Shown: piece after piece, positions 1 to 64,000 of the stretch
Layout of the letters: each line of letters begins with the position of its first letter
Position numbering within the stretch: position 1 is the first letter of the stretch
Assembly (NCBI RefSeq): GCF_000002865.3
Contig: NW_001865039.1
Coordinates: 1,082,504 to 1,146,503, forward strand
Length of the DNA: 64,000 bases
Direction: 5' to 3'
Source of the DNA: Monosiga brevicollis MX1
Lineage: Eukaryota > Opisthokonta > Choanoflagellata > Craspedida > Salpingoecidae
Position numbers and translations under genes: made by a program
Notes under the pieces: model-generated
Databases searched by the model: none
Told to the model about the DNA's origin: nothing
Seen by the model: the letters and a program-made list of their open reading frames with translations, nothing else

Positions 1-136
1 CCTGTTCGGCCCAACCGTACATGAGTGTGGGCAGAGCCGTGGGGCGTAAGCTTTAGGTAGCAAGCAGCCACCTTCATCTTTTGCGTGTCCAGGGTGCTCA
101 TCGAGCCATCGCGCAAGGCTGCTGTGACCACACGCC

Positions 137-1995
137 ATGGCTGACTTGGCCCTTGAAGATGGTGTGGTTGAGGTCGAGCTGGACCGCGATCCAGAGCTAG
201 GCTTTGGGTTCAGCATTGCTGGTGGCGTGTACGATGACCACGGACAGTCGGTGCCTGTGGTCATCTCCAAGGTCAAGGAGGGCGGCCCGGCGGATCGATC
301 GGGCAAGTTTGTTGTTGGCAGCCGCGTTGTGAGCATCAATGGCAACAAGACCGATGGCGTAATGCACGATGTCGTCGTCAACCTCTTGCGCCTCGCCGGC
401 ACCCACCTGAAATTGCGCTTGAAGGAGACTCGCATTGATTGGTCCATCGCTGCCGCTCCCACAGCGGGTGCTTCCGCGCACCTTCCTGTCCGCAACGACG
501 CGGCTGCCCGCATCCACCTGCCCGTGGCGTTTGAGCGCGTGCAAATGCTGTACAACTTCAATGGCCGCTCAAACGACGAATTGGTGGTTAAGAAAGGTGA
601 TATCATCCATGTGCAAGGCCGCAGTGCCGATGGTTGGTGTACCGGCGAGTGCCAACGCACTGGCCAAAGCGGCCTCTTTCCAGCTACCTATGCCATGCGC
701 CTGCGCCACGATCCCAGGGTCATTGAATCGATCTACTCGGATCTGGAAACCTATCAAAGCCTCGGTAGTGTGAGCGGCTCGGACTCACTATATGAGCACC
801 TGCCCGAGGAACAGCAGCTTTCTCCCTCACCACAAGCCAGCCACACCGACTATGGCGTCTCCTTGGCCGCCACCCCAGACCTGTCAGATGGTGACGGTCA
901 CTACAGTCGTGTCCCTGCAAGAAGATCCACCGCTGCGGGCAACCACATTGATGTCTTGTATGCTTCGGTTGATCGCAAGGCCCTGGTGGTCAACGGCGAC
1001 GTGTACTCTGCCGTTCAGCGAGGTGGCGATGATCCCGTCTACTCACGCCTCAGCGCAGCAGACGAGGAACATTATGCTTCACTCTCACGTCAGTTATCGC
1101 GGCCGTCTCACCCCCGGCTCTGGCGTAACCATCCTCTTCTGCACCGCTGTCTCACCTGCTCTCGCACCCTGCTTAGGGCATCGACGGAGCATCTCCATCC
1201 GGCCCGACGACGCTCCTTATGCCCACTTTCCGGGAGACAAAGCGGAAGTGCTCTATGAGGGGTTGCCCGAGGAGAAAATCGTAACCAGCAATGACGCACC
1301 CCCGATCCCCGAGCGACGGTGAGACGAGGCATCTGCTCAGCAACCACACGGCTTTCGCAGCAAAGGCAACGGGCCGCTTGGAGCACAGCCCTGATGGGCC
1401 CTTATTGTCTTGCCATTGTGTCGTTTGCTGATTATATGTATGGTCGTGTAGGTATGACGTCGAGGAGATGATGAAGCCTATGATCGAGTTGACCATTGAC
1501 GAGGGTGCACCCACGGACGCAGAAGACTACGAGCAGCTGCCCAATGACTTGCCCCGCGCACAAGCACAGGAGGATTTGTACGAGGATTTGCCCGAGCTCA
1601 CGAGCGAGGCAAAACCTGCCGCGCCGGCCTTGCCAGATCGCCCCTCGGCCCGAGGTAGCAGCCCATTACCACCACCCAGCCAAGACCCTTCCCCGTCATC
1701 AGGATCCGATTTCCCGCCCCCAGAGGCCCTGAACAAGTCGGCGCAACGTTCGCTACGAAAGCAAGAAGAAAAGGATCGCAAGCAAAAGGAAAAAGAACGC
1801 AAGAAAGCCGAAAAACAATACAACAAGGAACTGAAACTGCTTGAGCGGCAGCGTCGCAAAACGGAGCGCCAGGCGCGCAAGCGTCAGGGCAAACCTGATC
1901 GTCCTTCCGTCGACTCGACAGCCTCGGGTGCCATGACACCTTCCTCGAGTGCAACCAGCAATCGCGGGACCCCCATCCCGCCCCCATCTCCTTGA
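137..1995 (+). CDS. PDZ-SH3 adaptor with tyrosine-motif tail
   Basis: Predicted cytoplasmic scaffold of 545 aa; exons 137..1088, 1177..1318 and 1452..1995, with GT-AG introns that restore frame. A PDZ domain lies at about residues 9-97 (carboxylate loop GFGFSI, then GGPADRSGKFVVGSRVVSIN). An SH3 domain lies at about 131-190 (ALYDY-like MLYNFNG, then DGWCTGE and GLFPATY). The rest is a disordered tail with many spaced tyrosines: YSDL, YQSL, YEHLP, YSRV, YASV, YSAV, YSRL, YASL, YAHF, YEGLP, YEQLP and YEDLP. Near the C-terminus is a very basic Lys/Arg/Glu helix (KQEEKDRKQKEKERKKAEKQ), then a Pro/Ser tail. The layout suggests a tyrosine-kinase substrate that gathers SH2 or PTB proteins; that role is inferred. 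Start chosen as the first ATG ahead of the PDZ fold. No specific animal orthologue recognised. Confidence 0.85.
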
Positions 1996-2704
1996 TGAGC
2001 GCCATGTCTGTGCCTTCTTTGCAGTGTAGATCCCGCATAATGCCACTCATCGCTGCCGACACACCTTGTCTGGCTGGTTTCTGCTCTTCGGCCCAAACAT
2101 GTCCCATGTATTTTTTTTTTGTTTTCAGCCTTCTTCGTTTGAATTGTCCTTGGTTGCTCTCCTTTTAACGAATATCCCATTCATGTTAGATGATTTGGCA
2201 TCCGCAAAGCCTTTGAGCTGTTGTGGTCTGCACTCTGATGCACCCACTTGGTGGTGCTTGTCTTGATTTTACCAATCTATTGATTGCGGCAACTGGGACT
2301 TGCACTCCTCCGGGGTGGTTCGATGTGTCTCAGGTCTACCGCCAAAGGTGGCTGTGTGATGAATGCTCGAGCACGCTCCACAACAAACACAAACCAAATA
2401 TTGTGCAACAACCAATTTGTGTCGGCAGCGGTGGAAGGGGAAATCAGAACTCGTCAAGAAGAAGATGAAGAAGACAACAGAAAACTTTGCATGCTCATGG
2501 TCCGCCCAAACAGAGCACAAATGATAACTCTGTCTTTCAATGATCAGGCCGAGCCGGAGTTAGTTGCCACTGTTGCCTTGTACGCCACTGCGCGCTGCTG
2601 CCAAGGCCTTGGCACCTAGGTTGGGGACCCCATGTGATGTGATTGAGCGCGGTGTTGTCTCAGGTAGGGCTGGGCAACGGGTCGAACACAGCACGGGGGG
2701 ACCG
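1996..2704. other. Intergenic region, convergent 3' ends
   Basis: About 710 bases between the adaptor stop and the LZIC stop on the opposite strand. It contains short open frames on both strands with no recognisable domain. I see no further gene or repeat here; it probably holds both 3' UTRs. Confidence 0.5.
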
Positions 2705-3626
<922 letters not shown>

Positions 3627-3746
3627 GACGAGTTTGTTCCGAAAAAAAAAAAAAAAGAAAGAAATAGAAATGAGAGAGAGAGAGAGAAAGAGAGCAGAGA
3701 GTGTGTGTTTTTGAGAGAGAGAGAGAGAGGAAGAGAGAGAGAGAAA

Positions 3747-3803
<57 letters not shown>

Positions 3804-4058
3804 GTGTTGTGCCAAAATGCTGACAATAACCCATTGCATCAAAGAAAAAGAAGAGGAGGAGAGCGCGTTCAGAGGGAGGGTGGTGGCAATTTTCTTGCGC
3901 AGGGTTGGACTCCAGGCTGGCTCAATCGAGACCATCGGCGTACCAGGAGGAGGCTGTGCACCGCGGCTGGGTTTCCTTGGCCTTGTTGTTGAGTATACGC
4001 AGATTATTCCCGGGTTTCTGAATTTTGCTGAGCTGAGCAGAGAATATTGATCAGCAGG
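3627..4058. repeat. Compound (GA)n/(GT)n microsatellite in a divergent intergenic region
   Basis: This 430-base interval separates LZIC from the next plus-strand gene. It starts with a poly-A run (about 3642-3655), passes through impure (GA)n (about 3671-3748) and then has about 26 uninterrupted GT units (about 3749-3801). Reading frames across it give only Thr-His, Cys-Val or Ser-Leu runs and are not genes. The rest presumably holds both promoters; no specific element is recognised. Confidence 0.9.
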
Positions 4059-4686
4059 ATGAGTGAACCATCGTGCATTTCCAGCTTTCAAGGCCCTATC
4101 CAGGCCTGGTTGCGGCCCGGACAGTGGTGCTTTGGGGTGCGGGCCATCCGTCAAGGGGAGGAACGCTGGGCCTGTGGTTGCTCACGACAGCAGCTTGTGG
4201 ACGGCTTGGAGGCAGTGGTGGCCAGCGCTCAACTCAACGCCCTGGCCAATACCCGCAAGGTTCGCATGGGCAAAGTCAAGGAGGACTTTTCTTTTGTGCG
4301 CATTGAGAGCTACACGGCTTCTGCCGAATGGCTCGACGTTACCGAGTTTCACATTGAGAGTGCTGGCGATGGTGTCAGCGTGCGCGTCAAGTCCTTTTCA
4401 TCTGGCTTTACCCCGACCTGCGTGCCTCTGGCCCCGTTGCTGAGCGCCGTGTGCTTCTGGGTCCCGTTCTCCGATTATGGCCCTCAAGTGCGTGCTTGCC
4501 CCGATCACGCCCCCGATCCCCCTCGGTGCTTAGCCAAGCATTATGCTCACCCACACGTTCAATTTCTGGTGAACATGTGAATTGTTTTACTGTTCCGTGC
4601 AGGGGAGCCTCAACAAGCTCCGAATCAAGGAGATTCGTGAGCAGCTCACCAAAGACGGCCTCGTACCCTCCATTACAGTCGCCTGA
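4059..4686 (+). CDS. Small protein with DUF1499-like C-terminus
   Basis: Two exons, 4059..4487 and 4603..4686, joined in phase 0 (donor CAA|GTGCGT, acceptor GTGCAG|GGG); 170 aa ending NKLRIKEIREQL...SITVA. The core contains WLDVTEFHIESAGDGVSVRV, then a hydrophobic stretch and FSDYG followed by NKLRIKEIREQL. That end recalls the DUF1499 signature, where a Ser-rich segment is followed by a conserved D/G-x-N-x-x-R-I helix. No signal peptide or catalytic residue is clear. The family call is tentative and the function unknown. ATG at 4059 is the first in the open frame; the frame is open a few codons further upstream without another ATG. Confidence 0.6.
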
Positions 4687-4959
4687 GTCCTTCTGTCTCA
4701 GTCTACCCCCTTCTTAATGCTGGTGATGCTGGTGGAGTGGCGCAACGCTCAATTTGCTTGTGCCGGACGGCTGCGATCATGCTGTTTTCTCCCTTGTGGG
4801 CATGGTTCTTGATACCTTTTGTAAGCCCACATGCATGTTCCCGTGTAGTGAAGCTGTGCTGTGCATGGCCGAAAGCACCATGGGTCAATTCCATAAAAAA
4901 AACAGAAAAAAAATTGCCATTAGTCGGATTTGCTCACCACGATATCAAGCTTTTTTACA

Positions 4960-6855
4960 TTACAACATAAAGTTGGCCTCACCCCCCAAGCTCATGAGAT
5001 CGGCTGTTTCGGCTGGCAAGGGCAAGTCTCTGCTGACTCGATCACGGTGTTTAACATCTAGTTCCTGTAGCACGGCCAAGAGATCTGCTGCAAGATCATC
5101 TTGCACCGGCCGTACCCAGCCTTGCTCGGTCGTCCCCAATACCCGGCAGCTGCGATCCTCTCGTGCGCTTGTGGTTCCATCGTCAAAGAGCACTTCCTCG
5201 GCAAAGATCTCTGCCAGTTCACTCTCCGCGCTCGTGTCCACACTGCGCCAGGCAGACAGCTTGGTCGTGTCAAAGGAAGGTGGGGGTGTGCTACGGGTTG
5301 TACCCACGTCGCTGGACAGGGACTGGCGCGTGGATCGAGGCAACGGTGAAACTCGTTGCTCAGTCTTATTGGCTCCAACTGTCGCGCCGAGGGAATTGTT
5401 GTGTGTAAAATCAGGCACGATGAGTGTCGCGGGGGTGGGACATAACGATGCTGGTGGTGGGAGCACCTGCTTGGGCGGCATCTCGGCTCGAAGACGGTCT
5501 GCAGCTGGTGGAGCCATGCTGGCATAGGTTGGAGCGTCCTCTAGAGACCGCGGTTGGAAGTTGAGGCTGGGTATGGCATCCGAGTCGGGCTGTGCCGGGT
5601 CTCTCGAGTCATCGACTGATTGACTTGCCTCCATGGCATCCATCACGGCCGGGTCCGTAGCGTGGCGAGCACAGAGCGGAAGCGAGAAGAGACGCTGAAC
5701 CTCCGCACACCGCATGCACGTTAGGTGGGGGTGGGCTCCCGTGGACACTGTCTTTCGAGCTGGGATGGAAGACGTGGGAGGGGCCGGTTGCGGAACGGCC
5801 GTCAGGCCGGCAGTCAAGACCGCGTCATCTTCCAAGTCCAAGTCCTGCCACGATGCTTGATGGCGACGCCGGTCAGCGCGCTTGGGACTCTGGGTTCGGT
5901 GCTTCAAACATGCAGGCTCGGTATCCACTGCAGCAAACACGTCACATTCGTCAGATTGTGGACTCGCGACCAACGGCTGCGTTGATGAACGGGACGATGC
6001 CGGCACCAAAATGACCTCGCGCTCGATGGGCGCGGGCGGCGGGCGGGCCTGGTGGCTGGCTTGGGCCTGGCGCAAAGCAAAGTGGTCGATGCTCGACTGG
6101 GAGCCGCCGGACGAGAACCCGTCATCAATCAGGTCCGAGAGCCGAGACTTGAGAGGGGCCCGCTGACTAGTGCGCTCGGGCCGAAGAGGACTTGAACTCG
6201 GCTGATAGCCAGCAGCTGGCGCGGCCTGGTACAACGGGTCGCGTTCTACCACGACGCTGACCTCGTACGCATCGTCACAAAACTTTTGCTTCACAACTTT
6301 GAGTGCGAGGGCGTCATGAAGGTCGGCTCGGCGCAAGTTGAAACTGTCGACCTGTGCTCAAACCATGCCGTAGGCGAACAAGGTAAGAAAAAGTTGGAAC
6401 AAGGTAAAGCACGCCTTTTGTGAGGGAGCGGCATCCCACCTTGATGAGGACATCGCCTACTTCCAGCAAGCCAGCACAGGGGCTGTGGGCAGGTACATGG
6501 GCAACCTGCAAGCTACGACATCAGCCGGGCACGGAAAAGGTCAAGAGATAGCAGAGGCTTGCCAAGCTTGCGTGCAACCACCATGAGAAAGGGCAAGACC
6601 AAGAACAACGTACCCATCATGGCCAGAGGCCGAGCCTTTGAGGGTGATGCCCAGTCCCACGCGAGGCAGCTTTTTCACGGTGTAACTCAGCGCCAGGAGG
6701 TGTTCGCGAACTGGCCACGATGAACATGAGTCATGGGAGGTGACGGATGAGTGACTGCGCCGAGGCGGGGAGCTGCTGGGATGATTCTCCAAGCGTTCGA
6801 CGGCCGTCAAGGGGCCATCCATCTGGCGGGTCGAGCTAGCGATTGGTGCCGCCAT
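4960..6855 (-). CDS. PDZ-domain protein with long disordered tail
   Basis: Three exons on the minus strand: 6855-6614, 6512-6440 and 6351-4960; 568 aa. The single PDZ domain (about residues 48-145) is split over all three. Exon 1 ends in KKLPRVGLGITLKG (the GLGF-type loop), exon 2 carries AHSPCAGLLEVGDVLIKV, and exon 3 opens with DSFNLRRADLHDALALK. Phases agree at both junctions (2 then 0). The remaining 400 residues are low-complexity Ser/Pro/Ala/Asp with no domain seen, including Cys-bearing HLTCMRCAEVQRLFSLPLC, which might bind metal. Probably a cytoplasmic scaffold. No orthologue recognised. Confidence 0.8.
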
Positions 6856-7402
6856 GGCAGGCGAGGCTCACGGGAAAAAGTTGGTGCTGCCCTATTACCT
6901 TAGAGCAGAGAAATAGGCAAGGGAAGATGCTGGCCGGCTGTGCCTGTCCCGCCGAGTGTCCTGTTCTCTGCTGGCTCACAACGCAATCGAGCGGGTTTCC
7001 CGGCAACGCGGTGACAGTGCAAAAAGCCAATCCCACCGAACAACGGCGTCGAGTGCGCACTCCAATGAAAGAAAAACTCTTTGTGTTTGCAACAGCAGCA
7101 CAGAAAAAAAAAATAGAAGAGGCGCGGCTAATAAGAAATTCGTAATCGCCGGTTCTGTGAGATGAGGCGTGCTCGCCGTGATCGCGCTCACGCAAAACCG
7201 ATCAAGGCCCTTTTCGCTACACGCAATGATGCTTTGCAACGCCCAGCACCTGCCTACCCTCGCGCGCTGTCAAAATCCGCCAGCAAGCAAGCAAGCAAGC
7301 AAGTCAACCTGACGCGCTCAAGCGGACAGATAAATGTCAGACAAAAGAGAGTTCAGAGAGAGAGACCGTTTTTTTTTTTTTTTTTTCCTGTTCGGGCATG
7401 GA
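6856..7402. other. Intergenic region between divergent genes
   Basis: About 550 bases upstream of both the PDZ gene and CDIN1. It contains a short (GCAA)n run near 7283-7301 and a 16-base poly-T just before the CDIN1 start. No gene is seen. Confidence 0.5.
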
Positions 7403-8702
7403 ATGATAATGGCGGCGACGCCGATGCCGGCAGCCAGAATCGTGTCGGTGGCTGTTTACGAGGATATCCATGACGCTCTTGCTGCAGTGCCGTTGGGACA
7501 CGAGCAGGACCGTCAGGCGCTCTACCTCACGCTTGCCGAGAAGCATGGGCTTCCCCTTGAGGTAGCTCACCTGTCACCTCGTGCTGCTGCACTGCGGACA
7601 AAGGTTCAAACCAGTCAACACAAACTTGGTGCCTCACGCGCGACTGCCCCGCCCGTCATCTCAGACCATTGCGTCACTCAGTGCTGCACTTTTACGACAA
7701 TGGATTCCCAAAAGGGAGAAGGAAGTCAAGCCCGACCAACGGCGGCAGGTGTTTGAGCGGTATCGCAAGCTACCACCCGTGCGTCGTTTTGCTCAGCAAC
7801 AGCTGACCTGCTTTTGCACTCGATGGGTTTCCCTTGATCATCCATCTGAGACTCTTGCGCCCACCCACGTGCCCACGAATGTATTCACGCGTGTAAGTGC
7901 GTTGTTCTCACTGCCGTTTCTTGCCCACGCCGATTACAAAAATTAGGAGCGCTTGGTCCCTGACATGTTTTGCCGGCTGGCCCAAGAGGAAGGGCGGACG
8001 CCCGTGCGCATCATCAAGGACATTCTGTGCCGACTCATCTCCTTTCAAGATCGCCTCCGCAATGTGACTCGCACCATCACCCAGAACAAGCAGTTGGCCA
8101 AGTCCCTTCTGCGGCATCCCGAGCAACTGCGGACCAGCGAGCTTTTCGCCACCGATCAAGAACTCGAGGCCTTTTTGGAGGCCATGCAACTGGCGTTTCA
8201 GGTTGAGACGTGTGAGGGACCCCTCCGACTTCAGGAGGCCAGCGAGATTGGTCAAGCCTACGAGGACCGTCTGCTTCATGACTGTTCCACGCTTGCCGTC
8301 CGCATCATGGACGAGAACCTATGCCGCGCCGTCGGGCTGAACGTAACTCCAGACGTTCGTTTTCCGTTTGCCATTCCCTGTGCTGGGCTGGCCGTCACGT
8401 GGATGGATTCCAAAGCCCTTTTTGCTGATGCTCCAACCATCGTGGATCACCTCGCACATCAGTTTACGCGTTATCAACGCTTGCTTGGTGCTGGCATTGC
8501 CGTCTACTGGTTTGGTTTCGTGGCTCAAGTGCCTCGTCAATTGGCCAAGGCACACAACCTAGAGGTTCGCGATGATGACCCAGAACTTGTGGACACGATC
8601 GAGCTTTGTCGGCGCCACCTGGTTCTGCCCGTCGTGTCTTGTCCTCGAGCTGAGCTAGAGCGTGGCCTGGCGCACTTGAAAAACGCGTACACCAGTCTCT
8701 GA
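7403..8702 (+). CDS. CDIN1: CDIN1-type PD-(D/E)XK nuclease (CDAN1-interacting nuclease)
   Basis: Exons 7403..7561, 7665..7892, 7947..8702, all phase 0; 380 aa. The C-terminal half carries the family signature: VTPDVRF (the 'TPD' motif), then LAVTWMDSKALFAD, matching the animal HWIESKASFGD active-site strand with acidic and Lys residues, then GIAVYWFGFV. The N-terminal part is helical and aligns loosely with the animal helical region. Human CDIN1 (C15orf41) is a nuclear/cytoplasmic protein that binds codanin-1 and is mutated in congenital dyserythropoietic anaemia; the enzyme class is restriction-endonuclease-like. This copy is about 100 residues longer than the human protein, mostly N-terminal. 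An in-frame ATG at 7334 would add a Phe run encoded by poly-T; 7403 is preferred. Confidence 0.88.
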
Positions 8703-9067
8703 CAGACTGTGTCATGTAGAAACCTGGTCGAGTGTATTCGTTTGTTCGTCTTCCTTTGATTTCCGGTCACCCTCTCTCGCTCTCATGACTATTCCTTCTG
8801 CCAAAGTGTGCCCGTGTGGCTGAGCCCAGCACCCGTGCTTCCCAAGACCCCGCCCTTGCCTCCCCTTGTTATATCTGGCCCTTCAACTCACATATCAATC
8901 AAGCATTGTATGATCAGCAACCGTCCAGTCCGTTCTTCATCAATTCATGTGGCCTTTCCTTGCAGCAGTCGCCGCGAGAGATTTTGAATGCAGGGACACG
9001 CACTCTGGATTCATTTCGGTTGGCAAAGGCCAGGGCTGGGGCACTTTTGTCTGTCGATGAGCTGCGC
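8703..9067. other. Convergent intergenic region
   Basis: About 365 bases between the CDIN1 stop and the SEC63 stop. No gene, RNA gene or repeat is supported. Confidence 0.5.
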
Positions 9068-9793
9068 TCACCAGTCCATGTCGTCTTGAAGAATATCATC
9101 AGCATCGTCGCGTTGCTGATTACGTGCAGCAGCCAAGATACCCTCCAGGGTCATGGGGATATCTCCTTCTTCCTCCTCGTCATCCTCCGAGTCTGACGCC
9201 TGCGAATCTGAGTCATTGGTCACCGGGGCCTTGCTCTCGTCGGCCGACATGCTTGCAGCGGGGGCCTCAGCCACCTCTTCCACCACCGGTCGCGACGTAG
9301 CAATCTTGAACTAATGACATAAAACAGGCTTTTGTGAGCTCAACACGGGGTTTGGTGCTGGCCATCGTCAGCAAGCTGAAAAGGATGGCACACCTTCATC
9401 GGGATCTCCAGATCCAGCCCGATGTAGCTGTCCGACACCAGGTAAAAGCTTGGGTACCACACGTGGCCGCCTTTGAGCCGTGGTACGCCGAATGCAAATT
9501 TGCCCTACGTCGAGAAACACCACCGGTCCCGATGAATACACGCCAACTCGGTTCAAACTCCAGAGGCCTGGCAAAGAGAACAGAAACTAAAATGTGGCGC
9601 ACTTCAAAATCATCCTTCATCATAACTTTAAGAGGAAGGGAGTCCAGGTGGTCCTCGTGTTTGGCCTTGTCCTTCTCAGTGCCCACGAACACCCACCACT
9701 GCTCATCTTTAGCCTGCGCTCGAAAAAAAGCAGTCAACAGACGGATCAGTGAATCAAGGCAGGCAAGGAAAATACCTTTCAACTGCAAGCTGC

Positions 9794-9839
<46 letters not shown>

Positions 9840-12800
9840 TTTTTAGGGCAAGGCGTAAATGGTCACGATGCCTTATGCCTGGTAGCATCAACTCACGTGG
9901 GGATAGTGAGGGCACAAGGCCGGGCGTGATTTGAGCTCTTTGCTCCCCTCTTCCTTGTCGGGCTTCTCAATCGCACCCCACTACATGAAGGAGCAATGTG
10001 GCAGGGAAAAAAAGAAAAAAGGGCCAGTTTGTCACTTGCATCCTCACAATATATGGATCATCCCAGACGAAAATACCAAGGTTGGAGCCTGCAACAAGGC
10101 GCACCACATCATCCTCATCCTCGTCCTCGTCCTCATCATCAACAACGGCCTCGGCCGACTCGGCCTCGGGCTCAGCGTCTTCAGATTCTGCCTCGTGAGT
10201 CTGCAGGCGATTGAGTAGAATGAGCCTGATGGTTGACAACCAAAAGCAGCCGGTCCCCAAGAAAGTACATGCTCGCGTACATACCGGCTTGACCAGGCCG
10301 CGAAGCCGATACCCCTCATCCGATTCGGGAAAGGACTGTGCATCATGGCGCACGAGCTTGAACTTGAGTTGCATGGCTTCACCAGCATACACTGTGTCCC
10401 CTTGGTCCAACTGGTAAGTCTGACCCATGGCATCTGTTGTGGCCCACACGAGCGCATGAGCAATCGAACGCAAACGTGTCATAAGGTGCTCTAACATGCA
10501 AACAACACTCACCCTCAAGAGTCAGCTCCACCGTAACAAAGGGGAGGCGACTGCCAATGATAAGCAAATCTTCCATGGCTTCATCACCCAGTGTCGGTTG
10601 CAACATGGCGCTAAAAGGAGGTCAAAGCAGAAGAAACAGACGGGGCGAAAGTGACAGGCAGAAAGAGGCATGATGCATGATCAGTGTCAAGCCCTTGAAA
10701 ATTTGGTCATTGCGAAGGAGGGAGGTGCGGTACAGCCAGCGCAACCAACCGAAGCTCATCCTCCGAATGAGCAAACAATTCGCGAAGATTGGTGATTGGC
10801 TGCGGCTAATGCGAGCAGCAAACGAATTGAGCCTCATGTGCTGAACCAAGCAAAGCACGGGACGGCGACGAATTTGTCAAGTCTGAAAGGGTTGGCAGAC
10901 CTTGTTACGGGCCAGCGTCGTGATTGCCTTGCGGTTGAGTTGTTCCTCCACCTGCATTTGCACACCAAATTGTCAAAGGATAGGCTCATTGGCCATCGGA
11001 AGGGCATGACTCCCTGCAATTGATCTAAACATGTCGGTGGTACATACCATGGCAAATGGCTCACGCAAGGCGGCTTCTGGCCGCGCCTGCATGAGCAGCT
11101 GGCAAGTGTACATGCACTCTTTAGCCGTGGAAAGCCAGAAACGATAGTTAACAAAACAGGCCTCGACGAGCGCCTGAGTGAGCATGGGAACCAGTTCCAA
11201 CACCACCACTTGATCTGTTCGTCCAGAACAGAGCGCACTCAAGGTCAGTTGAATGGACAAGGACCACGACAAGCCCACTCTCGCGTACGATTTCAATATC
11301 GTCCCCATCTCCCGTTCCCAGAAACCATCGTTCTTACCCGCTTGCATCTCGCTGGTCACGGGCATGCGTTCCATATGGGCGTGGAAAAGAACTCTGGAAG
11401 ATTTTTGGCAAAACGACAAGGCCATGCAGGAGAAAAAAGGCAAAAGGCCCGATTCAGAAGTGGGACGATGTCAAGGCATGCAGATTTCTGTTGATGGAGG
11501 GTATACTGGCCACACAAACAAAGACAAATGAGATGTCGTTGCATGTCAGAGCAATGGCGTACCGCGTGGCCACAGCATGGGCGACATTGTTGAAACGCCA
11601 GCGCTTTTTGCCCTTGGAGAACGGATCCCTGTGCGAGATGGGTCAATAAAGGGGTCGATCAGGCATGCAGTTGCGGGACTGTAAACAAAAAGCAAGGGGT
11701 CCCTGTCAAACGTACGAGCCCAAGTTGGCGTTTTTGCAGACTTCACGAACAGTCTCGAGGTCTGTGCTTCGCAGCGTGATGCGGCGCTCGCGAAACTCGT
11801 CGGCCACAGCCATAACCTCAATAATCTCTGCAAAGGGAAAAACCGATCGGGCATTGGTACAGATTCATTTCAAGAAGGTCAGAGACAGAGTGCTTCCCCC
11901 AAGCAAGGGAGGGACACGCAAACGGATTCGCTTGGTTTATTCAGACTTGGTTTCAAAACGTGCCTCTGACTTTTTTACTGCGATTCTCCATGAACCGGAA
12001 AAAGTAGGCAATGGTCTTGTGCAGAATTTTGTTCTTGACGAATTGTTGAGATCGTCGCCAGATCATAACCTGTAGCCGTGGCAGCATGAGCACAAGGCAG
12101 AAGACCGAGCTGACCCTGTGCCGCGGCACTCGTTGCGCAAGCACGATGGAGGTCCGGGGCCACGAAGGCACGCTTACCACCACGGTGGGGACGATGATGA
12201 GGAGGCCAAGGACATAAAGCAGAAGCACAGCGTGCTTGTTGTCTTCGCTCACAAGCCAAGCCGGAAGCGCAATGCCAAAGCTGCGCTCCTGCGGCCCGTC
12301 GGGGTTTCCATACTGCTCCCAGTTTTTGCGCGTCACCTCGTCCGTCAGTCTGCAGAAAAGTATGAAAACAAAGCACGGGGGTTTGTCAGCGAGATGGATT
12401 CCTCTGCAGCCTGCCCGGGAGAAAGGACAAAAGGTGGGTTTGACACGATACGAACGCTTCATAAGCCTTGGCAATGCGAACAAAGTGGTCAGCGGCCTCG
12501 GGGTCGTCTTGGTTGCGATCGGGGTGAAACTTGAGACTGAGCTCACGGTAACGCTTCTTGATCTCTCGGTCAGTAGCATCCTGGAACGGGGCATGCGTGC
12601 CGGTGCAGGTTGGCGCTAAGATCCAAACCGCGGTGGCAGTGCCCACAATTCGGGAAAGAACGCTGCAGCGGTTCTGGCTGCGACAGGACCCACCGCACTC
12701 AGTTCAAGGATCTCAAAGGGGTTGTATTGCTTCTCCACTTCATCGTCCGAGACGGCGTAAGCCAGCACCAGGAACAGGACCCAGGCGCAGACAAAAATCA

Positions 12801-13307
12801 CGTTGCTAGAATCACACAAAGGGGCCGAAAGTTCACACAAGTCAATCAGAGTCAGTCACATCATCTTGTGAGACTCAGGAAGAAGAGCCGAGCCCGGTTC
12901 AGCTGCCCGCTACGATGCAGGCATACCTTGCCCGGCACCAGCCCTGGCCTGAATTTTTCGCCACGTGCTTCTTCCGCACCACTGCAGGGCCGTCCTGAGC
13001 CGTGGTATCCTCTAGGATCGCGACAACAGATTGCAGAAGAATGATTCAGATGCTGATGCCACTCGGCCCAGTGCCTAGCCCGAGCCACGAGATCTGGGCT
13101 ACACGTGCCGAAAAGGCCAGGAGAAGATGGTGGAGAGGGCATGCAAAGGCGTGGCGTGGCGTGCGTCTACCAACCTTGGTCCTTGCTGCCACAGAAGAGG
13201 CCATATATCTTGGTAATGGTGGTGGGCACCAGGTACAGCGTCAGGAAGGAGAGGACGAAGAAGTACGAGGTGGAGCCACTCTCGTCATACTCGAATTGTC
13301 GCCCCAT
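9068..13307 (-). CDS. SEC63: SEC63 translocon-associated J-protein
   Basis: Multi-exon ER membrane protein that works with Sec61/Sec62 and recruits BiP for protein translocation. Early exons: 13307-13175 (MGRQFEYDESGSTSYFFVLS, first membrane segment), 13011-12927, 12805-12694 (second membrane segment, then DDEVEKQYNPFEILEL), 12580-12456 (J-domain REIKKRYRELSLKFHPDRNQ with intact HPD) and 12349-12178 (end of J-domain, third membrane segment LYVLGLLIIVPTVVV). Later exons (about 12063 to 9068) encode the Brl/Sec63 domain: QQFVKNKILHKTIAYFF, IIEVMAVADEFRERR, VEEQLNRKAITTLAR, EDLLIIGSRLPFVTV, an acidic stretch, EQWWVFVGTEKD and YLVSDSYIGLDLEIPM. The C-terminus is acidic and ends DDILQDDMDW, as expected for the Sec62-binding tail. 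A 47-base poly-T (9796-9842) sits in an intron. Exons beyond the fifth are approximate. Confidence 0.92.
9796..9842. repeat. Poly-T tract in SEC63 intron
   Basis: Nearly pure run of about 44 T then ATTTTTT on the plus strand, so poly-A on the SEC63 sense strand. It lies between the WGAIEKPDKEEG and QWWVFVGTEKD exons. Confidence 0.95.
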
Positions 13308-13704
13308 GGCAGCGGATGCGGATGCACACGCGCGCACACGGGTTCAAGCAGCCTCTCAAGAGAGAGAGAGAGAGAGCGACGACGTGGCGGCTTTGGATTC
13401 CACAGGTCGAAGAATATTAAGTATACCTCTCCAACCTTGATTAGAGCTTGGACGACGTTACCACCTGTAAACAGCTGACATGCTGACAATGTCGCGCTGG
13501 GTTCTTTTGTTCACCCTTGGAGCTGGTGGGCGCATGGATGAGACTGATGGATGATACGAGCAGACTGGGTGCGGTGCAATGGACGGTACCACCCTTTGGC
13601 TGGTGGTGGTCATGCGCGTGGCAGGTCGAGGTGCTGGTTTGGAGGGTGAGGCTTGATCAGACACCGTGAGAGCCTGCATTTTTACCGCCTGCGTCTTCCC
13701 CACC
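13308..13704. promoter_or_regulatory. Divergent promoter region, SEC63 / thioesterase
   Basis: About 400 bases between two divergent start codons, containing an (AG)n run at about 13359-13377. No core element can be assigned; the promoter role is inferred from gene orientation. Confidence 0.4.
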
Positions 13705-14823
13705 ATGTCCACCACGGTTGCATCGACACCCTCGTTTGCCCGCTATGGGTTGTCGTCAGAACTGCAGCGCCTTGTCTTTCCCGGAAAAGAGTTGCAAGAC
13801 TCGGACTGTTGCAAGCGCATAGCTGCGCCCTTGCCCTCGGAGCCACGTCTGCCCGAGCTTGTTGAAATCAATCCCAGCCGCCCAATTGCCACTTCGGGAG
13901 AGCCGGCGCCACCGGTGCTATTCCTATTTCATGATGCATTAGGCCATGCCCATCACTTTTTGCAGCTGCGCGGTCAGCTGGCCCAGCCATGTCAAGCCAT
14001 CTTTGTTAGCCCGCAAACACCGGTCATCTCGCTCCAAGCTATGGCTGCCCATTACGCTGCACAAATTCAAGCTTTTCAATCTGCTGGACCCTATCTTCTC
14101 GGTGGTTTCTCACTGGGGGCGCGCCTGGCCTATCACACCGCGTGCGTGCTTCAGGAAGCTGGGGCTCAAATCTTGGGCCTCATCACGATTGATGATCCAC
14201 CATTCTTTGATGCCTGCTATACCCGTGCCACCAAGCGCGAGCTAGCCGCTGCGTCCTTGCTCAGTCTTGTAAACCCGCGCAGCTCATCCTGGGACGCTGC
14301 AGTCCAACTCGTGGCCTCGGCGGAACCTGGTCAATCGTGGCTTGATGTGGCCCAGGCGCTACGAACACTGCTGCTGCAGTTTGATATCGATGCCTTGGCC
14401 GCTCCTGCCCGACCACTCGTGCGGCGAGCTGCGCGCCCGCGCAATGGTAGTGACTTATGTGAGGATCGCATGTCTCATGACCCCCTCCTCGATGCTTGCT
14501 GGATGGCCGTGGCCATGGCTCAGCCCACCTTTTTTTCTGATGGGCCGACTCAACCCCGGCTCTCCTGTCCCGGGGCAGTGGTCCGCAGTACGCCTGAACA
14601 ACGTCAGCGCTTCCTCGATCTCATACCGCTGCCGCTAGCACCACTGCCCCCCGACCTTGGTCTATCCACGGTGCTTCAGCCACGATTCGATACGGCCCAG
14701 ACTGTGGAAGTGTTTTATATTCCGGAAACCCATTTGCTGCTCTTTAGTGAGGCATCTGTCAAACGCGTGGCGCAAGCCTTGGACCAGGCCTGTTCTCATC
14801 TCCTTTCGCTGGCTCGCGATTAA
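13705..14823 (+). CDS. Alpha/beta-hydrolase thioesterase (FAS/PKS/NRPS type)
   Basis: Intronless, 372 aa. The fold is that of the thioesterase domain that ends fatty-acid, polyketide and nonribosomal-peptide synthases. PPVLFLFHDALGHAHHF is the oxyanion-loop strand, YLLGGFSLGARLAYH holds the nucleophile elbow GFSLG (Ser), LITIDDPP follows the next strand with the likely acid, and IPETHLLLF near the end supplies the His. No synthase modules adjoin it, so it would be a free-standing thioesterase, possibly type II (editing) or FASN-like; the substrate is unknown. Length is above the usual 250, with an N-terminal extension of about 60 residues. ATG 13705 follows CCACC and is the first ATG in frame. 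Being intronless among intron-rich neighbours is worth noting. Confidence 0.82.
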   Translation: MSTTVASTPSFARYGLSSELQRLVFPGKELQDSDCCKRIAAPLPSEPRLPELVEINPSRPIATSGEPAPPVLFLFHDALGHAHHFLQLRGQLAQPCQAIFVSPQTPVISLQAMAAHYAAQIQAFQSAGPYLLGGFSLGARLAYHTACVLQEAGAQILGLITIDDPPFFDACYTRATKRELAAASLLSLVNPRSSSWDAAVQLVASAEPGQSWLDVAQALRTLLLQFDIDALAAPARPLVRRAARPRNGSDLCEDRMSHDPLLDACWMAVAMAQPTFFSDGPTQPRLSCPGAVVRSTPEQRQRFLDLIPLPLAPLPPDLGLSTVLQPRFDTAQTVEVFYIPETHLLLFSEASVKRVAQALDQACSHLLSLARD

Positions 14824-15147
14824 TTGAGAGAGTTGATGGTCGACGTCGTTGCCATTGATCTCGACTTTGTGCCATGCGTGCATCAATCGGTCATGATATC
14901 ATACACATGTCACCGCCGCTCCTCCGGCTCGACCCTCAATAATCTGATGATTCGGACCACCTTGCCTTGACTCCTCTCCCTCCCCCCCCCCCCCCCAAAA
15001 AAAAAAATGGGTTTTGTTCCTCACACACTCTCTCCTCTCTCTTTCTCTCTCTTCTCGCTTTAAAATTCTCTCTCTCTCTTGTCGCTCTAAAATTCTCTCT
15101 CTCCACAAAATTTCTGACTCTCTCACATTTCCCTTGATCAGCTTCTT
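14824..15147. repeat. Poly-C/poly-A and CT-rich intergenic tract
   Basis: Between the thioesterase stop and the ACP6 start. A run of about 15 C then 11 A spans 14982-15007, followed by CT-rich sequence with three similar AAAATTCTCTCTCTC blocks (about 15062-15120). No gene is seen. Confidence 0.8.
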
Positions 15148-16422
15148 ATGCATCATCATCCATTGGCAGTGGCAGCCTCGACCTTTGATCTCCTTCTGCC
15201 GGCTGTTCCCGCCAGCTTTCCCGCCAGCTTTCCCGATTGGCTTCCTTTTCTTCTTCTGCTGCTGCTGCTACTACTCGGTCGTTTAGTGAGACAAGTGCCT
15301 GGGAAGAGGGTACAAATCAGAGCGATGCTCACTTTGACATCTCGATGGCGTATCATCTCAGCCATCGGTTTGGGCGCGGTGGCCTGGCATAGTCAAAGTA
15401 CCGGGGCTTTGGCTGAGGGCTGTCCACCAGCCTGCGTTATCGATGACCAGGGACGCACGTTGCGCCTCCGCCAACTTCAGGTGTGTCTTGCCCTGGCTGT
15501 CCTGATCCGTCGGTGCTCACGCGTGACGTCCGCGGTGGCCAGACTGCTCCTCTCATACCTGCTGTGGCATGACTTGCTTCAGGTGTTCTTTCGGCATGGC
15601 GCGCGCACACCCATCCACAGCGTTCCCGGTAACCAAAACCCATCAGCATCCTGGGATGTAAGTAATGCTTCTCATGCGGGCCTCGACAGCGCACAACATG
15701 CATGACCTCACCATGCGCTTCTCCCGTGCAGGCGGACATGTGCCAATCCTTGCCCGACCTTGAGCGGACCTTACGCATCACTGATGCCAACGGTGCGCCC
15801 CGTCCCACCAATCTGGCCAATGAGAAGCAGGTCTGCTGCATCGCTCTAGCTTGCCTATTCCTTGCTGGCTTTTGGCCCTCCTGCTCTCCATCGATCACCT
15901 GCAACCCCATGTCCACGGCTCCTTTGCACCAACTCTCATGCATGATCTTAACAGAAACTGAGCATGCTTCCCGGCGGCTGCCATCTTGGCTGTTTAACCA
16001 AAACGGGCCGTCAAGATGTCTTTGAGCTGGGCCGTCGCCTCCGCACGCGGTATATGGAGGAAATTGCTTTTTTGCCGGTCAGTCAACCAGGCTTTCAGAA
16101 CCTGACTTCGTCCTGCCAGAGCTTGCCTTGTCTGCACGATTGTCTCATTTGCTCCATTATCCTGAACCCTTGTCTGACCGACCTTTCAGACGGACTACAA
16201 CTCTGAACAAGTCACAGTGCGCTCCACCAATATCGAGCGCACCATCGAGTCGGCCCGCATGGTCGTCTCTGGCCTCTTCGGAACCATCGGTGAGGACCGT
16301 GCCACCATTGCCCGCCTGCGTCATCCCATGGTGGCCAGGTACCCATCACGGCCCCCGCCATGACCTTGATACAAACTTATGCCTGATCATGGCCCATGCG
16401 CGCTTGCCCAGGTCCCCACGTG

Positions 16423-16491
<69 letters not shown>

Positions 16492-17755
16492 CTGCGCCTC
16501 ATGTCAACATGGCTATTTCTCGACTACGGTTGAACGCCGGGGCTAGGGCATATCATGCACGGAATGATCAAACTCAGAGCGAGTTTACGGCTCAAATGGC
16601 CCGCCTCCTTCGCGTCGGTGAAGAAGAAATTCACTATGTTGGCTTGCGCGACAACTTTGTGGCCCGACTTGCCCACAACAAGGTCTTTCCACTGCATGTT
16701 TCTCACCGCCAGCTTGTGCAGCGCAATGATCGGCTGCGTTCCCTGCCGGACTGTGCTGCCATGTTTCAGCCTCACCTGCGCCTGACTCTGCACTGACTTT
16801 AGAGCATTCCGCCGGGTATCACACGAACCATGATGCGGCGCATTGAAGGCTATGCCGTGCGCGATGTAGTGGCCTTGTTCCAGGATCGCCCGGAAGAAAC
16901 CCTTCGCTTGACTTGCGGCCTTGTCATCAAGGTCAGACACTCGCCTTGACTACTCACACAGGTGGCTTTGCTTCATCTCCTTCAGCGCCAGATTGGATGC
17001 TGCATCGGTGTGACGCTTTCAACGCTCATTTTTCCACCATCGCCCTTCGACAGGACATTCTGAACAACATGCAGCACATGCAAGAGCATCCGCTGCAGTC
17101 GCCACCTCTGTTAGCGCCCTGTCCCCACACGCACCCACGCTGCGCGCTGTGTCCACGTCTCGCTTTGATTTTTCTATTTTCTTTTCTTTTTTTCACTGCC
17201 ACTAATTCTCTCCCTTTCTCTGACTGGATCTTTTGTGCCTCCTTTGCGGCATGCTTAGTCGCTTGTACTCTGCACACGACACCACGTTGATGCCACTGCT
17301 GCTGGCATTTGGTGCCTTTGACGGCCATTGGCCTCCTTACGCCGCTGACATTACTCTTGAACTGTTCGAGGTGCGCCTCCTGTTCTTTGAGTTCCTCTGC
17401 AATTGGCTTGTTCTGGGCGAGCGTCACCAGCATCGCTCACACTCATTTCTCCTGTGTCGGAAAATGTAGGATCAACACCAGCACGGTGACTACTACGTTC
17501 GTGCTCTCTACTGCGGCGAGATCATCCGCATGCCTAATCAAGAAAGCGATTTTGTTCCCTACAAGGTACCTCGTCATGCCGTTCATGATGTTGTGAAATA
17601 TGGCTGGGTTCGCTGATCGTTCGTGGGGTCCGGTGCTGGTATAGGTTTTCCATGCAGCGATGGACCGCCTGGTTCCCAAGAACCTAACCGCAGAATGCCG
17701 CCTACAGAACAACACTGGCGCCAACCTCGGTGATGGCGATGGATCCTCGTTTTGA
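15148..17755 (+). CDS. ACP6: Histidine acid phosphatase, ACP6-like
   Basis: About ten exons, starting 15148..15480, 15583..15657, 15732..15830, 15955..16077, then about 16190 onward to the stop at 17753-17755. The phosphohistidine motif FFRHGARTP is in exon 2 and the HD motif YSAHDTTLMPLLLAFGAFDG near 17270. Segments GCLTKTGRQDVFELGRRLR and VTVRSTNIERTIESARM closely follow animal ACP6, a lysophosphatidic-acid phosphatase of mitochondria that releases monoacylglycerol and phosphate. The N-terminus has one strong hydrophobic segment (LPFLLLLLLLLLG), a signal anchor or signal peptide; location is unproven. An intron near 16420-16495 carries a long (CA)n repeat. Later exon boundaries are approximate. 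Confidence 0.88.
16423..16494 (+). repeat. (CA)n microsatellite in ACP6 intron
   Basis: About 35 CA units, interrupted only near the end (ACGCAC). Introns bound it on both sides, so its Thr-His frame is not coding. Confidence 0.95.
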
Positions 17756-17969
17756 ACGGGATTTCCAAGTCCCCACCTCTGCCCCTGCCAGCAATCTCGC
17801 CTGTGCGCATCGTAAATCAATTATAAACCTTTTCCAATCCAAAATATGAGCTCCACAAAGCCTCGTGTGGCCTGTAGACGCTCGGACCACCAATTCAACG
17901 ACCATGGGATCAAACACGGTGTCCATATCAGTGAAAGAGTCTTTCAGGCAGGCAACGTCCACGGCTGGC

Positions 17970-18965
17970 CTAGTCCCGCTTGGAGCTTTGCACAGACTCT
18001 TGTCCGATTTTGGTCGTGCAGATGAGCCAGACCATGGCACTCGTGGCCAAGGTGACTGCTAGTAAGAGCGTGGCCATCACCCACCCAGCATCCTCCTGGT
18101 TTCCGACTGGTACCTCGAGCTCCGCGGGGCAAGGACCTGAGGCCAAGCGCTGCGATTTGACGGTGCTGAGATTAAGAGCGCACGTGTGCGCACAAGCCGT
18201 CAGAGCCTCGTGCCAGCCAGTCGTTGCTACAAATGCTGACTGAATGCAAGGTGCCGCCACCTTGGCCCGGCCGGTAGCAAGAGTCGGTGCATGGTAGCGC
18301 AGGTGAAAGGGTATCTGTGCGCTTTCATGCCCACTGCAATGCAGATCATGAGAGTTTGTGTTTGGAAAAACAATCTCAGGCCAAGTGCGGGTGGAGCAGC
18401 ACACTGCACCTCGTACCGCACGGAGACGTAAAGTAGATTTGCTTCCGTTTCTAGCCACGCAGGTCGCTCAGTGTCACTATAATTGGCCGTACGGACCTGC
18501 ACAGACGGGCAGTCGGGCCAACCAAGCCCAATTCAATCCGTAGTTGTGAGAGTGATTGTGATCTGCGGGTCTTTCCATCATTTTGTGGTGGCAAGCGAGC
18601 TGCAAAGCGAGCTGGCAGCGGACCAGGAGTGAGGGGGTACTGATTTCTCGCAAAAGCTGGTCCGTGTCGAAGAACAAGCCCTCGGGTGCGCGCACGACCA
18701 AGCCCCAAGCAGATGGGATTTCATCGCCTGTCGCTGTCACTTGCAAAGTCCTGTCCAAGCGTCAGGTCAGCTCAATGCCGCCTGCATACAGAGGTCGACT
18801 GCGGACGAGGGCCAGCCGAGCACCTCACCGATGAAAGCCCGATGACTCGACGATCGTTTGTGTAACCAGCCCACCCATCGCTCCTGCTTCAGTCCCATCC
18901 TTGCCCGGCACCAATGCCGGAGCCAAGACGAGAACCAGCACCAGAACCCCCACAAGTCGGAACAT
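17970..18965 (-). CDS. PIGX: PIGX homologue (GPI mannosyltransferase I subunit)
   Basis: ER type-I membrane protein that stabilises PIGM, the enzyme adding the first mannose to GPI anchors. It starts at 18965 with signal peptide MFRLVGVLVLVLVLAPALV, followed by VTQTIVESSGFHR. The next exon (about 18620-18775) has LQVTATGDEIPSAWGLVVRA and EGLFFDTDQLL, the PIGX 'LPxGLFVDPYEL' region. The next has ERPAWLETEANLLYV, and the last AQIPFHLRYHAPT, the hallmark IPFHLRYH of the family. A luminal Cys-containing segment and one C-terminal membrane helix (AGWVMATLLLAVTLATSAMVW) precede a short cytosolic tail. Four exons; internal boundaries approximate. Convergent with ACP6, 214 bases apart. Confidence 0.85.
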
Positions 18966-19034
18966 GGCTGGGAGCTCACACCCAAACATTGAGTGGATGA
19001 ACAATAAAACAGATCAAGCCAACAAGTCATGTGT

Positions 19035-19070
<36 letters not shown>

Positions 19071-19403
19071 GCGTCTAACTGAGTTGGACGTGGCCTGATT
19101 GGACTTTTTAGGAAAGGGGGAGGAGGGGGAGGGGGAGGGCGGCCAGCACGCCCTAAGCGATCCAAGGGATGGCGGAATTTTTAGCGTGTTGCTTTCAATT
19201 TTTTGCTTTTTGTTTGTGCTTTATGAGCATCCAAAACAGGCAGGGACATCTCTCGAGCTTGCCCGCACGATGCAAATGCGACGTCAGAGACCCATGAGAA
19301 CAGTCAAAGTCCGACATGATGGGTAAAGAGCGTGCAGAGAAATGGGAGGGGGGAGCTTTGAAAGGAAAAGGGGGGGGGGACACTAGACAAAATTGGAGCT
19401 GGT
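18966..19403. repeat. Intergenic region with poly-T tract
   Basis: Between PIGX start and NDUFA12 stop. Contains a run of about 27 T (19038-19064) and G-rich GGGGGAGG repeats at about 19112-19138. No gene seen. Confidence 0.7.
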
Positions 19404-20320
19404 TTACTCGGGCTTCCATGACTGAATCTTGGGCTTGACGGTGCTGTAGGCCACATAACGATCCTGGGGGATGAGAAAAGTGATATGGTTGGGCAGCGAA
19501 GAGACACACGAATGCCAACGTGGGTGAGTTTGGATGTGCCCCGTGTACGAGCACGCTTGAGAAACGGCTGCAAGGCTGCGCACGTACCGCCGAGTCGGTC
19601 AGGTTCTCCTCATGGTCCAGTTGCCATTTCTACCACATGAAAGGTGTGCAATGAGTTGTAATGAGCGCCTACATGCACTCATGACCTGATGGCATATCAA
19701 GTGGCGGAGCTGATGCAGTTGCCAATTTTACTCTCCCACACTCGCAAGCAATGGACAGATGACAAACCTGGCGAGGCTCAAAGGAGTCGGGAAGATCATC
19801 AGTCATGGCGTGAAGCCAACGATGCCACTCCGGGGGCACCTAACAGGCAGGCGGATGGTCAACAGCAAAGAGGTCAGATGGGCGCAAAAGGGTGGGGTGC
19901 GGCCCAAGAGGTAACCCCAGCCCTGGCATGAAAGAGGTGTAGGTACTGCAAATCACGGAGCACTTGTTGCCTGCGCGCCTGCGCTTCAAGTTTGTACCTG
20001 GGAGGCGTTGAAGTCCTCGCGAGCCATATCCACGCGACGGTGGTTGCCGAACATTTGCTCCTTATCCTCGTAATACTTGTTGCCGAACTTGTCCTGGCCG
20101 ACGAGCACGCCCGTCATCAGCTTGCCCTCGCTGAATTGGTTCCACCAAGTAACCAGAGGCGTGAGTTACAGGAATTTTCGAAGGCAAACGCAATCACCAA
20201 GTCCGTCGGGCAGGGGCGGTCAGTGTACAGGGCATACCGGCAGATATCACGGAACACCTGCTTGGCGCCGACTTGCTGGATTTGCCGGATGACGGCACGC
20301 AGGTTGTTGGGGTTGGCCAT
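19404..20320 (-). CDS. NDUFA12: NDUFA12 (complex I B17.2 subunit)
   Basis: Accessory subunit of mitochondrial NADH:ubiquinone oxidoreductase. It starts at 20320 with MANPNNLRAVIRQIQQVG; the next exon (about 19997-20150) has KLMTGVLVGQDKFGNKYYED and FGNHRRVDMA, the family's KxGTLVGEDxxGNKYYE and GRHRWV motifs. Then come VPPEWHRWLHAMTDDLPD (about 19770-19840), KWQLDHEENLTDSA (about 19590-19630) and RYVAYSTVKPKIQSWKPE with stop at 19404. Five exons; length fits the family (about 145 aa). The final KIQSW-P motif is conserved in mammals. Confidence 0.92.
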
Positions 20321-20721
20321 GGCGATGCTTTTCAAGAGCGGAGGGCAAAAGAAACTGCATCGAAGGCAGGTGAAGGTGGTGCGAGCGCTGCCTGTTAAAG
20401 TTGAGAACATCTGTTGTTGACAATGTGCCGCTTTTGTTTTTCTTGTGTTTTTTGTTTTTTTTTTGAATTTTGTGTGGTAGGTTTGCATGTTCGGCAACCT
20501 TAAGGGTTACTGTCAGGTGGCGCGACACCAAACGGCTTCTTTGCCATACACTGACAACCCATGAACGCTCAGCGGTATTGAAAATGGGACGCCATGTATC
20601 ATCTACTGTGCCGCCGTTACCTGCTTGATTTTCGAGTAGCCTCTGCACACAAGTTCGAGAAAGACGTTGGAGGGTTGATGAGAGAATCTTACAGTACGAC
20701 TTGCCCCTCCCCCATCTTTGC
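20321..20721. other. Intergenic region upstream of NDUFA12
   Basis: About 400 bases between the NDUFA12 start and the RAD50 stop, both genes on the minus strand. Contains a T-rich stretch near 20430-20465. No gene seen. Confidence 0.5.
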
Positions 20722-23700
20722 TCATCGAACTAGTACGTACTCGGGGGACTTGAAAACGCGATAGTAGGTCTTGGCCTGGCCATATTGGTGCAGTTGCTCG
20801 AGAAACTGCTCGTCGTGCGTAATAATCAACAGCTGAAAATTGCGCTGCTGAGAGCGATGCTTGACAATGCTGTCCCCAGTTTCAGCAGGTCCAGCAGTTC
20901 CAGCATTGAAGACAGTTGCATGACATTGATGAGCATCAATATCAAAGAAGATGGGGCCCGAGGCGTCTTTCTTCAGGCACGGTCCGAGCGCACATACTTG
21001 GAAAGGCAAAATGCAAGACTATTAATGTTCTCACGATCCAAATTCGTGGTCGGCTCGTCCAACGTCATCACGCCGCAATTGATGCAAAAAGCCTCGGCCA
21101 GCGCCAGGCGAATGATCAGCGACGCCATCACGCGCTGCCCTGCACTGCAGCGATTGCGCATGTCCAGTCGAGTGTCGCCCTTGATCATAACAACCTAATA
21201 CATTACATCAAACCATGAGCACTCGCCAGCGAAGAAAGGAAGCCGCATTTGCGTCTAGTCAAGACGGTCAGCCGCTGCACAAATCACGCACCCGATAGTT
21301 GACGGCATTGCGTTTGGAGGTGGTGGACGTCTCATCACCCCAGTTGGTGTCAATCTCAATGTAGTCAATGTCTACGCAAAGACCGGGACAATGAGGACAT
21401 GGCAACAATATATCCTTGACACGCATAGGCGTCGCACACGTATTCACATCCCGTCGGGATGTGCTTGGTGTGCTCAGCAAAGCAACACACCATGCCCCCG
21501 GTACGTGTTCTGCCACAGCTCCTTGATGATCTTGTTAATCTCGTCCATCTTCAAGTCGTGATACTTTGTAATGGCCCTGCGCATGCTCAATTTAGCATAT
21601 CGACCGAACGGCTTCCGGGCCAAGGTGTGCAAATGACGCACCGATCAAGAGCACGATGGAAGCTCTGAAGATCCGAAATGGCCTGCTTGCGGGCCTCGCT
21701 CTCGACCACCTTCTTCTCATACTGCGCCGCCACTCCGCGAAAGCGTGTCGCAAGGATCACCTCCAATTCCTGTTGCACATCAGGAAAAAAAGGGGAAAGG
21801 GGACTCGTGAGCAGGAACGAGGCATGTTAACACACAGCAATAAAGATGATAGGCACCACTGATGTGCCACGTATGCAGTGAGGGCATCGCTGTCCGTTTC
21901 TGATTGGGCCAAGCAGAAATCCACAATCTACCTGAGCCTGGTTCTCCAGTGTTTCACTGCGCCCGGTAAGAGTGTCCCGCTGCCGTGTTAGTTGCGCTCG
22001 CTGTTCCTCCAACTCATCCAAATTGATGCCGTCCGCAAGTTGGTCTGCCAAATCTGAAAATATACACACACAGGCATGGATCAGTCGATTTTGCCATTCT
22101 ACGAGCCAGGCTCGTATGGGCAGGCATGATTCTCAGTCGCAGCACGACGAAACTGCCTGCCCTTGCCCCAGACCAACCATGCATTTGCTGTTCCAGCTCT
22201 TGAAGTTCTGTGGCAAGCTGCTGCACCCGTGACGCATTGTCACGATACTCGAGCTGCTGTTGAATGGCCGTCCTGAAGCTTTCACCGTGACTGCTCTGCT
22301 GCTTAAGTTCTTGGATTTGGGCCTCCAGCGACCGTGCTTGCTCGCTTTGCTCGGCTTGCTCCAACTGCAAGGCCCGCAGGCTTTCTTCATGCTGCTGCAG
22401 TGATGAGTCCCCGCCCTCTCGCTGATATCTATCGACCGACACGGGCATCTCAGCTCTGGTCGCAGACCACATTTCACGACTTGGCAAGATGAAAAAATTG
22501 CAAACGGATGGTTGACGCACTGATCCAAATCAGCCTGTAAATGTTGAAGACGCGCATGGGCACTTTGTTGCCGCTGAAGAGTAGCTTGAAGTTGATCCAT
22601 TTTCTGCAACAAAAGCAAACCCCCAAAAGAAATGAAAACAAAGTCGAGAGGGCTGAGCACGACAGAAGGAGCAACATGCCAAAAAAAAAAAAAAATGGCC
22701 TGCACGACATCGCACCGTCTTGACGGCGTCACGCTCTCGTTTTCTCTCTGTGTCCAGCTCCTGGAGCAAGGTAGCACACTCGTGCTCTTTGCCCTGCTGA
22801 TCCTGCAGCGCAAGACCGGGCCACCCAGACAGCCAAGGCATGAGTTCTTCGGCTACGACGATGAGCAGTCACGTTTAAACACTTTGTTGCTTCCTCACAC
22901 TCAGCTGCTTCTTGAGGTTGGCTTCCTTGGCTTGCAGATCATCGAGCTCTGCCTCAACAGCCCTGTCAAGGATCGCCGCATGAGGACAAAGCCGGATTCA
23001 GAGAGTGGTAGGGTATGATCAGAAAACATAAGAAAGTGGCTGACGGGCACACAACACGGACTTGGCCTGGGAAACCTGTGTCTGATGGTTCTGTAGCTGA
23101 GTTTGGAGACGCAACAGGTCCTCTTGAATGCCCTGCAATTCACGTTGGTGTTTGGTTGCTTCGCTCTGAACTTGCATCAGTTTGTCATTGGCCAGATCCC
23201 TAAAGGTTTTCGCCGAGTCGGCATCAATGCTGCAGCTGCATCTGTCGCTCAACAGGCAAACAAACATTCAAGGCAATACGCACTTTTGCTGTTGCACTTT
23301 AGAGATGGCCGCCTCAAGCTCCTGCAAAGTGATGCTCACATCGGGCTTTGTTGCAGCCAAACTAGACGCCGAATGCCGTTGCTCCTTAACGCGTTGTCGA
23401 TGGAACTCGATTGTTCGCACCACCGATGCTGTTTCGCGGAATTTCTCTAAGCGCTGCTTGCTGGCATCGACGCTATCCTTGCACTGCGCAATTTTGTACG
23501 GAAATCAACAAGAGAATGAGTGAGGCCCAACGCACGGTGGCGCTTTCAAAGATTCGGCATGCTTGACCGAGGCGCATGCGGCCCATTTTCCCTTGTGTGG
23601 GCCTCGCCAGATGAATAAAGAACGGAAGAAAACCGTGGAAATAGAAAAGAACCAAGGAAAAAAAGGGGGGGAGGGAGAGAAGAAGGAGAAAAGGGCTGCC

Positions 23701-26700
23701 AAAAGAAGAAGAAAAAGGCTGCCAACCTCGCGCAGGCGCTTCTCAAGGTCCGATTGTGAGGCCTCCAAATCTTGCGCCAGAGCCCCGGCCTCGTCAAGTT
23801 TCTGAGCCTTCTCCTCGGCCTCACCTTGCATTTTCAATGCTTGGTCCAGTCTAAGGCGAACGCTCCCTCACACGTGACATACAATCGCAGTGGCCGTGCA
23901 CGAAAAGGAGGCGCTAAGGCAGAGGGTTTTACCGCTCAATCAGGCCCTGCTTTTCGCGCTTCTCCGTTTCAAAGGTGCGGTTTCCTGCAGCAAGTTTTTG
24001 CCGCTCCACCTGCCACCGCGAGCCCGCCAAACCAGCGACACGGCAGAACAGGACCAATCAGAAGAACGACACAGAGACCGGTGTCGTGTGCTACCGGATG
24101 CACCGTGGCCGACAGATTAGGATTTGCAAGGCTCGTACAAAGGCAAGAAAGAGGTTGTATTCCTCAGCTGTTTCAAAACCACGGTTACAAAGCTGGCAAC
24201 TCTTGCGCTCACAGGGTGGCTTGGCGAGCTCATCCTCACGCCGAGCCAAGACACGGTCAAATAACCGAATCAGTGCGGGCAAGGCATCCGCATTTCTACA
24301 TTGACACAAGATCATGAGAATGAGCAAGGGGCAGTGTGACAAGGAAGGAGAGGGGCACGCGCCCACATGCAGTAAAAGTGACGCCAGAGCGCGAGCGTAG
24401 ATCCATGCAACGACACCAAAAGCGGCAGTCAAGACAAAGGGGGGTGCGCGCGCGGTAGAGAATCATGTGAAGAAATTCAAAAAGCGTCTGTGTGAGTGTT
24501 GAACACTTTGTTGGGTGCACAAGCGCAAGCTTACTCGAGGACGCCTCGATATTGACGCTCGGCCATGGCAAGCGCTTTGCCAAGATCCTGTCCGTGGTCC
24601 CGCTGCACGGCTGCGACTTGATCCTGAAGTTCTATGTGAGGAAGGCAGGCGCAACCGTCCATGGGCGGCTTTGAGTCTGTGTGGTGGCAGTCTAGCCGGA
24701 TGTCTGAAAGAGACCTCACCAACCTTGGCAGTCCTTTTCGAGTTGAATCTCGTCACTGCGCGCCTTGTCCAGTTTCTCAAGCAACACAGCCAATTCAGCC
24801 TGCACGCTCTGCAGCTGCTGCTCATGCTGTTCGCGCTCTTGCTCCAGCCGACTACCACGCACGCCAGTTCAAGGACATGCATCAATATCCAGACGGGGCG
24901 CGGGGCGCGAATATCTGCATCATCTTTTTCCATGCTCTCACAACCAGCATTCCTTTTTTTTTTTTTTTTTTTTTGGGGGGGGGGGTTGTTCAAAGCATAA
25001 CATGGATGGCACCTGCGTTGCGAGTCCAGCTCAAAGACAAACTCGGGTGCCTGTGCTGTGGCCAGGTCAACATTGAGCACGCCACAGATGTCCGTGCCAT
25101 GTTGCTCCCAGCTATGGACGTCGTGTACCATCGCCGTCATGAAGTCAAAGCCACCGTCAGTTGCCAGCTCCTCACGCTTCGAGGACATGCTGCACAGAGT
25201 CGCTGTCAGACGATTAGGTTCCAAGTGACGTACATGGCTTGCAAATGACGTTCCTCCTCAGCTTGGCGAGCATGGCACTCGCTAATGCTCTGCGTAATGG
25301 CAGCCACTCGCTTGGCTTTTGGAATTTGCTCCCTAAGCAGGCGCATGACCATGTCAATTCTGTGAGAAAAGCCGTTTAGGGCGATGGCGGCGTTTTGCTG
25401 AAGAAGGGCTGCACGCACTGCAGCAGTCGAAGCTCATCGGCCACGCGTTGGACGGATTTGGCCGCTTCGGTTTCGGCGCCCTGAGACTGAGCAATGCGCG
25501 CGCGCAAAGCATCGCGCTCATCCTCCTACATGACCGAGCAGTCAAGAGGAGGAACCGGTCATTGAAGGAGAGCGCAACGCACGAGACACTCCAGTGAGAA
25601 GCTGGAAGACGAGGAGCATGCACCGTTCCAGGCAATCAGAACGCGGTCGTGTCGAAGGTGAGGCAAACCGACCCGGGATACAATGTTCTGTCGAAGATTC
25701 TCAAGCAGACTCTCGGCGGGCAGAGCAATGGCGTCAAGTCGGAGGCGTAGCTCGTTGCTCCGCTGACGTGCTTCTTTCTACAATTGACACAAGAGTGTGA
25801 TGCAAGAGCCCCCGCTGCGGCGCTGGAATCAGCAAGTGCAAATTATACCTGACGATCGGCGTTTGCCTTGCGTTCACTCATGAGAGCAGCCTGTTTTCGA
25901 TTGGCACTGTCATATTGCTGCTCAATCTTCTCAAGGCGCAGACGACCTGCCGTCTGAAAATGAGACGTGATTTGTCGTGAATCAAAACCTCAAGACTCAG
26001 GCGACAGAACAGCACTGGCTCGCACGGACAAGACAGCAAGCCCAAGGCCACCGCCATGAGCTCTTGTGAGGACGACAGATTGTGTTGTGTACCTGGGCCT
26101 CGCTCATGGCAGCTCGCGTGGCATTGATTTCTTGCTTCAAATGCTCAAAAAACTTGTCAGGGGACATCTCTATAGTGGATGAAGAAGGAATGAAAGGCAG
26201 AGATCAGCGTAGAAGCGCAACAGTCGGGTGATGTGGTCAAAAGGAGGCGAGCGGGTGAGCGCCAATTTTGGCATGGGTCAATCACGGCAACAAGGCGACG
26301 CACTTGGGGCTTGCGTTGCTGCGGCCAGCTCTTGGACGGTCTCGTCGCGAGTTTTACGCGTCAGAGCCATGCGCTGCCAAGCAAGGACGCGGGATACGTG
26401 CAATTTTTTGAAGAACAAGCGTGGTGCAGCATGTTGAAGGCAAGACGAGGAGAGGGGGGTCTGGGCAAGTATGCCCCCGTTCAGACAGATCCCGGACATA
26501 CTTGGGCACGCTCACGAAGAGCGCCGACTTTGGCCTGGGTGCTGGAAACTTTGCGTTCGTTGCGTTGGCGTGAGGCTGTGATTTGCTGAAGATGTCCAGT
26601 CAGCTAGGGTGGCATAAAGCGCAAACGGCAACCAACGGGCAGATCATCGGGTGTGTTTGATTAGTAGGTGTATCGAACCAGCTGGGTCACTAGCCCATAC

Positions 26701-27295
26701 AAGCGGTTTGACGCGCTCGATAGCCATGCAATTCAGCTCAGGCGAAAGCTCTGTCCAGCAGGAAGAGGTATGGCTCACCTTGCGCTGCTCGTCCTCCTGC
26801 TCCTCTAAGTCGCTCTGAAAGCGGGAAAGCTTGCTGCGAAGTTCTTCGTCGGTTTCTGACGGTTTGCGCGACAATATTCAGAAGATCGCATGTCGCTGCC
26901 AGTCAGAGCAGCACCATCAAAAGCTCACAGACCTGGCATTTCCTCGCGAAATTGCCGCCGAAGAGCGGTGGTGCGCTTCTCAAGCTCCGCCTTGAGGCTT
27001 TTCTTTGTGGCTGAGGGGGCAGTGGAACGGAGGGGCAAAGGGGGACAGCAAAACGGCCTAGTAAGCCCAAGGGCCTTATGATCAAACCGGGGCACATGCA
27101 TCGCAAAACGCACCCATCTCGACTTGCACGTGACGAATGTCCTCCTCTTGCTCGCTGTAGGCGGTTAGTGCATTCACGACTGGTTCAAGCTGGCGCTCAA
27201 CATCAGCCATGGTGGTGGCCACGGTTTGCAGCTCCTCCTGAACCTTGATGAGTTGTTTCTCAGTGTTCTCAGCATCGGCCTTGCGCTCTTTGAGC

Positions 27296-27327
<32 letters not shown>

Positions 27328-28394
27328 TCCGCAAAAGATCCTGCCCCTGTCCCGTTTGCCCCTGTCCCGTTCGAGGAAGAGGAAAAGGAATGGGTTGGGT
27401 GTTGCGAGCGCGGGGCGGACGGACCGCACGGCGGAGAAGATGGCGTCAAATTTTTCCTTGAGCTTCTTGCCCTCCAAAAACGGCCAATTGGAATCATCTT
27501 GATGACAAAAAATCACGTTGGACAAAATGGCCTTGGACACGCCCAGCTTGGTAATCATCTGCCACATTGCGCAGGACGCGCAGGAAGCAACGGTGATCAA
27601 CTCGACCTGGGGCACCAAGCAAGAGCAGGGTTGCAAGCAAGCGGAGAGCCAGAATGGAAGGGTTTGCAGTCCCGTCCAGAGGCCGACGTACAAAGACATC
27701 AAGGTCCGTACAGCGATGCGAGGCCGATTGCACCTACACGTAATCAACACAACAGCAAATTGATTCTGGGGCGGGGCAGAGAGAGCATCGGCCGATAAAC
27801 GGTACAGCTACGGCATGCCAAACCTGGCCGGTTTCGTCACTATATTTGACGGTGCCCTCGATGCTGCGGGTGGTGGGTACGCTGGCATTGGCCTTTTGCT
27901 GGGCGGTGAGCTGTCGGGTGCAAACCATTTGCTGACCATCGGTGGTGGTGAAGCTGAGTTTGATGCGGGCATCGACAGAGGGTCGGTCTGCAATCTACGC
28001 GGCAGGTGACAAAACAGCGGATAAGGTGACTGGACCATTGCGACAGCCGAGACCGGGACGGTGCTGAGCGCCGCGGCGTGTATCTTGGACACGTACTCGG
28101 GGATCATGGACAAAGCATTTGCCGCTGGGGTACTCGCCCGTGGTGATGAAACGCAGAGCTTCGACAATGGTCTGGAGTGTATTTTTGCGTCGTGGGCATC
28201 ATGGGCGTAACATGTACATGAGAGAACAAGAGCAAGCAAGTCGTTGGAGCGCAAACGGCCGATGCAGGTCTCACCGTCTTGCCCGAGCCATTCTCGCCCA
28301 CCACCACTGTGATTGGAAAGAACTCGAGCACTTCGTGCTGATCTGGGCTGAAGGATCGAATGCCCTGTATCAAGAGCTTGTTGACCTTGGCCAT
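20722..28394 (-). CDS. RAD50: RAD50 double-strand-break repair ATPase
   Basis: SMC-like subunit of the MRE11-RAD50-NBS1 complex. It starts at 28394 ([17 protein letters not shown]); exon 1 (28394-28275) carries Walker A GENGSGKT. Then [20 protein letters not shown] (about 28090-28160), [20 protein letters not shown] (about 27827-27996) and the Q-loop region [20 protein letters not shown] with [15 protein letters not shown] (about 27430-27560). The middle 6 kb is Glu/Gln/Leu-rich coiled coil in about 25 short exons. The zinc hook is [13 protein letters not shown] near 24189-24215 (CxxC). The C-terminal head has [20 protein letters not shown] (signature), [13 protein letters not shown] (Walker B/D-loop, about 21020-21065) and [14 protein letters not shown] (H-loop). 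It ends KSPEYVLVR. Exon joins in the coiled coil were not fully resolved. Confidence 0.93.
24957..24985. repeat. Poly-T/poly-G tract in RAD50 intron
   Basis: About 19 T followed by 10 G on the plus strand, lying between two coiled-coil exons. Confidence 0.95.
27295..27324. repeat. Poly-C tract in RAD50 intron
   Basis: About 30 consecutive C on the plus strand (poly-G on the sense strand), followed by TCCTCCGC. It lies between the IFSA exon and the next coiled-coil exon. Confidence 0.95.
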
Positions 28395-29325
28395 GATGCT
28401 GCGACCTCAAGCCTCGGCTCAGCCAAGACGAGGCTGGTTGCAAATTCGGCTTCCGGCGCAAGGAAAAGACATGCATGAGCTGTGCGAGCAAATGTCACCT
28501 CTGAGAGAGAGAGAGTGTGTGTGTGTGTGTGTGTGTGTGTGCTTTTGGCGGGAAGGAATTGTCGACGGTTTCGGGCGTGCGGATCCGAGCCGTTGTGCCC
28601 GAAAACATCTGACATCCAGACGATCTGACAAAAAAAGCAACGGTCACTCGCCTCACAATAATGGGCTTACATGTGCCTCACATACGACAACCGAAGACAC
28701 GGCAAGGCACGGCAAGGCAAGATGGCGAAAAGATCTGACAATTATTGTCCACCACGTTGATGGATGATCCATGTGGTTTGTGGTGTGTGTGGTGTGCGCT
28801 TATCAACAAATAACAAGTGAAACAAAAGAACTTTCTGCACGTGGCAGTTACACACGACTGGCGCCAGTCTTACCTCTCCTGTGATAAATTTCGTTGTTCT
28901 CGTTGATTTCGTTGTTGTCATTTCATGTTGTTGTTGATGTTGTTGATGTTGTCGTTTGATGTTGTTGTCGAAGGATATTTCTTCCTGTTGGCGCTCAGCT
29001 CTTTACACACACACACACACAACTCGGGGTCGAGTGCGCGTGGTGGTGGTGGTGCTGCTGCTGCCTGCTGCTGAACCATTTGGGGTTTGCTGCGTGGTGT
29101 TTGCACATTGGTTTGCTGGTGGGGGACAACGGGCACAGCTCGCCTCACGCATCGCTTGGGGCTGGGGCGAGGATGCACCACATGAGATTGGTCTCGCACT
29201 TTTTCCTATCTCAACCTCGTGCTTCATACACTTCGTTGCCACCCTGCGCATTTGGACGAGCTTGTGGGCTTTAGAGCTCCTGACACTTTTGGTTCGGCGC
29301 TGGCCGTGCCTCTTACACCTCTACC
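28395..29325. promoter_or_regulatory. Divergent region RAD50 / S6 kinase with microsatellites
   Basis: 930 bases between two divergent start codons. It holds (GA)n(GT)n at about 28501-28540, an impure GTTGTTGAT repeat at about 28898-28975, and (CA)n at about 29005-29022. No protein-coding gene is supported. A shared promoter is inferred from orientation only. Confidence 0.5.
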
Positions 29326-32921
<3,596 letters not shown>

Positions 32922-33393
32922 CCGACCGAGTGGTCTCATCTCTGCTCGTGCCGATGGCACACTAGGATTACGTATGGGCTTGCTTTGTTTGTTTTTGGAG
33001 TTGCCAGTGCCCCGTTAGCGTCGACTGCGTGCTTGCTGAATTGTGCCGTGGTGTTTCAGTGGCTCTTTGTCCCCCATTCGTTGTACTTGGTTTGTTCCAG
33101 GTCACCGGCACTTTTGTCGTCGTTCGTTCTTGGTGGTCAGCTGCTTCAACCCGCGTTTTTTGTTTGCCATGATGGTGGCTTGGGTGACCTTGCTTCTTTG
33201 TGTTGTGTTGTGTTTTGGTGAATAACATCACCAGTTACGTGGCCAAGGGTGAGATCTCCGTGGAGCGGCTTCTTGGCGCGTGCATGCAGACGAGAGCGCC
33301 AAGCTCATGTCTGTGCATTCCTACAGATCTTGACAATCGATTTTTTTTAACCGAACGTTAACTGTGTACAGCAAAGGGTGTACATGCCATGTT
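32922..33393. other. Convergent intergenic region
   Basis: 470 bases between the S6K stop and the methyltransferase stop. It is GT-rich on the plus strand; nothing else is recognised. Confidence 0.5.
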
Positions 33394-34500
33394 CTAAAAT
33401 TCATCAACTGCACGAGGGGTGGTGGGTGCCTGGGAGATGGTGCTGCGCGGACTCAGCCAGAAGAGCTGTATTTTCTCTGCGTGCTTGGTGTCTGGATGCC
33501 ATTTGTCGCGCGGAATATTTGACCTGAGTGCAAGCGCACGCAAATGTGAGGCGACTGACTTGGCGACCCAGAGCAAAACAACTCCGGACAGTTGCTGCAT
33601 ACAAAGCACAAGCACGGACCGAACAAAAGTCGCATCCAGCCCCGCAAAGAGTTCATCGTCGGCCTGGCGGCTGCGTGATTGGTATGCAAAGAGAACGTGG
33701 GCGCCATGTTGGGCCAGCTGACGGAGTGTGTGGATAAGAGGTTCGATGAGGTGGGTGACCCACACGACGTCTGCGGCCAGGACGACATCGTACGCCTGCG
33801 TAGGTAGCAGGGCAAGGTCGCGATCTGCGTGGGTCCAGTCGAGGGCATGCACATCCACCACGGAGGTGATACCAGTGGTGAGGCGGACGCCATCGCGCAG
33901 CGAGGGCAGGGCCTCGGGCATATCAGTTAGCACGACCAGTGCTGGCTCGCGCAAACTCAGAGCCGCCGCCAAACCCACGAGGCCCCGCCCTGCACCAACT
34001 TCCAGCACCGATAAGCGAGGCTTGGCCAGTCGTGGGTCGGCGCCGCGCGCGGCATGCTCGAGGTAGCGGGCTGCAACGATGGAGCAGTCCCAGACCGAGC
34101 CCGCTGTCCGCACTTCGTGGACATTGCTGCCAATGACCAGATTGCTCAGCAGCACCCGACGTCCATTGATCATGAAAGGCGGGTCCTTTGCTGCCGCGGC
34201 TGCTGCCCCACCAACTGGGTCCGCAACAAACGCATAGCGGGGGAAAGCCGGACCGGGCAAAGCCAGCACCGGCTCCTGGTCTGTCTCGGGACTGTCAGCG
34301 GATTCGGCCATGCTCAAAGTTGTCGTTGCTGCCAGCACCAGGCAGAGCGCGCTCACCAAACGCACCACGCCACGGCCTCTCGCCGGCCAAGTAATGCACG
34401 CCTTGCTCCCTACCACAAAGCTAGCTCGACAACCCCGGCACTGCCACCACCCCATTGCCGCCTCTCGTCTCGGTAACGCCCGCTGTCTGAAGAGATTCAA
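33394..34500 (-). CDS. METTL21-like (Methyltransf_16) protein methyltransferase
   Basis: Single exon, 368 aa. Seven-beta-strand SAM-dependent methyltransferase. VWDCSIVAARYLEH is the family's WxxxxxLAxxL helix, RLSVLEVGAGRGLVGLAAAL is SAM motif I (ExGxGxG), LVVLTDMPEALPSL is motif II, and YDVVLAADVVWVTHLIEPLI is the D/E-x-x-Y-like post-II segment with AADVVW. The tail IPRDKWHPDTKHAEKIQLFW resembles the METTL21 end. Relatives methylate lysines on chaperones and elongation factors; this substrate is unknown. Unusual: a hydrophobic N-terminal segment (VVRLVSALCLVLAATTTLSM) after a basic stretch suggests a signal anchor or organelle targeting, not typical of the family. ATG at 34500 is first; an internal Met 16 is also possible. 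Confidence 0.8.
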   Translation of the reverse strand: MNLFRQRALPRREAAMGWWQCRGCRASFVVGSKACITWPARGRGVVRLVSALCLVLAATTTLSMAESADSPETDQEPVLALPGPAFPRYAFVADPVGGAAAAAAKDPPFMINGRRVLLSNLVIGSNVHEVRTAGSVWDCSIVAARYLEHAARGADPRLAKPRLSVLEVGAGRGLVGLAAALSLREPALVVLTDMPEALPSLRDGVRLTTGITSVVDVHALDWTHADRDLALLPTQAYDVVLAADVVWVTHLIEPLIHTLRQLAQHGAHVLFAYQSRSRQADDELFAGLDATFVRSVLVLCMQQLSGVVLLWVAKSVASHLRALALRSNIPRDKWHPDTKHAEKIQLFWLSPRSTISQAPTTPRAVDEF

Positions 34501-34957
<457 letters not shown>

Positions 34958-36140
34958 ATGGCGGATCAACTCGTCAAATTTCCTCGCACCAAGCATCTCT
35001 TTGATGCCGGCGGTGGCGCTGTGAGCCGTGATGACCTATTGTTTCTCCCACAAGATGTTGAGACCATCTTCTACAACCCTGATCGGCCTCTCGTGGTCCA
35101 GGAAAAAGTTGATGGCGCTAATCTGGGCTTCTCCCTTGCCCCTGACGGTTGGTGCTAAAGGACCGCTTCATTCGCACGAACCGTGTCGCTCCATGAGCAT
35201 TCTGCGCAACCCTCATGCACACGACCCTTTCTGGTCTGCCCGCTTCATTGACATGCGTCTTACCCGTGTTAGGTCGGGTGCTGGCACAGAATCGATCCCA
35301 CTATGTCAACAGCAGCACCCACGCCCAATTCAAAACGCTGGATGCTTGGATTTCAGCGCACATTGAAGACCTGTACGCTGTTTTGGCCCCGCCCACGGGC
35401 GAGCGTCGGGTTTTGTACGGCGAGTACGTGCCAGTCAACTTTTCTTCAGACTCTTTGACGTCGATGTGTGACCCAAAGGGAGATGGGAGTTCCTCGCCCA
35501 CCCGCTCACAACATGATGTTGCTGCACACGTGCGCCCATGTCCTCGTCGCACAGGTGGCTTTATCTGCGCCACACCGTTGCCTACGATCGCCTTCCAGAC
35601 GTCTTCCTGGCCTTTGACCTGCTTGATTTGCATACTGCACGCTTCCTGAGTCATGAGCGCTTTCAAGCTGCTCTTGCCGATACATCTCTGCATACCGTGC
35701 CCGTCCTTTATCAGGTTTGGTCGAGCCCTGCGCCCCTCCCCGTTTTCAGTGCTTCTTCGGCCGAGGGCGTCGTTTTCACTGGCACCCATGACTTTAGGGA
35801 CGGGTGGCCGGAGAAGAGGCCGTGCGCGCTCTCTTGGACCACCAATCACACTTCTCCCCGCACAAAGTCGAAGGTCTCTACTTTCGTTCTGAACAGGTGT
35901 GGTTCTCTGCCTTGGACCTCGTTTCAAAATGATTGCTTGCCCCACTCCAGTCAAAGAGAAAAAAATCTCGCATTCGCCCCTGCAGTTCCCCCTTCTTTGA
36001 CCGGGACTTGTGACGCACGGCGCTAGGACGGATGGCTCCTACATCGGGGCAAGGTTGTTCGCCCTGATTTTGTACAGGCGCTTGGTAAGCGCTGGGAGGC
36101 CAAGGGCATTGTGCGCAATGGTGTGTGCGCCTTCTGGTGA
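34958..36140 (+). CDS. Rnl2-type RNA ligase
   Basis: Exons 34958..35147, 35273..35423, 35555..35714, 35798..35896, 36027..36140, all in phase; 237 aa. Covalent nucleotidyltransferase that would seal RNA nicks through a ligase-AMP intermediate. Motif I EKVDGANLGF gives the adenylated Lys (KxDGxN). Spliced exons 2-3 give VLYGEWLYLRHTVAYD, the conserved GEW segment. FLAFDLLD is motif III-like, KVEGLYFRSEQ is motif IV (EGxxF), and LLHRGKVVRPDFVQAL is motif V with its Lys pair. The compact size lacks a separate C-terminal domain. The N-terminus FPRTKHLFDAGGGAVSRDDL is characteristic of a subfamily I have seen in protists and bacteria but not in animals. Biological substrate unknown. Confidence 0.87.
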
Positions 36141-36686
36141 TTGCCTGAAAGATACAACTGAACACTCAAACCTGGCTTCCGAAGATCAGGTGTTTAACCA
36201 GACCTATAAGATTAAGATGCTTACAGCCCATGAGAACATGGTGAGGGTTAACCTGCTGTGCAGGTGATCATCAGGATCCACGTTGAACCATCCGCATTTT
36301 GATGGCGAATCGATTTTCAAGTCATTCCCCAACCCCGGCTGCCTCTCATTCACGCACACTCGCCCTCCTCAACCAACACCATCATGACCCACTACACGCG
36401 ACTCAACCATGTACGCCATAAATGAGAGAGAGAGACGCACACACACCCATCCTTTTGGCTGACTATTTTTTCACCTTGGAAATGTCAGAAAACTGAAGAT
36501 GCTCAGTTTCCACACACACACATCACAGAGGCAGTGGCACATCACACAGCAGCTACAGGGGCAGCAGTGGCGACGGTGCTCGCGGTGCTGGCGGTAGTGG
36601 TGCCTTGGGGCCTTTTGGCTGTGGTTGATTGATAGCGGCAACGACAAGCAGCCTGTATCTTGCGGCTGCGTGCACCAACAAAGAAC
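36141..36686. other. Intergenic region
   Basis: About 545 bases between the RNA ligase stop and the PSMG1 start. It holds a short (GA)n and (CA)n near 36423-36447. No gene is supported. Confidence 0.5.
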
Positions 36687-38036
36687 ATGGCCACTCACGA
36701 GCCTTTGCCCCCACCGCATCATTACGACTACGGCGAAGATGACGTGGTTCGGGCGCTGCCCGCCAACCTCTTTCAGAACATTGGTGCAGAGAGCAGGTAC
36801 GGCCATTCATCCAGCCCGCGTTTGCATTGCGACTCATTGAATAACCCTTGAGAGTCATGTTTGCACCCTCACTCCTGCGAACGCGCGCAGTTTGCCATGG
36901 AGCGGAAGCCAACTTTTGATAGCCGAGGGACCAGTCGCTTCATTGGCCGCCATCTGCAGTCTGGGACTGGATGAAGAGGCTAGCCCTGTCCAGTTCAAAG
37001 CGCGCATTCACGTGGCTGACCGTCTTGATGTAAGCACCTGCCTCGTGTAACTTGTCGCTGACACGTGGCTAGCCTGCATGACATTCCCTCTGAATTTTTG
37101 ACCTGACTGTGTGGTGATAGCCGGTGGAAGTAGAGGCCAAACTGTATCAGACCAGTGACAACGGCATTGCTTGCTTGGTGGATACTGCTTTGCCCCTCAG
37201 TGCTGCCCGCGAGTGGATGCAACAGGTACGTTGGTTACTGCAGCATGCTGACACACGAGGATTGGCGCGCGCACCTCTGCCCCGTCCACTCACATCAGGC
37301 CTCAACCTACCGCGGTTAACCTATTCTGCTCTTAGTTGGCCCAGCGAGTGTCCGTCCCACGCGTCGTAGTCGTCACGGAAGCTGATCTTCACACTTTCCT
37401 AGCTGCTGATGATGCTGCGCACATGAGCCCTACGACAAGCGACGAGGGAGCTGCTCTTCGGTAGGCCTTGCCTGCCCTTTATTGCCCTTGAAGCTGGACA
37501 GTACGCTATGACCACCCTCACTCTGCCGCGGCACGTCACAGTACCCTGGGAACACAGATGGTGCAGGATGTTGCCTTTCTAGAACAGCCAAATTTGCTTA
37601 CGGGCCTGCCGGCCGCGGGTACGTCCTCCCGGCCTTGCCTCATACCAGCTCCTGATCGTGCTCATCCACGCTCTTACCTCTCCCTGTGCTGCGTAGCCAC
37701 CATGTATGCTCTGATGCATAGTTGGGAGCACCAAGTCTTTGTTGTGTACCATGCCGCAGTCGGCTATCCCCAAGACACAGCCTCGGGTGCCATGCGCCTC
37801 TTTAGCCGCGCCATGACAGTGGCTAGCGGGGCCACCGCACAGGTGAAAAATACTCGGAGTTTAAGCATATCATACTGAACGCTGCAGCTTGCGACGATCG
37901 CGTTTTCCGCTTGAAACTCACATCAACCCATGTCCATCTCTGCCTGTAGGTTTCGGCGCAAGAGGCTCAAACTCGATTGGCGCGCCATTTGGCACGCTTT
38001 CGACAACGCCCATCTGAAGCCATGCTGTATCTCTGA
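36687..38036 (+). CDS. PSMG1: Proteasome assembly chaperone 1 (PAC1/PSMG1)
   Basis: About seven exons from ATG 36687 (MATHEPLPPPHHYDYGEDDV) to the stop at 38034-38036. Exon 1 ends 36796 in phase 2 and joins SLPWSGSQLLIAEGPVASLA. The diagnostic segment is VAFLEQPNLLTGLPAA joined to TMYALMHSWEHQVFVVYHAA, which follows human PSMG1 LLEQPNIVHDLPAA and the following hydrophobic strand. It ends with a helix (AQEAQTRLARHLARFRQRPS). The animal protein pairs with PAC2 to build the alpha ring of the 20S proteasome in cytosol and ER. Similarity is modest outside the EQPN region, which is normal for this family. Confidence 0.8.
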
Positions 38037-38389
38037 GAAGACTGGTGATGCACGACACCTGAAGCGCTTTGCAAAACCAGCTTTTACGAGCCCCTTGCAA
38101 CAGCGTCAGAATGCTAGACTAGCGCTTAAGGAAAGCATGATCGTGTCGGTGTATGTGCTTGTGTGTGTAAGTGTGTGTTCGCGCGGTGCAATGAGAGACA
38201 TGTGTGCTGTGACACCCATTGACATTTGTGCACCGCGTCCAGAAGATGAAGAGCGTGCGGCACCCTGGCCGCGTGGGGAAATGATAAACGCGATGGATTT
38301 GGAAGGGAAAAAAAAAAGTAAGAAGAAAGACCACAATCTTTAGAAAAAAACAAAAGGAGACACACAAGGAAGAAAGCGCACGAGAAACC
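38037..38389. other. Convergent intergenic region
   Basis: 350 bases between the PSMG1 stop and the rolling-stone-like stop. Contains GTGT-rich and A-rich stretches. No gene is seen. Confidence 0.5.
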
Positions 38390-40055
38390 TTAGGCGATGC
38401 TTGAGTTTGTTGAGAGCAAGTAGGTGGCCTCAATCTCCTCAGCCTCAGTGTCACTGTTGCGTAAAAGGCAAAGGCATCAAAGATTAAATGAGCATCACAC
38501 GGTTGTGGCGCCACAACAAGCACGTCTTGAAAAGGCAGTGCGTACCGAGCATTCCGGAAGCAACGCGTCTTGAGCTTGGTCAGGCCAAAGGCAAAGAAGA
38601 AGAACACAATGTGCAATGCCGCCATGCCCAGGTACCTGCCAATTGTGTATACACGCAGCACTTGGTGAATAAACGAGACCAACATTTACACACACACACA
38701 CACACATACAGGCCACGCGAATTCTGCACGCACCATCCTGGGGCATCTTGCTTGGTCGTGTCCAGGAAAAAGTACACCCATCGCCCCCCCGACGCACGAA
38801 TGATCCAAGAGTAGATTCCATCTGAATAAAAGAGCAGAGCGTGAGTGGGGTTGGGACTCGCACGCACAATTGGTCCACCCGCCGACCTGCCCACCCGCCT
38901 ATAGCTCATGTGGTGCAATGAACACCCTGTTGGCAGCAGAGCGCTGTGGCGATGAAAACGTACATGTGAGCATCCAGAAAATGACAAAGCTAACGTGGGC
39001 CGGAATGATCGGGATTCGGTTCAGGAAGAGCTCGCCCAGCATAAAGATCATGTTGAAGCCATGGACATTGTACGAGCCTAACAAACCAAACAGGCAGCGT
39101 CATGAATATCAAGCCCGCCGTACAAGCAAATCGGCGGCAAGCATTTCTTCAGCACATCTTCTTAACCCTAAGTTGCTTACCAAAGTTGAGAAACTTTTGG
39201 CAGCAAGCATCGGGGTTGTCATCGCGGTGAGCCACATGCTTGGCCTGAGGATACAACACTCCCCACAAAACGACGTCCACCAGGAATACCATGGTCATGG
39301 CAATCTATCATGAAGGAAATAAAAAAAAAAAGAAAGGAGAAAAAAAATGAGGGCGGCAAACGGCAAATGCACATTTCGGTTCCGAAGCGCTTGGGAATGG
39401 CGATGGGTGCAGAATATGTCAAGGTGGACAGCACTGCGGTAACAGCAAGCGCACCTCAAACATGATGAGGGTTGTGCGATCAAGCAAGCGCGTGCTCGGG
39501 TTTCGTGATACATCATATCCGACCATGCGCGCCGACACGCTTTGGACAGAGGCAAGCTATCCAACAAACGCAAGCAGAAGATTGGTAACAAATAAGCCCG
39601 TGTGACAGTATCGAAGAAATCAGGGCACAAAAGAAAGGTGCACTCGTGCTTGGACAGCGCTCTGACTCTGGAGGGCACGCAACAAACCAAGAAGAATACG
39701 GTCAGAAACGTAAAGTTCCAGACAGTGTAGAAGAGCAGACCCTTCTCACCCTACAGAGGTGAAAAACAAACGGATTTGAGAGAGAAGCTTGGATCATCGC
39801 TATCCATAAGCACCCGAGCAAGCATCGAACCTCTTTGCGCGCCAACAACCAGATGAGAATGCTGCAGCAGTAGGTGAAGATGCCCAGGCGATAAACGAGG
39901 AGTACGGTCGGACTGGCAACATAGGAGAGGGCGAGGTTGGCTGGGGTGCAACGGGCCCAGTGTGTCCAGCCGCGTCGGCCGGCAAAGACAAGGAGGCCAA
40001 TCGCAATCAGGAAGAGCACCACCACGACCACAATCAGGCTCGGTACAATGTACAT
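38390..40055 (-). CDS. Rolling-stone-like multi-pass membrane protein
   Basis: About eight exons from 40055 (MYIVPSLIVVVVVLFLIAIG, first membrane segment) to stop TAA at 38392-38390. Segments in order: LSYVASPTVLLVYRLGIFTY, then GLLFYTVWNFTFLTVFF, DVVLWGVLYPQA, SYNVHGFNMIFMLGELFLNR with IPIIPAHVSFVIFW, WIIRASGGRWVYFFLD and YLGMAALHIVFFFFAFGL. The NxHGxNxxxMLxxLFLNRIPI motif is typical of the Drosophila 'rolling stone' family, whose founder acts in myoblast fusion. The tail SDTEAEEIEATYLLSTNSS is acidic and cytosolic. About six or seven membrane helices are expected. Function in a protist is unknown. Exon borders approximate. Confidence 0.75.
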
Positions 40056-40919
40056 GGCGCTGGTGATGGGCTACTCGAGAACCTCAGTCGACCGTTTGAT
40101 CGCCTCCGCGCTTTGCTTTATGAGCTCCTGTGCGTCATGCAACTGCCCTGCCGTAGCAACTCGCTATCCGCGCGCATGCCAGAGAATGAGAACAAAGACA
40201 CATCCGCTTTCTACCCCGCCCCCTTGCTGCGTCTCCCACCCAATCACCGCCGCAAGTGAACGGGCGAGAGCGGAGCGCGCACTGTCACTCACGAGAAATT
40301 TATGGAAAAAAAAAAAGAGAAAAAATGCTTGAAACGTGTTCGTGTGTGTGTGTGTTGTGTGTGTGCATGTGCATGTGCGTGCACTCTAGTGTGCGTCGCA
40401 TGATAAAATCAAGCACAGGAACCTCTTTCCGCTGCTGTACAATAATTTTTTTTTTTTATGAGGGAAGAGGGGGGCATACGCATCTCGATAGATATTATGG
40501 ATATGGGAATCTGAACACCTTCTCATGTCTGGAGGGTGACCTCGGCAGACGATGCAGCACATGCATCACAATTGTTGCAATGTATTGGTATCGGGCTTTG
40601 GCTGGCGCTGCCATTCTTGTTTCCGGTGCTTTTAGTTCCAGTCCCCATGAAAGACACATGTAACCCAGCATGTCGCGAGGTGCGTGCTATATTACTTATG
40701 GAATGTCAATTGGACGATGTGCGGTCGCGAGAGCCGGATGAGGGCCAACCGGCACGCACAACGTCAATGCAACCAGTCGGATTTGGCACGGACGATCAAC
40801 GCCTGTCGCCAAATGAGCTGCTGCGACCTAGCCTGGAGAAACGTCAACTGAAGAAAAGTAGAATAATGAAACATGGGGTGATGCCACTGATGTGACTGCT
40901 GATCTGCCTGGCAAACTAT
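40056..40919. other. Intergenic region with (TG)n and poly-A/T tracts
   Basis: 860 bases between the rolling-stone-like start and the tyrosine kinase stop. Holds a poly-A run (40305-40326), an impure (TG)n (40340-40385) and a poly-T (40447-40457). An open plus-strand frame at 40536-40895 has no recognisable feature and is not called. Confidence 0.5.
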
Positions 40920-45397
<4,478 letters not shown>

Positions 45398-46490
45398 TGT
45401 GCTGATCGTTCAAAAGCGGGTCAGCCGGATGCAACCGCACCGAGCACGGCGAGGAGGACGAGACCGTTGGCAAAGTCTGAGCGCCCCGACAACACCGCCA
45501 GCGACCAAGGGGGTGGCGGAGGGTGGGTAAGAACTTGGCTGTATAAAGACGCCAGGCACTACCAGAGGGCTGTTGATTGGCTGGTCCCACGCACTCAGGC
45601 TGCACACTTTGATTGCAGGTCAAACGCCGGGCTGAACCTTAAAAAAAATCCTTAAATGTCTTAAGCGTCCATACCAGCCTCGGCGTGCGAGAAACGCCAG
45701 GGTCCAAAGGCTCAGCTCAAGAGTGAGACTCGTTCCAAGAGCTGCAACAGGCCGATTGCTCTGCTGAAAAGGAGTCAACCAATTGGTATTCATACAATGC
45801 ACGCGACGTGCAAGCGGTGCCGTATGGCGGCGGAGCTAAAGGATCAAGAATCAGAGGCTTTGGCCAATCAAATTCTAATGCACTCGGCGACAGCAATGCA
45901 ACTCATGTAGCAGCAAGCCTCGGCCTACAAAATGGTACGCTAATGGCTGAGAGCTGAGACCAATTGCGCCCTGGTTTCCAGGCACGAGCACGACGGCATT
46001 GAGGACCGGCAGGGACAGCAAGAAGGTCCGTGAGCGAGTTGACGCGCGGCACGTTCGCGCAAAACCCAAAACCAAGGAAATATCTGCATTAACCTTTCAA
46101 ACGCCGACATGAAGTTGTTATGTACTGGTTATAAAAGATTCATATTCTCATGTACTAGCTTCTTTAACCCCTTTTTGCCTTCACGTCAACAAACGCTGTG
46201 CTGTGGGCAGCCAGTCTCACAAACCTCAGATTGTTCAACACTATTCAAACCACAACTATAAGCAGTTTATTGAGCAAAAACACCTGAAATCTGCAATAAC
46301 CTTCTTTTCTACTGCATTAGATCCCAAACGGTCACGCCCCCCTTGAGTTCACTCCTCTCAATCATGAAATTCCGGCCTCTGTCACTGCGTTCGCTACTTT
46401 CAGACTGTTTGTCAGATGAATGCGGTGTCTGCTCACTGCTTTCGTGGGCTGTCATCCCGGGTGGCTCAATCAACGGCAAGCAACGGCAGC
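45398..46490. promoter_or_regulatory. Divergent region, tyrosine kinase / QTRT1
   Basis: 1.1 kb between two divergent starts, more AT-rich at 46080-46330 than its surroundings. No repeat, RNA gene or coding exon is identified. An alternative in-frame upstream Met for QTRT1 exists at 46416, which would add a 25-residue Ser/Arg-containing presequence. Confidence 0.45.
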
Positions 46491-48888
46491 ATGGCGGCGG
46501 CGACAGCGGCGCTGAGCGCGGCTGATTTGCCGGCCGGTGCCGTGCGACATGGCCCAGCTCTGGCGTTTCGTATCGTGGCCAAGTGCAGCCGCACCCCTGC
46601 GCGAGCCTCGGAGCTCTATCTGCCCCATAGCACCGTGCACACCCCCATCTTTATGCCCGTCGGCACCCAGGTTGGCGACTCTGCCTGATCGAGCACGTGG
46701 CCCGGTCTCAAAGAGCTCTTTGCATTCGAGGGGCCCGGTGTAGTCGCTGTAATAAAAGGCTGATGCGCTGTTATGCTGCAACCATCATCCCAGGGAACAA
46801 TGAAGGGCCTCACACCTGCCCAATTGGAGAGCCTCAACTGCCAGATTATGCTCTCCAACACCTATCATCTTGGCTCACGTCCGGTCTGTTCTCCTCGCAC
46901 ATGACCTGGACGGGCGGCGTGCTCGTTTGAATGTATTCCTGATGCTGTGCCGTGTTTTGGTTCTTGCGCTGAATTGCAGGGACCAGAGATCATGAAGCAG
47001 GCCGGCGGGCTTCACAAATTTATGAACTGGAAGCGCTCTGTGCTCACGGTACGCTATCCCTTACACGAGCTGGTGTCCCTCTTCTATTTCCTCTGTTTCT
47101 TCCTCTTCCTGCTCGTGCTCCTCTTCCCCTGCCCCTGCCTCTCCCTCTGCCTCTGCCTTCCTGCTCAATTGGGTTGGCATGCAATCGCACAGCCGCCCTT
47201 TGCATGTTCGCTCACACCCGTCGGCACTCGTTTCGCCGTGTTCAGGACTCGGGTGGCTTTCAGATGGTGTCCCTGCTGCATCTGGCTGAAATCACCGAAC
47301 ATGGTGTCAGCTTTCAGTCACCCCACGACGGCTCCCAGATGATGCTGACCCCAGAACATAGCATAGGCTTGCAAAACACCATTGGCGCTGATATTATTAT
47401 GCAGCTGGACGACGTTGTCAGCTCCCTCATTTCTGGTTTGTATCCACGCCCACCAAGCTTGTCAGACCATGCGCCCTCAGCGACATGCGCCGTGTGGGGA
47501 CACGCGCCTACCCTACAAGAGAGCTGAACTCACTCGACATTTGCGCTGTACGCAGGCCCTCGGGTGGAAGAGGCCATGCACCGGTCCATTCGTTGGCTCG
47601 ATCGATGCATTGCGGCCCATGCCCGACCAGAAGAACAAAACCTATTTGCCATCATTCAAGGAGGCCTAGACCTGGAGCTCCGTCGCCAGTGTGTGGACGC
47701 CATGGTTGAGCGCAACACGCCCGGATATGCCATTGGTGGCCTCTCCGGTGGCGAGGAAAAATCTAGTTTCTGGTGCGTTTTGCTGTGCGACATGTACACG
47801 CGGTATCGCGGCCTACAGCACGCACACTTGTCTTACACGACGAGCGTGAAACCCTGGTTGGCAGGCGTGTTGTGAAGGAAACGGCCCGTCTGCTGCCAGA
47901 CGATAAGCCGCGCTACTGCATGGGCGTCGGGTACGTGCTCCCACCCACCACCCCCCGCCACTTTGTCTCCACCACCCCCCGCCACTTTGTCAACCCCCTC
48001 GGGCCTCTGACCTTTTGAATGGTGACTGCTCTTCGTCAGCTATGCCACGGACCTGATTGTGTGCGTGGCGCTCGGTGTGGACATGTTTGATTGCGTGTTT
48101 CCCACTCGCACTGCGGTAAGCAACCCAATGTTCAGGCCCCGCTCGGCTCCAGGAACCCAGCCCATTCTTTAATCTCAACACATCGTGTCTTTTGCTTTGT
48201 TTCCCGCCTGNNNNNNNNNNNNNNNNNNNNNNNNNNNNNNNNNNNNNNNNNNNNNNNNNNNNNNNNNNNNNNNNNNNNNNNNNNNNNNNNNNNNNNNNNN
48301 NNNNNNNNNNNNNNNNNNNNNNNNNNNNNNNNNNNNNNNNNNNNNNNNNNNNNNNNNNNNNNNNNNNNNNNNNNNNNNNNNNNNNNNNNNNNNNNNNNNN
48401 NNNNNNNNNNNNNNNNNNNNNNNNNNNNNNNNNNNNNNNNNNNNNNNNNNNNNNNNNNNNNNNNNNNNNNNNNNNNNNNNNNNNNNNNNNNNNNNNNNNN
48501 NNNNNNNNNNNNNNNNNNNNNNNNNNNNNNNNNNNNNNNNNNNNNNNNNNCCCCCCCCCCCCCCCCCCCCCCCCCCCGGCGATTATCGTTGACATTTTGT
48601 TCTCGGTCTTTCCTTCCTTCCTTCTTTCTTCCGTATTTGCGCTTTGACCCCTTTCTGCTTCCCTGCATTCGACACTTCGTGTCGCTTCCTGATTGCGCTT
48701 CGCAGTTGCGCCTCATGGGCGACGCCCGAGACGCGATCATCGCGGACCGATTTCCAGAATTTGTCATCGACTACATGCAGACGCTTCATCCCGACGGAGC
48801 CTATCCTGACTGGGCGCAAGAAGCCCTCGCCAGCGTGGGCATTCATCTCCAGACCCCCGACTCGACCCCAACCGAGCCAGCAAAGTAG
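46491..48888 (+). CDS. QTRT1: Queuine tRNA-ribosyltransferase catalytic subunit, broken by a gap
   Basis: Replaces guanine at the wobble position of GUN tRNAs with queuine; in animals it works with QTRT2, often at mitochondria. Exon 1 46491..46670 ends PIFMPVGTQ. Next exons: [60 protein letters not shown] with SDII-like [16 protein letters not shown], then [50 protein letters not shown] and [20 protein letters not shown]. The active-site Asp residues ([17 protein letters not shown]) are visible. The 340-base N gap (48211-48550) removes the exon(s) that should carry the zinc ligands CxCxxC and the conserved HN. The last exon resumes [20 protein letters not shown] and ends EPAK at 48888. Confidence 0.93.
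48211..48550. other. Assembly gap (N run)
   Basis: 340 N, immediately followed by 27 C (48551-48577). It falls inside QTRT1 and hides its zinc-binding exon(s). The gap size may be nominal. Confidence 1.
48551..48577 (+). repeat. Poly-C tract at gap edge
   Basis: 27 consecutive C directly abutting the N run, likely the reason sequencing stopped there. Confidence 0.95.
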
Positions 48889-49350
48889 AACACCAACCAA
48901 CGGGAATGAATAATCAGTGCCACTTGTCTCGCACTCTTGAAGAGCGACCAGGCTTACGCTCACTCTCTCCAATTGAGAACTAACAAGCAACAAACAAAAG
49001 AATCCCACATTCAAAGCAAAGTGTAACATAAAAGACATTTCCGTACACACGGCCACCAACGAGGGACAACCTCATTGAGCTCCTTGCATTTTACGGCTCT
49101 CCGCCTCCGTCCTTGTGCCCTCGCCGGCTTTGCTCCCTCCCGGTGCTTCGACTTGAGCTTGACACTGCAGTTGACAGGCAGTGGTTTGATTCCCCGTTGT
49201 TGCTGCATGCAGCGCGAGCGCTGTTGCTGGGTGAGTCGTAGCAGCTGAACGCCAGCCCGTGCAGCACATCGTAGCTGCAGACACAAGGCTCGGGTGGCAG
49301 CGAAGCAAAGCACATCCGGTCCCCCTTGCCTCCGACCGACCAACATCAAA
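48889..49350. other. Intergenic region
   Basis: 460 bases between the QTRT1 stop and the RWDD1 start. No gene is supported; it probably holds the QTRT1 3' UTR and the RWDD1 promoter. Confidence 0.5.
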
Positions 49351-51116
49351 ATGGGTGAGTATCCGGCTCAAGGGCATGCTTGGCCGTCGTCGCCCGATTA
49401 CCCCTGAGGCGCAGAACAAACAGCTTTCGGTCGGTCGGTCGGTCTTACTTGGCGGAGGATACCTCATCATTTCTCCTGTGGTCAGACTACGCACAAGAAC
49501 AAGCTGACGAGCTGACGGCGCTCGAATCCATTTTTATCGATGAGCTAGAGAGTGCGTTGCTGTTCTGAATGCTTGCCCGCCCTTTAGCATCTCGTGTATG
49601 AAACGACTGGCATTGTTAGACACTCATTTTGGCCTGCCACTCCCGCCTGATGGATCCAGTTCTCAAACGTGACCCCATTTGCTACAACATCCACATTGTC
49701 TCGGAAGAGTCACCCTCGGCAGACGACCCGAACTTGACGTGTAGGTCTGGCGGTCATCGATCCTGATAACCATGAGCTTGAGCGCAATCTCATTCCCGGT
49801 GCCTGAAACCTGTTGACGCCACGCATCTGAATATGGGGCGGTGTATGGACAGCCAAAGTGACGCTCAACATCACATACACAGCCACCTATCCCGAGGAAG
49901 GCCCCAATTGGAAGTTGATTGACATGTCCAATATCTCAGATGAATTGGCCACCCGTTTGGATGAAGTCATGTTGACGACGGTGCGCAACCGTCCTTGGTG
50001 TATCCGTGAAGTGCAAATGCCGACCGTTCAACTTGCAACTTGCCATATTCTGACTTGAATGCCTCTTTGTTTGTTGCACATTCTTCTGCACCATCTGAAC
50101 CGCCAGATTGAGGAAAACTTGGGTATGGGCATGGCCTTTGCCATGCAAGCGGCACTCAAGGAGGCGGTCGACGATTACAACGCTGAGAACCGTGATGCCG
50201 CTGTGCGGGAACGTCAAGCTCAGAAGGAAGCTGAAGAGCAAGCTGAACTGGTGAGTTTGTGATGAGTGAGCCACCATTGAGCAAGGCATCCACTTGTTCC
50301 GCCACGCACACGTGGGAGCCCATGTGCGACTGTGTCTGTCTGCTTGTCCTCCTACCTGTCTGTCGGCGTCTGTCTTTGTGTCTCTGTATCCGCCTCCCTC
50401 CCTCCCCCCGCCTGCCACGGTCTCTATCCGAATGACTGTGTAACGAGGTGGCAATGTGATAATTTTTTGAGCGACGGCGCTGCTTTCTGACTCGTGCCGT
50501 ATCGTATAGGAGCGTTTGACAGCAGGTACCCTCCTGACGCCGGAAACCTTTGACGAGTGGAACACAGCTTTTATTGAGGAACAGCGGGCGAAGCGAGACC
50601 AAAAGGCGGCAGAAGCCGAGGGTGCTGAAACTCGCAAACTCACGGGTTAGTAGGCAGGCCAAGGGCTTTGAAAGTCGAGACCCTTGCAGCACTTGATCGA
50701 CCACCTGGCCCTTGATCAATGACATGCTTGCCCTGACGCGTATTCGTGTGGCTTGGCACCGCCGTCTAGGCCGCGAAATATTCGAGCAGTATCGTCGCTC
50801 GGGCAAGACTTACGAGGAAGGCGATGGTAGGTCAAAGCCTCGGCTTTGTTTGTTGATGTTGCCACGAATCAAGCAGTCGTGGTGTATGGCCTTAATGCAC
50901 CTCACTCTGCCGTTGTTGTTTTTTTTGTTTTGTTTTGTTTTTTTGCTGGGGTGCAATGGTCAATGATTCGGTGTGGAACCAGATGGCAAGCCGCTGGGCA
51001 TTGGCGAGGATGAGCCTGCACAAGAGGCCAGTGTCGAGCCGATCGATGTGGCCGTCTTCTCTGGCCTGGACGATCTGGATGACCTGGACCTTGATGAACT
51101 GGACCTGGAGGATTAA
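49351..51116 (+). CDS. RWDD1: RWD-domain protein RWDD1
   Basis: The first coding exon is just ATGG (49351-49354) before GTGAGT, then an acceptor before 49489 gives MDYAQEQADELTALESIFID, matching animal RWDD1 (MTDYGEEQRNELEALESIYP). The RWD domain continues with VTLNITYTATYPEEGPNW, IEENLGMGMAFAMQAALKEA, a charged coiled coil ERQAQKEAEEQAEL, then LLTPETFDEWNTAFIEEQRA and RLFEQYRRSGKTYEEGD. The acidic C-terminus is DDLDDLDLDELDLED with stop TAA at 51114-51116. RWDD1 binds DRG2 as its DFRP2-like partner and stabilises it in the cytosol; that role here is inferred. About eight exons. Confidence 0.9.
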
Positions 51117-51529
51117 TCAAAGCCGCCCTCCCTCTTCCCAAATCAAACCGTGTTTAGAAAATCCATCCAGAGCCTCCTCCCCCCGCCCGTCATGTCATGT
51201 CCGCCATAAAGAAGATGAAGCAATCTTCAAGAGCCAAGACCAGAACAAAGAAGAGAAAAGAACAAAAAGAAAACAAAACAAAGAAAAACGCCTCCTCACA
51301 CACACTCACACACACACACACACACACACACACGCTCGAGTCCTCCAAAACACACACACACACACACACAAAGCAAGAATTGCAATCTTCAAAAAGAACA
51401 AAAGAGGAACATCGCGTGTAAGCGGAAAAAAGCAAGCAAGTAAGCCAAATCCCTTTCTTTCCCTTTCCCTTTCCCTTTCCCTCTCTCTCTCTCTCGTGTG
51501 CAGTTTTCGATCGGGCATCACCAAGTGTC
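51117..51529. repeat. (CA)n microsatellites and (CCCTTT)n tract
   Basis: Intergenic. Two (CA)n blocks (about 51298-51332 and 51351-51371), then a CCCTTT tandem (about 51451-51480) running into (CT)n (51481-51496) 35 bases upstream of the GPx ATG. Frames across them are not coding. Confidence 0.9.
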
Positions 51530-52530
51530 ATGAAGTCGAACCGAGCGGTCGCCCCGGTGGCGGCCTGCCTCCTGGCTTTCTGCCTGGCGGTCAACGGCTT
51601 TGGGCTCTTTGATTTTAAGAACCTGGTCGACATTGAGGGCCATGTTGTGGACCTCGATCGCTACGCGGGCAACGTGACCCTCGTCATCAATGTCGCGTAC
51701 GGCCTCGCACCCCGCCTCCATCCCTTGCTTGACCAAAGAGATTAAATTTTGTCGATCGCTCGACCTTGTCATCGTCTTCTTCCTCATGGCGCTGCCCACG
51801 GTCCCCTGGCCTTGCAGGTCTTTCTGAGGCGAGACCAAAATGAGCTACGAAGGCATGTCGAAGCTCTACACGCGCTACGCGCACCAACCGTTCACCATTC
51901 TTGCTTTTCCCTGCAATCAGTATGACAAGCAAGAGCCCAAGAGCAACGCCAACATTGAAAAGTTTGTGCGTGGCAACGGCACCCACCATTGTGGCCTGGT
52001 TTACTGCGATTGGACTGGTTACTTCCCGTACCCGCTCTTTGCCAAAACCAATGTCAAGGTCAGCCCTGCTGCCGTATTTTGATGAAACGAACGATCGCGT
52101 GGTGCCCTTGTGTTGGCACCTGTGTGGCTTTTCCTATTTCCCGCGCTTGAGTGACCTCAGCCATCGCTCACCAATCCTGGCCCTGCCCCGCAGCCCTCCT
52201 GGTGCACCGAAAGCAATTCTTCATGCACGGCGAGCAGCAGCGACTGCTGCCCCAACAACCAAATCGTTTGGGAGTGGCTGTACAACAATGTCACCCAACA
52301 AGATGCTCCGCGTTGGAACTTTGCCGGCAAACATCTCTTTGACAAGTGCGGCTTTTCCCGTCCCACCGCTCACCCACTTTGCCGTCAGAATTGACCCGCT
52401 CACCTGTGTTTGCTTGGTGCCCGCCATGCCTTGCAGGTGTGGAAACCACATCAAGTATGTCAACGATGAGACCGTTGATCCATACAGCCTGTCGCCCGAC
52501 ATTGATCAACTCTTGAACCAGACGTGCTGA
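51530..52530 (+). CDS. Secreted glutathione peroxidase, selenoprotein (in-frame TGA)
   Basis: Exons 51530..51696, 51818..52058, 52194..52345, 52437..52530; all phases agree; 217 aa counting Sec. Signal peptide VAACLLAFCLAVNGFG. Reduces peroxides with glutathione or thioredoxin. Across intron 1 the protein reads LVINVASF, then TGA (51825-51827), then GETKMSYEGMSKLYTRY, exactly the GPx NVAS-x-U-G-x-T active site, so the TGA should encode selenocysteine. The rest of the catalytic set is present: FPCNQYDKQEP (Gln) and RWNFAGKHLF (Trp, Asn). An unusual Cys-rich segment (SWCTESNSSCTASSSDCC) lies before QIVWEWLYNN. It ends CGNHIKYVNDETVDPYSLSP...NQTC and TGA stop. A SECIS-like hairpin lies 56 bases after the stop. 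Gene finders that read TGA as stop will split it. Confidence 0.9.
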
Positions 52531-52585
52531 GTGCAGACCGTCTTGCATCTTTGTGGCAAACTGCCACTGGCCTATTTGAAGAGGA

Positions 52586-52651
52586 CCAGCCCTTGTGAAG
52601 CTGCGTTGTGAAACCTTGCGGTACAACGTCGGTCGATTTAGCCAGGGCTCA
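52586..52651 (+). promoter_or_regulatory. Candidate SECIS element in GPx 3' UTR
   Basis: Hand-folded hairpin. Basal helix AGCCCT (52588-52593) pairs with AGGGCT (52644-52649). The 5' core GTGA (52595-52598) faces CGAT (52634-52637), the SECIS quartet with its tandem G-A. Helix II CTGCGTTGT (52601-52609) pairs with ACAACGTCGG (52623-52632), one bulge. The apical loop begins GAAA (52610-52613) and has a CC/GG mini-stem, as in form II SECIS. The spacing from core to AAA (12 nt) is typical. No folding program was run. Confidence 0.75.
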
Positions 52652-53152
52652 GCTCAACACGTGATGAGGTAGCCCTTTTTGGAAGACGAAGAACGGCGTC
52701 ATTCAAAAAATCCTCAGCCCACGTGTTGCTGAACCTGGTGGCTGCTTTCCTCAGACAACAGCATTGGCATGCCCATGAAGATCCTTCCCTCCCTCAACTT
52801 GCCTGCCGACTCGCTATGTGCGTGCGTCGATATCTTTCGTGCGTTGCCACTCGGGTCGCTCTGCGAGCTGAATTGAGGCTTTGTTGAAACACTACTCAAG
52901 CCACCCGTCGGCGGCCAGCAACATTGATCACAGCGCCTTGCTGACTTGCTTTGCCACGTGCTCCAACGCAAACTCTACCTAAACCATAAAACACTAATGT
53001 GCCCTGCAAACAAACAAACACAAGACGCTAATACCCAACAACCAAACCGGCCTTTTTGACCACCGCACAGCAGCTCACTCCTCTTGAACATTCGCCCAAG
53101 AGCTGGGAAAACAACCAGTAGGGAAGGCATGGCAAATAGCACCGCGCGCGCA
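52652..53152. other. Convergent intergenic region
   Basis: About 500 bases between the SECIS and the TTC33 stop. Nothing further is recognised. Confidence 0.5.
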
Positions 53153-53409
53153 TCAGGTAAAACCTGGTGTGTGATCTTCACGCCGCTCGGCTCGCTGCGT
53201 CACGTCCTCGCCTGCAGCCTGCCGGCGTGCCTGTGCTTGCTGTACTTTGAGAAGCTCGGCGAGGAGTTCGGTGTGATCGTGTTCAAGTTGCAGCCCATGC
53301 GCCAAGGTTCTTTCTGCTAGAGCAAGCTCGCCAAATATGGCCTGCGCCCGGCCCAGAGTCAAGCGTGCCTCGGGCCAGCCCGGATCTGCCTGCACAGCCT
53401 GGCCATTAC

Positions 53410-53443
<34 letters not shown>

Positions 53444-54221
53444 ACCCACGGTGAGGATGATGGGTTTGCTCGAAGCAAAGCTTTCAGATACGCTGGTCGC
53501 AAACGCACATCACATGAGAAAGAACCAGTGCCACAACAACCACATACCTTTTCGGCACTCTGAATTGCTGCAAAGGTGTCTCCCACTTCCAATAGAGCCT
53601 GTGCCATCATCTCATGCAGCGTGGGTTCCAAGGCCACCAGCTCAACGGCTTGGCGCCACAATCGCAAGGCTAAGCGATCGTGGTCGAGAACACGCAAGGT
53701 GCGCGTGATTAACATGAGCGTAGAGACATGGATCCACAATCGCCGGATGAAGACTCGAAGACACCCAACAAGAGGCACCGTACCTTGGTTAAACTTGCCC
53801 GCTTTGGCCAGCAGAACACCTGTGCGAGCAGAGTCACGCGGGCCGGCGTTGGCTCAGTATACATGCACGGCGCTACCATTGCATGCATACGAACTGGCAA
53901 TACCTTCGTGTTTGAGTCTGCTGGCTTTGGCCTGTGTATCCTCAAGTGCAATGGCAGCGCCCGCGACTGTGGGCGCGTGAATATCGTCTATCTCCTCGGC
54001 ATCCTCATCCACCTGTTCTTCAGGCTGTGCATTCGCACGTCAAGGCATGGCCTGGGCATGAGCTGATGCACACCGTGACGGCAAAGGTTTGCGCAGCGAC
54101 AGCGGAGACTGACAGCAAACACTGAGGGGACTGGCGCTGCAGAGCTCTGCCGCTTGGCCCGCTTGGACATTCGAAAGCGCACAGCTCCTCCGGCTGACGG
54201 CTCTTCCTCCTCCTCAGCCAT
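53153..54221 (-). CDS. TTC33: TTC33-like TPR protein
   Basis: Start at 54221 (MAEEEEEPSAGGAVRFRMSK), acidic then basic N-terminus, possibly nuclear. Exons then give DAEEIDDIHAPTVAGAAI and KASRLKHEGVLLAKAGKFNQ. Three TPR-like repeats follow: ALRLWRQAVELVALEPTLHE, AQALLEVGDTFAAIQSAEKA and VQADPGWPEARLTLGRAQAI with GELALAERTLAHGLQLEHD. The LWxxALxLxPxxxxLxEMxxQ pattern and order follow animal TTC33. It ends with a basic tail (EDHTPGFT, stop at 53153). An intron between repeats 2 and 3 carries a 31-base poly-A on the plus strand (53410-53440). Function poorly known in animals too. Exon borders approximate. Confidence 0.8.
53410..53440. repeat. Poly-A tract in TTC33 intron
   Basis: 31 A on the plus strand, poly-T on the sense strand, just upstream of the acceptor before AVQADPGW, acting as an extreme polypyrimidine tract. 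Confidence 0.95.
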
Positions 54222-54646
54222 CTAGCTCAATCAACAGAAGAAGAAAAAAGACGTTGCTGCGCACAAATGAACAAGAAAAGAGAGGCAGAGACAGAGACGG
54301 CAGAGGCAGAGACAGAGACAGCGGCAGAGACAGCGGCAGAGACAGAGACAGAGACAGAGACAGAGACAGAGACAGTGGCAGAGACAGAGACAGAGACAGA
54401 GACAGTGGCAGAGACACAGACACAGACACAGACACAGACACAGACACAGACACAGACACAGACACAGACACAGACAGAGAGAGGGAAAGTCAACAAACGC
54501 TTTTTCATCGTTTTGTCAGCAAACGACCATCACACCAAGCCGTTGGGCGGTTGAACGTTGCTGAATGATCGGATGAGTGACGAGATCCGGCGCTGCCATT
54601 TCGTGTTCCAGTCTATGAAGGACGGTACACAGCACTCTGGCCAATC
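54222..54646 (+). repeat. Compound GACAGA / GACACA tandem repeat
   Basis: From about 54283 to 54484: mixed GAGACAGAGACAGCGGCA units, then pure GAGACA, then GACACA repeated about ten times. The gradual unit change suggests point mutation followed by expansion. It lies between TTC33 and the transposase-derived gene, and its Glu-Thr or Asp-Arg frames are not genes. Confidence 0.9.
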
Positions 54647-57042
54647 ATGGCAGCCCAGCTTTCCTCGCGCATCGCTGGGGGGCCGATGCGGCAACACAAG
54701 GTACTTGCCTTTGCACAGCCGTGTTGTGGAACCGGTGCAAACAAGGTGGAGATCGAGACCGATGAAGGGCTGGGTGGATCCTGTGCCTCTCACCTCAGAC
54801 ACCTTGTGTCCTTCCTGCACAGGCACAGCAACGAACACAAGCCACGCATGCTCTGGAGATGTATGAGCTGGTTCGCCACGGGACTGCCACAGAGAATGAT
54901 GTGAGGAACAAGGCACATGCAGATGGCCTTGGGCGCATCTCTCGGTCCCAAATTAAGATACTTTGCCCCAACAGACCCACTCATGTGAAGATGGGGCATG
55001 TAACTGCCCTGTATGGTGTTACCCGCTGCGATATCGTGGCTGCCCGTGGTCGACGCCGGAGAGGAGACGTCATGCATGATGGTCGACAGCTCTGCACACA
55101 GGCAGAACGTGGGATTCTTGCCAGTTGGATGTCGACCATGAGCGACTTGCACAGTCATCGAACCAGGCGTCAGGCAACGCTGGCCGTTTGTGAGATTCTT
55201 CAAGTCCGCGAGCGCGCGTTGCAAGACCAAACACGCCTCCAACCGGCTATTGCAGGTAGCATCGCACCTTTGTCGGCACCAGAACGGAAACTTTTGCAAC
55301 AAAAGGAGGCGTACGATGCATCGCCAGCCGAGGCTCCCCATCCGACAATTAGCAAGCAGTGGTTCCGAGCCCTTGAGAAGGATTTCGATTTGCAACTTAT
55401 CAGCGCTCAGGCTCAGACCGAGGCCAAAGCCTTGGCTTTGACACCAGAAACCTGTGAGGCATATTTTACGTGTCTAGAGGATGTGCTCTCTCGATTGGAT
55501 TTTGTGCATCAGACTGGGCGGGACGTTGGTTGCATCAAGTCATCAGGTAAGTGACTGGTCATTGCTAGCCATGCCGTGCTGTTTTCGGCCATCTTATGCT
55601 CAATGTGGGCCATAGGCTTATCGCGCATTTGGAGTGTGGGCGAGATACCCAGCCTACGCACTGGACTTGGCATGACGCAGGTGCACGCCTCGATGGCTCA
55701 TCGCGAGGGTGTTGATGTCTTCCGTGGCCATACACACAATGAGTCAGTCACAGCCGTCTTGGGAATATGCATGGATGGCGACATGGCACCGCCCATGATG
55801 ATACATGCACAGCCTACCTTGGGCCCACAAGTCATTGCTCCCACCAACGGCCCGACTGCAGCTGCATCCGACGCGTCGTTTGCCCACTTTTTGAATTGCA
55901 GCACCCATTCGGGCAACGTCAACCGGCGCATTTTCGTCGCTTTCTGTCGGCGGCTCAGGGCATACGTCGGCGATTGCGAGCCCTTGCTTCTTCTCTCACA
56001 CGGCCACCCCACTTGCATTGATGTGGATGTCGTTGCATATCTTCGCACCATCAACATTTTTCTCTTTGTACTACCACCCAACACCAGTCATGGCCTTGCG
56101 CCATTGGACCAATGGCATTGTTATATCCATCAGAAGTGGCGGGACCTGTGTTTGCATTCAACCGGTGTCGTGTCTGGTCATGCCCCAACGCTGGATGAAG
56201 AAATACAGGCGCTCTACCGTGCCATCAATGCAGAACGAGAGTGTCCAAGCCGGATTCAATCAGCGTTTTGCCATGCTGGTATTACCAAAGCCTCTCGAGG
56301 CACGGAGCACATGTCAAGTCGACCCAGATTGTCGCGCGCGCACTCGGCTAGTCCACGACGTTCCGTTACCGCAGAGAGGTCGCGAGCGCCTTTGCAAACA
56401 GGTCAAGCAAGTCAAGAGATCGATGAGGCCATGCCTCGAACGCCAACGCCTCCAAGTTCGGCTGGATCTGACTCGACTCCCTTCAGCTCCAGTATGTCAA
56501 CTCCGCGAAAGATTGTGAAAGCACACAGCTTGAACAAAACGTGTGAGCGACTCAAAGCTGTTGCGAGTCGGCTCCAACAAGCACTGGATAGTCGTCGCGT
56601 GGCATTAACCGACTTGCAGGTTGATCTTAGCCCTAGTCTTCAACGCGCAACTGCACCTGGCCCTGCACGTCGGGCGGCTGCGTCATCAGCAGTCATGGCC
56701 AGAATGCCTCCCTCGGAAGCGGGAGTGTCGCAAGCAATCGAGGATACCCCGATGGCACCGCCAAGTACATCAACCGCAACCCATCTACCGGCTAGATTGG
56801 AAGAGTGCGCATCGAACGATTATCATCTTGTTCACAACGCCCCGGCCGATTTTGCCTTCTGGCTCAGGCCTGTACCTGCAAACACCTTCCACGCATCTAG
56901 GGACGAGCAGGATCAAAACCCGACAGCAATGGAGATGATTCAGCTGGACACAGCTGAGATGCAACAAATCATTGAGCACCTTGATGATGGCTGCCGCCAA
57001 CACCGAGATCATATGACTGCATTGAAGCGCTCCCACACTTGA
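54647..57042 (+). CDS. Pogo/DDE_1-like transposase-derived gene
   Basis: Exons 54647..54700, 54823..55546 and 55616..57042, with consistent phases; 734 aa. Order: N-terminal helix-turn-helix (ALEMYELVRHGTATENDVRN, then GRISRSQIK); CENP-B-like second HTH region (AERGILASWMSTMSDLHSHR ... HPTISKQWFRALEKDFDLQL); then a DDE_1 endonuclease fold: GLSRIWSVGEIPSL, VTAVLGICMDGDMAPPMMIH, EPLLLLSHGHPTCIDV, INIFLFVLPPNTSHGLAPLD, HQKWRDLC. The C-terminus is Ser/Pro-rich with a coiled coil (ERLKAVASRLQQALDSRRVA). In active pogo elements the first segment reads NVDET and the second LLLDGHxSH. Here they read SVGEI and LLSHGHP, so both catalytic Asp positions look substituted. The long intact frame plus two introns suggests a host gene or a young inactive copy. 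No terminal inverted repeats were found by eye. Confidence 0.72.
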
Positions 57043-57465
57043 TTGGGTGACGTCCTTGTCCGCCTTCCGGGCATCTCTTACTAACAAAAGTTCATTTCAT
57101 TATTGTGATACTGACTGTGTGAGCTATTCTGACAGCACATTGCTATGAACAGTTCAGTGTTTGAGCTTTCGATGCGCGCAGGCCTCTTTCCCCGTCCTCT
57201 CGCGCCCGACTCGAGTGCTCCTGGTTTGAGACAAGCGATTCAAAGCACTGATACTAATTACAATCACTTCCCGGTGAAGAACCAAGGCCTCGTGTATACT
57301 CAATTCAAGCAAATTGGGAGAATACAATGCCATTGAGGTCCAGTATGACGGCCTTGAAGCACAAACTCTTGCCCATGCCAGCTCCGAGCACAGCCCAAAG
57401 TAAAAGGGAAGGAAGATATCAGAACCTGCAATGCCGGTGGCATGCAAGCAAGCACACGGACTCAA
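57043..57465. other. Intergenic region
   Basis: 420 bases downstream of the transposase-derived gene. No gene or terminal repeat is recognised. Confidence 0.4.
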
Positions 57466-57761
57466 CTACTGGCGTTGGCCGACCTGGGCGGCTGGGCCTT
57501 TGATTTGAGAGCTTGACAAATAGGATACACTACCAACGCTACTCTGCTGTCCCACCGTCCGAATATGCTCCACGCGATTGAATAGCCCTTCCCGGATGCA
57601 GAAGACAGCATCTCCAGGCTGGACTTGGTTGGCGCGGAGACGTAATAACGTGGGATTGCAATCTTGAAAGAGTGCAGTAGCCGCCTAAAGTGCAAGATTT
57701 GTGCAGACGTTCAGTTGGGCAAACGTGAGCGAGTTTGAGCTAGCGTATGTGCTGGCAAAGC

Positions 57762-57844
<83 letters not shown>

Positions 57845-60028
57845 AAAGAGGCAATGAGAAAGGTAGGGCGCTGACCGTGCGTCGGCGAGGCTGCCGCCGA
57901 GAACGTGACTTGACAGCCCGATGTTGGTGGGCGATCTTCAAGCCGACTTCTGCTGCCGAGCTGACGAGCGGTGATACGCTGCGTAGACGAGGACATGACA
58001 GTGGGGGCGTAGCCCAAATGGACGAAGAGCCCTGCGTCATGGGTTTTGTGCATGGACTCAAAAGAGGTACGGGCAGCCGCAGCGACGACGATGCACGACC
58101 TGCCGCATGGCCTGTGTGGCCAACTGGGCTGTACGGTGCCTCGAAGAGAGTCAGATCATCTTCTGAACTGCTCGGGCCAACTGAGCTCTCAGTTTCCACC
58201 AGAGACAGGTCGCGTCCACACGTCTCGGGCGCTCGAAGCGGAGAAACAGCCCCGCGTGTGGTGCCGAGCCAAGAACTCAGAGCATGGGAAGGAGATGCAA
58301 GGCATGAGCGCACTGTCAGTCGAGGCGAGTTCCATGGGGAACTGGCCAGCACCCGGGTCAAAAGAACGGTTGGTGGCCGATCTGGCGTGCCTAGAACCAA
58401 ATGCATGGTGGCTGGATGTGAGCTCAAAGTGACGGGCCATGCTCAAATGCAACGCATTGGATGTGGGCCCAGACTCACAGGTGGTGTTCGGGGAATTGAC
58501 CCTGCGCAAGGTCTGCAAGGCTTCCTGTACAGTGATTTTGGTGCCTAGGGCTTCAGTGCCCCCCTCGGCGTCAGTGGAAGAGAGCTGCCGGCTTGGTGAC
58601 GGCGTCATGATCAGATTTTGAACGTAATCGAGCGATACAGGCGTCATCATGCCCGAGTTGTCCGGCTTTGGGCTGTTACACACGCCTCTCTGTGAGTGGG
58701 CAAAAGCACAAACAGACCAAGAACATCCTTGTCAGGTCAACCTGAGATGCTGCGATGAGAAATCTTGAGGTTCTTCGGGGCAACGGGCAAAACACGCACT
58801 GCCAGTTTGGTAGTATCATGGTGTGACAGGTCGGTGGGAGCTGATTTGAGGCTGGCTTCCTCGAGAGACGTAGTGCGTGCCACGGTGCTGGCGCACAAGG
58901 CTGAAGGTGAGGCATTATTGCTGGCGCAAAAGGCTGAAGGTGAGGCTTTCTTGCTGGCGCTAGGTTTGGACCGCTTGGACCGCTTGGGCCGCTTGGCTCC
59001 AGAGATGCTTTGGTTGGGGGCTCGCTTGCGGGAAGTGCCTGGACCCGAGCTCAGATGACAGCCTTGGGCTATGGGTGGTGGCAGGCGAGAGTCTTTGGAG
59101 CCCGAAACTCTTGCAGTGCGCTCAGAGCCGTTGGCACTCACGAAATGGGCCCGTTTTTTGGCAGAAAGAGACGAGTGTCCAGACTTGTGGCGAGCCTGGG
59201 GTCGGCATGTCGACCCATGCACGCGAGGGCGTCGTGAGATGAACGCCTGCGCTTTAGCTTTAGCTTTGGGCGCGTATTTGGTGTCGGTCGCAAGCTTTGG
59301 GTTGGTGGCAACCTCCCTCACAAGGATCATGTCAATGCCCTGGCCAAGATTGCGGGCATGCTCGGCCACCGCTTGATTATGGCGAGTACTACATCTGCAT
59401 TTGTGGAGGTCCAGACAGCATGAGCATGGGGCGTAGATGACCCAGAGGCAGAAGTTGTTGGGTGGCTGCAGATGGGGAGGTGGGCGCATCAAGCAGGGAC
59501 GAACTTTCCACTGTGTCCTTGGTCACGGCAACAGAAGAGATCGCGTGGGCAGGGTGGCGTTTGGTAGATGGCATCTTGTTGGGGGTCAACACCACAGGTG
59601 CGCTGCACTTGAGGATCGGGGTGAAAATCACAGTACCACAGACTGGCCTTGGTCTTGCACAGCGCAGGGATGAGGCGACTGGGCAGACTGTAGTGCCGAT
59701 GACAACTCGCGTGGCCACAGATCAACCTGCAACAAAAGGTTTTGGAAGTGAGGCCAGGGTGCTCATGAGCGCAGTGACGGGTGGGAGTGGCGAGACAGGC
59801 GATGGCACGAACGAGTGTTGATGACGCTCTGCGCCGTAGTCCGGGGTGGCAGTGGCCATCTGAGCCATGAAGATGGTTTTGTGACCAGCAGGAAAAGACG
59901 ATGGCAGCGCACAACAAGTCTTGATGGGTATCGCCAGTCGGGGCGCCCCCCAAACTCGAATGCTTGACGCGCAAGGCGTGCTGTGAAAAATGCCCCCCAG
60001 ACGGCCGTGTGATGAGCGAGAATAGCAT
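57466..60028 (-). CDS. Hypothetical spliced gene or genes, not recognised
   Basis: Long minus-strand open segments suggest one or two spliced genes, but I cannot resolve them. In order: about 60028-59520 (Cys/His-rich: LICGHASCHRHYSL, ALCKTKASLWYCDFHPDP, CGVDPQQDAIYQ; or, in another frame, LKCSAPVVLTPNK); 59492-58737 (basic, Lys/Ser-rich, with KRPKRSKRSKPSASKKASPS, probably nuclear); about 58683-58520 (MMTPVSLDYVQNLI, ITVQEALQTLRR); about 58427-57890 (Ser/Pro-rich, ending RRQPRRRT). After a (CA)n intron, the final exon 57682-57466 reads AATALFQDCNPTLLRLRANQ then VQPGDAVFCIREG and a V-x-x-I strand. That last exon looks like the C-terminal half of a Hint/Hog domain (R-A-x-x-V-x-x-G-D-x-V). No N-terminal Hint Cys was found. 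Start, exon joins and function are all uncertain. Confidence 0.35.
57763..57842. repeat. (CA)n microsatellite
   Basis: About 40 uninterrupted CA units, probably in an intron of the minus-strand hypothetical gene. Confidence 0.95.
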
Positions 60029-61110
60029 TTATTCCTCCAGCCTCCGAGTGAAAAAGGCGGGAAAGCGACAGTGAGCATTTGTCGACAAACCAAACGCTTT
60101 TCCCGCCATTGATGTGTGTTGTGGATGTGGCAGGGTGGTGGAAGGGGGAAAACAAGTCAGTGTTCTGTAAACTAAGCATCACTTGTGTTGCAAGGCGCTC
60201 ACGCTTTGACTTTTGTGGGTGCGAGCGTGTGTAGTGCTGCAGTTGTGTAGTGATGTAGTGGTGTAGTGATGAAGTAGAACAAGGCAAGGAGGAGCAGTGA
60301 AGGAGCAGGTGAATGGGTTTGTTTGGTTTTTTGGCGGGAAACTTCGTTATGGAAGGCACCACCGCGGCAAATTTTCTATGGGACAGGTCAGCCACGTGCA
60401 GGTGCCGTCATTTCTGGTGAATTGAGCCAGGCATTGGTAGGTTTGCGCTTGGGCGGGCGTCACCAGTCCCACTGTGAACGTGCGGAAGGGAATCAATGGC
60501 TCCGCGGTGTATCTCCGCACGGTGGCGGCACGCTTGCATCTTTGATACAGATGCTTTCGTGCATGCTTATTTGTTGGATATCCCACATTTTTCGGACGTC
60601 AGTAAATGACTGTGTTTCTAACTAAAAGCGAAAACAGTGAGAGTTTTTGATTTTCCATAGACACGAAAGCAGTGAAAATGTCACTCTGTTGAACTCTTGA
60701 ACCCGTTTGGTACTGCTCTCTCTCTCTCCTAATCTCTCTTCTGTCTCTCTCTGTCTCTCTTCTCTCTGTCTCTCTTCTCTCTCTCTCTCAAACTCTCTCT
60801 CTCTCATCTCAACTTTCTCTCTGTGTCTTGTCTCTTGCTACTTGCAGCCGTCGCTTGTGCTGCCTCGAGTTTTGGACGAGACCAGGCCCCCTTTTGAAGG
60901 CCACTCGCTCACTCGCTGCAAGACGGACAAGGCCCGGGAATTTGGCTGGTGAATGCGAGCGCCAGGCGCCAACCCACCCTCAGAGAGTCACAACCAGACA
61001 ACCAGACCGCGAGTGCATTCAACACCGGTTCTCGCCACCTCGTTGAACTGTGTATTTGGCAATAATTGATAGCCAGCACTTGCCACTGCTCGCAGCCACG
61101 CACCATCTCC
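60029..61110. repeat. Intergenic region with (CT)n-rich tract
   Basis: 1.08 kb upstream of PP4C. Contains GTAGTGTAGTGATG-like short repeats (60231-60275) and an impure CTCTCT/TGTCTCT tract (60716-60826). No coding exon is recognised, although an upstream exon of the minus hypothetical gene could reach into it. Confidence 0.6.
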
Positions 61111-63117
61111 ATGGCTTCCGTCGAAGACCTAGATCGGTCCGTTTTCGGGGTTTGCTTGCGCGTGAGCAGGCATTGTGCTCGCTCCACTCACGCTGACCGT
61201 GCTTGCGCGACCCACAGACACATTGCGACGCTGCGCAACTGCGAAATCATTCCCGAACACGACGTGCGTCTTGTCTGCGACAAGGCCCGTGAGATTCTTT
61301 TAGCCGAAGGCAACATTGTGCACATTGGTGCTCCTATTACGGTACGCCCACCGAGCTTTTCGAGACTGGCATCGAGCCTGGCTCTTGGGCCGCGCTGTTG
61401 CCCGTGTCCCTTGCTCTTCACCTCAAACCCCCTCGAGCCCATTCTGCACTGGCCTCGCGTGACGTTCCGCTGGCCTGTGCTGCCACCTATCTCTCGGTAT
61501 CCATGATAGATATGTGGAGACATCCATGGTCAACACTATGATTTGATGGAGCTCTTTGAGGTCGCAGGCCAAATGCCAGAGACCAACTATCTGTTCATGG
61601 GTGACTTTGTCGATCGTGGTATGTCATCAACTTTCGAGACGCTGAGCGAGACTGATGCCTCTTTCCGAAGCCAAGTCGAGAATGTTGACCGATGTGTCTG
61701 ATACCATCGTCCGCTTCTGCCATGGCTTCCCTCATTGGTGTCAACGCCCCCGTCCTCGGGTCCAGGTTACTATTCGGTGGAAACCTTCCTTTTGCTGCTC
61801 CTTCTCAAGGTATGGCCTTTTGCAACCATTGTGTGCTGCTTTGCTTCCCCTGTTCCGCCCGACTCCTCGGCGCCACTCAAACTTACATGCGACTTTGTGG
61901 ATCCACTCTGCCCGAACCAACAGGTGCGATATCCGAACCGCATGACTCTGCTTCGTGGCAACCATGAGAGCCGCACCATCACGCAGGTGAGCTGGTTTTG
62001 CATACGTCCTCCTCAATAAGACCGCAATGCGGCTTGTTGCGTGGTGCACAATCCGTGGTGGACCTGACTCTTGGCCCATGACATGGCGTGGTGATGTTGG
62101 ATACAGGTGTACGGCTTCTATGATGAGTGCATGCGTAAGTACGGCAGCCCAACCGTGTGGCAACTGTGCACTGAGGTCTTTGACCTCCTGAGCCTGGCTG
62201 CAGTCATCGACGATAAGGTCCGTGCCCAAGTCAGAGGCCGGCATTTTGTGTGCGAGAACCATTGTAGCACACGCTAATTGCTCCCGTGTTCCTCAGATTT
62301 TGTGTGTGCACGGAGGCTTGTCACCCTCGATCCAATCCTTGGATCAGATCCGCACTATTGAGCGCCAAGTGGAGGTTCCCTCTGAAGGCCCCATGTGTGA
62401 CCTGCTTTGGTCTGATCCCCATGGTGAAGGTGCGCCTCTTCGTCTCTTGCCGAATCAAAGGTTCTGGTCCCCCAAAGTCCACGTGCGCGTACGCACACGC
62501 CGTCCGCCGCCCCTGCACATGATCTGATCCTTTGCCCACAACCACCCACCCTGGGCACTCCCCCATTCAACCAATTAGAGCAAAGTGGCTGGTCTGTCAG
62601 TCCACGGGGTGCTGGATTCTTGTTTGGCCCAGACGTGGTGGAAATATTCAATCAACAGAATGGCCTTGGTCTAATTTGCCGCGCTCATCAGCTCGTGATG
62701 GAGGGTTTCAAGTGGCATTTTCAACAACAAGCCTGCACTGTCTGGTCGGCTCCCAATTATTGCTACCGGTACGCCCAGCGGCGTGGTATACGCTTGGTCT
62801 TCGTGGCGATCTTGCTTGCCTTTGTGATGACTCGTTTCCACCTGTCGTACTTGCACGTGTGGTATCCACCCTCAAACGGCTTCACTCCTCTCGGGTCTTA
62901 TTTGTGCTAGGTGCGGCAATGTTGCGTCGGTGCTGCGCATCGACGAACACCTTGATCACAAGTTTGTCATCTTCCAAGCCGCGCCAACGGTGGGTGCCAG
63001 CATTGCCACTGGTTTGGTGAATGAATTTGAGATGGGACTCGTCCTAACAAACGTTCGTCTTGTTCGCAGGAAATACGCCACGCCGGGCAGCGCACGGTTC
63101 AAGATTACTTTTTGTGA
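61111..63117 (+). CDS. PPP4C: Protein phosphatase 4 catalytic subunit
   Basis: About nine exons. It starts MASVEDLDR (61111), joined across an intron to [20 protein letters not shown], close to animal PP4C ([20 protein letters not shown]) rather than PP2A or PP6. Metal-binding PPP motifs: [64 protein letters not shown], then [29 protein letters not shown] and [18 protein letters not shown]. The last exon gives [16 protein letters not shown] with stop at 63115-63117, keeping the YFL end that is carboxymethylated in the PP2A group. PP4 acts in DNA-damage response and centrosome function with regulatory subunits R2/R3. The exon carrying EQSGW begins after TTAG at about 62577. Confidence 0.95.
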
Positions 63118-63367
63118 TCCATTCTTAAACATCACCCTCGCAACCCTGATGACATGCGCGCCATTCCACACACCGCTCTGGGCCAATACAACCGTGGCTC
63201 AGCCACGAGGGGAGATGCTCCTCTATTCACCCTACGTTGATCACACACGCACACGCGCACACACGCACACACACCCTGCCGTGCCTTGTCATTTGTACTT
63301 TTCATCATCCGTTTCAGTCAATTCAGTCAATCAATTCTTCCCGTCACTTCTAGCAGCCGTGCCGTTC
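63118..63367. repeat. Short intergenic with CA-rich repeat
   Basis: 250 bases between the convergent PP4C and the following gene. An ACACGCACAC-rich stretch is at 63243-63272. Confidence 0.7.
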
Positions 63368-63935
63368 TTAGCTCGCAGTGGTTGCTGCCGTTGTCGATGC
63401 GGCTGTAGTCGCTTGCGCTGTTACCTGTGCACGAAGATTGTGAAAGGAGGTTGTCTCACGTAGCGCCTGTAGTCTACTCTGCAAGTCCAGCTCCATGCGC
63501 CGCAACTCGCGCTCCTCGTCCTCGAGCTGTTCCAAGGTTTCGTGATCCACATCTAGGCCAGCCAGTGCTTCCCGACACTGATCTAAACGCCCCTCAAGCC
63601 ATAGCCGCTGCGCAGAGGGTCCGATGGTGACCATTCATGTCCAGCAGGTGAGCCGTGTCAAAGCCAACAAAAGCCGAGAGCAATACCATCCGCCATCAAC
63701 CCTCAAACCTCGCTTCGTTCACGAGGCCGCCTCAGCACTTGGGTCGAGCGCATGCACGGTCAGCAACAACGGGGATGCTTACCTTGGTCTCCACAGAAGG
63801 CAAAGCTGTACGGTCGAGACAACAGGCCATAAACGCATGGACGTCTGGCGCCAGATTTGTTATGGCCTCGAGCGAATCGTTTATCGGGGCCTTGGGCGCC
63901 TCGTCAACTGAGGTTGCTGGAACGGTGTCTGCCAT
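63368..63935 (-). CDS. Small coiled-coil protein, unrecognised
   Basis: Two or three exons. The first starts at 63935 (MADTVPATSVDEAPKAPIND then SLEAITNLAPDVHAFMACCL) and ends near 63785. A later exon (about 63650-63368) reads SAQRLWLEGRLDQCREALAG, then a Glu-rich heptad helix LEQLEDEERELRRMELDLQS, and ends in an Ala/Thr tail. About 150 aa in total. The short helical build resembles subunits of BLOC/BORC or other coiled-coil complexes, but I cannot assign a family. It converges on PP4C. Confidence 0.55.
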
Positions 63936-64000
63936 GTCTCCTGGTCACACTCCAGCAGAGAGAGGATAAGCCTTGAACGCCTCAGTCTTCTTCCTTTACC
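63936..64000. other. Window end
   Basis: 65 bases upstream of the last gene; nothing recognised. Confidence 0.5.

Follow-up and report, generated by a model that had tools for sequence, protein, structure and literature searches.

The glutathione peroxidase (GPx) gene found in the window, by which we mean the whole 64,000-nucleotide stretch of Monosiga brevicollis DNA analysed, is in our opinion a genuine selenoprotein gene. We put the probability of this at about 95%. From the sequence, its in-frame TGA is predicted to be decoded as selenocysteine (Sec) by way of a type II SECIS element and the Sec machinery of the organism. The initial annotation had already proposed that this TGA is read as Sec, a proposal now supported by genes for the Sec machinery in the genome and by a SECIS-like element 3' of the gene. 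The coordinates of all features are collected in Table 1.

Gene structure and active site of the Monosiga GPx

Splicing by reading frame of positions 51530-52530 on the plus strand yields a GPx gene of four exons, separated by introns of 121, 135 and 91 nt, all of which are GT-AG. The spliced sequence of 654 nt comprises 217 codons and a TGA stop, and contains a single internal stop. This stop occupies the catalytic position of GPx, homologous to the known Sec site, and is followed by open frame. The in-frame NVASF-TGA-GETK that the initial annotation had read after removal of intron 1 is confirmed as codon 59; the 130 or more residues claimed beyond it amount to 158, and the other catalytic residues, which had been described as intact, are indeed found, the Gln in QEP and the Trp-Asn in WNF. 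We take the catalytic tetrad of GPx to be Sec/Cys, Gln, Trp and Asn, in GPX4 numbering; the corresponding codon 59 TGA, Gln94, Trp177 and Asn178 all lie in the spliced frame.

The spliced protein matches the GSHPx family profile (Pfam PF00255) with 86 bits against a cut-off of 27. A phmmer search of the PDB returned 41 distinct sequences at E up to 0.001, headed by designed GPX4-like proteins and GPX4/PHGPx chains, with GPX7/8 and other GPx following. In three of the PDB alignments, the WNF region forms only a weak second stretch (3.7 to 7 bits), owing to a Cys-rich insertion ahead of WNF; the alignments with the GPX1-type chains 2f8a and 1gp1 run through this region. The four Cys of the insertion (52194-52259), unaligned to PDB relatives, possibly form disulfides or act as resolving Cys. 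The protein is probably secreted, as judged by eye from one feature, its signal-like hydrophobic N-terminus; the insertion and the signal-like start together suggest an exported enzyme. Simple repeats occur before the gene (window 51290-51500; CA, TTTCCC and CT types) and beyond it (window 54280-54480; CAGAGA and ACACAG types).

A PF00255 search of the 39.47-Mb, 57-contig genome, of which the window is C56:1082504-1146503, identified three places: the window gene, with one TGA inside, and two paralogues (C36 and C50), both of which have Cys at the TGA column, reading AGQCGLA and NVASECGYT. No relatives of the window GPx were found in the viral contigs scanned. One M. brevicollis GPX sequence is reported to group with animal PHGPX/GPX4 (PMC9925728), and in M. 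brevicollis a gene for a glutathione peroxidase is reported to be induced by Pseudomonas aeruginosa (PMC8592570).

Table 1. Features of the GPx gene (window coordinates) and of the Sec system of M. brevicollis (contigs of the assembly, C)
Feature	Position	Strand	Remarks
GPx exon 1	51530..51696	+	ATG at 51530; signal-like N-terminus; last codon split (Ala of NVA); GT donor at 51697
GPx exon 2	51818..52058	+	Carries the proposed Sec codon and the FPCNQYDKQEP motif; six-frame GSHPx match with 1 TGA inside
GPx exon 3	52194..52345	+	Begins with the Cys-rich insertion; WNF motif further on
GPx exon 4	52437..52530	+	Terminal TGA stop at 52528-52530
In-frame TGA, proposed Sec59	51825..51827	+	NVASF-U-GETK; Cys at the aligned column in both paralogues found
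Alternative acceptor AG	51843..51844	+	Would remove 27 nt, the TGA and catalytic motif included; not preceded by a pyrimidine tract
Proposed catalytic Gln94	51930..51932	+	QEP motif; spliced frame
Proposed catalytic Trp177-Asn178	52314..52319	+	WNF motif; spliced frame
SECIS-like element, type II form	52588..52649	+	Helix I AGCCCU/AGGGCU; structure-and-motif scan
GUGA core	52595-52598	+	Part of the SECIS-like element
Apical AAACC	52611-52615	+	Part of the SECIS-like element
3' core CGAU	52634-52637	+	Part of the SECIS-like element
tRNA-Sec	C55:481253-481338		65.7 bits (gathering score 47); anticodon UCA by ARAGORN
SepSecS	C20:202079-203616		Seven exon matches
eEFSec	C42:534230-534762		Domain III exons; adjoining GTPase part readable by eye
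SBP2	C20 near 122.9 kb		Three joined exons against PDB SBP2: 98 residues, E 4.5e-18
PSTK	C56 near 2.296 Mb		PF08433 weak, 19.9 bits; three joined pieces against TIGR03575: E 5.5e-15
SPS (SPS2)	C47		Four exon matches; FRLTDYAKLKG-U-G, then CKVPQ across an intron; only the N-terminal piece joined
SelW	C48		MAQPVNVHVVYCGA-U-GYLSK (YCGA-U-GY); Rdx 66.5 bits
TrxR	C53		Terminates in SADAAGC-U-G-stop; alignment with the GCCG termini of TrxR/TGR chains gives a best E of 2.3e-74
SelM	C51		ESCSG-U-RLNKLPEARHFV (CSG-U-RLNKL); Sep15_SelM 68.6 bits; E 4.2e-15 against selenoprotein M in the PDB
SelK	C53		Start MPYIQNGVVHQGERSIFRLSIFSEVFWGIINFFYLF, PF10961 34.2 bits (cut-off 23.3); end PPMGGG-U-GR-stop 0.5 kb on

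A SECIS-like hairpin downstream of the GPx gene

The region 3' of the gene contains a hairpin, unmentioned in the initial annotation, which begins 57 nt after the GPx stop and reads AGCCCU-UGUGAA-GCUGCGUUGUG-AAACC-UUGC-GG-UACAACGUCGGU-CGAU-UUAGCC-AGGGCU. It has the features of a type II SECIS: a tandem G.A core, helices I and II, and a bulged AA beneath a small apical helix. Its core has the form GUGA rather than the commoner AUGA.

The scan was made with a custom scanner in place of SECISearch3, the pattern being AUGA or GUGA, 9-14 nt to AA, a foldable helix II, GA and helix I. It should be noted that the strict form was devised after the GPx site had been spotted by eye, and was loosened after the SelW site had been spotted in the same way. 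Under the strict form, the GPx hairpin is the most stable of 9 matches on both strands of the 64-kb window; under the looser form, it is second among 17 window matches, the more stable one lying at 7570 on the minus strand. When the 800 nt past the GPx stop were dinucleotide-shuffled 2000 times, 92 of the shuffled sequences contained any match and none contained one as stable. The centroid fold has the SECIS form. Free folding of the hairpin is only modestly unusual (z of -2.0 for 62 nt and -1.4 for 81 nt), and the minimum-energy fold of 250 nt of the GPx 3' region keeps helix II and replaces helix I by another pairing. The Rfam SECIS models gave no match in the window at the gathering score and, between 51500 and 54500, none with an E of 10 or less; four weak Rfam matches in 52531-52730 were all to other families, none to SECIS. 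Inspection by eye also suggested a hairpin with a long lower stem (CAACACGTG/CACGTGTTG) at about 52650-52735, which was rejected because it has no 3' GA. When the first three SECIS were aligned with MAFFT, the GPx 3' arm came out misaligned, and these alignments were discarded.

The stop codon of the GPx gene is itself UGA, and its short spacing from SECIS helix I may spare it from recoding. UGA codons so near a SECIS are poorly recoded; the terminal UGA could therefore act as a stop.

Sec machinery in the genome

The initial annotation had suggested a genome search for the Sec machinery, whose absence it regarded as grounds for abandoning the Sec reading. The search was run and was positive, which excludes that outcome: genes for tRNA-Sec (UCA), PSTK, SepSecS, SPS2, eEFSec and SBP2 are all found in M. 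brevicollis. Weaker places in the tRNA-Sec search lie on C57 (37.6 bits; mitochondrial tRNA-Ser by ARAGORN) and on C51 (19.6 bits), and the same search of control genomes gave some match in 14 of 14 and a match above the cut-off in 5 of 14. A 3-kb part of C57 contains three tRNA genes. For SBP2, the L7Ae exon alone is weak (E 0.05; E 0.28 to PDB SBP2), and L7Ae matches other than that on C20 were read by eye as other proteins of the L7Ae family. The PSTK score falls under the whole-protein cut-off of TIGR03575 because the query is partial; the best PF08433 match (C56:1407824, 238 bits) was taken as KTI12, not PSTK.

An SBP2 motif is already listed for M. brevicollis in PMC2746813. The tRNA-Sec identified here contradicts a report in which choanoflagellate genomes yielded no such gene: a screen with tRNAscan-SE 2.0 at default settings detected tRNA-Sec in Capsaspora and neither in S. 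rosetta nor in M. brevicollis (version 1, 218 scaffolds) (PMC6188563). According to PMC5330540, tRNAscan-SE 1.23 has a sensitivity of 67.5% and RF01852 one of 98.8%; a false negative in that screen is therefore plausible.

Other likely selenoprotein genes and a common hairpin motif

TGA codons are present at known Sec sites in five more genes, SelW, SPS2, TrxR, SelM and SelK. The list is a lower bound, obtained with the profiles PF00255, TIGR00476, PF10262, PF08806, TIGR01438, PF01625 and PF10961. The Sec region of SPS2 was aligned with LKGCSCKLPQ of a selenophosphate synthetase structure (5l16) and with LKGTGCKVPQ of SPS1. The start and end exons of SelK were read separately rather than as one spliced frame, and the second and third PF10961 matches (C19 and C55) were not recognised as SelK by eye. 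The terminators are TGA in GPx, TAA in SelW, TrxR and SelK, and TAG in SelM, in each case at or soon after the end of the homologues. The end of SelM, HAEL (SelM locus positions 1887-1919), resembles an ER-retention signal. Cys forms are represented by Sep15 (C52, CNC), MsrA (C5, GCFW) and the two GPx paralogues; a TGA counted in the PF01625 match lies, by eye, beyond the MsrA GCFW exon piece and not at the active site.

All six genes (GPx, SelW, SPS2, TrxR, SelM and SelK) are followed on the sense strand by a GUGA/AA(A)C/NGAU match, which lies between 65 and 527 nt into a tested stretch of 800 nt; for SPS2, this stretch starts at a TGA judged by eye to be the gene end, the exact stop not being fixed. 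The motif (GUGA, AACC or AAACC, NGAU) was defined on GPx, SelW and SPS2 and widened slightly for the count, which took in 17 loci and the window on both strands. TrxR, SelM and SelK matched it after its definition, SelK with AACU, and the SelM gene was noticed through its hairpin match. The scanner returned 48 matches in 322,614 strand-bases, 8 of which carry the motif: those of the six genes and two others, at 44549 (+) and 25877 (-) of the window, with no selenoprotein gene recognised by eye alongside. The latter, read by eye, sits within a RAD50-like gene. Since the motif hairpins of six of six genes fall within 527 nt, against two elsewhere in about 322 kb, their placement is not due to chance.

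The strict scanner gave no sense-strand match for SelW, SPS2 or SelM. The SelW hairpin is weak alone (85 of 2000 shuffles had a match as stable), as is that of TrxR (some match in 444 of 2000), and the SelK helix has only isolated pairs in its upper part. The motif itself appeared in 3 (GPx), 1 (SelW), 8 (SPS2), 22 (TrxR), 2 (SelM) and 6 (SelK) of 2000 dinucleotide shuffles of the respective 800 nt. The loci examined for the Cys forms, namely both GPx paralogues, Sep15 and MsrA, contain no motif match.

Alternative explanations of the TGA

One base parts the TGA from the Cys codons, and the Cys in both paralogues would fit a Cys-type GPx altered by sequencing error or by a dead mutation, or a pseudogene. 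We consider this very improbable, given 217 codons without any other stop or frame break, three clean introns, and a hairpin just 3' of the gene whose type is common to five other genes with Sec sites and is missing from the Cys loci examined. Slightly less probable still is that the TGA is bypassed, either by a product that is merely an N-terminal fragment or by splicing to another acceptor. With the frame followed by hand, five AGs lie between the acceptor used and 51900, and only that at 51843-51844 would keep the frame. Use of this AG, which no pyrimidine tract precedes, would delete the catalytic motif, whereas the acceptor assumed for intron 1 ends in CCTTGCAG, as does that of intron 3, and is close to the CCCCGCAG of intron 2; in addition, bypass leaves the SECIS-like element and the Sec machinery unexplained.

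In-frame TGA in six genes could also be expected if TGA were a general sense codon reassigned in this genome. In the genes read, however, the in-frame TGAs stand at established Sec positions, GPx itself terminates at TGA, and SelW, TrxR, SelK and SelM at TAA or TAG, at or soon after the ends of their homologues, and the UCA tRNA found is tRNA-Sec. Reassignment is, in our view, the least probable of these alternatives, with a likelihood close to nil.

A selenoprotein GPx thus remains the preferred reading, and the mechanism is ordinary eukaryotic Sec insertion. The mRNA would be spliced from four exons, and the type II SECIS (GUGA, AAACC, CGAU) in its 3' UTR would be bound by SBP2, which would recruit eEFSec carrying Sec-tRNA(UCA). 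Translation would then insert Sec at the UGA of codon 59 and stop at the terminal UGA. The enzyme, probably exported, may reduce peroxides at a Sec59/Gln94/Trp177/Asn178 site. We infer the recoding, the presence of the hairpin in the transcript, the export and the peroxidase activity from these sequence features.

Significance

The data point to a complete-looking Sec system in a choanoflagellate, whose likely selenoproteins number at least six, among them SPS2 itself and a TrxR with a GCUG end. The interest of the result lies in the organism, in the contrary published statement and in a SECIS type held in common with a sponge. Genes of this kind are prone to misannotation at the TGA. The local SECIS consensus offers a means of finding the remaining selenoproteins, and whether a model relative of animals depends on selenium can now be tested directly. 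Among the papers listed in a literature search, none describes choanoflagellate selenoproteins in its title or abstract opening; supplements or other papers may list them, and no priority is claimed.

Comparison with known systems

The Monosiga elements share with type II SECIS of the GUGA_AA variant the GA/GA core, a helix II of 8-10 pairs and an AA located 12-13 nt past the core, and the GPx element has the small apical helix as well. They differ in the fuller consensus of the six genes, GUGA-N12-13-AA(A)C with NGAU, and in the silence of the Rfam models in the window. The GUGA-type SECIS of M. brevicollis resembles that of a sponge and of certain green algae: according to PMC3473315, GUGA_AA accounts for 12 of 21 sponge SECIS and for most SECIS of some green algae, and almost all other invertebrate SECIS are AUGA. 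A GU before GA is described as rare in eukaryotes in PMC11227280. The GUGA type (GUGA-N12-13-AA(A)C, NGAU) might be ancestral in the lineage of choanoflagellates and animals, the AUGA of other animals being a later, SBP2-coupled takeover. This reading, based on six M. brevicollis genes and the 12 of 21 GUGA_AA elements in one sponge, is speculative, and we hold it to be rather unlikely.

The Cys paralogues on C36 and C50 are, like the window GPx, GSHPx members with aligned active sites, and share 31 and 40% identity with it over the compared piece. They differ from it in having a Cys codon in place of the TGA and no motif match in their loci.

To judge by eye, the Monosiga GPx has no clear counterpart of the tetramer-interface segment of GPX1-3. 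With the Sec GPx of animals (GPX4/PHGPx; GPX1-3 and 6) it has in common NVAS-x-U-G, FPCNQ-x3-QEP and WNF, and its best PDB matches, apart from the designed GPX4-like proteins, are mostly GPX4/PHGPx chains. Unlike these animal enzymes, it has a signal-like N-terminus and, in front of the helix that precedes WNF, a Cys-rich insertion about 22 residues long.
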